39,596 bases of DNA, taken from positions 1 to 39,596 of IMG/VR virus record IMGVR_UViG_3300042469_000894. One strand, written 5' to 3'. Origin of the DNA: a virus. The translations under genes were made by a program, and so were the position numbers. The notes below the pieces were generated by a model, which had not been told where the DNA came from, ran no database searches, and saw only the letters and a program-made list of their open reading frames with translations. This document shows positions 1-39,596 of the stretch, piece after piece. Each line of letters begins with the position of its first letter. Position 1 is the first letter of the stretch.

Positions 1-786
1 AATTACAAAGCTGTGCGTAAGGCTTTGGGTGACAAGGACATTAAAAACATTCCTCAAGAGGTGGGTGACTGCGTGGCTTGGGGAGCTCGCAATGCCGCCG
101 CAGTTACAGGTTGCGTAGATATCGTCGTCCGTAATGAAAGCGAGATTTGGAAAGACCCGTTCCCGCCTTATTACTACGGCACATCCCGCGTGCAGGTTGG
201 TAAAGGCAAAGCTGGTAACGGTGACGGTTCTTACGGTAGCTGGATGGCCGCAGCCGTAATGGCATACGGGACTATTTACTTTGGCGAAGACAAAGTACCG
301 GCATACTCTGGATCCATTTCGCGTGCATGGGGTAAGTCCGGTCCGCCTGCCGGGATGCTGGACGTTGGCAAGAACTTCCTGATTAGATCTGCCGTTGAGA
401 TCAAATCATGGGAAGACGCCGTGACCTACAGTGTTAATGGTTACGGCATGACAGTCGCCAGTAACTATGGTTTCTCCATGCTGCCTGACTCCAGTGGTTT
501 CCACAAACAGTCAGGTAAATGGGGACATCAGATGTGCATTCTTGACATCGATGACGATTGGTCGGAACCCTATGCAATTATTCTTAATTCATGGGGTAAC
601 GTGCATGGCAAGCTCTATGACTTTCATGATAAAACCCAATTGCCTGCTGGTTGTCTGCGTATTACCCGCAAGGCACTGGAAGGAATGATTTCATCCGGCG
701 AAGTTTTTGCCTTCTGCCAATACTATCAACCTAAGTCACAGGATGTTGATGCTTCTTTGTTTAAATTGTGGAATAACACCAAGTAA
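1..786 (+). CDS. Papain-like (C1-type) cysteine peptidase, 5' truncated
   Basis: The reading frame is already open at base 1, so the gene starts before the window; 261 codons are visible. The catalytic pattern of the papain fold is seen: a Q-EVGDC segment with the likely nucleophile Cys at about codon 24 followed by AWGA, a WGHQM segment with the likely catalytic His at about codon 176, and ILNSWG with the Asn at about codon 196 (the N-SWG signature of C1 peptidases). The segment GYGMTVASNYGF before the His is also typical of this family in bacteria and phages. Its substrate is unknown; a role in virion maturation or in attacking host surface proteins is only inferred from the neighbouring virion genes. 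The next gene follows after 10 bases with its own AAGGAG site. Confidence 0.8.
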   Translation, partial: NYKAVRKALGDKDIKNIPQEVGDCVAWGARNAAAVTGCVDIVVRNESEIWKDPFPPYYYGTSRVQVGKGKAGNGDGSYGSWMAAAVMAYGTIYFGEDKVPAYSGSISRAWGKSGPPAGMLDVGKNFLIRSAVEIKSWEDAVTYSVNGYGMTVASNYGFSMLPDSSGFHKQSGKWGHQMCILDIDDDWSEPYAIILNSWGNVHGKLYDFHDKTQLPAGCLRITRKALEGMISSGEVFAFCQYYQPKSQDVDASLFKLWNNTK

Positions 787-796
787 GGAGTTTCTT

Positions 797-1246
797 GTGG
801 ATACTGCTAAGCTTCAAAGCATTGTTGATGTCATTTTTTCAGCGGCAAGTGAGTTCTTGCCCTTTCCTGCACGCTTAGTACTCAAGCTGTTGAAAACTAT
901 TGTGGACAACAGAGTGGTCCCGCAGTTGGCAGCTAAGTTTCGCTCAGAAGAATTGGCATACGCAGCACCGGATCAGCTCAGGTTTGTTGTACAGCAAATT
1001 ATTAATCTTCTCCGAGACCAGCTTAGCGACTCAACGTTGCTTGCGTTGGTAGATTCATTGAGCACCTTTATCACCGGTGCGTTGCTTGATTTGATCTGGG
1101 AACGTTTGGTTCCAACACAAGCTGATGTGATTGGAGCGCTTGATCCAACCAACATTAAAGCGGAAGCTGACGTGTTTGCTCGCTCCCTAATCTGGGAACA
1201 TTTGGTTCCAAGAGAAGCTGATGTGATTGGTGCGCCTGTCAATTGA
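797..1246 (+). CDS. Small helical hypothetical protein with duplicated C-terminal motif
   Basis: This 149-residue protein is not recognised. The GTG start at 797 is chosen because AAGGAG (785-790) lies six bases upstream; the frame is open further upstream but only inside the previous gene. The first 100 residues are rich in Leu, Val and Ala with regularly spaced hydrophobics, suggesting amphipathic helices. The last third carries two copies of LIWE(R/H)LVP(T/R)(Q/E)ADVIGA, encoded by two 47-bp near-identical direct repeats 96 bp apart. The gene is followed by a strong terminator, so it is probably the last gene of the upstream transcript that includes the peptidase. Confidence 0.7.
   Translation: MDTAKLQSIVDVIFSAASEFLPFPARLVLKLLKTIVDNRVVPQLAAKFRSEELAYAAPDQLRFVVQQIINLLRDQLSDSTLLALVDSLSTFITGALLDLIWERLVPTQADVIGALDPTNIKAEADVFARSLIWEHLVPREADVIGAPVN
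1092..1234 (+). repeat. Direct repeat pair inside the 149-residue gene
   Basis: Bases 1092-1138 and 1188-1234 are 47-bp direct repeats that differ at only a few positions, with a 96-bp period. They encode the duplicated LIWE-LVP-ADVIGA motif. The DNA-level similarity indicates a recent in-frame duplication. Confidence 0.85.
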
Positions 1247-1272
1247 ATGATAAGATGAAATAACGCTGTTCT

Positions 1273-1304
1273 AACGGGCGGCCCAAAGCCGCCCGTTTCT
1301 TTTC
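1273..1304 (+). terminator. Intrinsic terminator after the upstream transcript
   Basis: A perfect stem (ACGGGCGGC at 1274-1282 with GCCGCCCGT at 1288-1296, loop CCAAA) is followed by a T-rich tract TTCTTTTC. It separates the peptidase pair from the virion block that begins at 1316. Confidence 0.9.
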
Positions 1305-1315
1305 AGGAAGTCATC

Positions 1316-2833
1316 ATGTCACTGCCGATTTATCCGAAAGATGACTTAGACGACTCATCCGTATTGTTAAATACTGTCGGTAATTTTTGGGCAGACTTGT
1401 TTGCACAATCCGAGCAAGTCAAATCATTATTTGTTGCTCGCGCTGCCCGCGATAAACAAATTACACAAAATTTTGATGAGTTGTTGGCATCTGTTAGTCG
1501 TTTAAAACTTAAACCTTTACGCAAATTAGAATGGCATCTTTTGACGTTTGACACTGCACAACGCAATCAAACAATTCTTAACCGTACACGTTATGATGTC
1601 GGCACTAATACTTACGGACAAGGTGCAACGTACGGGCAAACACAGGCCTTGCAATACACAACGTATCCACTGCCCGCTAAATTAACTGTAGTGCCTGTGC
1701 TGAGTAACCGATTATCAGCAGCCAGCTATACGGCAATTAACGGATCAGATTACGTAGTGCAAGATGGAGTAATCCTTTTCTTGGAGGATCCTGCATCCGA
1801 CGCAAACATCATTACAGAAGACGGTAAATTTACGTTGTGGGTCTTTGGTAGCGAATGGGACGAGCGTGATCTTTTCTATCAGTTTGGGTATGTCATTTCG
1901 CAAGAACAGAAATCGTCGCACACGTACCGTGATTTTATAAATGCTAATTACGATTCTATGATTGAGGGTACGTCCGCTCGTACTTTGGACCACCTGCTAG
2001 AAGCTTTCGCCGACGTACCGTTAGTCAAAACTAACGATGAAATTGTGACACAGATTTTTGATTTTCAGAATAAAAGCTGGGTGGTAACGGATAAAAATGT
2101 GTACGGGTATGCGCTTGGAGCCACGTTACTTGTCACAATAGGCGATCAGTTAAAACAAGGACAGTCTTTAACAAATACGTTGCAAATTTATGGTTTTAAT
2201 CGTGGAGAATTGCCTGATAGCGTTAAAGCGTTAGCTATCGGGAAAAACTTTATGGTGTCTGGTATTTATCAAGACATTGTGTTTGAAAATAAAACATACG
2301 CAACTAATGTGTACACCAAAGACGACGGATACACAGCGTTTGAATTCCCTGTGCAAGGTAATCCCGGTGACGTTGAAAAGTTTTGGCAAGACACGCATGA
2401 CCGAGGTGTAGCCGCAGGGGCAACCTTGGCAATGCTATTAGACAATCGCACCGTTAAAACAGGACAACCCGGGCCATTAGCACTTCCAGCAACAATTAAT
2501 CCACTGTTGTTCCTGACTAGAAACATTTTGCGCAACAACTTTATACTGCTTGTACTTAGACCGTCGAAATTTGGCTCAAATGCGTTAAGATTAAACCTTA
2601 CTTACGCGTTGCGACGTATCGTACCACCGCACATTGGCGTAATGGTGCTTATTGCGTTGGATGCCGAAACTGACCAGATTACGATGGACGGTATTAGTTC
2701 GACAGATGCGGGGCTCGCTGAAGAAAACGTATTGGTTTATTTTGGGAATAGTGTTGAAGAAATAATAGATGCCGCTACTTTGGTGGATGATCAAGATGTC
2801 ACGATTCGACTAATTCAAGGACGCTGCGAATGA
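1316..2833 (+). CDS. Putative virion structural protein, possibly baseplate-proximal
   Basis: A 505-residue protein starting at ATG 1316, with AGGAAG a few bases upstream. It opens the long co-directional block of virion-like genes. The N-terminal half has charged helical stretches. A middle segment (YRDFINANYDSMIEGTSART, followed by a DHLLEAFADVPL stretch) resembles the repeated helical modules of large-phage baseplate or tail-tip proteins, and further on there is a beta-rich stretch with VVTDKNVYGY and a GDQLKQGQSLT turn. No enzyme motif is seen. The stop overlaps the next start (ATGA at 2830-2833), so the two are translationally coupled. The baseplate assignment is inference from position and general style, not from a diagnostic motif. 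Confidence 0.65.
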   Translation: MSLPIYPKDDLDDSSVLLNTVGNFWADLFAQSEQVKSLFVARAARDKQITQNFDELLASVSRLKLKPLRKLEWHLLTFDTAQRNQTILNRTRYDVGTNTYGQGATYGQTQALQYTTYPLPAKLTVVPVLSNRLSAASYTAINGSDYVVQDGVILFLEDPASDANIITEDGKFTLWVFGSEWDERDLFYQFGYVISQEQKSSHTYRDFINANYDSMIEGTSARTLDHLLEAFADVPLVKTNDEIVTQIFDFQNKSWVVTDKNVYGYALGATLLVTIGDQLKQGQSLTNTLQIYGFNRGELPDSVKALAIGKNFMVSGIYQDIVFENKTYATNVYTKDDGYTAFEFPVQGNPGDVEKFWQDTHDRGVAAGATLAMLLDNRTVKTGQPGPLALPATINPLLFLTRNILRNNFILLVLRPSKFGSNALRLNLTYALRRIVPPHIGVMVLIALDAETDQITMDGISSTDAGLAEENVLVYFGNSVEEIIDAATLVDDQDVTIRLIQGRCE

Positions 2834-3420
2834 CCACTGACAAGATCCAACCTCCTACTGGCATGGTACGGCTCCACAACGTAGAGCCAAATAAAATCAC
2901 GCCTATTACGTCGTGGCAACCTAATACCGTTTTATACGAATGGGCAGCAATCGCTGCCCAATTGCTGACGACAGGTGAAAAACAATATCGCATTTCGGGT
3001 ATGTACATCGAATACGAGAATGTGGCTTCCGCAGGAAATACAGTAGTTGTACCCAGTTACGGCAGAGAATCTTCGGCCGGTATCGATTACTATAACGGGC
3101 TGATTAGTACTCCTAACCGAGATTACCTGCGCATACCACTGGTGTCGGCGCAAGTCATCAGCACCGATGAGGTTGCGTATCCTAAAGGAAATCAGCCTGT
3201 ATTCTTTGCGCAAACCACAGGTGTTGTCGGTGTACACGGACGGCCGTTCTCGGACGCCAGTAACAGTAAAGTTTTTGGGGCTGCACTCGTTGCCATCGTG
3301 GACGAAGCTGATGCTACGAGAGACTTGGTATTTAGCCGGTTCTATCTGTCAACCAGCTTGCAACAACTAAAGCTTGTTTCCAGCCAAATTGGTTTGGAAT
3401 GGAAGCTTCAGTTGCGCTAA
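2830..3420 (+). CDS. Hypothetical virion protein
   Basis: A 196-residue protein whose ATG overlaps the stop of the previous gene by four bases. It is a soluble, beta-rich sequence with no Cys-rich motif, signal peptide or membrane segment. A sequence around residues 50-80 (YRISGMYIEYENVASAGNTV, followed by PSYGRESSAGIDYY) looks like alternating strands. Its function is unknown; coupling to both neighbours suggests a structural or assembly partner made in similar amounts. Confidence 0.7.
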   Translation: MTTDKIQPPTGMVRLHNVEPNKITPITSWQPNTVLYEWAAIAAQLLTTGEKQYRISGMYIEYENVASAGNTVVVPSYGRESSAGIDYYNGLISTPNRDYLRIPLVSAQVISTDEVAYPKGNQPVFFAQTTGVVGVHGRPFSDASNSKVFGAALVAIVDEADATRDLVFSRFYLSTSLQQLKLVSSQIGLEWKLQLR

Positions 3421-3433
3421 GGAGAACACCAGC

Positions 3434-5221
3434 GTGTTAAACGAATACATCAATTTCGTGCGCGACGGTGAACCCGTTTCGGCTGGTGTAACTAACCGGC
3501 CCACTGCACAGCTTCAGCAAAATATTAATTACATATGGGAAGTTTTAGGAGCGTCTGGCGTTGGTTCAACAATTGTCATCCGCAAGACAGCTGTAGCTTC
3601 TTCTGTTAAAGTTGGACAGCCTGTTTACTTCTCATCAGTAAGTCAGGTCTTTGAGCAAGCATTGTCCGCTGTTGCAAGCGGTACCGTCAATGGGTATGTC
3701 GTTGCGGCAGAATCAGCACAAGTGTGGGGTGTCGTTCTTCAAAAACTGTCAGCCACTTCTGCCGACATTCTCGTATCAGGTTATTCGGCTTTGAACTTGA
3801 GTGAAGCCGTCACGGGTACCGTAACCGCAGGATTGTATTATTTATCGGGGTCAACTCCCGGCAAGCTCGTGAATACGCGGACACCCGTAACCATTCCCGT
3901 ATTGCGTGCGGATGGTAACGGTAACGTGCTGGTGTTGCCGCAGTTTGCAGATTTCATCGACAGGCATGTGCATTATAAGTTTGATTTGGTATGTCAGCCC
4001 GCTGGTACTTACACGGAGCCTGCGCTAAACGCTCAACATAGTATTTCAGTACCAGATGCTACGTTGCCCGGTTGGTTACCCGCAGGACATGCCAGCTTTA
4101 ATGGTACGGCTCCTGCCGGTGCCATGTTTGGGTATAACCTTGCGGCGCATCTCTCACTTAAAAATATTTGGCCTCCGCTCCCGGCGTCTGAAGCTTATTT
4201 AGAGTTTGATCGCGGCACCACGGGATTCACTGGCGTACCGATGGGCGAAACAGGTGCTTGTATTGTAGATCGTAACGGTATTTGGTGGATGTCAGACTGT
4301 TACAATGATGTACCGTGGCCCACTGCATATAACTCTCCGGGCTTTTCTATAAGTTTGTCGGATCCACCTGATGCCGAATGCCCACGCCGCACTCAAATGG
4401 CTATGCGCATTTGGTTTACTAAACCGTCATTTTCTACCGATGCTACTGTAGTTACTAGCCTTAAGTCTTTAGATCCGCGCCTTGTCATCACCTGCACAGA
4501 CGGAACCGCAGGGTCTTTAGGTGCGTTAAATATTGACTTGGATCTTAATTTTTTAGCGACAACAGGTGCTACAGGATATCAGGTTCTTAAAGAAATTACA
4601 GGCAATTCATTTACGCAAGGACCTGTTTGTGAAGGTCTGTACACTTTAAGTTCTTCGGTATCGTTATCTAGTCCATCTCGTCGCCGTTTAGTAGTTGGCA
4701 GTGCCAGCAGTCCTTGGCTTTATCAGGGTCCTGTGGAGATCTCCGTGGTTCCGACTGAATCGCGGGAAATTGAAGTCCAATTAATACGTTTAGACGGCGT
4801 GGAAGAACAGTTTTACGAAGACGTAACTTATCTTGGTTTTCCTGCCGCAAGTGAAACGTCTATTAGGTGTAAATTGCATGTTCCGAGCTCAACTGGTTTT
4901 GTTTCACCTGTTATTTCTCTTAAGTTGCGTATTCTTGGTCGTGCCGTTGGAAATTTACCGAGTCTTACGGTCACGGCGCGACGATTGCCAAAGCCGGCAA
5001 CAGGAGCGTCAATAGCACTTCCTTTAGCCGCCAGTGAATTTCCTGTCACTATTGCTACGACAGCTGCATTAGGCGCAAGTAATAAATATATTGACGTTAC
5101 AAGCACAAGTTTTGCTGTTGCAGACGGCGACACCCTGTTGTTTACAGTTCAACGCGGCGGAGATGCTTACGCCGGAGAAGTTGGTATTTTGCAAATGACT
5201 GGAATTTTGTCTGCATCGTAA
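3434..5221 (+). CDS. Putative tail fibre / appendage protein
   Basis: A 595-residue protein. GTG 3434 is chosen because GGAG (3421-3424), which overlaps the end of the previous stop region, is correctly spaced; the frame extends upstream only inside the previous gene. After about 40 residues there is a segment typical of phage fibre and spike capping regions: VKVGQPVYFSS, then VTAGLYYLSGSTPGKLV, then DRHVHYKFDLVCQPAGTY. The middle contains Trp-rich stretches, for example NGIWWMSD, and the C-terminal 250 residues look beta-rich. These features fit an extended trimeric appendage, but no catalytic motif is seen. The family assignment is general; the exact position in the virion is unknown. Confidence 0.65.
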   Translation: MLNEYINFVRDGEPVSAGVTNRPTAQLQQNINYIWEVLGASGVGSTIVIRKTAVASSVKVGQPVYFSSVSQVFEQALSAVASGTVNGYVVAAESAQVWGVVLQKLSATSADILVSGYSALNLSEAVTGTVTAGLYYLSGSTPGKLVNTRTPVTIPVLRADGNGNVLVLPQFADFIDRHVHYKFDLVCQPAGTYTEPALNAQHSISVPDATLPGWLPAGHASFNGTAPAGAMFGYNLAAHLSLKNIWPPLPASEAYLEFDRGTTGFTGVPMGETGACIVDRNGIWWMSDCYNDVPWPTAYNSPGFSISLSDPPDAECPRRTQMAMRIWFTKPSFSTDATVVTSLKSLDPRLVITCTDGTAGSLGALNIDLDLNFLATTGATGYQVLKEITGNSFTQGPVCEGLYTLSSSVSLSSPSRRRLVVGSASSPWLYQGPVEISVVPTESREIEVQLIRLDGVEEQFYEDVTYLGFPAASETSIRCKLHVPSSTGFVSPVISLKLRILGRAVGNLPSLTVTARRLPKPATGASIALPLAASEFPVTIATTAALGASNKYIDVTSTSFAVADGDTLLFTVQRGGDAYAGEVGILQMTGILSAS

Positions 5222-5239
5222 CAAGACAGGAGAATACTC

Positions 5240-6199
5240 ATGCCTGTCGGCAATTGGAATTTAGAGTTTTTAAATCACAACAGTCAACGAAATTATCCGT
5301 TGGCAGATACTGCTACTGGTACAGATACGTCTGGCAGTTTTACAATTCCAGAAGATTTTATTGTCGAATTAGACTTACCCATTCATGCTGGATTAAACGT
5401 AACTAGCGGTCGGTTCTTTATTAAACGTATAGATGCTTATTCCATTGGGTATGCCGTAATCGTTGGCTATGCGCCAGTTTCCGGCGATCCTGTTGACGCA
5501 GCTACGGCATTAATTCCACGGCAATCGTTTGCAACCGGTGCTAAAAACGTCGTGTTTTCTTTGGGCGGTGTCGGTACTTTTTCTGACACTGCGGGAAAGA
5601 TTGTTATTGGCAAACTGACGGGAATAGATTTGCAACCTTCAGGTAGTTGGTTTTTTGCGTTTACCGCAGGCCAGCTAGATCCGGATGCAATTAGACCAAT
5701 TATTACAGGCGTCAGTTCTATTACGTTAATTAATGGCTCGCAAGCATCCGGTAAATTTTACGGTGACGTTGAATTAGTTGCCGGAAATAACTGTCAGCTT
5801 GTGCCTGTAGTAGTTGATGGGGATCTGGCAAGAATTCGTATTAATTTTATTCAGGGCGAAGGTTCTGTAGAAGATTGCACGTGTTATGGCGACGCTGCGT
5901 TGACTACACCCATTAAAACAATTAACGGCGTGCCTGCAACAACGGCAGGTGGTTTTAGTTTTGCGGGTACAGATTGTTTACAAATCGAACCAATTACTAA
6001 TGGTGTTAAATTTGTCGATACGTGCGCAAGCCCGTGTTGCGGAGCAACGGAACTAGAACGAATCACGCAAGATTTAGAACGATTGGCGCAGCAAGCCACT
6101 AATATTGAAGGTTTTCTGTCACGTTTGCAAATCTCTGTTCAAACCATGGACATGGTGGTATTGGGTTCGCGTTTGAATGACAGGAGTTGCGCTACCTAA
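5240..6199 (+). CDS. YP-motif paralogous virion protein 1
   Basis: A 319-residue protein with ATG 5240 preceded by AGGAG. The N-terminus (NHNSQRNYPLADTATGT) shares an 'N-x3-5-YP(L/F/V)-x3-AT' motif with the proteins starting at 7683, 9331 and 10166. All four then have a predicted strand with an 'IV(E/D)L' type motif and an 'IxxI' strand about 50 residues on. The C-terminal third has a second shared unit, TPIKTINGVPATTAGGF...GTDCLQIE...VDTCASPCC, with paired cysteines. The last 45 residues look like a coiled coil (ATELERITQDLERLAQQATN). Probably a fibre or adhesin subunit. Confidence 0.7.
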   Translation: MPVGNWNLEFLNHNSQRNYPLADTATGTDTSGSFTIPEDFIVELDLPIHAGLNVTSGRFFIKRIDAYSIGYAVIVGYAPVSGDPVDAATALIPRQSFATGAKNVVFSLGGVGTFSDTAGKIVIGKLTGIDLQPSGSWFFAFTAGQLDPDAIRPIITGVSSITLINGSQASGKFYGDVELVAGNNCQLVPVVVDGDLARIRINFIQGEGSVEDCTCYGDAALTTPIKTINGVPATTAGGFSFAGTDCLQIEPITNGVKFVDTCASPCCGATELERITQDLERLAQQATNIEGFLSRLQISVQTMDMVVLGSRLNDRSCAT

Positions 6200-6210
6200 G
6201 GAGATTGCCT

Positions 6211-7683
6211 GTGTCTGTTCCCGCCTGCGCAACACTTACGCGTATTGGTATTAACCAAGCTCCCGGTAACGGATCAGATTATCCTTTTGTACAGCAATCT
6301 GAATTAGGTTGGGCATTACTTGATGTCTATCTGTCGTACGCAGACGACACATGCTACATAAATGCGCCGTTTTACATCCGCATGTATTTGACAGCCGTAT
6401 CTCCTGTTCCCGCAGGCACTGTAAATATTAGAGACAAGGACAATGCAATTGTATTTTCCGGAACACTGGGAGCTGGGCAGGCATGGGGTACAGATCGTCT
6501 TATCTGCGAAATGCTAAACGATACCGGGGTGTTGCGTCTAGTTTTACATAAACCGTGTTTTCAAACTTTATCGTTAGGAACATGGATAATCGCAGAAGAA
6601 CCTTTAGATCCACGCACTTACAACAAAGTACCAAAACGACTTGAGACCGTGCGCGTGGGGTTAGATGCCCAAGGCGGAGCTCTTGCGTTATATGCGGGAT
6701 ATAACGTTGTACTGGAACCGCAAGACGTAACTAACGACGACGGTGGCCGATTTAAAACACGTTTTCTTATTGATGGCGTACCCGGTGCCGGTTTAGGAAG
6801 AATTACAGGCTGCGATCCTGATGCACAACCGGTACGTACCATTAATCAAATTGGTCCAGATGAGTTTGGTAATTTCAACATGCAATGGGATGCGTGTTAT
6901 CGCGGTCAACGCCGAGCCACTGTAGATTACGGTGACGACGTACCTGTGGGCGTGTTTGCCTCTGATACGACGCGGCATAGTTTTAGAGTTTTTAACGATT
7001 GTCAGCCTTGTCAAGCTTGTAATTATTTTGTGAGAACGTATCGAGGTTTGAAAGTGTTGTGGGATCGTTACGCAACGATAGCAACAACCGCCGAAACAGT
7101 CCGAGATCAGTTTGTAAGTAACGTTGCGCGTTGGGATGCCGCCGCTGATTGTCGAGGAAAACGGTCGTTACAAGTAATATTTACAGCTGAACCAGAATGT
7201 CGGTTTTTTGTCGGTGCAACTTACTGCAATTATTCAGAATGTTGCGTCATACAGCCTGAAATGCGTTTTACTTTTTTTAGGTACGTTGGCGGAGTACCTA
7301 CTGCCGTACCAGCCACAGCAACAATTTTACGGTCGTTTGCGCAATTTGGCACTGCAAACGAAGAAGAACTTTTACCCGCAGAAACATGGCCTATATTTTC
7401 ATATCAACCAGAATTAGTAAAAGCTCAAGATACAATCTTAGCGCGATTACGTTTGTGCGCAACTTGTTCTAATTCCGACAGTTATGGTGTGTACGTTAGT
7501 GTTCATTTCGAGGATACCGCGTACTCGCCTGATACGTGTGTGGGTGAAATAGTTGAAGTCCCTGCGGCATTGTCGGCTTTGTGGGCTGCCGAAGGAATAT
7601 CTACCGCAACAACACGTGCGTTAGAATTTAAACTGGTACCGGCTAATCCCGTTAAAGAACCATTTGGATGTGGGTGTAGTTAA
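6211..7683 (+). CDS. Cys-rich virion protein with TINxIGPD motif
   Basis: A 490-residue protein. GTG 6211 is chosen because AAGGAG (6198-6203) is well placed; the upstream in-frame TTG at 6187 lies inside the previous gene. The N-terminus contains GNGSDYPFVQQSELGWALL, a looser version of the YP motif of its neighbours. In the middle, PVRTINQIGPDEFGNFNM matches the second shared unit of the paralogues. It is unusually rich in cysteine, often paired (CQPCQACNY, CNYSECC, LCATCS, GCGCS at the very end), suggesting disulfide or metal cross-linking outside the cytoplasm. Its stop overlaps the next ATG by one base. Confidence 0.7.
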   Translation: MSVPACATLTRIGINQAPGNGSDYPFVQQSELGWALLDVYLSYADDTCYINAPFYIRMYLTAVSPVPAGTVNIRDKDNAIVFSGTLGAGQAWGTDRLICEMLNDTGVLRLVLHKPCFQTLSLGTWIIAEEPLDPRTYNKVPKRLETVRVGLDAQGGALALYAGYNVVLEPQDVTNDDGGRFKTRFLIDGVPGAGLGRITGCDPDAQPVRTINQIGPDEFGNFNMQWDACYRGQRRATVDYGDDVPVGVFASDTTRHSFRVFNDCQPCQACNYFVRTYRGLKVLWDRYATIATTAETVRDQFVSNVARWDAAADCRGKRSLQVIFTAEPECRFFVGATYCNYSECCVIQPEMRFTFFRYVGGVPTAVPATATILRSFAQFGTANEEELLPAETWPIFSYQPELVKAQDTILARLRLCATCSNSDSYGVYVSVHFEDTAYSPDTCVGEIVEVPAALSALWAAEGISTATTRALEFKLVPANPVKEPFGCGCS

Positions 7684-9338
7684 TGGCGATTCGCAACCAA
7701 CACTGGTATTCGTTAAACGAGGGTATTGCTTATCCCGTTGATGAAACTGCCACAGGTGTAGATGACGACGGGCTACGGTTACAAAATAATATTATTACAG
7801 ATTTACATTTACGGTGGTCTAATCAATTAGGGCGCTACGCATTTATAAGTTCAATCACAGTTACAGATACATTTGTATCTATTACTTTTCTGGTAAGCAC
7901 CACGCTAGGTACAGCAACGCTAAAACCTTTGGCGGTTATTTCGGAAGCACGTCCTGTCGTAGAGGGACGGCAATATCCTTTAGATCCTCAAGCAGACGGT
8001 GTAAGTGGCTGGATTACATTTGGAAGTGGTGTTTCGTCTAAAACTAATTATCGCGCAAGATTTTCCACGCCACAACAAAGTTTTTTAACCGCACGTGCAG
8101 CACGCAGTTATGCACCTCTTGCCGTCACAGGAATGCGAACATTAGATGCAGCAACGCCGCTAGAAGGCGTTGTGCGCTTACAGGCAACAGAACCACTTGA
8201 GATTGTGGGAGAAGATCGCGAAATCGATGGTATATTACGTAAAGTAGCAGTTGTACGTTTAATCGACACCGCAATAGAGACAACACGTCAGGATACAACA
8301 ACAGCAGCACTGCAAAGCGTTTTTCAACAATTTACAGGACCTTGCGGCAAACGTCCGGACAGTAATACGTGCACAAAACCGCCTATTGAGTTTATAAATG
8401 CGGTTGGTCCTGATTGCGACGGTGTACTCACTGTTCAAATTAAAGGTTTTGCACTTACCGCCAAAATTGACGGCGAATGCGGCGTTCTTATTGATACACC
8501 GGTTGGTTTGTTTGATGCGTGCTTACCTCCGCAATTACCATCCAGTGCGGGGTTGCTACCCAGCCAGTACGCAGAAACCAACGTCATTCCACCCGAACCT
8601 CCCGTGGAACCTCCCGTTGCACCGCCACCGTCTGAAAGTGTGGTTATCGTTGGATCTTTACCGTACTACGAAGGTTTTGGCGACATGTCTGGGGATATGT
8701 TTGTACCAATTCCAACGTCTGGTCGTTGGCTTATTACCTTGACGACTGGTGACAACACTCGGCCAACATGGATGAGTCAATCGCTGTCTGCGTCTTTCAG
8801 CGACAATTTTGTACCTCAGTATGCACTGACGTCTGAATCACAGGCGTTACGTAATATCACATTGTGGCAAGGCTTTGACGTACAAACTGTATTCCGACGC
8901 GTATCAGTACATACACGCATGCGTCCGGGTACTGTCGGAAGTAAGCATAATACGGGTTTAGTGCTAAATTACCGCCCGCATACGACAATAGCCGGGCGCT
9001 ACGAATATTACGTTGCTATTTTAAGTTACGATACTCAAACGTTGCGGCTCCATTATTTTGACGGAGTGCAACTATCAAGCGCCGTTGCTTCTGTATTTGT
9101 TCCGGGCATTCGTTTAGACGACTGGTATCGCATTTCGGCCACAGTTTTGCCCGGAACCGCAACGACAGAAACTAAAATTTCAGTACAGGTTACTGGTTTA
9201 ACAATTCCAACTGTTTTTGCAGAATTTGGTCCTATTGTCGTTACCAATTACCGTCCTAGCACTGGTCGCATCGGTTTCTACGCAGATAAATCGGTTTCTG
9301 AGTTCGGCTACTTCTATCTGGAGGAAGTAAATGCCTGA
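7683..9338 (+). CDS. YP-motif paralogue with C-terminal concanavalin A-like domain
   Basis: A 551-residue protein in three parts. Residues 1-200 are the paralogous N-terminal unit (LNEGIAYPVDETATGVDDDG). Residues 215-285 hold the Cys-containing shared unit (EFINAVGPDCDGVLTVQI...DACLPP). A Pro-rich linker (PPEPPVEPPVAPPPSE, about residue 302) leads to a C-terminal beta-sandwich. The last 200 residues carry NTGLVLNYRP, YYVAILSYDTQTLRLHYFDG, DDWYRISATV and GRIGFYADKS, the strand pattern of LamG/DUF1080-like carbohydrate-binding folds. A glycan-binding receptor module on a tail appendage is the best inference. It overlaps the next gene by eight bases. Confidence 0.75.
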   Translation: MAIRNQHWYSLNEGIAYPVDETATGVDDDGLRLQNNIITDLHLRWSNQLGRYAFISSITVTDTFVSITFLVSTTLGTATLKPLAVISEARPVVEGRQYPLDPQADGVSGWITFGSGVSSKTNYRARFSTPQQSFLTARAARSYAPLAVTGMRTLDAATPLEGVVRLQATEPLEIVGEDREIDGILRKVAVVRLIDTAIETTRQDTTTAALQSVFQQFTGPCGKRPDSNTCTKPPIEFINAVGPDCDGVLTVQIKGFALTAKIDGECGVLIDTPVGLFDACLPPQLPSSAGLLPSQYAETNVIPPEPPVEPPVAPPPSESVVIVGSLPYYEGFGDMSGDMFVPIPTSGRWLITLTTGDNTRPTWMSQSLSASFSDNFVPQYALTSESQALRNITLWQGFDVQTVFRRVSVHTRMRPGTVGSKHNTGLVLNYRPHTTIAGRYEYYVAILSYDTQTLRLHYFDGVQLSSAVASVFVPGIRLDDWYRISATVLPGTATTETKISVQVTGLTIPTVFAEFGPIVVTNYRPSTGRIGFYADKSVSEFGYFYLEEVNA

Positions 9339-10137
9339 GCGCATTCTATTTCCCGAATGGCGTAAACAAAATGAAACGACGAAGTACCCTTTTTCCGAAA
9401 AGGCAACACTAACCAGTCGTGCGGGTAAAATTTTGCTTGAAGGAACATTCCTTGACGCCAACTTGTATCCAATTGGCGGTACCGTTGGATTGTACTTGTC
9501 TAAAGTAATCGTTACACACGCCACAGTAACAATTTATGTCGGTAATGAAGGTACGACTGAACTTTGTTCCACAACTTTTTCTATTTTAAGTCCGCCTGTC
9601 ACACTTATTTTACGTGATGTTTATGACCGTCCCGCAGGTGTCCTTGTTTCCGCAGAATATCGACTAGGTGTGTTTCAAGCTTTAGGCGTTGGCACCCACA
9701 TATTTGAACGCAACAGTACAGAGTTTGCTGCCACGGTATGTGTGCCAGTACCCGAACACGGTGTTAGAGGAATTTTACTAGATGATGGTACATTTCTTGC
9801 GGGCGACGTATGGCTTGTCGGCGATGACGGCGTTGTACTGCGCAAACAACTTATAACTCAGAATACTATTTGTGGGGGCGGAATTCCGTGCACAGTGATT
9901 CGTGTAGATATCGTAGGTGATCCTTTATACCGCCGCAGGCTTTGTAATCCGCAATCATTGTTTACTACAGTCAATCCTATAAAAACAATGCGTTTCATTT
10001 CTGACAACATGACATTTGACTGTGCTTCTCTTGACGGTAACATCACCATTGGCGTCAACAATGCAGCGGCAACTGATACAATACTAAGAATAACTAATAC
10101 AGAAACTGGACTTAAAATTAGCGTGGTAGGGTCGTAA
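9331..10137 (+). CDS. YP-motif paralogous virion protein 3
   Basis: A 268-residue protein starting at ATG 9331 inside the end of the previous gene, with GGAGG (in CTGGAGGAAGTAA) as ribosome site. The N-terminus (PEWRKQNETTKYPFSEKATL) carries the shared YP motif and is followed by the same strand order as its neighbours. The C-terminal part (FTTVNPIKTMRFISDNMTF...DGNITIGVNN) is a diverged version of the TINGV unit without the CC pair. No enzyme motif. It likely assembles with its paralogues as alternative or successive subunits of one structure. Confidence 0.7.
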   Translation: MPERILFPEWRKQNETTKYPFSEKATLTSRAGKILLEGTFLDANLYPIGGTVGLYLSKVIVTHATVTIYVGNEGTTELCSTTFSILSPPVTLILRDVYDRPAGVLVSAEYRLGVFQALGVGTHIFERNSTEFAATVCVPVPEHGVRGILLDDGTFLAGDVWLVGDDGVVLRKQLITQNTICGGGIPCTVIRVDIVGDPLYRRRLCNPQSLFTTVNPIKTMRFISDNMTFDCASLDGNITIGVNNAAATDTILRITNTETGLKISVVGS

Positions 10138-10165
10138 CAGCGCGTAAACACTTATAGGATGCACC

Positions 10166-11152
10166 GTGGCCAGAGCTGGATTTTTTGACGATAATCGCAA
10201 CAGGGCGTACCCGTTTCTTACGGGTACTGTCGGTAGACCAATATCAGGGGCGACTACGCTTATCAATTTACCAAACTCAGCAATTGTTGATTGTGGTTTT
10301 ACATTTGGACCTAATGTAGATTTTGATCACAAGCTTCACGTGGTGTATTTAAAACAATTACGCCGTGTGGGAAATGCATTTTTCTTTGAGTTTGCTTCAA
10401 CTTGCCCTGCCTTGGCGTATGCCACGCTGACATTCACGCGAACAACAACATCTGATGCCTATTTGACAGAATTTACCGACAGCGGACTTGATGGTTTAAG
10501 TTTGTCAGGGTCAGAAGTCGATGCACTTATCGAGTCTACATTTCAATCGCTTTGGACAGGATTTCTTGTTACAGGTCCTTTAGATGAATTGACTGCGTTT
10601 GTAGCCAGCAATACAACTTTAACCGGTACGCTTGCAGATTGTGTTTTAGAGCCAGCGCTTACGCGTAGTTCATACAAATCTGCCGTAACGTCTATTAATG
10701 TAGCGAACAACGACAGAACACGGTACGAAAATCCAGACTACTGTCCCGAATTAGTGTGGCCTTTTCCAACAAACATTATTTTTATCGATTCGGTATTTTT
10801 ACGTGACCTTGTGTTGTTTCAGCCCGGATACAACGCAGATATTAAGCAAAATATTCGAGATGGTTCTATTACGTTTGCGGCAAAAGTAAATGCGGGGGAA
10901 GGACAACCTTGTGAGGAAATTCCTTTGTTTGACACAGAGGTACCACTAGCAGGAATTAGTGGTTTGCTTTCAGGTGGCCCGGCCTGCGGCGAAACCATTC
11001 AAACAATCAACGGCGTCAGTAAAAGTAATTTTACAATACAGGGCAGTAACGGTGTTCAAATTGAATCCGTTCCTGAAGAAAATAAATTAATTATTGACAT
11101 TAATCTTGCGGGTGTCGCTGTTGTCATCCCTGAATCACTTTCGCCAGCATGA
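10166..11152 (+). CDS. YP-motif paralogous virion protein 4
   Basis: A 328-residue protein with GTG 10166 and AGGA (10157-10160) upstream. N-terminus GFFDDNRNRAYPFLTGTVG is the clearest copy of the shared motif, followed by LINLPNSAIVDCGFTFG. The C-terminus has CGETIQTINGVSKSNFTIQGSNGVQIE, the second shared unit in its most regular form. The 28-base spacer before it contains TAAACACTTATAGGA, which resembles the palindromic leaders at 29045 and 29481. Structural appendage role inferred from the family and context. Confidence 0.7.
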   Translation: MARAGFFDDNRNRAYPFLTGTVGRPISGATTLINLPNSAIVDCGFTFGPNVDFDHKLHVVYLKQLRRVGNAFFFEFASTCPALAYATLTFTRTTTSDAYLTEFTDSGLDGLSLSGSEVDALIESTFQSLWTGFLVTGPLDELTAFVASNTTLTGTLADCVLEPALTRSSYKSAVTSINVANNDRTRYENPDYCPELVWPFPTNIIFIDSVFLRDLVLFQPGYNADIKQNIRDGSITFAAKVNAGEGQPCEEIPLFDTEVPLAGISGLLSGGPACGETIQTINGVSKSNFTIQGSNGVQIESVPEENKLIIDINLAGVAVVIPESLSPA

Positions 11153-11165
11153 TATAGGTGACACC

Positions 11166-14039
11166 ATGGCGGATGACGAATTAATTTTTGATCCAGACAA
11201 ATGCGACATCGATGCCGTTACGCGTATTTCGCCCGGCGGACTTTTAACAAATGCCACGGTACCTCCACCGCCTGATGCTATTACCGAATGCCAACTTGTT
11301 CCTATTGTTGAGTTACCTAGAGAGTTTCCGTGCCCTGATTTGCTTGTAACCGAATCTAGCATTTTCATAGGGTATCGCGAAGACGATAGTAAAATAACTG
11401 AACCGGCGTTGTTGTTTACTGTCACAAAAGGAACATGCTGCGAATTTGATTTTAAGATTACCGTTGAAATTCCTGATGTCGTATGCCCTGACATGACATC
11501 TTTGGCTACAGATGGTCAGGCAATTACGGTCACAGGCGGCACACCCGGCGCATTACCTGACGGCAAGATTTATCTAACTGTTGTTAAAGATGATTTGTCT
11601 TGCGCGTTTGATTTTGACGTAGATTTTGACTTTACATTTAGTTGTCCTGCTCTGACCTCAAATGCTGAAAACGGCACAGCGATTACCTTTTTACAAGGTC
11701 CTGATGGATCCCAGCCTGAAGGTAAAATTTACTTAACTGTCACCAATACCGAAGATTGTGCGTTTGAATTTGACGTCAATATAGATTTTACGTTTAGTTG
11801 TCCCAGTTTGACGTCTGACGCTGAATTAGGCAGAGATATTTCTGTATATCAAGGTATTAACGGCGCACCTCCGGAAGGTAAGATTTACTTAACTGTTAAT
11901 AATACAACCGATTGCGCGTTTGATTTTGACGTTGATTTTGACTTAACTTTTAGTTGTCCTGCGCTTACGTCTAACTCAGCGGAAGGTACCGCCGCTGTAA
12001 TCACGCAAGGTACGGCAGGTGATTTACCAGAAGCCACCATAACGCTGACAATTAACAACACCGAAAATTGTGCATTTGAATTTGACGTTAATTTTGATCT
12101 AACTTTTAGTTGCCCGGCACTTGAGTCTAAAGCAGAAGAAGGCAACAGCATCGTTGTGACACAAGGCGTTTTAGGTGCATTACCTGAAGGTTACATTTAT
12201 CTAAGTTTAATTAACACTGAAAACTGTAACTTTGAGTTTAATGTAGATTTTGATTTAACGTTTAGTTGCCCAGCGTTAACATCTTTATCTGAATCAGGTA
12301 CGCCCGTAACCGTGACGCAAGGAATACCGGGAGCTTTACCTGAAGCTACGCTGTATCTAACCGTAACTAATACTGAAAATTGTAGTTTTGAGTTTAACGT
12401 CGAAGGTGACCTTACATTTAGTTGTCCTGCTATTAAGTCATTGGCTACTGACGGCGTACCGATTGTGATCTCGCGTGACGGTACAGAACCGTCTGGAAAA
12501 ATAACACTTACAGTTAATACCGCAGAAAATTGTAGCTTTGATTTCGACGTAAACTTAGACTTGGCATTACCTTGCCCGACTATGACGGTTGCAGCACCTG
12601 CGGGCGCTGCAATTCAAGTTTCACCGGGTGTTGCAGGTAAATTACCAACGGGCACTATTTACCTGACAGCAGAGCCTTCAGATAACTGTAGTTACGACTT
12701 TGATGTGGCTTTAGATTTTACGTTTAGTTGTCCCGCATGCCTATCGTTGTCCGACGCTGGTACAAGCGTTACTCTTACACGCAATGGATCGCCCGCAGTT
12801 GGGGATACGGCGCCTACCGGTACTATTTATCTAACTGTTGAAAATACCGAAGACTGTACGTTTGAATTTGCGGCGGATCTTGAATTAGATTTACCCTGCG
12901 CCGAAATGACGTCACTTAACGACGACGGTATAGACGTTTATGTAGAGCGCGGTGTTGACGGTGAGCTAACCACGGGCACCATTTATTTAACAGTAGAAAA
13001 TACCGAAGATTGCTCATATGAGTTTAAAGCTGATTTGGACATTGTGACTTGTTGTCCTGCGCTGACGTCATTGTCAGAAGACGGTACTGACGTTGAAATT
13101 ACGCGCACAAGTTCGGAAGAAACGCCTGCCGGTAAAATATATCTTTCTGTTAACAACACAACAAAGTGCATTTTTGAGTTTAAAGTTGGTTTAGAACTGT
13201 CGTTGCCAGAACCCAGTTCCATTGTTTACATGGTTAGAGTTTCTAGTACTACGCTGACAATTAACGGTAATTATCCGGGATATATCATTGCTTATGATTT
13301 AGCGTCTAATACTTACGTTGATTTGACATACATAGAAATACAATTAATTGGCGGTTCTGGTGGTGGTTCTCTTTCAGTACAAACATACGTTGGTGTTTTA
13401 ATTGGATCTACCGGCGGCGGTGGCCCCGGCGGTGGCGGTGGTGGTTCTCCACTTTACGGCGTAACTCCAAACGGCGGTACAGGCGGAGTTCTAATAGAAG
13501 TTACAAGTATAATTCCAGACGTATACGGACACTTTCCCGGCAAACTTTTAAACTTTAATCCTATAACTAACGCATTTACTAAAAGTCAAATTGAAGTACG
13601 CGTATTTGACGTTGACAATGCACCGCTTTTACAACAAATATACCTTAGCAATTTAGGCGGAAACGACGCTAATGGTCAATTATTATATTTAGTGAGAACT
13701 AGCGCAGACGACGTGCATATAAGAGTGTCTAGCAGTGAACAAGATGCTGACGGTAATTACGAAGGTTATCTTTTATGGTACAACGAAATTACAGGTTTAT
13801 TTGAAGACCAACATGTTATTAAAATAAAAGAAATTAATAACGCTACGCTAGCAGAACAAAATTATTTAGGGCGTTTTCGCGGACTTATAACTACAGGTAG
13901 CCTTAGTTTGTCATACACAGGTCTTGATACTTATGCTTATTTGTATTCAGTACAAGCCGGTTCTGGCTCTGGCTCTAGCTCCGGTCCCGTAACCAGTGTG
14001 CAATGCGTTGGAAACATTCTTTACGTGACGTATGGGTGA
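11166..14039 (+). CDS. Large repeat-containing virion appendage protein
   Basis: A 957-residue protein; ATG 11166 is chosen because AGGTGACACC lies just upstream and the longer frame begins inside the previous gene. Residues 106-680 are eleven tandem repeats of about 52 residues. The pattern of each is (S/P)CPxLTSxxxxGTxhxVTQGxxGxLPEGxIYLTVxNTEdCxFEFDVxxDhTF, with two cysteines per repeat; a degenerate copy precedes them. Residues about 685-930 contain three copies of a second module (VYMVRVSS...GNYPGYIIAYDLASNTYVDL type) separated by Gly-rich linkers such as GGGGPGGGGGG. The C-terminus is Ser/Gly-rich and ends in a short strand. This is the build of a long rod-like fibre. Exact partner unknown. 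Confidence 0.75.
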   Translation: MADDELIFDPDKCDIDAVTRISPGGLLTNATVPPPPDAITECQLVPIVELPREFPCPDLLVTESSIFIGYREDDSKITEPALLFTVTKGTCCEFDFKITVEIPDVVCPDMTSLATDGQAITVTGGTPGALPDGKIYLTVVKDDLSCAFDFDVDFDFTFSCPALTSNAENGTAITFLQGPDGSQPEGKIYLTVTNTEDCAFEFDVNIDFTFSCPSLTSDAELGRDISVYQGINGAPPEGKIYLTVNNTTDCAFDFDVDFDLTFSCPALTSNSAEGTAAVITQGTAGDLPEATITLTINNTENCAFEFDVNFDLTFSCPALESKAEEGNSIVVTQGVLGALPEGYIYLSLINTENCNFEFNVDFDLTFSCPALTSLSESGTPVTVTQGIPGALPEATLYLTVTNTENCSFEFNVEGDLTFSCPAIKSLATDGVPIVISRDGTEPSGKITLTVNTAENCSFDFDVNLDLALPCPTMTVAAPAGAAIQVSPGVAGKLPTGTIYLTAEPSDNCSYDFDVALDFTFSCPACLSLSDAGTSVTLTRNGSPAVGDTAPTGTIYLTVENTEDCTFEFAADLELDLPCAEMTSLNDDGIDVYVERGVDGELTTGTIYLTVENTEDCSYEFKADLDIVTCCPALTSLSEDGTDVEITRTSSEETPAGKIYLSVNNTTKCIFEFKVGLELSLPEPSSIVYMVRVSSTTLTINGNYPGYIIAYDLASNTYVDLTYIEIQLIGGSGGGSLSVQTYVGVLIGSTGGGGPGGGGGGSPLYGVTPNGGTGGVLIEVTSIIPDVYGHFPGKLLNFNPITNAFTKSQIEVRVFDVDNAPLLQQIYLSNLGGNDANGQLLYLVRTSADDVHIRVSSSEQDADGNYEGYLLWYNEITGLFEDQHVIKIKEINNATLAEQNYLGRFRGLITTGSLSLSYTGLDTYAYLYSVQAGSGSGSSSGPVTSVQCVGNILYVTYG
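11481..13205 (+). repeat. Eleven tandem repeats of about 156 bp within the fibre gene
   Basis: The repeats begin at the CP dipeptides (VCPDMTS at 11481, then SCPAL, SCPSL, SCPAL and so on to CCPALTS) and end near LELSLP. Copies are 50-57 codons. Protein similarity is strong (CP, LTS, G, IYLTV, NTE-C, FEF/FDF), while DNA copies have diverged, so they are old or maintained by selection on protein. Confidence 0.9.
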
Positions 14040-14042
14040 TTC

Positions 14043-14498
14043 ATGCCAACTATAGTGCCGTTTACGTGTTACAACTCTCCTAATTCGCAGGGTGAAACAG
14101 CGTTGCCTAAACCTTGGCCGTGCTGCGGCTGGAAAAGTTCGCCTGTTGCCGTATCTGGAACTTGGTTTTGTTCAGCAACTCCGTCTTTCTATTGCTCTGG
14201 TCTGCCAACAACGCCAACTGCGTTTACTTTGTCACGCCAAAGCAATTGTGGCAAAATTTATCTTTATTATTCTGAAGACTTACCATTTTATGTGACCGTA
14301 CAATTGTCGCTTTGCACGGACCCGACGGGAACTGTTATTGGCAGTGGTTTTGGTTTAAACATTGGTCCTAGTTTTAATCCAAATCCAACTGGTAATGGTT
14401 GTTCGTTTGTTGGCGGAAACTATAACGTCATGTTGGCGGGTAAAGTTGGTTTCGGACCAACCGAAAAAACTGTTGTAATTAACGGAGTAGCATTTTGA
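14043..14498 (+). CDS. Small Cys-rich hypothetical virion protein
   Basis: A 151-residue protein starting three bases after the fibre gene. Cysteines occur in clusters (PWPCCGW, WFCSATPSFYCSG, SNCGKIYLYY, SLCTDP, GNGCSF) and there are many Gly, Pro, Ser and aromatic residues; no signal peptide or membrane segment. The segment NCGKIYLYYSEDLPFYVTV recalls the IYLTV strand of the adjacent fibre repeats, so it might be a cap or single-domain relative of it; this is a weak visual similarity. Its stop overlaps the next start. Confidence 0.65.
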   Translation: MPTIVPFTCYNSPNSQGETALPKPWPCCGWKSSPVAVSGTWFCSATPSFYCSGLPTTPTAFTLSRQSNCGKIYLYYSEDLPFYVTVQLSLCTDPTGTVIGSGFGLNIGPSFNPNPTGNGCSFVGGNYNVMLAGKVGFGPTEKTVVINGVAF

Positions 14499-15580
14499 AA
14501 GGATTCATTGCCAATGCAATAACTCCGGCAGATTGTTTTGTAAAAGTGCTCGCCGGCAGTGCAATGCCGTCCGTCTCAATGCATGTACTTATTCAAAGTC
14601 GTCAAATAACGGAGCCCGTTGACAATCAGTCTGGGTATTGCGACAACGTTATGATTCCTCCATATTCCACAGCCGCAGAGACTATGGACGCAATTTCTTA
14701 TGGGTCAGAAAACGGCGTCTCAATTTTATCGTCGTTAAAATTTGACTTGGCTGATATATCAACGTGGGATCCGTTTACCATCACTCCGTACCCCACTATA
14801 CCTGCGTACACAGTAAAGTTTTACGGGCCAAGATTTAAATCTCCATCAACGTACATTCGCCTGACAAAGCGCAATCAGGTCACAAATCCTTTTCAAAATT
14901 TAAACAATGTTGATTGGGTAGATGCGTCGGATGACACGTGGGGACAAGACTGGTTGGGGAATTTAATGCCGGGAGGTTGGTGCTATAGCAACCGAAACGT
15001 GACAGAACCGATGAACGGGACAAGTTACTGGGAAGATGCCCGCAAAAGCACGGATCCGGTTAATGCAGTTGACAGGACGAGCGCAACAACAATACACCAA
15101 AATTGGATGCCATTTTGCACGCCTATAACTGCATATGATTCGTCCGGATCATCGTTAGGTACGTTTGACGGACTTGCGTTTATGGTGTTTTGGAATCTGG
15201 CGGCAGTTAAAAATCCGCGAAATCCTCCAGATGACGTTGTAGACAAGGCGCCTCCTCCGCTTAAACCACTCAGCCCCTACAAACAACTGTTAAACTTTGA
15301 AGTATGGATTTACTTAACAGCAAATCCAACCACTGCCGGTACTTTCAAATCTCCCCGCATCTCCCGCTTGCGCTATTGGACTTACACACGTACGGAAGAA
15401 GGAATTGTTAATTCACCGTTTGATCCGTATTTGTTTTTTAACGCCGCTGTTGGTCCTGCGTCGTCACTAATGATTCCAGTGACGTTTCAGCTACTTGACA
15501 ACGCCAACAATCCCACGCATCTTACCAGTAAGGTGCAGTACATTGCTTTGTCTGCGCTTAAATTTGTTGTAGGTGCATAA
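14495..15580 (+). CDS. Hypothetical virion protein (TTG start)
   Basis: A 361-residue protein. No ATG or GTG is available at the junction; TTG 14495 overlaps the previous TGA (TTGA) and has GGAG (14484-14487) seven bases upstream, so it is the likely start. The protein is rich in Trp, Tyr and Pro with long soluble beta-type stretches (VKFYGPRFKSPSTYIRLTKR, RISRLRYWTYTR). No recognised domain. Translational coupling to both neighbours places it in the same structural set. Confidence 0.65.
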   Translation: MKGFIANAITPADCFVKVLAGSAMPSVSMHVLIQSRQITEPVDNQSGYCDNVMIPPYSTAAETMDAISYGSENGVSILSSLKFDLADISTWDPFTITPYPTIPAYTVKFYGPRFKSPSTYIRLTKRNQVTNPFQNLNNVDWVDASDDTWGQDWLGNLMPGGWCYSNRNVTEPMNGTSYWEDARKSTDPVNAVDRTSATTIHQNWMPFCTPITAYDSSGSSLGTFDGLAFMVFWNLAAVKNPRNPPDDVVDKAPPPLKPLSPYKQLLNFEVWIYLTANPTTAGTFKSPRISRLRYWTYTRTEEGIVNSPFDPYLFFNAAVGPASSLMIPVTFQLLDNANNPTHLTSKVQYIALSALKFVVGA

Positions 15581-15581
15581 A

Positions 15582-17108
15582 ATGTCGAGTATGCCTGCGA
15601 GTAAGGGCACGTTTATCCTTAACGGTCAAGATGTACGATTTCCAGACAAACGGGTTTTAGTCGCTAGGGACATTTGCGCAGCGGCACCTGCATACAGTAC
15701 TCCAGTTACATTTGACTGCTCGCTTGCTTGCACGGCTATCGGATGGCCAATGCAAATGGGCGTGTTAATGATGAGTTTTTATTCTGACGACCCTGATTGC
15801 CCCGCTGCCGGATTATATCCGTCTTTATATATTCCCGGCCAGCTTGCTTTGCCTCTTGCCTGCATTCCCGGCAACCCGTCCCCGGAAGGTATTTGGCAAG
15901 GACAAACATTCTATTCAGTGCAATTAATTCCCGGACCGCCGCCATTCGGTATGTCATTTAGGTTTCAGGCCGTCATGACTGTTGAATTAGATGCCAGCGT
16001 CAATGTATCCGTAACGATGGAACGCCTTGTGCCAAATAGCGAATTTAGTCCGCCGCCTCAAGATGGATCAAACGTTTATGTTACCTGTACCACATGGTCA
16101 CAAAACTTAGTTCGATACTTGCCTGAGGGGTCAGATCCGTTGGCGCGCAATATCAACTGGATTATGACCAATCCAGCTTTAATTCCAGTTACTACAAATG
16201 GCGCATACTGCGAAACGGAAATACGTTCGGTCAGTATGAGTGTAGTACTTATGCCGTTTAAACTTGGATGTGACGGGACGTCTAACAAGGGAGCAAAAGC
16301 AGATTGTTCGTTAGACACTGGATACCGAACATACTCGTGTATGGCCGTATTAGTCGAACCTATGACGCCGGGAGCTTGGCCGGCGCAATGGACGCAAATG
16401 GGCACAAACAAACCAAACGACCTTCGGTGTTTTAGTGGTACCAACTCTAGAACAATAGCACCTGTCGCCGCAGCAAAGCTAGACCCGCCGCGCGAAAATG
16501 CAATTGACTTGCTAAACTGCGGATGCGGCGAAGACCCTGTTAACGGTGACAGACAACAAATTCAGTATGGTATTGCCGCTGGATACGAAGTGGTGTTGAA
16601 ATCTGTAAACAAAGGAGAACCTTGTCTTTCCATTAGAGTTGGAGGCGTAGGCAATACATGGACAGTTGCGGAATCTTATGATATTGATTTGACAATATTA
16701 GCTGATACTGGGCATTATGTGCGCAAAGCAAGTTTTCCAACGGTTCCCGGCGCGCCCAAAGTCGTTGTATATGGCCTAGAATTTCCCAGCGGAATCTTGG
16801 CGGACTGCGTACCTATACCAACAGATCGCGGATCGCCAAGAGTAGTACCAATCAAATCAGAGTCCCCTCCTGCTACAAAAGAACGAACAGCGGCAAGGGC
16901 TATGATAGAAAAAATGCATCTGGTTCAAGTAAGTCCCTGCGTCCATCTTGGTGAAGCGTTGGAAACTCAAGCCTCGTGTGGATGCGGTGGCGGAGGTGCA
17001 ATCTTGAGAGCGTGTGCAATTCACGGTAAATGTAGAGTTGCAGGTAATACAGTTGAAATGAATTGCTGGAAATGCGACGACTACGTTAAAAAAGAACAAC
17101 CACGCTAG
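15582..17108 (+). CDS. Cys-rich protein with C-terminal zinc-ribbon-like motif
   Basis: A 508-residue protein; ATG 15582 follows the previous stop by one base. The body is soluble with scattered cysteines and Pro-rich loops. The C-terminal 60 residues hold a metal-site-like pattern: SCGCGGGG, then CAIHGKC, then NCWKCDDY, i.e. several CxC/CxxC pairs plus a His. The protein ends shortly after in a basic tail. This end could bind zinc or be disulfide-linked like its Cys-rich neighbours. It is the last gene before a 54-base spacer with a palindrome, so probably the end of an operon segment. Confidence 0.65.
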   Translation: MSSMPASKGTFILNGQDVRFPDKRVLVARDICAAAPAYSTPVTFDCSLACTAIGWPMQMGVLMMSFYSDDPDCPAAGLYPSLYIPGQLALPLACIPGNPSPEGIWQGQTFYSVQLIPGPPPFGMSFRFQAVMTVELDASVNVSVTMERLVPNSEFSPPPQDGSNVYVTCTTWSQNLVRYLPEGSDPLARNINWIMTNPALIPVTTNGAYCETEIRSVSMSVVLMPFKLGCDGTSNKGAKADCSLDTGYRTYSCMAVLVEPMTPGAWPAQWTQMGTNKPNDLRCFSGTNSRTIAPVAAAKLDPPRENAIDLLNCGCGEDPVNGDRQQIQYGIAAGYEVVLKSVNKGEPCLSIRVGGVGNTWTVAESYDIDLTILADTGHYVRKASFPTVPGAPKVVVYGLEFPSGILADCVPIPTDRGSPRVVPIKSESPPATKERTAARAMIEKMHLVQVSPCVHLGEALETQASCGCGGGGAILRACAIHGKCRVAGNTVEMNCWKCDDYVKKEQPR

Positions 17109-17140
17109 ACCTCGTGTACATTTAAACGTGTCTAGTTGGC

Positions 17141-17152
17141 ATAAGTACTTAC
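17141..17152 (+). promoter_or_regulatory. Palindromic leader motif (ATAAGTACTTAC)
   Basis: This lies in the spacer upstream of the glycosyltransferase gene. It matches the perfect palindrome ATAAGTACTTAT found at 29045 and 29481 at 11 of 12 bases. Just before it, CTAGAC (17105-17110) and GTCTAG (17130-17135) form a further inverted repeat that includes the stop of the preceding gene. Confidence 0.5.
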
Positions 17153-17162
17153 AGAGTTCCCC

Positions 17163-19088
17163 ATGCAACCTTACGTCATTCATAATCGTTGGGCCTTGGG
17201 TGACACCGTGGCCTTGTCAGCGGTTGTTAGAGATTTGAATCTGACGTATCCCGGTAAATACCGCATTTCTATGGCAGGAAGTTATTCGTCTTACTGGCGG
17301 TACTTTCCTTACGTCTACCCTTTAGATCCCAAGTTAAATGCTCCTGTCATTCAAATGGAATACGACGACGGCATTCGAGAATCGGTATCAGGCGTCAAAC
17401 AGCATTTCGTATCATTCTTCCACAAGAAATGGAAACAACGCACAGGTATTGACGTTCCTGTGCTGCATCCAAAAGGCGAAATTTTTCTCGGTCCCAACAA
17501 AGAAGAAAAATTAGTTGCGGGCAGATACTGGGTTGTCGTTGGTGGTGGCAAAGTAGATATGACAGCCAAATGGTGGTTGCCTTCCAGATTTCAAGGCGTT
17601 GTAGATACGTTACTCAAGTATGGCATTAATTGCGTACAAGCAGGAGCAGCCTTTACGCGCAACGTCCATCCTGTGCTTAACAACGTGAAATACATGGTTG
17701 GATCTACGGATGACATTGCTGACTTGTTTAGATTGATCTACCACGCTGAAGGTGTCATCTGCGGCATCACATCGTTTATGCATATCGCCGCCGTGTTCGA
17801 CAAGCCATGCGTTGTGTTGGCGGGAGGACGCGAAGAATGGTGGTGGGAAGGTTATTCCAACCACGGCCAATTCCCCGACACATGCGCTCCCGTTAAAGTG
17901 CCGCATAAGTTTTTGCACACGATAGGTCAAATGGATTGTTGTAAAACGTCGGGGTGCTGGAAAAAACGAACCGTGCCTATTGATCAAATGGATTTAACAA
18001 ACAGCAAAGCAAAATTACAGTTATGTCTGCATCCTGTACGTACCGACGAACAACCGGTGCCTGAATGCTTAAACCGTATCACTGTAGATCATGTGGTGGA
18101 GAAAGTCATGGAATATTACGAAGACGGGACTCTACCTCCTATTTCGCAGCCATCCCGTAAATATTCACTAGAAAATGTTCTTCCTGTTAAAAATGTCAGT
18201 CAAACAGCCACTACGTTGGATATCCTAAAACCCGTGACAACCGCGGTGACTGTTAAGACTGCGCCCCCTCCTCCTGAAAAACATGACCTATCACAGGAAA
18301 CCGAATTTGATCTGTTTGGAGTTATGGACAATCCTTACATCGGTGGCAAGTTTACAATCTTTGTTCTCTGCTACGGCGATCACACCGAGTTAGCTAAAAC
18401 CTGCATTGAAGGCATTCTCAAAACGTTGCCCCGCAAACGCATAGATCTACGTGTCGGTTTAAATGCCGTATCTCGAGCTACGTACGATTTTGTGGCGTCG
18501 CTTGGACCCGTCGTTACAAAAATCTACCATCACGAAGACAATGCCAAAAAGTATCCAGTCATGCGTGAAATGTTCCACGATCCAAGTTGTCCTGTCACTA
18601 CGCCATATCTTGTTTGGTTTGATGACGACACGAAAATTATTGATTCCATGTGGGCAGCGCGTCTAGCCGAAACAATTAACTTGAATCATCGAGAAGGTTG
18701 TCGGTTGTACGGTACCAAGATGTATCACGATCTAAGCGCCATGGCTATCGGCGGACACAGACCTGACTTATGGTTCCGCCAAAGCGACTGGTTTAGAAAC
18801 GTACACTTGAGGCTGTCGAATAAACAAATGCTGGCATCTAACGGTTCTTGTGTAGATTTTGCCGTGGGTTATTTTTGGGCACTGGCAACTGAAACTATGA
18901 AGCAAGCTAACATTCCCGACGTTAGGCTTAATCACAACGGCGGAGATATTACCATAGGTGCGCAAGTACATCAGCTTGGTGGTAAAATCAAAGACTTCAA
19001 TGCAGGAAAGAAATACGTCTGGTGCCCGCCCAAAGATAAAGGCGGACGTCGCGGTTTTTCTGAAACTTTTCCGTGGGGGCGTAAATAA
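17163..19088 (+). CDS. Two-domain glycosyltransferase: GT9-like plus GT-A-type
   Basis: A 641-residue fusion. The N-terminal part resembles ADP-heptose:LPS heptosyltransferases (GT9, GT-B fold): NRWALGDTVALSAVVRDL at residues 8-25 corresponds to the usual 'GD' nucleotide-sugar loop, and YWVVVGGG and CGITSFMHIAAVFDKPCVVL match the second Rossmann half. A Cys motif, MDCCKTSGCWKKR, follows. After a Pro-rich linker (about residues 335-375) comes a second domain with FTIFVLCYGD and a WFDDDTK motif at residues 485-491, the DXD metal/nucleotide-sugar site of GT-A enzymes. Donor and acceptor are unknown. Immediately downstream of virion genes and coupled to the next gene by TAATG. Confidence 0.8.
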   Translation: MQPYVIHNRWALGDTVALSAVVRDLNLTYPGKYRISMAGSYSSYWRYFPYVYPLDPKLNAPVIQMEYDDGIRESVSGVKQHFVSFFHKKWKQRTGIDVPVLHPKGEIFLGPNKEEKLVAGRYWVVVGGGKVDMTAKWWLPSRFQGVVDTLLKYGINCVQAGAAFTRNVHPVLNNVKYMVGSTDDIADLFRLIYHAEGVICGITSFMHIAAVFDKPCVVLAGGREEWWWEGYSNHGQFPDTCAPVKVPHKFLHTIGQMDCCKTSGCWKKRTVPIDQMDLTNSKAKLQLCLHPVRTDEQPVPECLNRITVDHVVEKVMEYYEDGTLPPISQPSRKYSLENVLPVKNVSQTATTLDILKPVTTAVTVKTAPPPPEKHDLSQETEFDLFGVMDNPYIGGKFTIFVLCYGDHTELAKTCIEGILKTLPRKRIDLRVGLNAVSRATYDFVASLGPVVTKIYHHEDNAKKYPVMREMFHDPSCPVTTPYLVWFDDDTKIIDSMWAARLAETINLNHREGCRLYGTKMYHDLSAMAIGGHRPDLWFRQSDWFRNVHLRLSNKQMLASNGSCVDFAVGYFWALATETMKQANIPDVRLNHNGGDITIGAQVHQLGGKIKDFNAGKKYVWCPPKDKGGRRGFSETFPWGRK

Positions 19089-19447
19089 TGCAACTTGTAT
19101 TAAACACGACGCACTTTTATCAAATGTTTGGTGACGACAATTTTTATAAAACTCTGCCACCCGGTTTTGAGCCTTTAGTGGAGCCTTGTAAAGAAAGTCA
19201 CGCCCGAGCTTTGCGTATTGCCATGGGACAGGAAGAAGATCCTTGTAGCGGTTGCACAACAATTCGACAAGCATTGGATAAATCTGTTAACGCTTTAGGT
19301 AAACAGTTACATGCTGTTTACCGCGTAGATCCCGATGTGCTTCAACCGTTAAAGCAATATTTCTGCGCAAGACTCAAACAGGAAATTCGTGAGGTGGTGT
19401 TGTATTATAAAGATGCCGAAAACAATTCGCGCGTGTTGCGTTTCTAG
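19088..19447 (+). CDS. Hypothetical protein with CSGC motif
   Basis: A 119-residue protein whose ATG overlaps the glycosyltransferase stop (TAATG). It carries EEDPCSGCTTIRQALDKS near residue 50 and ends in a basic/acidic helical stretch (KQYFCARLKQEIREVVLYY). No membrane segment. The CxxC could be a metal or redox site but with only one pair visible no function is proposed. It probably works with the adjacent genes, given the tight spacing. Confidence 0.65.
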   Translation: MQLVLNTTHFYQMFGDDNFYKTLPPGFEPLVEPCKESHARALRIAMGQEEDPCSGCTTIRQALDKSVNALGKQLHAVYRVDPDVLQPLKQYFCARLKQEIREVVLYYKDAENNSRVLRF

Positions 19448-19456
19448 GAGTAGCTC

Positions 19457-19912
19457 ATGTCCGACAAAAGCCTGAAACTGCAACGGTATCAATCACAAGA
19501 AGTGCAGTACAAGCAAAATGCTGCTGTGCGTCTAAGAATTGTTGTAACCGACGCAACCAACATTGACGCCAACATCTTTGTCTTTTTAAGGTCACCGCTT
19601 AATCCGCATACTGGTGAAACGTCAGATATGTTTCAAACCATTGCCAGCCCCTACGACATGGAAGTTTATCCCGTTGATGAACCTGACGAAAACTCAACAT
19701 ATCCGTTTTTCCGCAGTAATATGCTTGAACTTGATTTTCCCTCTATCACGTTAGCGAATGACGCATGGACACGAATCGTAGCAATGACTCAAGCGCTAAT
19801 CACGGCCAGTAAAAAATTAGATGTATTGTCTTTGGTGGAAGAAGTTACTGTAGGTGATGCGTCGGCACCAAATCCGTCACAGTCCCTATCAGATTCATTC
19901 TCTAACTCGTGA
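19457..19912 (+). CDS. Hypothetical protein, possible head/tail-completion type
   Basis: A 151-residue soluble protein with TAGGAG seven bases before ATG 19457. A beta-rich N-terminal 100 residues (VRLRIVVTDATN, IFVFLRSPLN) is followed by a helix (WTRIVAMTQALITASKKLDV) and a Ser-rich tail. No recognised family. Its stop overlaps the leader of the next gene. A structural role is only suggested by position at the end of the virion block. Confidence 0.6.
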   Translation: MSDKSLKLQRYQSQEVQYKQNAAVRLRIVVTDATNIDANIFVFLRSPLNPHTGETSDMFQTIASPYDMEVYPVDEPDENSTYPFFRSNMLELDFPSITLANDAWTRIVAMTQALITASKKLDVLSLVEEVTVGDASAPNPSQSLSDSFSNS

Positions 19913-19920
19913 GGTGTGGT

Positions 19921-20220
19921 ATGTCTACAGATAACCGCAAAAAAATGGTTGTTATAGAAGACAGCACTTTAGCCTCTATGGCTGCTAATGATGCGTTTGT
20001 ACAAGAGTTTCCATTCTTGCAGCAATTAAGAGCCGTTCCTCGTGGTGGTTGCGGTGGATGCAACCGAAATAAAACAGCGAATGTTTTTGCAGCAGCTAAA
20101 AAATCTGTGGCAGGATTGGACAGTGAGCGTAAACGTAAACTTAAGGAAATGCTCAACACGAAAGAGTTAAGAATTACATACCGTTCTGGCGACGGTAAAA
20201 TCCTTACGCTGGTATTTTAA
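19921..20220 (+). CDS. Small basic hypothetical protein with GGCGGC motif
   Basis: A 99-residue protein; ATG 19921 is chosen because GAGG (19911-19914) is six bases upstream, whereas the GTG at 19909 overlaps the previous stop without a site. It contains RAVPRGGCGGCNRNK near residue 40, then a helical basic region (DSERKRKLKEMLNTKEL). The Cys pair and lysine/arginine content could fit nucleic-acid or metal binding, but no family is recognised. It is the last gene of the long virion block. Confidence 0.65.
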   Translation: MSTDNRKKMVVIEDSTLASMAANDAFVQEFPFLQQLRAVPRGGCGGCNRNKTANVFAAAKKSVAGLDSERKRKLKEMLNTKELRITYRSGDGKILTLVF

Positions 20221-20297
20221 CAGCCTAAATCCAAGGCAAAAACGCGTCATATTCTTTGCATCCCGTTTATTTATAACGAGATGAGCAAGGAGGACCT

Positions 20298-20648
20298 ATG
20301 GCGATTGTGCCTCGCAGGAGTTTCAACTTCCTCGATCTAATCGAGGAGCCGACAAAAGCGGTGGCACAGAAGCCACCAGTTCATGACGATATTATCGTCG
20401 CAACACCACCGACAACTCCGTCGGTGGTGTATAACTACACCCCGGCCCCGATAAACGTAAATTTTGGGCCGGATGTAGAACAAGTCCCAGTCAGCGGATT
20501 TGGGATTTGGTTTACGATGCTAATCATCTATGCACTAGGCTATGGCCTAGTGCAACAAGGCTGTGGACAATTAGTCCACTTGCTTGAGATCATCGCTCTG
20601 GGCACCACGCTACACTTGCGTGGCGCTCTATACCGCCGCAGACAATAA
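20298..20648 (+). CDS. Small membrane protein encoded by hairpin-rich DNA
   Basis: A 116-residue protein with a strong AAGGAGG site before ATG 20298. The N-terminal half is Pro/Val-rich and soluble; residues 68-105 contain hydrophobic stretches (GFGIWFTMLIIYALGYGLV, then LVHLLEIIALGTTLHL) that could make one or two membrane segments, followed by a basic end (RGALYRRRQ). No family recognised; a holin-like or membrane-anchor role is possible but unsupported. The striking feature is in the DNA: almost the whole gene consists of consecutive inverted repeats (see the structure entry), so the sequence may be constrained as RNA or DNA as well as protein. Confidence 0.6.
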   Translation: MAIVPRRSFNFLDLIEEPTKAVAQKPPVHDDIIVATPPTTPSVVYNYTPAPINVNFGPDVEQVPVSGFGIWFTMLIIYALGYGLVQQGCGQLVHLLEIIALGTTLHLRGALYRRRQ

Positions 20649-20730
20649 AATGAGTTTCCCCAGATAAATTGATTTCAAGCCCGGTATTGCGCTCAAACGC
20701 AGTACCGTGCTTGACAATTTATCTGGGGAA
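20329..20730 (+). other. Array of consecutive hairpins ending in a 32-bp stem
   Basis: Inverted repeats follow one another. A: 20329-20336/20340-20347, 8 bp, loop CTA. B: 20360-20365/20372-20377, 6 bp. C: 20385-20390/20394-20399, 6 bp, loop ATT. D: 20403-20413/20420-20430, 11 bp. E: 20435-20448 with 20466-20478, 5+7 bp. F: 20483-20489/20501-20507, 7 bp with one G-T. G: 20531-20540/20545-20554, 10 bp, loop TATG. H: 20563-20568/20574-20579, 6 bp. I: 20605-20610/20618-20623, 6 bp plus outer pairs. J: 20656-20691/20698-20730, about 32 bp with a 3-base bulge and loop CTCAAA. A-I lie within the membrane-protein gene and J just after it. Perfect stems of 10-11 bp with short loops are far beyond chance. 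Confidence 0.85.
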
Positions 20731-20786
20731 CTTATCATATTTTCGGTGCGACAAGTCCAACCTTTTTCTTATGTATTGGAGTAATT

Positions 20787-21104
20787 GTGTTTAAGATTAT
20801 TGAAAACGCTACGTCCTACACCCCAGACATGTCGCGTGGTACGGTAGTGGTCGAGAGTGATCATGGCATTGGAAAGTTTGCAGAAGCTATGGAAGAGTTG
20901 TCAGGTAACGAGGCTAAGCACTTTGCGCTTGCCTCCGTAGCGCATATGGGGCTTACACATATTAACGGCAACGTTATTGGGCCATATCCTGTCAACGCAC
21001 AGGGCATAGTGCTTGACATGAACAATACAGAACTGCCACCAACTCATCCTGACAGGCAGCCAAGTCGTTATCGCATCGACGTACCGGTAACACGTAAATT
21101 CTGA
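20787..21104 (+). CDS. Hypothetical protein
   Basis: A 105-residue soluble protein. GTG 20787 has TGGAG (20777-20781) upstream. The sequence (VVVESDHGIGKFAEAMEELS, LASVAHMGLTHINGNVIGPY) has no recognised motif; it is acidic in the first half and Pro-rich near the end. It starts a new run of small genes after the hairpin array. The stop overlaps the next ATG (TGATG). Confidence 0.65.
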   Translation: MFKIIENATSYTPDMSRGTVVVESDHGIGKFAEAMEELSGNEAKHFALASVAHMGLTHINGNVIGPYPVNAQGIVLDMNNTELPPTHPDRQPSRYRIDVPVTRKF

Positions 21105-21613
21105 TGACACCAACTAAAACTGTATTAACGGCGGCAAAAACTCTAACCCATCCAAGGTTTGAGCAATTTTGCCGCCGTTTTTTGCATTTGACGCAAGACC
21201 AGTTAAAACAAGGGCTTGACGACAAAACGCAAATTTTAATTTATTTGCTGGAGTGGCTTATTCATCTTGGTCTGTTTTCAGATGCAGATCAGGAAATAAT
21301 TATAAGCACTTACAGAGAGCAACTGGTAAAATGTTTAAATGTTTGGAAAGACGAAACTAAAGCCGCAATGACAACATTTGGTTTGACGGTTTGTGACGGT
21401 AAATACGTTGGCTGGACAGGTGAAGAAAAGTTCTTAGAAGTTTCCAGTGGTGATAAATTAGAAGAATTACCGCGAACGCCTGTGACGCTTGTCGTTTGCA
21501 ATGTGACAGAACTATTCAATCGCAAGAAAGAATACATTCTGGCGATGGAGCAAGAGAATGAACGACAGCATACTCATGGGATCGACCCTGACAGTTCCAC
21601 AACAAACACTTAG
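21104..21613 (+). CDS. Hypothetical protein with terminator-like hairpin in its 5' end
   Basis: A 169-residue soluble protein coupled to the previous gene. It is mostly helical in style (FEQFCRRFLHLTQDQLKQGL, ILIYLLEWLIHLGLF). No recognised family. Codons 8-27 contain a long inverted repeat followed by T6 that looks like an intrinsic terminator; translation of this frame would prevent it forming. Its 3' end overlaps the next gene by 56 bases, and the ribosome site of that gene (GGAG at 21547-21550) lies inside it. Confidence 0.65.
   Translation: MTPTKTVLTAAKTLTHPRFEQFCRRFLHLTQDQLKQGLDDKTQILIYLLEWLIHLGLFSDADQEIIISTYREQLVKCLNVWKDETKAAMTTFGLTVCDGKYVGWTGEEKFLEVSSGDKLEELPRTPVTLVVCNVTELFNRKKEYILAMEQENERQHTHGIDPDSSTTNT
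21127..21183 (+). terminator. Terminator-like hairpin inside a coding region (possible attenuator)
   Basis: AACGGCGGCAAAA (21127-21139) pairs perfectly with TTTTGCCGCCGTT (21167-21179). An inner stem joins CTC-AACC with GGTT-GAG, and the right arm runs into TTTTTT (21178-21183). Located 23 bases into the 169-residue gene. The layout fits translation-dependent attenuation: when ribosomes follow, transcription continues; otherwise it stops. Activity is inferred. Confidence 0.65.
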
Positions 21614-22283
21614 TACGTGGAAAAAACTTTGGACAGATCCTGAAACGTTTGCCACAACTTTGCTTGTCATGGGGCTTGATCACTACGGTCCAGAACTGCT
21701 GACGTGGCATCCAGAAACGATTCGATTAGAAATTGAAAGCGACTTTGCTCTTAAACTGCCAAAAGCAAATTACGATAGATTGCTTGCTGCAATTACGGTA
21801 GTAACGACAGATCTATTTTTTAAGAATGCTTCAAGGTTTGTGCAGTTAGCCAACGTGTTAGCCTTTGATGATTTCCAGCCCGATGAATTTGATCCTGCCG
21901 ACGCCATGGAATGTGCGTGGGCAATTACGGAAGCTTTGTTGTTAAGTCCACCCGACGAAGACGATGAGTTGTTTTGTCTTGAGATTCGCAGATACATCGC
22001 ATTCATACTGGACGAGCAAGGTTTTGTGCAGGCTCCAGATGTATTGCGACTTGCCGTCAAAGATTACGCCAAAACCGTGTCATACGATTTTACAGATGAC
22101 CCGGAAATGTTTGCAGCTGTTAACGACGTGCAGACAGGAAAAAAAGACGCGGTAGAAACTACATTGCGTCTTTGTCTGTACGAACTAATGGAACAATTAT
22201 CTGCGCTTAAATTAAAGCAAGGTTCAACCGACGAAATTGTTAAAAAGTTACAACAGCTTCTACGTAAGGGAGTAACCTCGTGA
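21558..22283 (+). CDS. Hypothetical acidic protein
   Basis: A 241-residue, acidic, mainly helical protein. ATG 21558 is preceded by GGAG at 21547-21550; ATG 21576 is a possible alternative that would reduce the 56-base overlap. Segments such as FDDFQPDEFDPADAMECAW and LLSPPDEDDELFCLEIRRY are highly acidic. The C-terminus is a lysine-rich helix (SALKLKQGSTDEIVKKLQQL). No recognised domain. Its stop overlaps the next GTG. Confidence 0.65.
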   Translation: MNDSILMGSTLTVPQQTLSTWKKLWTDPETFATTLLVMGLDHYGPELLTWHPETIRLEIESDFALKLPKANYDRLLAAITVVTTDLFFKNASRFVQLANVLAFDDFQPDEFDPADAMECAWAITEALLLSPPDEDDELFCLEIRRYIAFILDEQGFVQAPDVLRLAVKDYAKTVSYDFTDDPEMFAAVNDVQTGKKDAVETTLRLCLYELMEQLSALKLKQGSTDEIVKKLQQLLRKGVTS

Positions 22284-22510
22284 CTATCACTGACAATACG
22301 CTAAGCGAAGTCTTATCCGCCGCAATGGTCGCTATGGGTTGGGATACGCGTAAGGTCATGAGTTTCTTAGTTGAAAAATTATCAGTACGCCACGATACAG
22401 TTGCAGAGCTTATAGAAGAATTTGAACAAGAGATTATTAGTAACACCCGTCCCGACATTGATCCTGATACTGATGATGATGTCGCAAATTTCTTTAACGA
22501 AACTGACTGA
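22280..22510 (+). CDS. Small acidic hypothetical protein
   Basis: A 76-residue protein with GTG 22280 overlapping the previous stop (GTGA); AAGGGAG lies about 12 bases upstream. The helical N-terminal part (LSEVLSAAMVAMGWDTRKVM) is followed by a strongly acidic tail (DIDPDTDDDVANFFNETD). Unrecognised. It ends a four-gene coupled set that began at 20787. Confidence 0.6.
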   Translation: MTITDNTLSEVLSAAMVAMGWDTRKVMSFLVEKLSVRHDTVAELIEEFEQEIISNTRPDIDPDTDDDVANFFNETD

Positions 22511-22564
22511 ATTTTAACCCCGTCACAACGAATAAACATTGCCTAATCAAGGCTGGAGGAAGTT

Positions 22565-22957
22565 ATGCCAGTGTACAAGTTTAATGACAAACAAGGGAAC
22601 CGAGATCGCGCTTGCATGTGGGCCGTTCTTCACGACGGCCGCATTTACAACACGGCGGAAAGCACAGCGGCCAAACTAGCGGTCTTCAAAGCCGTAAAAT
22701 TTGAAAAGAACGGCAAATGGTCGAACACGGACTGGGAGGTGCACACCAGTTCCGCAAAACTGATTGTAATGATGCCCCCTTTTGAAGGCTGGGGTGACGA
22801 TTTGTCCCGCTGTATCCGGCACGTAATCAGTTCATGCAAAAGTTATTTGGGGTGGGAACCCAGTGAAGAAGAAGCAACATTATTCTTTACAACAAAGTAT
22901 CCAAAAACTTTTGCGCGCATAACGGCAAAAGCCGCAGAGATTACAAACCTCGTTTAA
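22565..22957 (+). CDS. Hypothetical protein upstream of the Ycf35-like gene
   Basis: A 130-residue protein with a strong GGAGGAAG site before ATG 22565. The fold is probably alpha/beta; the sequence has Trp-rich elements (KWSNTDWEVHTSS, MPPFEGWGDDLSR) and no metal-site pattern. Not recognised. It lies only 17 bases before the DUF1257-like gene, so is probably co-transcribed with the cassette and may be a fourth partner. Confidence 0.6.
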   Translation: MPVYKFNDKQGNRDRACMWAVLHDGRIYNTAESTAAKLAVFKAVKFEKNGKWSNTDWEVHTSSAKLIVMMPPFEGWGDDLSRCIRHVISSCKSYLGWEPSEEEATLFFTTKYPKTFARITAKAAEITNLV

Positions 22958-22974
22958 TTTTTAAGGAGATCAAT

Positions 22975-23475
22975 ATGTCTTTTATGGTTACTGGGAAGAG
23001 CATCAAAGGTCGTCCACTAATCACGGACTTGAATGCCGTAAGAATGGCAGCAAAACTAATGGGGATGGAAGTGCATGACCGCGCCACGTATCGGGCGCAC
23101 CACGATTGCAGTGATGCGGTCATGGTATTGTCTTGTTCAGCAGAACAAGCCCGGCTTATCAAAGAAAAACACGGGCTTGATCCGTACGAGGTTGGCATCG
23201 TGCCCGACCCGGAAAACGCAGGGTCGTACTTGATTAAGTACGATGAGTGGAAAAACGGGTTTGGCTTGCACGATGTGATTGGTCATCCAGTGTTTAGTCA
23301 GAGCAAAGACGGTCGTGACGAAAAGACAATTGCGCCGCTATTGCAGATGCACTACCGCATGGCGTCCGATGCTATTGCGGCACAGCAACTAGGCGATCAA
23401 ATTGAATTTATTCGGCAACCAGACGGCAGTTACGTGTCGCATACCAAACCCAACGAAGCACGCCTCAGCGTGTAA
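22975..23475 (+). CDS. DUF1257 / Ycf35-like protein
   Basis: A 166-residue protein with TAAGGAG before ATG 22975. It follows the Ycf35 (DUF1257) pattern. A 'D-x-x-A(V/L)xxA-K-x-GM' start is followed by YEVGIVPDPENAGSYLIKYDE, which parallels the 'YDIGF...YELVxD' core. The C-terminal LLQMHYRMASDAIAAQQLGD and DGSYVSH parallel 'LxQxYAxxxxxxxAxxxGF...DGS'. The molecular function of Ycf35 is not established; in cyanobacteria and plastids it is a conserved unknown. Next to it lie a DUF2997-like gene and a Ycf46-like ATPase, which I recall as its usual companions. Assigned by eye; profile search not run. Confidence 0.7.
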   Translation: MSFMVTGKSIKGRPLITDLNAVRMAAKLMGMEVHDRATYRAHHDCSDAVMVLSCSAEQARLIKEKHGLDPYEVGIVPDPENAGSYLIKYDEWKNGFGLHDVIGHPVFSQSKDGRDEKTIAPLLQMHYRMASDAIAAQQLGDQIEFIRQPDGSYVSHTKPNEARLSV

Positions 23476-23484
23476 GGAGAAACC

Positions 23485-23682
23485 GTGGAACCAGTCATCG
23501 TTACGAAGTACGGAGCGGACGGATCGATCAGTAAAGAAGCGCAAGGCTTCGGCGGCAATCTTTGTCGCAAAGCCATGGCCCCGTACCTGCGGCGCCAAGG
23601 TGCACTTGACGGCCACGACACGGCAGAAGCCATCGAGCCCAGCTTCCTCGAGAAGCGCGCAGAGAATCAGCAGCAGATATAA
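23485..23682 (+). CDS. DUF2997-like small protein
   Basis: A 65-residue protein with GTG 23485 and AAGGAG ending five bases upstream. The N-terminus (VIVTKYGADGSISKEAQGFGG, shown here in part: DGSISKEAQGFGG) then NLCRKAM matches the DUF2997 pattern of a DG-x-V turn, a 'GFxGxxC' loop and a helix. The usual domain is about 60 residues, so the length fits. Base composition is more GC-rich than most neighbours. It lies between the Ycf35-like gene and a terminator, and is probably a partner of the other two cassette proteins. Confidence 0.65.
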   Translation: MEPVIVTKYGADGSISKEAQGFGGNLCRKAMAPYLRRQGALDGHDTAEAIEPSFLEKRAENQQQI

Positions 23683-23713
23683 GTTCGATTAGTAGGAATT
23701 AGTTACACGTCAC

Positions 23714-23745
23714 GGGTCCCTGTTTTTGCAGGGACCCTTTCTTTT
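23714..23745 (+). terminator. Intrinsic terminator between DUF2997-like and AAA genes
   Basis: GGGTCCCTG (23714-23722) pairs perfectly with CAGGGACCC (23729-23737), loop TTTTTG, followed by TTTCTTTT. It lies only eleven bases before the ATPase start, whose ribosome site (GGAGA) follows the T tract directly. The ATPase may depend on read-through, giving lower amounts of it than of its small partners. Confidence 0.9.
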
Positions 23746-23755
23746 GGAGAAAAGC

Positions 23756-25528
23756 ATGAGCCTGACCAACGAATTCAAGACTGCTATTTATGCTTGTCAG
23801 CCTGCAATCTTTGTCCATACAGACGAGATCGAGGACGCAATTGCTGCGATTACCAATGTTTGTCGTAAGCGACAGTGGAATCTTATGATCTGGGACGCCC
23901 ACAAAGGCCTCCACGGCAAAAAGACTGAAGGCGATGACGCTGCTGCGGTGATGCTCAATCGTGGCGGGCCAGAGTCGCCTGTGGACCTGATCAACGGGAT
24001 GGTTAAAGACGGACCCCTGTACGATAAGTTCAACACCAGCACAGAGGAGGGCGCAGAACAGCCTCTTCTGCCGTCAATTCTAGTGTTGAAGAACGGTCAC
24101 TTGTCTTTAGCTGCCGAGCGCCATCGCTTGTCTGCCGCCATTCAGAACTTCTGCCCAATCGGTAAGGAGTTCCAAAAAGCCGTTGTCGTTGTTAGTCCTC
24201 CGGGGACCAAACTCCCTGAAGAGGTGGCTCCTTTATTCCATGCCGTTAATCACCAGCTTCCTGACGAAGCCGAATTGAAGGAGATCTACGACAACACTGT
24301 AGGGGTGTTGACCACAGTTGATCCGGAGAGGGTCACCAAGGCCATCAAAGCTGCGTTGGGCATGACACGGCTACAGGCCGAAGGAGTCTTCGCTGCGGCT
24401 TACGTGGAGCACAAGGAAGTGCCTCCTGAGAGCGTCTGGCAATACAAGGCCAAGATCCTAAACCAAGATGGATTGGTCGAGTTGCTGGACACGCGTCTCA
24501 AGTATGCAGACGTTGGCGGTAATGAAGGCGTCAAGGGTTTCCTGCGCAAGTTGTTGGCGCCTAACCCGATGGACGCTATTGACAAGGATGCCCGAGCTAA
24601 GGGTATTGTGCTGGTTGGTCCTCCCGGCACTGGTAAATCGCTCATTGCTCAGACAACGGGTAATGAGTTTGGCATTCCTACGTTGCTAGCTAATCCCGGC
24701 AACTTGATGGGTGGTTTGGTGGGCGAGACCGAGAAGAACACTCGTAAGTTCTTTCAGGTCTGCAAAGCCATGTCCCCGTGTGTGGTGATTATCGACGAGG
24801 TGTCCAAGGTCATGCCAGCCGCAGGTGGTGACCGTGACGGCGGTGTCGGCAGCCGCATGTTGGGTACGTTCTTGACCCAGATGAATGACATCAAAGAGTC
24901 AATCTTCTGGGTGTTCACCGAGAATGACATCAGCAACATGCACGAGGCGTTTACTCGTGCCGAACGTGTCGATGCTATTTTCTATGTGCGACTTCCTGAC
25001 GATAAGCAACGGGCTGAGGTATGGAACATTTACCTCAAGCGCTTCTTCCCTGCGACGATCGCCGGAGTGCCAAACGCCCGCAAGTTTGAAGCAGATGTGG
25101 ACGGAATCATCGAGGAGTACAAAGCCAAACGAAAAGATATTGGGGCTTTTGCTCAAAGGATTGCAATGTCGTTGTTGGTTAAAGATAAAGCTGGACGTGA
25201 CGGATACATTGCACAAATCACGGCGCTTGATGATGTTCTAGGTCGTGCTGTGCAAGGCTACATCGTGAACGACGAGGGATGGACTCCTGCCGAGATCCGT
25301 TCTGCCTGTCGTCTAGCGTGCAGGTTGGCCGAGCCTTTGTCCGAGACGCAGCAACGGATTCGTCCTGTTGCTGTATCTGCGGCAAAACAGATTACCAAGT
25401 TAGATAAGTGGGCCTCGGAATGCGCCTTGGATGCCTCAACTGGCAAGCTGTTCAAGGTAGCTGCCACAGCGACAACAGAAACCACGACACCGCCTATTAC
25501 AGGGCGTCGTCGTCTTCGTGGTGAATAA
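23756..25528 (+). CDS. Ycf46-like AAA ATPase
   Basis: A 590-residue protein. ATG 23756 is chosen because GGAGA (23746-23750) is well placed; the upstream in-frame TTG lies in the terminator. The N-terminal 200 residues match Ycf46: AIFVHTDEIEDA (a regulatory start), NLMIWDAHKGL, and an ATPase-like remnant with VVVVSPPGTKLPEEVA. The AAA core has Walker A GPPGTGKS at residues 288-295, Walker B VVIIDEV near 345, and an NDISNMHEAFTRAERVD sensor/arginine-finger region. The C-terminal lid helix follows. Likely ATP-driven remodelling of a target; the target is unknown. The flanking DUF1257- and DUF2997-like genes support the subfamily call. Confidence 0.85.
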   Translation: MSLTNEFKTAIYACQPAIFVHTDEIEDAIAAITNVCRKRQWNLMIWDAHKGLHGKKTEGDDAAAVMLNRGGPESPVDLINGMVKDGPLYDKFNTSTEEGAEQPLLPSILVLKNGHLSLAAERHRLSAAIQNFCPIGKEFQKAVVVVSPPGTKLPEEVAPLFHAVNHQLPDEAELKEIYDNTVGVLTTVDPERVTKAIKAALGMTRLQAEGVFAAAYVEHKEVPPESVWQYKAKILNQDGLVELLDTRLKYADVGGNEGVKGFLRKLLAPNPMDAIDKDARAKGIVLVGPPGTGKSLIAQTTGNEFGIPTLLANPGNLMGGLVGETEKNTRKFFQVCKAMSPCVVIIDEVSKVMPAAGGDRDGGVGSRMLGTFLTQMNDIKESIFWVFTENDISNMHEAFTRAERVDAIFYVRLPDDKQRAEVWNIYLKRFFPATIAGVPNARKFEADVDGIIEEYKAKRKDIGAFAQRIAMSLLVKDKAGRDGYIAQITALDDVLGRAVQGYIVNDEGWTPAEIRSACRLACRLAEPLSETQQRIRPVAVSAAKQITKLDKWASECALDASTGKLFKVAATATTETTTPPITGRRRLRGE

Positions 25529-25538
25529 TTAAATTTCG

Positions 25539-25576
25539 TACAATGGGTGAAAGACTTAAATCTTTCACCCATTGTA
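25539..25576 (+). promoter_or_regulatory. Perfect 16-bp hairpin before the GT61 gene
   Basis: Left arm 25539-25554 (TACAATGGGTGAAAGA) pairs without mismatch with 25561-25576 (TCTTTCACCCATTGTA) around loop CTTAAA. No T tract follows, so it is not a typical terminator. It lies between the ATPase stop and the chosen GT61 start at 25586; an RNA-processing site, translational blocker or protein-binding site is possible. Confidence 0.75.
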
Positions 25577-25585
25577 TGGTGCCCC

Positions 25586-26596
25586 ATGTACGACCACATC
25601 TTAAAGCCATACACGTTCGGTTTACGCACGTTACATGATGTGGTAATGGATTCATCTCGACATGTGGTATTGCAATGCAACTCGGAAATATCACCGCGCC
25701 ATTTGTGGACGCATTTTCAAAACTTGAGTTACGAAAAATACGATAAAGTCTTACGGTATGCTCATTTAATAAAAACAGAAAATCCTGTAGTAATTGATGC
25801 CGGTTACTACATACCCACGTATTGTAATTTTTACCATACGTTGATTGACGGCATTCCTCGCGCATGGGGAGCGTTTGAAGATAAGACACACGATCTAATA
25901 GTGTGTGAAAACAACCTAGATGCTTTTAAAGGGCTTAGGGCAGTTGTAGAAAACTGGTTACCTAGAAACTCTTTAAGTACTTATACCGTGGATCCAAAGT
26001 TTGCTGTGTTGCCAGACGGTAGCACAACATACGGTACGACTAACCGTTTGCATGCTAAAAAATTATCTTACTTTTCTGTACTAGATGTTGGTAAAGACGA
26101 TGCGCGAGTAGTGAATAGACGCCTAGCAGTTGCGTTGTGGCAAAAGTACGCCAACGAGCATTGGGAAACAAAGCCACCCCGCCGCCGCTTATTCGTAGGG
26201 AGGTTGAAAAATTACAACTTAACTCAACGTTGCGCCAATCAAGTTGATTTAGCGGCCTTTCTTAAAAGAAGGCATGGCTTTGAGTTGTGGTGTACGGAAG
26301 ATCATAATTTGATAGAAAACGCTAAAGCATTTCGAGAAGCAAAGGTTATTGTTGGTGTTCACGGCGCAGCGTTAAGTCATTTGGCGTTTTGTTCTCCAGA
26401 AACTAAATTTGTGCATTTGACGCACAAAAACAAATCAGAACATTTTTTTAATTGCATCTGTGATTTTGCTAACGTTCGACGCAAAAGTGTTTATGGGATT
26501 AACCCAAAAATTGGAAAAATAGCTACAGACCCCGCAGTATTGTTTGAAGTGTCAAAAGCAAATGTCGTAAAAGCAATTACTGAATTACTTAAGTGA
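25586..26596 (+). CDS. GT61-family (DUF563) glycosyltransferase
   Basis: A 336-residue protein from ATG 25586. GTG 25547 is in frame but lies in a hairpin stem, so the ATG is preferred; neither has a clear ribosome site. Family marks: YCNFYHTLIDGIPRAWG at residues 79-95 (the 'NYFHWLxDxLPR' motif), RRRLFVGRLKNYNLTQR at 200-215, and VIVGVHGAALSHLAFCSP at 254-271 (the GxHGAGLxN-type loop that binds the nucleotide sugar). GT61 enzymes transfer xylose, GlcNAc or related sugars; acceptor here unknown. The gene may act with the GT9-like/GT-A enzyme at 17163. Confidence 0.85.
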   Translation: MYDHILKPYTFGLRTLHDVVMDSSRHVVLQCNSEISPRHLWTHFQNLSYEKYDKVLRYAHLIKTENPVVIDAGYYIPTYCNFYHTLIDGIPRAWGAFEDKTHDLIVCENNLDAFKGLRAVVENWLPRNSLSTYTVDPKFAVLPDGSTTYGTTNRLHAKKLSYFSVLDVGKDDARVVNRRLAVALWQKYANEHWETKPPRRRLFVGRLKNYNLTQRCANQVDLAAFLKRRHGFELWCTEDHNLIENAKAFREAKVIVGVHGAALSHLAFCSPETKFVHLTHKNKSEHFFNCICDFANVRRKSVYGINPKIGKIATDPAVLFEVSKANVVKAITELLK

Positions 26597-26603
26597 GGTA
26601 TGC

Positions 26604-26870
26604 ATGCACACGCCCGGACCTTGGGATTTCAAGGACGGATTCGTACTAGCAGTTGGTCCAGTAAAGGATCCAGAAGGGGACGCGGTAGCCCACATTGTCG
26701 CTCACCCTTTAGAAGCTTTTGACAATGCTCGATTAATTGCAGCAGCACCCGATCTACTGGAAGCCCTCAAAGTCATGTGGGCTATGTACAAAGAAGATGA
26801 TAACGAAGCCACAGACCAAGCGCGCGCAGCTCTTGATCAGGCAGTGTCGTTTGTTACCGAAGAAGTTTGA
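26604..26870 (+). CDS. Ead/Ea22-like phage protein
   Basis: An 88-residue protein with GAGG five bases before ATG 26604. The HTPGPW start and the NARLIAAAPDLLEALK motif near residue 43 are characteristic of the Ead/Ea22-like proteins found as accessory genes in many tailed phages. Function in the family is poorly known. A nearby in-frame-shifted ATG at 26600 is not used because it gives no matching protein. Confidence 0.85.
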   Translation: MHTPGPWDFKDGFVLAVGPVKDPEGDAVAHIVAHPLEAFDNARLIAAAPDLLEALKVMWAMYKEDDNEATDQARAALDQAVSFVTEEV

Positions 26871-26887
26871 ACTGGAGAAAGAAACGT

Positions 26888-28165
26888 ATGAGCACTATCA
26901 CAACAGGATCCGAGCAAATGAATTTCAACTTCGATGAGACCAAGCCAACGATTAGTCCAAACGAACATGCGGCGACGATTACTAATATTGCTTTGAACTG
27001 TCAGGAAGTTACGTACGCCTGTTCTTGGTTCTCTCAGTCAAAGCAGGTCGATGCCAAAACTAAATTCCAGATGGTCTCGGTAGTGTCCGGGGAAAGCAAA
27101 GGTTTCGGTGTGAGCAAGAAATTGCTGACGTCAGGACATCCGTTGCTGAGTGAGTTGAATACGTGTAGACGAAACTTGCATGCGTGGCGAGATGCTTTCA
27201 CAATCGTAAAGGCTAATGCTGCTAACGACACTACGATTGAAGGCGGTGTCAGACTGATCCGCGTTGAAGACATGGAAGAGTTCGAGCGCGGTTTCTTTCT
27301 GCGTCGAGATCAATTATATTCAGCAGCAGATCGTGTAACCGCACACCTCAATGCGCCATACACCGACGCAGATGGTACGGCGTGGGATTCGATTCTTGAT
27401 CTTGACCGTCAACGTCTTGGAGATCAGTTCAATCTACGCGACTACCCGGATAGTCTGCGACAGGTCATCACGGTGAGCGATCCTGTGTACACGGCGTACA
27501 AACCGTCTGTGCGATTGCCGGCTGCCATCTACCAACGGGAGTGCTCCCGTGTCGCTTCGGAAATCGATAGAACGATCCAAACGGCAACCGACTACATCAC
27601 GTCGGAGTTACAAACAGCCTTTGAGACGCTGGCCAATCAGTTGGTGCAGCGCACACGCGTCCATCCTCACGAGATGGATACTGAAGTTGTTAGATTCATG
27701 AACGCGGAAGTAGTACGCCAAACTGTTACCGGCGACAACATTACGGTCGAATTGAAATACGCCGTAGATGGCGACAAGAAGGTCACCGAAGTCTTGACGA
27801 TGCCCACAGAAACGTTCAAGACACGGTTCTGTCCTGTCGAAACGGAAGAGCGCAAGCGTATCACCACAAGCACCATCCAGCACATTATGGAAAAGCTGAA
27901 TGGCTTCGGTCACATCCGATCCATGTTGGGCGCTCAGGGCGTTCAAATGGATGCGGCTTTAGATCAAATCCGGGCACAGTTTAGTCGTGTTGGTGGGCGG
28001 AGCGAAGAGATTGCTCACGAGATCAAGAGCAGTCGTAGTTTCCGCAAATCGTTGGCTACGGCATTGACCAGCAGCGTGGAAACGTTGCTTGAACAGGCCG
28101 ACGACGTGAAGAAGGTAAGGCGTGCCGTAAATCTGGACGCCATCAAGTTGTGGGAAAAAGACTAA
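26888..28165 (+). CDS. Hypothetical 425-residue protein
   Basis: ATG 26888 is chosen; GGAG at about 26874-26877 lies ten bases upstream and an earlier in-frame ATG at 26867 overlaps the previous gene's stop. The protein is soluble and largely helical with a central predicted coiled-coil region (YQRECSRVASEIDRTIQTAT, SELQTAFETLANQLVQR). The C-terminus is a long basic helix (KSSRSFRKSLATALTSSVET). No enzyme motif seen. It starts 1.3 kb after the AAA ATPase and could be its substrate adaptor, but that is only proximity. Confidence 0.7.
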   Translation: MSTITTGSEQMNFNFDETKPTISPNEHAATITNIALNCQEVTYACSWFSQSKQVDAKTKFQMVSVVSGESKGFGVSKKLLTSGHPLLSELNTCRRNLHAWRDAFTIVKANAANDTTIEGGVRLIRVEDMEEFERGFFLRRDQLYSAADRVTAHLNAPYTDADGTAWDSILDLDRQRLGDQFNLRDYPDSLRQVITVSDPVYTAYKPSVRLPAAIYQRECSRVASEIDRTIQTATDYITSELQTAFETLANQLVQRTRVHPHEMDTEVVRFMNAEVVRQTVTGDNITVELKYAVDGDKKVTEVLTMPTETFKTRFCPVETEERKRITTSTIQHIMEKLNGFGHIRSMLGAQGVQMDAALDQIRAQFSRVGGRSEEIAHEIKSSRSFRKSLATALTSSVETLLEQADDVKKVRRAVNLDAIKLWEKD

Positions 28166-28175
28166 TGGGGGTGAT

Positions 28176-28430
28176 ATGACTTCCGAAGAACTGCAAGAGA
28201 TCCGGAGGTGCGTAGACAAAGTAATCGATTTGTTTCACGGAGATGACGATTACTTTGGCCCCGTGTTAATTGAAGAGTATCTGAACGACGCGCAACGGTT
28301 GTTAACGGAATTACAGCTCAAGGTATTTAAGCACCAATACTGCGCAATACCACCAAAGGCCGGTGTCGTCAAACGCCGGCCTATTAACTTAACCACAATT
28401 GCTCGATGGGAGGAATGCCATGGGACCTGA
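28176..28430 (+). CDS. Small hypothetical protein
   Basis: An 84-residue protein starting at ATG 28176 after a GGGGGTG site. Acidic helical first half (ELQEIRRCVDKVIDLFHGDD), basic second half (PPKAGVVKRRPINLTT). Unknown. Near its end the DNA contains a 9-bp hairpin with hexaloop (GGCCGGTGT/ACGCCGGCC, 28358-28381). Overlaps the next short gene by eleven bases. Confidence 0.6.
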   Translation: MTSEELQEIRRCVDKVIDLFHGDDDYFGPVLIEEYLNDAQRLLTELQLKVFKHQYCAIPPKAGVVKRRPINLTTIARWEECHGT

Positions 28431-28560
28431 GCAGCCGATTGATCCACCTGATGACTATCTTGAGTATTCGGAAGATGAAATGGACGAATTGGAACGAGAA
28501 GACGAAGCCTTATACGACGAATCGATTGATCGCCTAATAGACGAACGTAACGAATTCTGA
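28420..28560 (+). CDS. Very small acidic protein
   Basis: A 46-residue open frame from ATG 28420 with a strong GGGAGG site at 28408-28413. It is almost entirely acidic after the first ten residues (EYSEDEMDELEREDEALYDE). Such small acidic phage proteins are often DNA mimics or host-protein inhibitors, but that is inference only. It is followed by the longest non-coding stretch in the window. Confidence 0.6.
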   Translation: MGPEQPIDPPDDYLEYSEDEMDELEREDEALYDESIDRLIDERNEF

Positions 28561-28581
28561 TACACTTTGCGTACTGGTTGG

Positions 28582-28805
28582 GCGGGGTCTTGTTTTATTC
28601 TACCCGCTGTCAGAGCGGACGAGTCATAACGTCACTACGATGTCTGTTGTTTAACGCTGGCAATCCTAACGGCTAGACAGACATACCAACACAATCGAGA
28701 CAGGAACCGGTCTTGATGCTCTGACAACAACCGTTTCTTATTTGCGTTTAAATAAACTCTGGTGTGAGAGTTACACGGCCCGGGGCACACTACCCCGGGC
28801 CTTTT
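28582..28805 (+). ncRNA. Candidate structured non-coding RNA
   Basis: The 258-base gap after 28560 has no convincing gene but several nested stems. P0: GCGGG 28582-28586 with CCCGC 28603-28607. P1: TGTCAGAGC 28608-28616 with GCTCTGACA 28718-28726 (9 bp, closing about 100 bases). Inside P1 is P2: ATGTCTGT 28640-28647 with ACAGACAT 28677-28684 (8 bp). The 3' end is a strong terminator hairpin. A stand-alone phage small RNA or a 5' regulatory leader of the next operon is proposed. No match to a named RNA class is recognised. Confidence 0.45.
28777..28805 (+). terminator. Strong intrinsic terminator
   Basis: GGCCCGGGG (28777-28785) pairs with CCCCGGGCC (28793-28801), loop CACACTA, followed by TTTT. 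It ends the non-coding region 14 bases before the next gene, so the genes from 28819 need read-through or a promoter very close by. Confidence 0.9.
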
Positions 28806-28818
28806 CGTAGGCAGGCAT

Positions 28819-29040
28819 ATGAAAACAAGGACTTACCACATTAGCAATTTTGGATCATTCGCTCCTGCTAACGTAGATGCCGTAGATGGGTACGTAACTA
28901 TCCACGACAGTGATCGATACAAAGAAGCGTCAGAAGAAGAACTAGGAGCGTGGGAAAACAGCAGATTGCCTGCGGTCAGACACGCAGCGTTGACAGAACG
29001 CGCACAGCGATTACTCGATAGATGGCGAGCTAAGAACTAA
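28819..29040 (+). CDS. Small hypothetical protein
   Basis: A 73-residue protein from ATG 28819, with GTAGGCAGG upstream. Soluble; acidic central part (SEEELGAWENSR) and a basic C-terminal helix (RAQRLLDRWRAKN). Not recognised. First of nine small genes running to 30638. Confidence 0.6.
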   Translation: MKTRTYHISNFGSFAPANVDAVDGYVTIHDSDRYKEASEEELGAWENSRLPAVRHAALTERAQRLLDRWRAKN

Positions 29041-29044
29041 ACAC

Positions 29045-29056
29045 ATAAGTACTTAT
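29045..29056 (+). promoter_or_regulatory. Palindromic leader ATAAGTACTTAT
   Basis: A perfect 12-base palindrome running directly into AAGGAGA, the ribosome site of the GTG 29069 gene. The same 19-base leader (one mismatch) recurs at 29481. Confidence 0.65.
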
Positions 29057-29068
29057 AAGGAGATCACC

Positions 29069-29284
29069 GTGAAGATGTTTTTGTTGAAAGACATGTCTGG
29101 ACGAGACGCCGTTGCAACGGTAAATACATCTCATGTCTTAAAACACTTTGGCGGCAACGACGGCGTCTCGAAGGTAACTGTCCAAGCGTGGGTAAAAAAC
29201 GCAAAAGTAGGCGATAAGTTAGCGTGCGCCGACTTTAGCGTTCATTCAACAATCATAATTTGTATTGCTGACGGAGGACGCTAA
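29069..29284 (+). CDS. Small hypothetical protein
   Basis: A 71-residue protein; GTG 29069 with AAGGAG at 29057-29062, within the palindromic leader. Contains ATVNTSHVLKHFGGNDGVSK and VGDKLACADFS; looks like a small alpha/beta domain. Unknown. Overlaps the next ATG by one base. Confidence 0.6.
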   Translation: MKMFLLKDMSGRDAVATVNTSHVLKHFGGNDGVSKVTVQAWVKNAKVGDKLACADFSVHSTIIICIADGGR

Positions 29285-29484
29285 TGAGCGAGCAATTTGT
29301 AGAGATTGACTTAAAGCAAGTCGCCGAAACGGCATTTACAGAAAAGGAATTAAAAAAATTAGCGACCGACACCAACGCAGTCCAAAACGTGGATTGGACG
29401 TCGTCGGTCATAGAAGCATTAGAAGAAGTCCACTGGGTTGAGACGTTGCTGATGGACTACATTAAGGCAAATTACAGTAAATAA
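29284..29484 (+). CDS. Small acidic hypothetical protein
   Basis: A 66-residue, helical, acidic protein (VEIDLKQVAETAFTEKELKK; VIEALEEVHWVETLLMDYI). GGAGG upstream of ATG 29284. Its stop codon lies inside the second palindromic leader. Unknown function. Confidence 0.6.
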   Translation: MSEQFVEIDLKQVAETAFTEKELKKLATDTNAVQNVDWTSSVIEALEEVHWVETLLMDYIKANYSK

Positions 29485-29492
29485 GTACTTAT
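29481..29492 (+). promoter_or_regulatory. Palindromic leader ATAAGTACTTAT (second copy)
   Basis: The same perfect palindrome as at 29045, followed by AGGGAGA and then ATG 29505. It overlaps the stop codon of the upstream gene. Confidence 0.65.
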
Positions 29493-29504
29493 AGGGAGAC
29501 GGAC

Positions 29505-29690
29505 ATGTATTCACGACCAGAAGCAGCAGCATTGATACTTTGTGCGGAAGTACTTACCGCGCTAAGCGAGCAATACCCACTAGCACTGGACAAAGCGGTC
29601 GAGTTGGCGGGTAGCAACGACGATAAATTTGAAGACGCATTAGATCAGCTTGTGCAAATGGCGGAAGCAGCAAAGGAGCAGTTAGGATGA
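29505..29690 (+). CDS. Small hypothetical protein
   Basis: A 61-residue helical protein (AALILCAEVLTALSEQYPLA; DALDQLVQMAEAAKEQL) with AGGGAG before ATG 29505. Two amphipathic helices, no membrane segment. Overlaps the next gene (ATGA). Unknown. Confidence 0.6.
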   Translation: MYSRPEAAALILCAEVLTALSEQYPLALDKAVELAGSNDDKFEDALDQLVQMAEAAKEQLG

Positions 29691-29932
29691 AATATCAAGT
29701 TAAGATTACGGCAATTCAAACGCACGTATTAGACGTGCTCGCAGACAACCGTTACGAAGCACTTGAAAAAGCAAAAGATATGGTAAAGCACGCCGATCCT
29801 AGTGAGTATCGGACTGAGCTAGAAAGCATTGCGCACATTACGATGTTGGAAATTGGCCCCGGGCATGAATGGACGATCCGCGAAACGCCCAGTGCAATTG
29901 TGTGGCGGAGGAAGGAAAATGAAGACGTGTAA
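29687..29932 (+). CDS. Small hypothetical protein
   Basis: An 81-residue alpha/beta-type protein (YQVKITAIQTHVLDVLADNR, then an ALEKAKDMVKHA helix). The 'strand-DVxAxxRxxALEKA' layout is common in small phage proteins. ATG 29687 overlaps the previous stop and AAAGGAG precedes it. Unknown function. Confidence 0.65.
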   Translation: MKYQVKITAIQTHVLDVLADNRYEALEKAKDMVKHADPSEYRTELESIAHITMLEIGPGHEWTIRETPSAIVWRRKENEDV

Positions 29933-30167
29933 CAGTTGTAATAACGCTGGTGAAAGACGCAAACTGCAATTCACGCCTACGTGGACCATGGTTATTTGCC
30001 GCAAATGTTTCGATCAAGAAATGCAATGGCGGTACACCGTGGACCAAGAATGGCCGACAGAAACATGGGAAGGATTGGAGGGCAGCGATGACAGTCAAGA
30101 GATACCTCCCGGACGGATCAATCCGGCAGGTAGTGGATCAGGCGACAACATATCGCCACAGGCATGA
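29919..30167 (+). CDS. Small zinc-ribbon-like protein
   Basis: An 82-residue protein; ATG 29919 is chosen because GGAGGAAGG lies just upstream, inside the previous gene. It begins with CNSCNNAG and has ICRKC about 25 residues later, a CxxC...CxxC pattern that would bind one zinc ion. The C-terminal half is Gly/Ser-rich and probably disordered. It overlaps the next gene by 80 bases. Confidence 0.6.
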   Translation: MKTCNSCNNAGERRKLQFTPTWTMVICRKCFDQEMQWRYTVDQEWPTETWEGLEGSDDSQEIPPGRINPAGSGSGDNISPQA

Positions 30168-30372
30168 GATGCCTGCCCGTGCATCCAGAGTAGAAGTAAT
30201 TGAAACCGGCGATTGCGCCGGTAAATTTTCGGTAGACTTTGAGCCGTTGTTTAAGATTACGGGCAGAACAGAACATTACTTCTGTCTGCCCGTCGTGTTT
30301 GATTCGTATCATGCTGCGGTAAAAGCTGAGGTTGATTGGCTAGTGACTAATTACGTACTGGAGGCAACATAA
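30088..30372 (+). CDS. Small hypothetical protein
   Basis: A 94-residue protein. ATG 30088 has GGAGG at 30077-30081; the longer upstream frame runs out of phase through the zinc-ribbon gene. Contains PARASRVEVIETGDCAGKF and HYFCLPVVFDSYHAAVKAEV, typical of a small alpha/beta domain. Unknown. Overlaps the next ATG by one base. Confidence 0.6.
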   Translation: MTVKRYLPDGSIRQVVDQATTYRHRHEMPARASRVEVIETGDCAGKFSVDFEPLFKITGRTEHYFCLPVVFDSYHAAVKAEVDWLVTNYVLEAT

Positions 30373-30638
30373 TGCAAGAACGTATCAAGCACGAAAAGTG
30401 GTTTAAGTTTAACGGCCTTAAATTCAAAGCCGTTTTGACAACAATAGACGGCGCAAACAAAATAAGCATTTATCCAAGTCGTAATGCCACAAAATGGCTA
30501 GAACAAGACGAAGGTAATTACGTGCTTGTGATGATTCAAGTTGCACGCTTGTTTAAGTTGCCACCGCCGGGATCCGCAGAAGAGCGCGATCAAAATCGTT
30601 CAAGGTTTCTAGAACGGCTTAGTGCGTCAGTAAATTAG
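30372..30638 (+). CDS. Small hypothetical protein, last of the accessory run
   Basis: An 88-residue protein from ATG 30372, with GGAGG upstream. Basic strands then a helical end with a Pro-rich turn (FKLPPPGSAEERDQNRSRF). Unknown. Its 3' end overlaps the convergent minus-strand gene by 20 bases. Confidence 0.6.
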   Translation: MQERIKHEKWFKFNGLKFKAVLTTIDGANKISIYPSRNATKWLEQDEGNYVLVMIQVARLFKLPPPGSAEERDQNRSRFLERLSASVN

Positions 30639-31785
30639 CATAATAAGCCGCAGCAGCTTTGTTCATGTGAACACCTGCTGTCTTAACAACTGCGGGTTTG
30701 ACTCCTACTTCTGACATTAGGGAGTCAAACATTTCGGCGTCAGGACGCGGAAGAGTTGAGATCTCTTCCGCCAGCTTTTCCGCGTCCACGTCCAATCCAC
30801 TTCGCACACGGTCAGCAAAATCTTCACCAAACAAAGACTTAAGGTCATCCAGTGCAACCTTACCAAAGTCTTGTTTGTTGTACATGCGGCCAGACGTTGT
30901 CGATACATGCTCATGTAATTCAGAAGCTGTCTTAGTAAACGTAGCGCTAAAAATTACATCTTCTGGGCGCTGGAGAATAGAACCGTAACCCTTAGTCAAA
31001 TTAAGCGCACGGTCCGTTGTGTCGATGACTGTGGCCAACTTCACCAATTGATTACTGGTCAGAACCATCTTAGGCGTATTAAGCACGCTGTCAGCCAGCG
31101 CTTGCAAAATGTTGCGGTGCTCGTCATTGTTTGCCAACTTAATGCGGTCCTGCAACAATGCATGCACTTCTTTTGGATTGCATACGCCGTGGCCAGCTTG
31201 CTTTTCCAGAAACTCAAGTTTGTCACTAACGGCAGCGCCAAACTGTGCTACCTTCTCAAGAATCTTAACAGCCATGCGATTGCGATCAGCGTATGTGAAA
31301 TTGTCACGATACTGATGCAACCAATCTGCGGCTGTCTTGACTTCTAAAGCATTGCGCAACGGCAACCTGCGATCTTTTGATCCAGAATCATCAACCCATA
31401 CCCACGCATAACTGGAATCAGGCAATACGTCAGTAGCTGTCTTTTCTAATTGATTACTACGAGACTTAACAGCACTGTATTCCGAACGGATACCCCAATG
31501 TGCTGCAAACTTTTCAAGTCGAGACTCTATGCGTTTCTGATCTTTTTCAGAAAACTCAGCTTTCTTATCAAAGAAAAAAGCTGCGCTCAACCACGTGCAT
31601 TGCGGTGTGTGACACGGAAACTGATGACTAATCACATCGGCATAATTGCTAGACGCAACGCCTTTGACGTCATAAATACTTTCAGGACTTGCCTTCTTGA
31701 CAAATTCTGGCAAAGTATGCGTCAACGACAGACGGTATAATTCAACGCCGTTGTTGTCAGCGATGTGGTCTACATTACGAGGCAT
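30619..31785 (-). CDS. Hypothetical 388-residue protein
   Basis: Minus-strand protein starting at ATG 31785 with AGGAGG (31794-31799, minus strand) upstream, inside the divergent plus-strand gene. Mostly helical and soluble; contains an Ala-rich C-terminus (HMNKAAAAYYANLLTH) and a Cys/His segment near residue 58 (CHTPQCTW) that is too short for a clear zinc site. Its gene-order position near the terminase suggests a packaging, portal-proximal or head protein, but no diagnostic motif is seen. It overlaps the convergent upstream gene by 20 bases. Confidence 0.7.
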   Translation of the reverse strand: MPRNVDHIADNNGVELYRLSLTHTLPEFVKKASPESIYDVKGVASSNYADVISHQFPCHTPQCTWLSAAFFFDKKAEFSEKDQKRIESRLEKFAAHWGIRSEYSAVKSRSNQLEKTATDVLPDSSYAWVWVDDSGSKDRRLPLRNALEVKTAADWLHQYRDNFTYADRNRMAVKILEKVAQFGAAVSDKLEFLEKQAGHGVCNPKEVHALLQDRIKLANNDEHRNILQALADSVLNTPKMVLTSNQLVKLATVIDTTDRALNLTKGYGSILQRPEDVIFSATFTKTASELHEHVSTTSGRMYNKQDFGKVALDDLKSLFGEDFADRVRSGLDVDAEKLAEEISTLPRPDAEMFDSLMSEVGVKPAVVKTAGVHMNKAAAAYYANLLTH

Positions 31786-31788
31786 AGC

Positions 31789-33483
31789 GTGCTCCCTCCT
31801 AATATCGAACTCAACTGGAACGTTGTTGCCGGTTTCCTAAATCTTGACAAAGCTGACGCTTTGCCGGTCACAGTTGATTGTCCGCTCTGTCATGCAGTCA
31901 AAAGCATGGTTGCCTATCAGGATACCACAAATAACGTGGGTTGGCAGCATTGTAAAGCTTGTAAACATAATGGCGACTTTGTTGAGTTACTTGCCGCATG
32001 TTGGAATATGACTATTGACGCCACATTCGTCGAACTTGGTAAACGCGCCGTCCCCTCTATGATAAGTCTACCGGTAGAATCAATTCGGCGCTACCAAGAA
32101 CAATTTATTGCAGCTCGACACAAAGCGACGGACGCGTGGGCAGCTTGTGAATCTTACTTTCGCAAACCACCCATGGCTGTTAACGCAATACTAAACACAT
32201 TTAATTTGTCGCAACGTAAATGGGAATCGTTCGTTCCTAAATTAGAACGATACATTGCTGCAAACCATAACAAGGAATTAGAAAAGGCATTAGGTAGCCC
32301 TTACAAGCATTACGTAGGTACATCTCGCAAAAAGCATTTATACGATCGCATCATTACGTTGCCTGTGCGTTTTCCGGGTGGATGGGGAGACGTTTTGGTG
32401 CTGCCATACGAACTAGCACCCGGACTTATTCAAGGCATGCTGTGCGTTGGAAATAGGCACGGTAAATTGCAAAGGCTTTACACGCGATGCCGTACCAGTG
32501 ACAACACGTTCAATAGCAAAGCCAGACCAAACGATGCAGGCTTGTGGGGATTGTCCGCTAGCATCCTTGGACAAACTACATGCGGAGATTATGCGATAGC
32601 GCTAGAAGATCCGTTGATTGCGCTGCGTATTCAATCTCGACACGCGCTAATGTCTACCACGCCTTTGCCTATCGTATCGTGGTTTTTTGAACCGCATCAA
32701 AATACGCAAACGGTGTCGTGGTCAGCGGTTAAACAAAAAAATATTGTCATTGTCGGCTGCGCGCCAACACCGTCTGTCATACAAGCCGCTTACTCCAGTG
32801 GTGGCATGCTAGCGTTGTTGGACATGACTGATGCTGCGTTTGCTGAAATGATTAAAACCAAAAAACCCGAAGATCTGATGCGTTACATTATTCGACGTGC
32901 TTTGCCTTGGCGTGATGCGTTGCGAAAATGGTTAACGGCTGCACCCTCAAACAAAGTCAAAGAATTCTTCAACGCTTTATTACTAGCCAATATAGATGTT
33001 GATGAAATTGCAAACGAGTACAAAGACTGGGCACAAGAGCACACTGTTATTGATGGCGTAAAGTGCGTGCGATTGTTTGACAAAAATAAAGCATGGCTTG
33101 TTGTTGAAAACAAAGACGGTTGGTTTATAAGACTTGCGCCTACAGATTTTCTGCAAATGACTAATTTTTCTGTCAGACTTAAATCAATCTGTCAGCGTGG
33201 AATTGATCACGTGGCAGAAAGTGTGTTGTGGTTTAAAGGCGAAGCGTTGCCAGTTACTTTCTCTAAAACAGAACTAGCCGACGAAAACCAATTTCAGCAA
33301 AAAATTATTACAACGTGTATTGATGCCGGACTTGGCTTACCCAAGATTAATTCGGGGGACATGTCGCTTCGCCGCATATCACGACTTTTCCAAGAACCTA
33401 AAATTTATCAATACCCGGGTGACGTTGAAGACGACGTTGAATCAGATCTCCTCCCAATCGACGACGCGACGGGGTTTGGCTAA
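31789..33483 (+). CDS. Primase-like zinc-finger protein
   Basis: A 564-residue protein. GTG 31789 is chosen because GAGG (31779-31782) is six bases upstream. Residues 31-66 hold a primase-type zinc motif: CPLC at 31-34 and CKAC at 55-58 followed by KHNGDFVELLA, the pattern of the CHC2 domain of DnaG-like primases. Further on, GDYAIALEDPLIALRIQS resembles the first toprim strand, and IVIVGCAPTPSVIQAA its second, but the acidic residues expected for catalysis are not clear. It may be a diverged primase or a zinc-dependent nucleic-acid binding protein. The last 42 bases overlap the terminase gene end on the other strand. Confidence 0.65.
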   Translation: MLPPNIELNWNVVAGFLNLDKADALPVTVDCPLCHAVKSMVAYQDTTNNVGWQHCKACKHNGDFVELLAACWNMTIDATFVELGKRAVPSMISLPVESIRRYQEQFIAARHKATDAWAACESYFRKPPMAVNAILNTFNLSQRKWESFVPKLERYIAANHNKELEKALGSPYKHYVGTSRKKHLYDRIITLPVRFPGGWGDVLVLPYELAPGLIQGMLCVGNRHGKLQRLYTRCRTSDNTFNSKARPNDAGLWGLSASILGQTTCGDYAIALEDPLIALRIQSRHALMSTTPLPIVSWFFEPHQNTQTVSWSAVKQKNIVIVGCAPTPSVIQAAYSSGGMLALLDMTDAAFAEMIKTKKPEDLMRYIIRRALPWRDALRKWLTAAPSNKVKEFFNALLLANIDVDEIANEYKDWAQEHTVIDGVKCVRLFDKNKAWLVVENKDGWFIRLAPTDFLQMTNFSVRLKSICQRGIDHVAESVLWFKGEALPVTFSKTELADENQFQQKIITTCIDAGLGLPKINSGDMSLRRISRLFQEPKIYQYPGDVEDDVESDLLPIDDATGFG

Positions 33484-35313
33484 TTCTTCCAGATCCATAG
33501 GGATTTGAAATTTCATAGTAACGGACAAATCTGGCCAGCGTTTTGCGATATGCCACAACGCACAAGAACCGATGTTAACGGCTTGTGCAAAATCGTCAGG
33601 TAAATTAGGATGCCGCACAATCACGTATCGATCTGTTGTTCCGCGACCATCAATTTTTTCTTCTAGCAACGCCAAGAAATCTCGAATTAAACCAGCATCG
33701 TCTGCTGATTTAAAATCGTATTGGAAAAATCGAATTAATCCAAACTTGATACATTGCGACGTCAACACCAACGCACGTGATTTGTCTACGGAATACCAGT
33801 GGCGTGGATGTGACTCAGTGGCGGGATGAAACGTCATAATGTTGTGCTTGGCTGTTGTGTGATAGGCAATCGGCACAATATTCTCAGCAGGCCAACCAGC
33901 TTGATGCACAAACGTTTCACGGATGGCTCCAGCGCCGCCATAATCATGCACAAGATGAGAACAACGAAACCGATTAAGAGTTTCTACAACCAACTGTGAT
34001 TCGTAATAATAATCGTGGGTTTTAAGTGAACGCATGCCCCACAGAACATCAATTATGCCATCAGCACGATAACCCAATACAGCTAACGACGTGAAACTGG
34101 TGCGGCTTTTACCGCTGTCACCAGTTGCCTTAAGCGCGCCGCCACCGCCACCCCAATCAACAGCTAATACGCGTCGAACGTATCCACCGATCTGATCCGC
34201 AGCTTTCCGCCAGTCGTTCGGCCACGGTAATACAGCAGCAGCTTTAAGATCTGTTTCCGACAACAGTTTAGAACCTTCGTCGTAACTTTCTCCGCACACT
34301 TCATTCAAGAACGTAGTAAATGTCGTATTTGCCCGGCCTTGTGATTTGCCAATCAAAATGTCCCATTTTTCAGGGTTGGCGTAATGCATAGGCAAAATAA
34401 TCTGTGGAATGTGATAGCCAGAAAACGACCAACGTCTTTCTGGATACGCATGTACCCACCGACCTGACCGAGGGTTTAAGTGCTTACGGCATTTGGCACA
34501 AACAACTCCGGGAATCTTTTCACTAATTTCTTCGTGCCATGGTCCTAACATCTTTAATAAATCATGAGATAGCGAAGGTACATTCCAATAGTTACAACCG
34601 CTATGATGACACTTAATAATCCACTCAGCCTGACTACTGTCTTGCCACAATTTCTCCATTGTGTTATCTAGTGTCTTTGGTGTGCCAGAGTAAGCTTTCA
34701 CAGCATATGGACTGCCAGAAAGTGTTTCATGAATGATTTGTAAAAAATCATACTGTATATCTTGTACTTCATCTATAGCATTTTTATCTGCGGGAATACC
34801 TCGAGTACGTTCCGCATCTAAAAATGCATACGAAAAATACATGTTAGAACCGTTATTAAATTGACGCTGCAATACGTTTTGCGCCAAGTCTTCGCTAACC
34901 AAAAGTTCTTTACTTGGTGACGACTCAATAAATTCTCGAACATAGTTATGTGAAAACCGTCGAATCATTTCATACAACGGCGTTACATATAGCGTTGAAA
35001 AATACGGCATTGAGATCGCCGTGCTAATTCCTTGCGCAGCCAGTGACGTGGATTTACTGACCTGTCGTCCGGTTTTTAGTAACGTTGCGCGCGGAATCCT
35101 TGTGCGAAAAAATGGTTCAAACGGAAAATAATTATCCAACGAATAAGGCTTTCCTTTAAGTGAAAATAGCAACGGTAATAAAGGCTTAAGTGTCGGTGTT
35201 CCACTTTCTCGCAATGCTTTTTGCAGCTTTAAGATTTTTTTGACGTTGTCACTGGTGTAACCGACAAGTTCAGGTTCTACAATTTTTGGCGTTAAATCAA
35301 CGGCTTCAGTCAC
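33442..35313 (-). CDS. terL: Terminase large subunit (packaging ATPase-nuclease)
   Basis: A 623-residue minus-strand protein, full length for a large terminase; start is GTG 35313. The ATPase domain has a Walker A-like TGRQVSKST at residues 81-89 and Walker B KNAIDEVQD with DE at 181-182. A zinc-like insertion has CHHSGC (235-240) and CAKC (272-275). The C-terminal RNase H-like nuclease starts with VLAVDWGGG (D386) and continues with HLVHDYGGAG (D457). It packages genome concatemers into proheads. Opposite in orientation to the virion genes. Walker A is unusual in having Ser in place of the usual Gly before K. Confidence 0.9.
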   Translation of the reverse strand: MTEAVDLTPKIVEPELVGYTSDNVKKILKLQKALRESGTPTLKPLLPLLFSLKGKPYSLDNYFPFEPFFRTRIPRATLLKTGRQVSKSTSLAAQGISTAISMPYFSTLYVTPLYEMIRRFSHNYVREFIESSPSKELLVSEDLAQNVLQRQFNNGSNMYFSYAFLDAERTRGIPADKNAIDEVQDIQYDFLQIIHETLSGSPYAVKAYSGTPKTLDNTMEKLWQDSSQAEWIIKCHHSGCNYWNVPSLSHDLLKMLGPWHEEISEKIPGVVCAKCRKHLNPRSGRWVHAYPERRWSFSGYHIPQIILPMHYANPEKWDILIGKSQGRANTTFTTFLNEVCGESYDEGSKLLSETDLKAAAVLPWPNDWRKAADQIGGYVRRVLAVDWGGGGGALKATGDSGKSRTSFTSLAVLGYRADGIIDVLWGMRSLKTHDYYYESQLVVETLNRFRCSHLVHDYGGAGAIRETFVHQAGWPAENIVPIAYHTTAKHNIMTFHPATESHPRHWYSVDKSRALVLTSQCIKFGLIRFFQYDFKSADDAGLIRDFLALLEEKIDGRGTTDRYVIVRHPNLPDDFAQAVNIGSCALWHIAKRWPDLSVTMKFQIPMDLEELAKPRRVVDWEEI

Positions 35314-35327
35314 GATAGGAGTACCTT

Positions 35328-35663
35328 ATGCTGCGCAAAAGTGCCGAAGACGCGTTTCTTGACAATTTGCACAGTTTGTTAAAATTGATCTTTGAGTCTA
35401 TCTTTGCCCTTGTCCTCGGTACAGTGCAAACATTGTTAAGCATCTACAGTAATACCAGTCTTAAGGAACACATGCCATGGCTAAATCGCGCTCCCCCGTC
35501 ACGTTCTTCCGTCGTTCCGGAATCGACTCCAACGAAAGCCTCCGTCCCCGACCACGCGTCTACCCTGCCGACTTACTTGTTAACTTCCTTCCAGTCGATA
35601 GGCGCCCGATCAGTTCCTTCCTCGAAGCGGAAGGCAAACCGCAACCAGATCGCGGAACGATGA
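35328..35663 (+). CDS. Small possible membrane-associated protein, 3' part doubtful
   Basis: A 111-residue frame with a good AGGAG site (35317-35321) six bases before ATG 35328, directly divergent from the terminase. The first 45 residues contain a hydrophobic helix (LLKLIFESIFALVLGTVQTL). The rest (PPSRSSVVPESTPTKASVPD and on) is Ser/Pro-rich and runs out of phase through the next gene for 187 bases, so it may be a run-through rather than a selected product. Unknown function. Confidence 0.45.
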   Translation: MLRKSAEDAFLDNLHSLLKLIFESIFALVLGTVQTLLSIYSNTSLKEHMPWLNRAPPSRSSVVPESTPTKASVPDHASTLPTYLLTSFQSIGARSVPSSKRKANRNQIAER

Positions 35664-35692
35664 GACCGTGGAGCAACGAACCGGTACAATAA
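35477..35692 (+). CDS. Small basic hypothetical protein
   Basis: A 71-residue protein with AAGGA about ten bases before ATG 35477. Rich in Arg and Pro (SPVTFFRRSGIDSN, SLRPRPRVYP). Overlaps the previous frame in a different phase; this frame looks more protein-like in the shared region. Unknown. A 15-bp hairpin follows directly after its stop. Confidence 0.5.
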   Translation: MAKSRSPVTFFRRSGIDSNESLRPRPRVYPADLLVNFLPVDRRPISSFLEAEGKPQPDRGTMRPWSNEPVQ

Positions 35693-35697
35693 ACTTT

Positions 35698-35759
35698 GTT
35701 GCCGGTGGAGTTCCGCACGTAAATGCGGGTAGTGCGCTTAAAAGAATTCCACCGGCAAC
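35698..35759 (+). promoter_or_regulatory. 15-bp hairpin with two alternative inner stems
   Basis: Outer stem: 35698-35712 (GTTGCCGGTGGAGTT) with 35745-35759, 15 pairs including one G-T. Inside, CCGCA (35713-35717) can pair with TGCGG (35724-35728), loop CGTAAA; or CGCAC (35714-35718) can pair with GTGCG (35732-35736). The two inner folds exclude each other. No T tract follows, so a simple terminator is unlikely. Confidence 0.65.
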
Positions 35760-35777
35760 GCTTCCACAGGCAAACAC

Positions 35778-35927
35778 ATGTTCTTTAAGTTTGTAGTCTG
35801 TTCCTTAGGTGCAGGCACGATATTGTCGGTATTGACTGGCAGTTACATCCCAATGATCGCAGCATCCTTTCTACTGTATTTACTGTTGAATTTGCGTGCA
35901 AAATCTAACAACGGAGAAACGCTATGA
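35778..35927 (+). CDS. Very small membrane protein
   Basis: A 49-residue frame from ATG 35778. Nearly all hydrophobic after residue 3, with two likely membrane segments (VVCSLGAGTILSVLTG and MIAASFLLYLLLNL) and a charged tail. No strong ribosome site (only ACAGG). Its stop overlaps the next ATG (ATGA), which supports translation. Lysis accessory, holin or membrane anchor possible; unproven. Confidence 0.55.
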   Translation: MFFKFVVCSLGAGTILSVLTGSYIPMIAASFLLYLLLNLRAKSNNGETL

Positions 35928-36277
35928 ATTGGTTTAGTTTAGTGCTTGCAGCCGTTGCTACTTGGCAAGTCATCGAAATATGGCATCACAGTGCTTTGTT
36001 TGCAGAACAACGTGCACGCTTGGAACTGTACAACAATTACCTCAGTAGTTTGTTGCTTTGTCCTTGGTGTTTCTCAGTCTGGGTTGGTTTCTGTTTTGCA
36101 GGATTGGTATTGGCAAGCGAATTAACACAGAATAACCTTTGGTTGTTTCCAGCGTTTGCTTTTAGTGTTTCACGATTTGCAAACATTGGCAACGACGTGT
36201 TTCATCACCGTTGTCGTACGCCGCGACTGACATGGAATAAATCAAATGACCGAAACGACGAACCCCTCCCGTTTTGA
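35924..36277 (+). CDS. Small membrane protein with CPWCFSVW motif
   Basis: A 117-residue protein. GGAG lies upstream of ATG 35924, inside the previous gene. Hydrophobic N-terminal segment (FSLVLAAVATWQVIEIW) and LLCPWCFSVWVGFCFAGLVL near residue 46, with a further hydrophobic stretch; the basic end is soluble. The CPWC-x-SxW-G signature occurs in small phage and bacterial membrane proteins of unknown function (DUF1360-type). Its 3' end overlaps the next gene by 32 bases. Confidence 0.65.
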   Translation: MNWFSLVLAAVATWQVIEIWHHSALFAEQRARLELYNNYLSSLLLCPWCFSVWVGFCFAGLVLASELTQNNLWLFPAFAFSVSRFANIGNDVFHHRCRTPRLTWNKSNDRNDEPLPF

Positions 36278-36596
36278 CCATGACGTTGCTATGGAGTTTC
36301 AAGAAGTTGCGCTAAAGGCGTTGCTTCGGCACGCAGATTTGCGGGGAATCGTTGTCATATTTGATTACCATAATGAGTTAAATGTTACCGATACCATATC
36401 AGGTATTTGGCAAACCCGGTCTCAAAATGAAAAATCGCCAAGCGAATTGTTTGGCGGTATTGGGCAAACAACACGCATGTTAGAAGGCATGATTCAGCAC
36501 ATTGACACTATGGTTAGTTCCGCCCAAGAAAAAATGCAAGTGTTGCTGGTTGAAGCCAAACGCGTTCTTAGTCAAACACACGAACAACACGAGTAA
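36246..36596 (+). CDS. Hypothetical protein
   Basis: A 116-residue protein starting within the previous gene. Helical; a C-terminal stretch (GMIQHIDTMVSSAQEKMQVL) could form a coiled coil. No recognised motif. Followed after four bases by the next ATG. Confidence 0.6.
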   Translation: MTETTNPSRFDHDVAMEFQEVALKALLRHADLRGIVVIFDYHNELNVTDTISGIWQTRSQNEKSPSELFGGIGQTTRMLEGMIQHIDTMVSSAQEKMQVLLVEAKRVLSQTHEQHE

Positions 36597-36600
36597 TTTT

Positions 36601-36957
36601 ATGTCGTTGCAAAATGCTTTAAAAGAAGCTTATATGCGCGCGCAATTGCTTAAAGAACCGTGTTACGTTTTGCAAAAATCTGACTGTGTTACTTTTTATA
36701 CAGTGCCGCAAAAAGAACTTGTAGACACAGATACGCCGTATATAAAAGTATTTAGTGCAGGATTTTACGAAATTGTAAACCAAGGATTAGTTCATGGCGG
36801 TTTTAACAGCCAACGCAATACGAACAGCGATGCAATCGGGGGAAATAGTCATCCGCCCGTTTCGGTTGCGACAGTTGAACCCGAACAGCGTAAACCTGAC
36901 ACTCGGCAAAACGTTGTTAAAGTACGATACGACGCATTTACTGGACTTGCGTATTGA
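36601..36957 (+). CDS. Hypothetical protein running 164 bases into dcd
   Basis: A 118-residue frame from ATG 36601. Residues 1-64 (EAYMRAQLLKEPCYVLQKSD and following) read as a normal small protein. The last 54 residues are encoded inside the dCTP deaminase gene in another phase and look like a shadow (NSQRNTNSDAIGGNSHPP). A +1-phase TAG occurs at 36788, just before the dcd ATG, where a tidy stop would be expected; a frameshift near the 3' end is therefore possible. Confidence 0.5.
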   Translation: MSLQNALKEAYMRAQLLKEPCYVLQKSDCVTFYTVPQKELVDTDTPYIKVFSAGFYEIVNQGLVHGGFNSQRNTNSDAIGGNSHPPVSVATVEPEQRKPDTRQNVVKVRYDAFTGLAY

Positions 36958-37348
36958 ACCGACAACAATTCCAATTGAAATTCCACCAGAAGGCTACGTA
37001 CTAGAACCTAACGTTCTGTATTTAGGCCACACCAATGAAGTAACACATACAAACGTGTATGCTCCATTTATTGAAGGTCGCAGTTCAATTGGGCGCATGG
37101 GTATTTCTGTGCATATCACCGCAGGATTTGGTGACATTGGGTTTAACGGCACATGGACATTGGAAATCACAGTTGTACATCCTGTACGCATTTACGCCGA
37201 CGTGGAAATATGTCAAGTAGCTTTTCATACAGTAGAAGGAACCACTACATTGAAATACGAAGGTAAATATAACAACCAAACAGGACCGCGCCCTAGTAGC
37301 ATCTGGAAAGAGTTTCAAGCCGGGCGATATGACGTTACTGCGGAGTAA
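36794..37348 (+). CDS. dcd: dCTP deaminase / dUTPase-family enzyme
   Basis: A 184-residue protein matching the size of dCTP deaminases. It starts MAVLTANAIRTAMQSGEIVI and has QLNPNSVNLTLG (family 'QPxSVDLRLG'), EGRSSIGRMGISVHITAG at residues 94-111 (the nucleotide-binding and arginine/serine loop), GFGDIGFNGTWTLEI with the catalytic-position Glu at 124, and YADVEICQVAF. The reaction would be dCTP to dUTP plus ammonia, feeding dTMP synthesis. ATG 36794 follows AAGGA. A bifunctional dCTP deaminase/dUTPase cannot be excluded. Confidence 0.85.
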   Translation: MAVLTANAIRTAMQSGEIVIRPFRLRQLNPNSVNLTLGKTLLKYDTTHLLDLRIEPTTIPIEIPPEGYVLEPNVLYLGHTNEVTHTNVYAPFIEGRSSIGRMGISVHITAGFGDIGFNGTWTLEITVVHPVRIYADVEICQVAFHTVEGTTTLKYEGKYNNQTGPRPSSIWKEFQAGRYDVTAE

Positions 37349-37415
37349 AGCTAGAATCGTGCTTAATTTCACGTTACTGTAAGTACTGCCGGTGCTTAGT
37401 GATGTGAGAACAATT

Positions 37416-37724
37416 ATGCGCAAACGCCGTTACTTTAAACCCGTTCCGGTCGAACAAGAAACACCGCAGTATTCAGCCATAGCTGAATTGCCGTTGTCTG
37501 TGCGCACAATCAACCACATTGAAAAAGAAGCAGGGTTTGTGTATCTGTATCAAATCATTCCGTTAACCCGTGATCAGATCAAAGAAATGCTTCCTGATAA
37601 CGGGGACAGGATTGTAGATGAATTAGTTAAAGCGTTACAACTTGCTGATCTGGATATACCCGAAACATGGATAAGGAATAAAAAACGTGCTAGGAGCAAA
37701 ACTCGACCTACAACTGACAGTTAA
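37416..37724 (+). CDS. Stand-alone RNA polymerase alpha C-terminal-domain-like protein
   Basis: A 102-residue protein from ATG 37416 (GTG 37404 and GTG 37392 are in-frame alternatives). Residues 21-82 match the alpha-CTD helix-hairpin-helix fold, with ELPLSVRTINHI aligned to the E. coli 'ELTVRSANCL' segment. R30 and N33 fall at R265 and N268; G63, R65 and E69 fall at G296, K298 and E302, known DNA or activator contacts in E. coli. The rest of the alpha subunit is absent. It is followed by a basic tail (NKKRARSKTRPTTDS). Binding to UP-element-like DNA or competition with the host alpha-CTD is inferred. Confidence 0.7.
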   Translation: MRKRRYFKPVPVEQETPQYSAIAELPLSVRTINHIEKEAGFVYLYQIIPLTRDQIKEMLPDNGDRIVDELVKALQLADLDIPETWIRNKKRARSKTRPTTDS

Positions 37725-37995
37725 TCAAACAGGGCCAAGTTATTCTATTTGTTGTCCGTTGTGTCAAAACCCGGCAATTGCATTAAAGTCGGCAGAATAC
37801 AACGACAAAAAAATGACCCTAGATGAATTGCAAAGTAAAAGTGGTTACGAGTTACTGTTCAGTTTGTCTTCTGTAACAGTGCGTCTCACTTACGAATGTG
37901 CTTTGCAGCATCAATTCAACGTGGTCTTACTTCAAGGTCACGATGCAAAGATCCGTTTGGCTTTTACGGTAGATACCCATGAGCCTAGATCCTAA
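37687..37995 (+). CDS. Small protein with Cys-pair motif
   Basis: A 102-residue protein; GTG 37687 overlaps the previous gene by 38 bases, with TAAGGA about ten bases upstream. CCPLC near residue 22 and YECALQHQF near 69 could together form a zinc site, though the second half is imperfect. Unknown function; next to the alpha-CTD-like gene. Confidence 0.55.
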   Translation: MLGAKLDLQLTVNQTGPSYSICCPLCQNPAIALKSAEYNDKKMTLDELQSKSGYELLFSLSSVTVRLTYECALQHQFNVVLLQGHDAKIRLAFTVDTHEPRS

Positions 37996-38191
37996 TCCGT
38001 TTGTAGTTGCTAGATTACACGACGGACGACGACTGACGGTGAATACGTACGAAATTGTTTACGTGGAAGATAACGTGTCAGATCACACGTGCGCCATTAA
38101 ATTGAAAACTGGCGAAATGTTCAAACTTGATATGCAAATGGACGAATTTATGTACTCCATGTACAGTGGCCGCCAACGGCATTCGTCCTAA
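37979..38191 (+). CDS. Small hypothetical protein
   Basis: A 70-residue protein overlapping the previous gene by 17 bases. Beta-type sequence (FVVARLHDGRRLTVNTYEIV; AIKLKTGEMFKLDMQMDEF), similar in look to small barrel domains. Unknown. Confidence 0.6.
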   Translation: MSLDPNPFVVARLHDGRRLTVNTYEIVYVEDNVSDHTCAIKLKTGEMFKLDMQMDEFMYSMYSGRQRHSS

Positions 38192-38217
38192 CCCCTATCG
38201 TTTTAGAAGGTATTCTG

Positions 38218-38757
38218 ATGTCAACAAAGCAGTACAATCCGGAATTTGCTACGTGGTCCGAACTTACTTCAACACAACGATCAGAAATTTTCCACGCTCA
38301 CATTTTGTGCTTAACTGACTATGACAGTTGTTTTGACTTTGTAGCATACTTAAGTGATTTGCGCTGGTCCTTCGATCAACGGCCACCGGAAAAACGACTG
38401 CATCGTTTACCTGACGGTACACCGGAAATACCGGGTACATGGTTTGGATATGACAATGACAACAAACTGATATTTGAACCGCCTGCCCTGCGCCGCGTAT
38501 CAGCAGAAGCGTATGACAATCGAGAAATGCAAACTACAGTTGCAACGTTATCAATTAAGGTGTCACCAGTTATTGCGCGGTTACTGACCAAGCTATTGAA
38601 TAAACACATAAACAATCAACGAAAAATGGTTGCCAATCAACCTAAAGAATCTGTCATTAACACGATTTGTATGGAAGAAGTTGAAACCGCAGAGGAAACG
38701 TTAAATGGTATCGACAAAGCACTTAAGTTATGGGAAACGGAAAACAACATTCAATGA
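38218..38757 (+). CDS. Hypothetical protein
   Basis: A 179-residue protein from ATG 38218 with AGAAGG upstream. Middle part is aromatic and Pro-rich (LRWSFDQRPPEKRLHRLPDG), followed by a helical end (IARLLTKLLNKHINNQRKM; EEVETAEETLNGIDKALKLW). No recognised domain. Last gene before the promoter at 38773. Confidence 0.65.
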   Translation: MSTKQYNPEFATWSELTSTQRSEIFHAHILCLTDYDSCFDFVAYLSDLRWSFDQRPPEKRLHRLPDGTPEIPGTWFGYDNDNKLIFEPPALRRVSAEAYDNREMQTTVATLSIKVSPVIARLLTKLLNKHINNQRKMVANQPKESVINTICMEEVETAEETLNGIDKALKLWETENNIQ

Positions 38758-38772
38758 CGATTTCAATCAGTA

Positions 38773-38801
38773 TTGACAAACAAAACTCAAAACAGTGTTA
38801 T
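38773..38801 (+). promoter_or_regulatory. Sigma70-like promoter
   Basis: A consensus -35 TTGACA (38773-38778) is separated by 17 bases from TGTTAT (38796-38801, 4 of 6 to TATAAT). It points to the secreted-protein gene starting at 38845. It is one of the few places here with enough intergenic room for a host-type promoter. Confidence 0.6.
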
Positions 38802-38844
38802 AGCGACCCGGGCTTAGAACGAGCCGGACAATGATGGCAAGTTT

Positions 38845-39144
38845 ATGAAAGGATTTCGACATATGGTCAGGATGGCTATTTTGGCTTTGGTTTTGAGCGT
38901 TTCGACTATTGCAACTGTTGAAGCTGCTGGAGGCCTTTCAGCCCAAGCAAGTGCCAATGCGTCGGCCGCATCAGGTCGTATGGCGCACCGTGGCGGATCA
39001 TTCAGATACGAAGGTGTGGGCTTCAGTACACGCAGCGCACAAGACGCTATTCACAACTGTTGTTTTTGGGGAAAGCGAACACCAGTAGAGATTGCAGTGT
39101 CTCGCGGCCGCAACGGCTGGTTTGCCTGCGTACGTTACCGATAA
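38845..39144 (+). CDS. Small secreted protein with signal peptide
   Basis: A 99-residue protein. ATG 38845 is kept; ATG 38863 is in frame and has AAGGA nearer, and either start gives a signal peptide (basic start, MAILALVLSVSTIATVEA core, Ala-x-Ala-like cleavage site near AAGG). The mature part is Ala/Ser-rich, then FRYEGVGFSTRSAQDAIHNC, WGKRTPVEIAVSRG and GWFACVRYR with three cysteines. The C-terminal unit looks like a small conserved domain I have seen in environmental phage proteins, but it has no known function. Likely exported to the periplasm or envelope of the infected cell. Confidence 0.7.
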   Translation: MKGFRHMVRMAILALVLSVSTIATVEAAGGLSAQASANASAASGRMAHRGGSFRYEGVGFSTRSAQDAIHNCCFWGKRTPVEIAVSRGRNGWFACVRYR

Positions 39145-39169
39145 GTCACGTTTTTACGTCTAATGTGCG

Positions 39170-39194
39170 GGCCACGGGTAAAACCGTGGCCTTT
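39170..39194 (+). terminator. Intrinsic terminator after the secreted-protein gene
   Basis: GGCCACGG (39170-39177) pairs perfectly with CCGTGGCC (39184-39191), loop GTAAAA, followed by TTTGT. Together with the promoter at 38773 it makes the secreted-protein gene a single-gene transcription unit. Confidence 0.75.
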
Positions 39195-39229
39195 GTCATT
39201 AAAAGCTAATAACCCAAGGAGTGTTGCAA

Positions 39230-39490
39230 ATGCAGTTACAGAGCTCCACGAAATTTGCAATTCAACAACTGATACAAAGTTTGTTTACGTTGTCAGTATT
39301 GGGAACACAAAGAGACATAGCTCTTTTAGAACAAATGATTAAAGAGCAAAACGATCCGGACGAAGACAAGCAAATACTTACCGAGAACGAAGCGCTAGTT
39401 CCAATACTCAATGCAGTAATTGGGGAAATTGACAGAAACGATAAGAGGTATTCGTCATGGCCAAGGAGGAACGCACCGTGCCAAAACTAG
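39230..39490 (+). CDS. Small hypothetical protein
   Basis: An 86-residue protein. ATG 39230 is eight bases after AAGGAG (39216-39221); the GTG at 39221 overlaps that site and is less likely. Helical (FAIQQLIQSLFTLSVLGTQR, then an acidic region EQNDPDEDKQILTENE). Unknown. Overlaps the next start. Confidence 0.6.
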   Translation: MQLQSSTKFAIQQLIQSLFTLSVLGTQRDIALLEQMIKEQNDPDEDKQILTENEALVPILNAVIGEIDRNDKRYSSWPRRNAPCQN

Positions 39491-39596
39491 ATCTGGACAG
39501 AATCATAGCGGCGTGTGAATCAGGCGACAACGTAGGTTTCTGCATCGCTTGTCACGCAGAAACTCATGGCGTTGAGCCAGACATGCGTCGTGGTGT
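39457..39596 (+). CDS. Small protein with Cys pair, 3' truncated by the window
   Basis: Open from ATG 39457 (AAGAGG upstream) or GTG 39478 (AAGGAGG upstream) to the window end. Reads KLDLDRIIAACESGDNVGF, CIACHAETHGVEPDMRRG; the CxxC...EPDxRR pattern is common in small phage zinc-binding proteins whose second Cys pair follows shortly after, here outside the window. Confidence 0.6.
   Translation, partial: MAKEERTVPKLDLDRIIAACESGDNVGFCIACHAETHGVEPDMRRG

Follow-up and report, generated by a model that had tools for sequence, protein, structure and literature searches.

A hairpin-packed small gene, ORF116, and a set of motif-delimited, strongly folded units in large uncultured phages

The interval 20225-20779 of virus record IMGVR_UViG_3300042469_000894 (39,596 bases, analysed over its full length and called the window here) contains a small unit that is, by its motifs, a transcription unit. 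Its cargo, as the motifs delimit it, is a hairpin-packed open reading frame of 116 codons (ORF116), and, judged by the same motifs, the lineage has about nine units of this kind, this one included. When compared as sequences, these units share motifs, fold to an extreme degree beyond codon constraint, lean toward folding of the transcribed strand, replace their stems and encode differing proteins. As a class, the units very probably give rise to mRNA that is selected for structure, and the same is probable for the ORF116 unit considered by itself. There is an even chance that nuclease resistance is the reason for this structure. The best explanation as a whole, a small transcription-type unit whose mRNA hairpins are selected as a nuclease shield, is put forward with middling confidence.

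The features of the unit and its two neighbours are listed below.

19909-20220, plus strand: upstream neighbour of about 100 aa with a Cys motif, from alignment and synteny (a homologue precedes the unit in relatives)
20225-20251, plus strand: promoter-like motif CTAAATCCAAGGCAAAAACGCGTCATA, then a -10-like TATTCT, from motif searches
20287-20294, plus strand: strong ribosome binding site AAGGAGGA within a short leader, from the sequence
20298-20648, plus strand: hairpin-packed ORF of 116 aa (ORF116), from ORF and folding analysis
20656-20730, plus strand: large hairpin of about 31 pairs ending the unit, from the fold
20763-20779, plus strand: conserved tail TTTTTCTTATGTATTGG (family form TTTTYYTTAGCTATYRG), from its position relative to the unit
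20787-21104, plus strand: downstream neighbour of 105 aa with a GTG start, the next conserved gene in many relatives

The predicted order of the unit is thus promoter-like motif, short leader, ribosome site, membrane-protein-like ORF of 116 codons, large hairpin and conserved tail. The ORF116 protein has a Pro-rich first half and a hydrophobic stretch at residues 67-85, features that resemble those of a membrane protein, and no family match was obtained for it. The end of the large hairpin at 20730 is separated by 32 nt from the T run at 20763. Having no T run directly after it, this hairpin does not qualify as an intrinsic terminator and is omitted by the terminator scan. Only 7 nt lie between the tail and the GTG of the next gene. 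A candidate promoter for the gene at 20787, TTGACA-16-TATCAT, which agrees with a sigma-70 promoter at 11 of 12 positions, is found at 20711-20738, where it overlaps the right arm of the large hairpin and extends just beyond it.

ORF116 contains eight perfect stems of at least 6 bp with loops of 3-8 nt, equal to 23 per kb, compared with 1.9 per kb for the whole window. Three perfect stems of at least 8 bp with loops of 3-10 nt were observed in 20298-20735, where 0.04 are expected. The preliminary description of this DNA had reported a run of inverted repeats here, and stems were located at those positions by folding and by the scan for perfect stems, as follows.

20329-20347, plus strand: stem of 8 bp, loop of 3 (fold, perfect-stem scan)
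20360-20377, plus strand: stem of 6 bp, loop of 6 (fold, perfect-stem scan)
20385-20399, plus strand: stem of 6-7 bp depending on the loop, one pair lost in L004/L005 (fold, scan, haplotypes)
20403-20430, plus strand: stem of 11 bp, loop of 6 (fold, perfect-stem scan)
20426-20441, plus strand: stem of 6 bp, loop of 4, overlapping and alternative to the end of the 20403-20430 stem (fold, scan)
20442-20472, plus strand: stem of 7 bp, loop of 17, one pair lost in L004/L005 (fold, haplotypes)
20531-20554, plus strand: stem of 10 bp, loop of 4 (fold, perfect-stem scan)
20563-20579, plus strand: stem of 6 bp, loop of 5 (perfect-stem scan)
20605-20623, plus strand: stem of 6 bp, loop of 7 (perfect-stem scan)

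The large hairpin at 20656-20730 consists of 16 perfect pairs and a 17-nt arm with 88% pairing. It had been described as a perfect terminal stem of 32 bp; it is not perfect, because a bulge and a mismatch occur within its approximately 31 pairs.

The RNA of 20280-20740 folds with an energy of -212.0 kcal/mol, compared with -131.4 (sd 6.4) for 100 dinucleotide shuffles. The corresponding z is -12.6, and no shuffle was as low. For the ORF at 20298-20648, an energy of -153.8 kcal/mol compares with -109.0 (sd 5.8) for 200 codon shuffles that retain the protein and its codons; the z is -7.75 and the lowest shuffle reached -125.9. The preliminary description had called the hairpins far from chance and had proposed both of these comparisons; the claim was upheld by the native energies, which lie below every control of either kind, and by the density of the stems. 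Chance or composition as the cause is excluded by the dinucleotide and codon shuffles. When the codon control was applied to 25 other genes of the window (up to their first 351 nt, with 60 shuffles per gene), z values from +1.5 to -4.5 were obtained. The lowest of these belongs to 21104-21613, a structured stretch that has no promoter motif, and a second such stretch, also without the motif, is present at 376-600 (about -4 in a scan with 150-nt windows). The three lowest-scoring windows of that scan all fall within the ORF116 region. No Rfam match at the gathering threshold was obtained for the window and nine loci, and below the threshold only chance-level matches appeared.

The window encodes a gpA-type terminase with 27-30% identity to the terminases of Salmonella phage Arash and Vibrio phage D69. 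Three contigs carrying ORF116 were found, with sizes of 61.7, 107.9 and 186.1 kb; over a 461-nt region one of them is identical and the other two are 98% identical. More distant relatives, with identities of 32-53% in a 241-aa neighbour and 33-38% in a glycosyltransferase, are uncultured contigs, the longest of which measures 235 kb. Searches for cultured relatives gave only chance-level matches for ORF116 and none for the 241-aa neighbour. A pattern search with the 241-aa neighbour in the GTDB genome collection, made to look for a host, gave 14 matches, of which none was confirmed. An RNA polymerase beta-type domain and CsrA are each encoded in all five relatives tested (G003, G005, G011, G004 and G013), and the cultured phages Arash and D69 also carry the polymerase domain. 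The search of the relatives' genomes for a T7-type polymerase gave no match and is uninformative, since its control was silent too. Phage RNase III was not found in the five genomes, with a control that was positive in 8 of 14 cases.

The site of the unit was compared in 36 loci that possess a homologue of the upstream gene, with near-duplicates removed (the 12 near-identical loci left out are L032-L034, L037, L043, L047, L061, L062, L071, L072, L082 and L104). The promoter-like motif, searched from just before to 200 nt after the stop codon of the upstream gene, is present in 25 of the 36 loci, the tail appears within 2 kb in 30, and both are found in 24; each of these counts is 0 of 36 in the upstream control stretches. 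In 34 of the 36 loci, the 1.9 kb that follow the upstream gene include a folded window with a z of about -5 or lower, compared with an upstream background of -0.4 (sd 0.9). In the window, the tail alone gives one match at up to three mismatches with 0.70 expected, which is not above chance, and its evidential weight therefore comes from its position. The cargo between motif and tail is the 116-aa protein in the window unit, a protein of 123-142 aa in twelve relatives and other ORFs elsewhere. In four loci (L054, L055, L058 and L059), the gap between motif and tail is 77-82 nt and no ORF exceeds 23 aa. A tblastn search with ORF116 against these loci gave nothing significant beyond the three near-identical copies (next best E 0.017). 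Because motif and tail recur while the ORFs vary, the frame is common and the cargo differs. A hairpin of 37 pairs, all of them standard and three of them G-U, occupies the same site in L036 (955-1034).

In G003, the 186-kb relative, motif and tail together mark out nine units, each about 290-870 nt long. All are on one strand, and they end at 184332, 183185, 180205, 179598, 85538 (the ORF116 unit), 27842, 27213, 2323 and 1900. When two mismatches are allowed, the loose promoter pattern gives 16 matches in G003 compared with 5, 10 and 7 in shuffles, and 3 in the window compared with 2, 1 and 1. Since this pattern is also frequent in shuffles, motif matches alone are weak; only matches followed by a tail were accepted as G003 units. 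The strict motif, with at most one mismatch, was detected in 13 of 16 records, four of the 16 having themselves been found by that motif. It is present in up to nine copies and on a single strand in each record, and none of the 16 contained a match to the reversed pattern that served as control. In the other G003 units the tail comes directly after the hairpin, mostly as TTTTTTTTAGCTATYRG, which has the form of an intrinsic terminator with a conserved extension, and a G+C-rich hairpin with a T run immediately behind it was found at eight other unit ends. The extension AGCTATYRG after the T run of the terminator-like hairpins is seen, for example, in the tails at 180205, 183185, 184332 and 1900.

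Structure in G003 is concentrated in the units. Windows of 120 nt inside them account for 16 of the 17 windows with z below -6, 28 of the 34 below -5 and 45 of the 73 below -4, and the units cover 115 of 4649 windows. None of 2000 random placements of nine units reached the observed mean, and a genome-wide spread of structure was not found in G003. Seven of the nine unit bodies are strongly folded; the weak ones end at 27213 (-1.2) and 2323 (-0.7). The median codon-shuffle z is -3.1 for 16 unit-linked ORFs of G003, G005 and G011, compared with -0.9 for 90 other ORFs (p 2e-8); this set omits the ORF of the G003 unit ending at 27213, and for the unit ending at 184332 it uses an 86-codon frame where a 35-codon frame has the better ribosome site. 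All eight unit ORFs found in G003 have a z of -3.1 or lower, and the unit-linked ORFs of G005 and G011 are weaker (-1.8 to -4.2). Six of the 90 non-unit ORFs have a z below -3, with one at -7.7; this value comes from the first 420 nt of a G003 ORF at 40195-41031, outside the units.

When stretches are ranked by structure, the top four of G011, three of them adjacent, adjoin such motifs, as do four of the top six in G005. No such class of structured units appeared in the genome scan of G004 (62% GC over locus L035) or in the whole-genome scan of Vibrio phage D69, where the best score was -3.1. Close to the presumed start, 12 of 14 units have a 5' hairpin with an energy of -20 kcal/mol or below, and that of the ORF116 unit is weaker (-12.4). 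Eleven of the 14 units are more open around the start than in the body, the ORF116 unit not being among these (0.29 compared with 0.36).

Orthologue pairs of unit ORFs were compared for changes in their stems, with slid partners as the control; the counts are small and are given without a significance test. Both-sided compensations numbered 5 for p97 (a 97-aa family, 83% DNA identity) compared with 0.8-1.5 in the slid control, 4-5 compared with 0.3-1.2 for a CsrA-like ORF in its three closest sequences (80-83%), and 5-6 compared with 2.2-2.5 for TM86 (an 86-aa membrane-protein family, 70%). For p124 the excess is slight when identity is 84%, and when identity falls to 43-55% the real stems are disrupted at least about as often as the slid ones. 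Compensation was no higher than in the slid control for the MQTEF and p262 orthologue pairs, and there was little or no excess between the CsrA-like ORF and the distant L155. Over the six gene groups the excess is therefore clear in two, weaker in a third and slight or absent in three. Every orthologue group stays strongly folded despite the stem changes. These results are read as selection for folding strength while individual stems turn over. The CsrA-like ORF of L148, L108, L149 and L155, located before the motif TTTYCTTAGCTATTGG, is itself packed with hairpins, and the ORF of L148 matches Pfam CsrA at 8e-15.

Two haplotypes of ORF116 are known, the second being that of L004/L005. Five of the six substitutions between them are synonymous and the remaining one is V34I. 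Within the stems of ORF116, one G-U pair becomes G-C and two pairs are broken. In the large hairpin of L004/L005, the pair 20663-20723 is compensated from G-C to A-T, the pair 20675-20714 is lost, and 20681-20708 is gained through the change of a C-U mismatch to an A-U pair.

When both strands were folded for 21 units drawn from six records, the transcribed strand gave the lower energy in 20, with a median difference of 28 kcal/mol; the 21 units were hand-picked from G003, the L234/L243 contig, L224, L238, L233 and L245, and several are mutually orthologous. Since G-U pairs help the RNA strand only, a bias toward the transcribed strand is what selection on RNA gives. The isolated mismatches within the stems of these units are 21 G-T, 3 A-C and 8 others. 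The same strand lean was found in 14 of 16 unit ORFs (median -12.5) and in 58 of 90 other ORFs (median -4.0), p 0.005. The sole exception among the 21 is the ORF116 unit (-226.7 and -236.9 in G003). The two strands of ORF116 alone fold about equally (-153.8 and -155.3), and the pairs of the unit are nearly all Watson-Crick, with 5 G-U of 106 compared with 12.9% in background windows. Because the ORF116 unit is the exception to the bias, a reading at the level of DNA remains for this unit alone.

Three options had been offered for the hairpins in the preliminary description. The structured mRNA is the best supported, by the promoter-like motif, the strong ribosome site, the predominance of synonymous substitutions and the strand bias of the class. 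The second option, a non-coding RNA whose frame is accidental, is not favoured for this unit, though the four loci with short gaps lack an ORF of more than 23 aa. Action of the DNA in single-stranded form is disfavoured for the class by the bias in 20 of 21 units and finds agreement in the equal folding of the strands in the ORF116 unit.

Selection would act on the mRNA for generic local double-strandedness and not for one fold. The 5' hairpin present in most units, the folded body and the 3' hairpin would together resist endonucleases and exonucleases, as folded RNA would offer few single-stranded stretches to the former and no free end to the latter. Short transcripts, probably early as predicted from the motifs, could in this way outlive general mRNA decay in the infected cell. 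Hairpins that stabilise mRNA at the 5' and 3' ends are known. In phage T4, as outlined in PMC3014915, folded messages are shielded from RegB, and sites for RNase LS are likewise masked by structure. The hairpins at the ends and the blocking of endonuclease sites by structure are points of likeness; units of the ORF116 type differ in that the coding body is folded as well. The Dip protein of phiKZ, an inhibitor of the RNA degradosome according to the summary in PMC4980113, likewise represents a giant phage countering RNA decay, but it is a protein acting in trans, whereas folding of the mRNA in cis is proposed here. Because both the ends and the body are folded, and given the precedents in T4 and phiKZ, the mRNA shield is favoured over its rivals. 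A more tentative proposal, somewhat short of an even chance, is a promoter-defined regulon of "armoured" messages in which the fold itself and not the sequence is selected, as a shield in cis against nucleases or RNA-targeting immunity; a DNA phage that has an RNA polymerase of its own would encode selected small genes in such a way that any series of tight hairpins suffices.

Alternatively, the unit may be a leader or attenuator. Transcription would start near 20258, the large hairpin and tail would control read-through into the next module, and the cargo ORFs would be optional. The loci with a motif-tail gap of 77-82 nt and no sizeable ORF agree with this reading, as does the 7-nt distance from the tail to the GTG at 20787, which leaves little space for another promoter. 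However, the dense hairpins inside ORF116 and the other G003 units are left unexplained, and the promoter candidate at 20711-20738 could serve the next gene independently. A leader or attenuator is unlikely.

If the unit were a regulatory or dual-function RNA that has a single specific fold, such as a sponge, an antisense RNA or a structural RNA, and contains an ORF besides, the strong local fold and the nearly ORF-less versions at the same site would be accounted for. Known CsrA sponges of the CsrB/RsmZ type are strings of hairpins, as are the units, and CsrA is encoded in all five relatives tested. Unlike those sponges, however, the units carry ORFs and few of their loops contain GGA: of the 259 hairpin loops in 21 units 17 do, and of the 10 in the ORF116 unit none does, as raw counts with no chance expectation attached. 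A CsrA sponge is disfavoured on these counts. The turnover of stems between relatives and the lack of an Rfam match at the gathering threshold in the window and nine loci also argue against a specific fold, and such an RNA is distinctly unlikely.

It is improbable that the structure serves to hide early transcripts from RNA-guided defence (type III CRISPR or Cas13) or from antisense RNA and not from general nucleases. Generic and replaceable structure limited to short units would fit such inaccessibility; on the other side, the GTDB search confirmed no relative of the 241-aa neighbour that could point to a host.

A DNA-level element, either a cruciform or a single-stranded origin, packaging or recombination site, is quite improbable. 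The two strands of ORF116 fold equally and the pairs of its unit are almost entirely Watson-Crick, as such an element would have them. Against it stand the RNA-strand bias of the class and the excess of G-T over A-C among the mismatches of the 21 units. Across the 36 loci, the hairpins that fold most strongly on the downstream side of the neighbour gene hold 120 G-T and 54 A-C, sums that keep rows possibly non-homologous (e.g., L046, L048, L077 and L080). The presence of several units per genome argues against a single origin or packaging site. A single origin, packaging or cos site was dropped as a candidate, since tail and hairpin recur several times per genome.

A mutational by-product, in which hairpin-templated (quasi-palindrome) mutation perfects stems without selection, would suit the unusually perfect and strand-symmetric stems of ORF116 but is scarcely credible, as it would not be expected to restrict stem density to units that share a promoter-like motif, to leave more G-U than A-C in stems or to yield compensations with the protein kept; the restriction to units and the G-U excess were both observed.

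Selection for dense RNA structure is already known from RNA viruses. In the genome-scale ordered RNA structure (GORS) of positive-strand RNA viruses and in the folded genomes of ssRNA phages, dense local pairing extends over coding sequence. Folding beyond controls that preserve codons and composition, the mark of such mRNA structure, was found here, and the pairing is in both cases dense, local and replaceable. The difference is that the whole RNA genome is folded there, and here a few small mRNAs of a DNA phage with a common promoter-like motif. Conserved structures in viral coding regions, those of phages included, have been compiled over RefSeq viruses (PMC6563262). The likeness lies in RNA structure inside viral coding sequence, in phage groups as well; the compilation, in its outline, deals with local conserved elements, and hairpin-packed gene sets are not described in that outline. 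For host takeover in Bacillus phage SPO1 and phage 0305phi8-36, an arrangement of small transcripts with one gene each has been suggested, as summarized in PMC2147016. The units resemble the takeover genes of that summary in being small genes, each apparently on its own transcript (here by motifs), and motifs for a putative promoter and terminator around one gene are present. However, the first 20 kb of SPO1, which include the takeover region, are not packed with hairpins: the best 360-nt score is -3.1, compared with -4.5 to -8.7 for the top five stretches of G003, on a null that was fitted on the relatives and is approximate.

Small hairpin-packed genes defined by a motif were not seen in Rfam, in D69 or in the scanned stretch of SPO1. 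No DNA phage with hairpin-packed coding units was found in the literature searched, which was represented by titles and the openings of abstracts, with most subscription journals outside its range. The hairpin-packed small genes suggest that the phage shapes these messages, perhaps so that they are hard to destroy. If this is true, a DNA phage would have a set of coding mRNAs, each packed with hairpins and all sharing one promoter-like motif, as a new means of controlling what becomes of its messages. The genomes also offer a natural experiment. Structured and unstructured genes of similar size coexist in the same genome, and the effect of coding structure on mRNA life, translation and immune recognition is therefore directly measurable. 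Candidate promoter and terminator motifs are supplied for a group of large uncultured phages.

Elsewhere in the window, matches to glycosyltransferase families 9 and 61 were obtained at 17163-19088 and 25547-26596, respectively, and a perfect 16-bp stem with a 6-nt loop is present at 25539-25576, at the start of a gene (25547).
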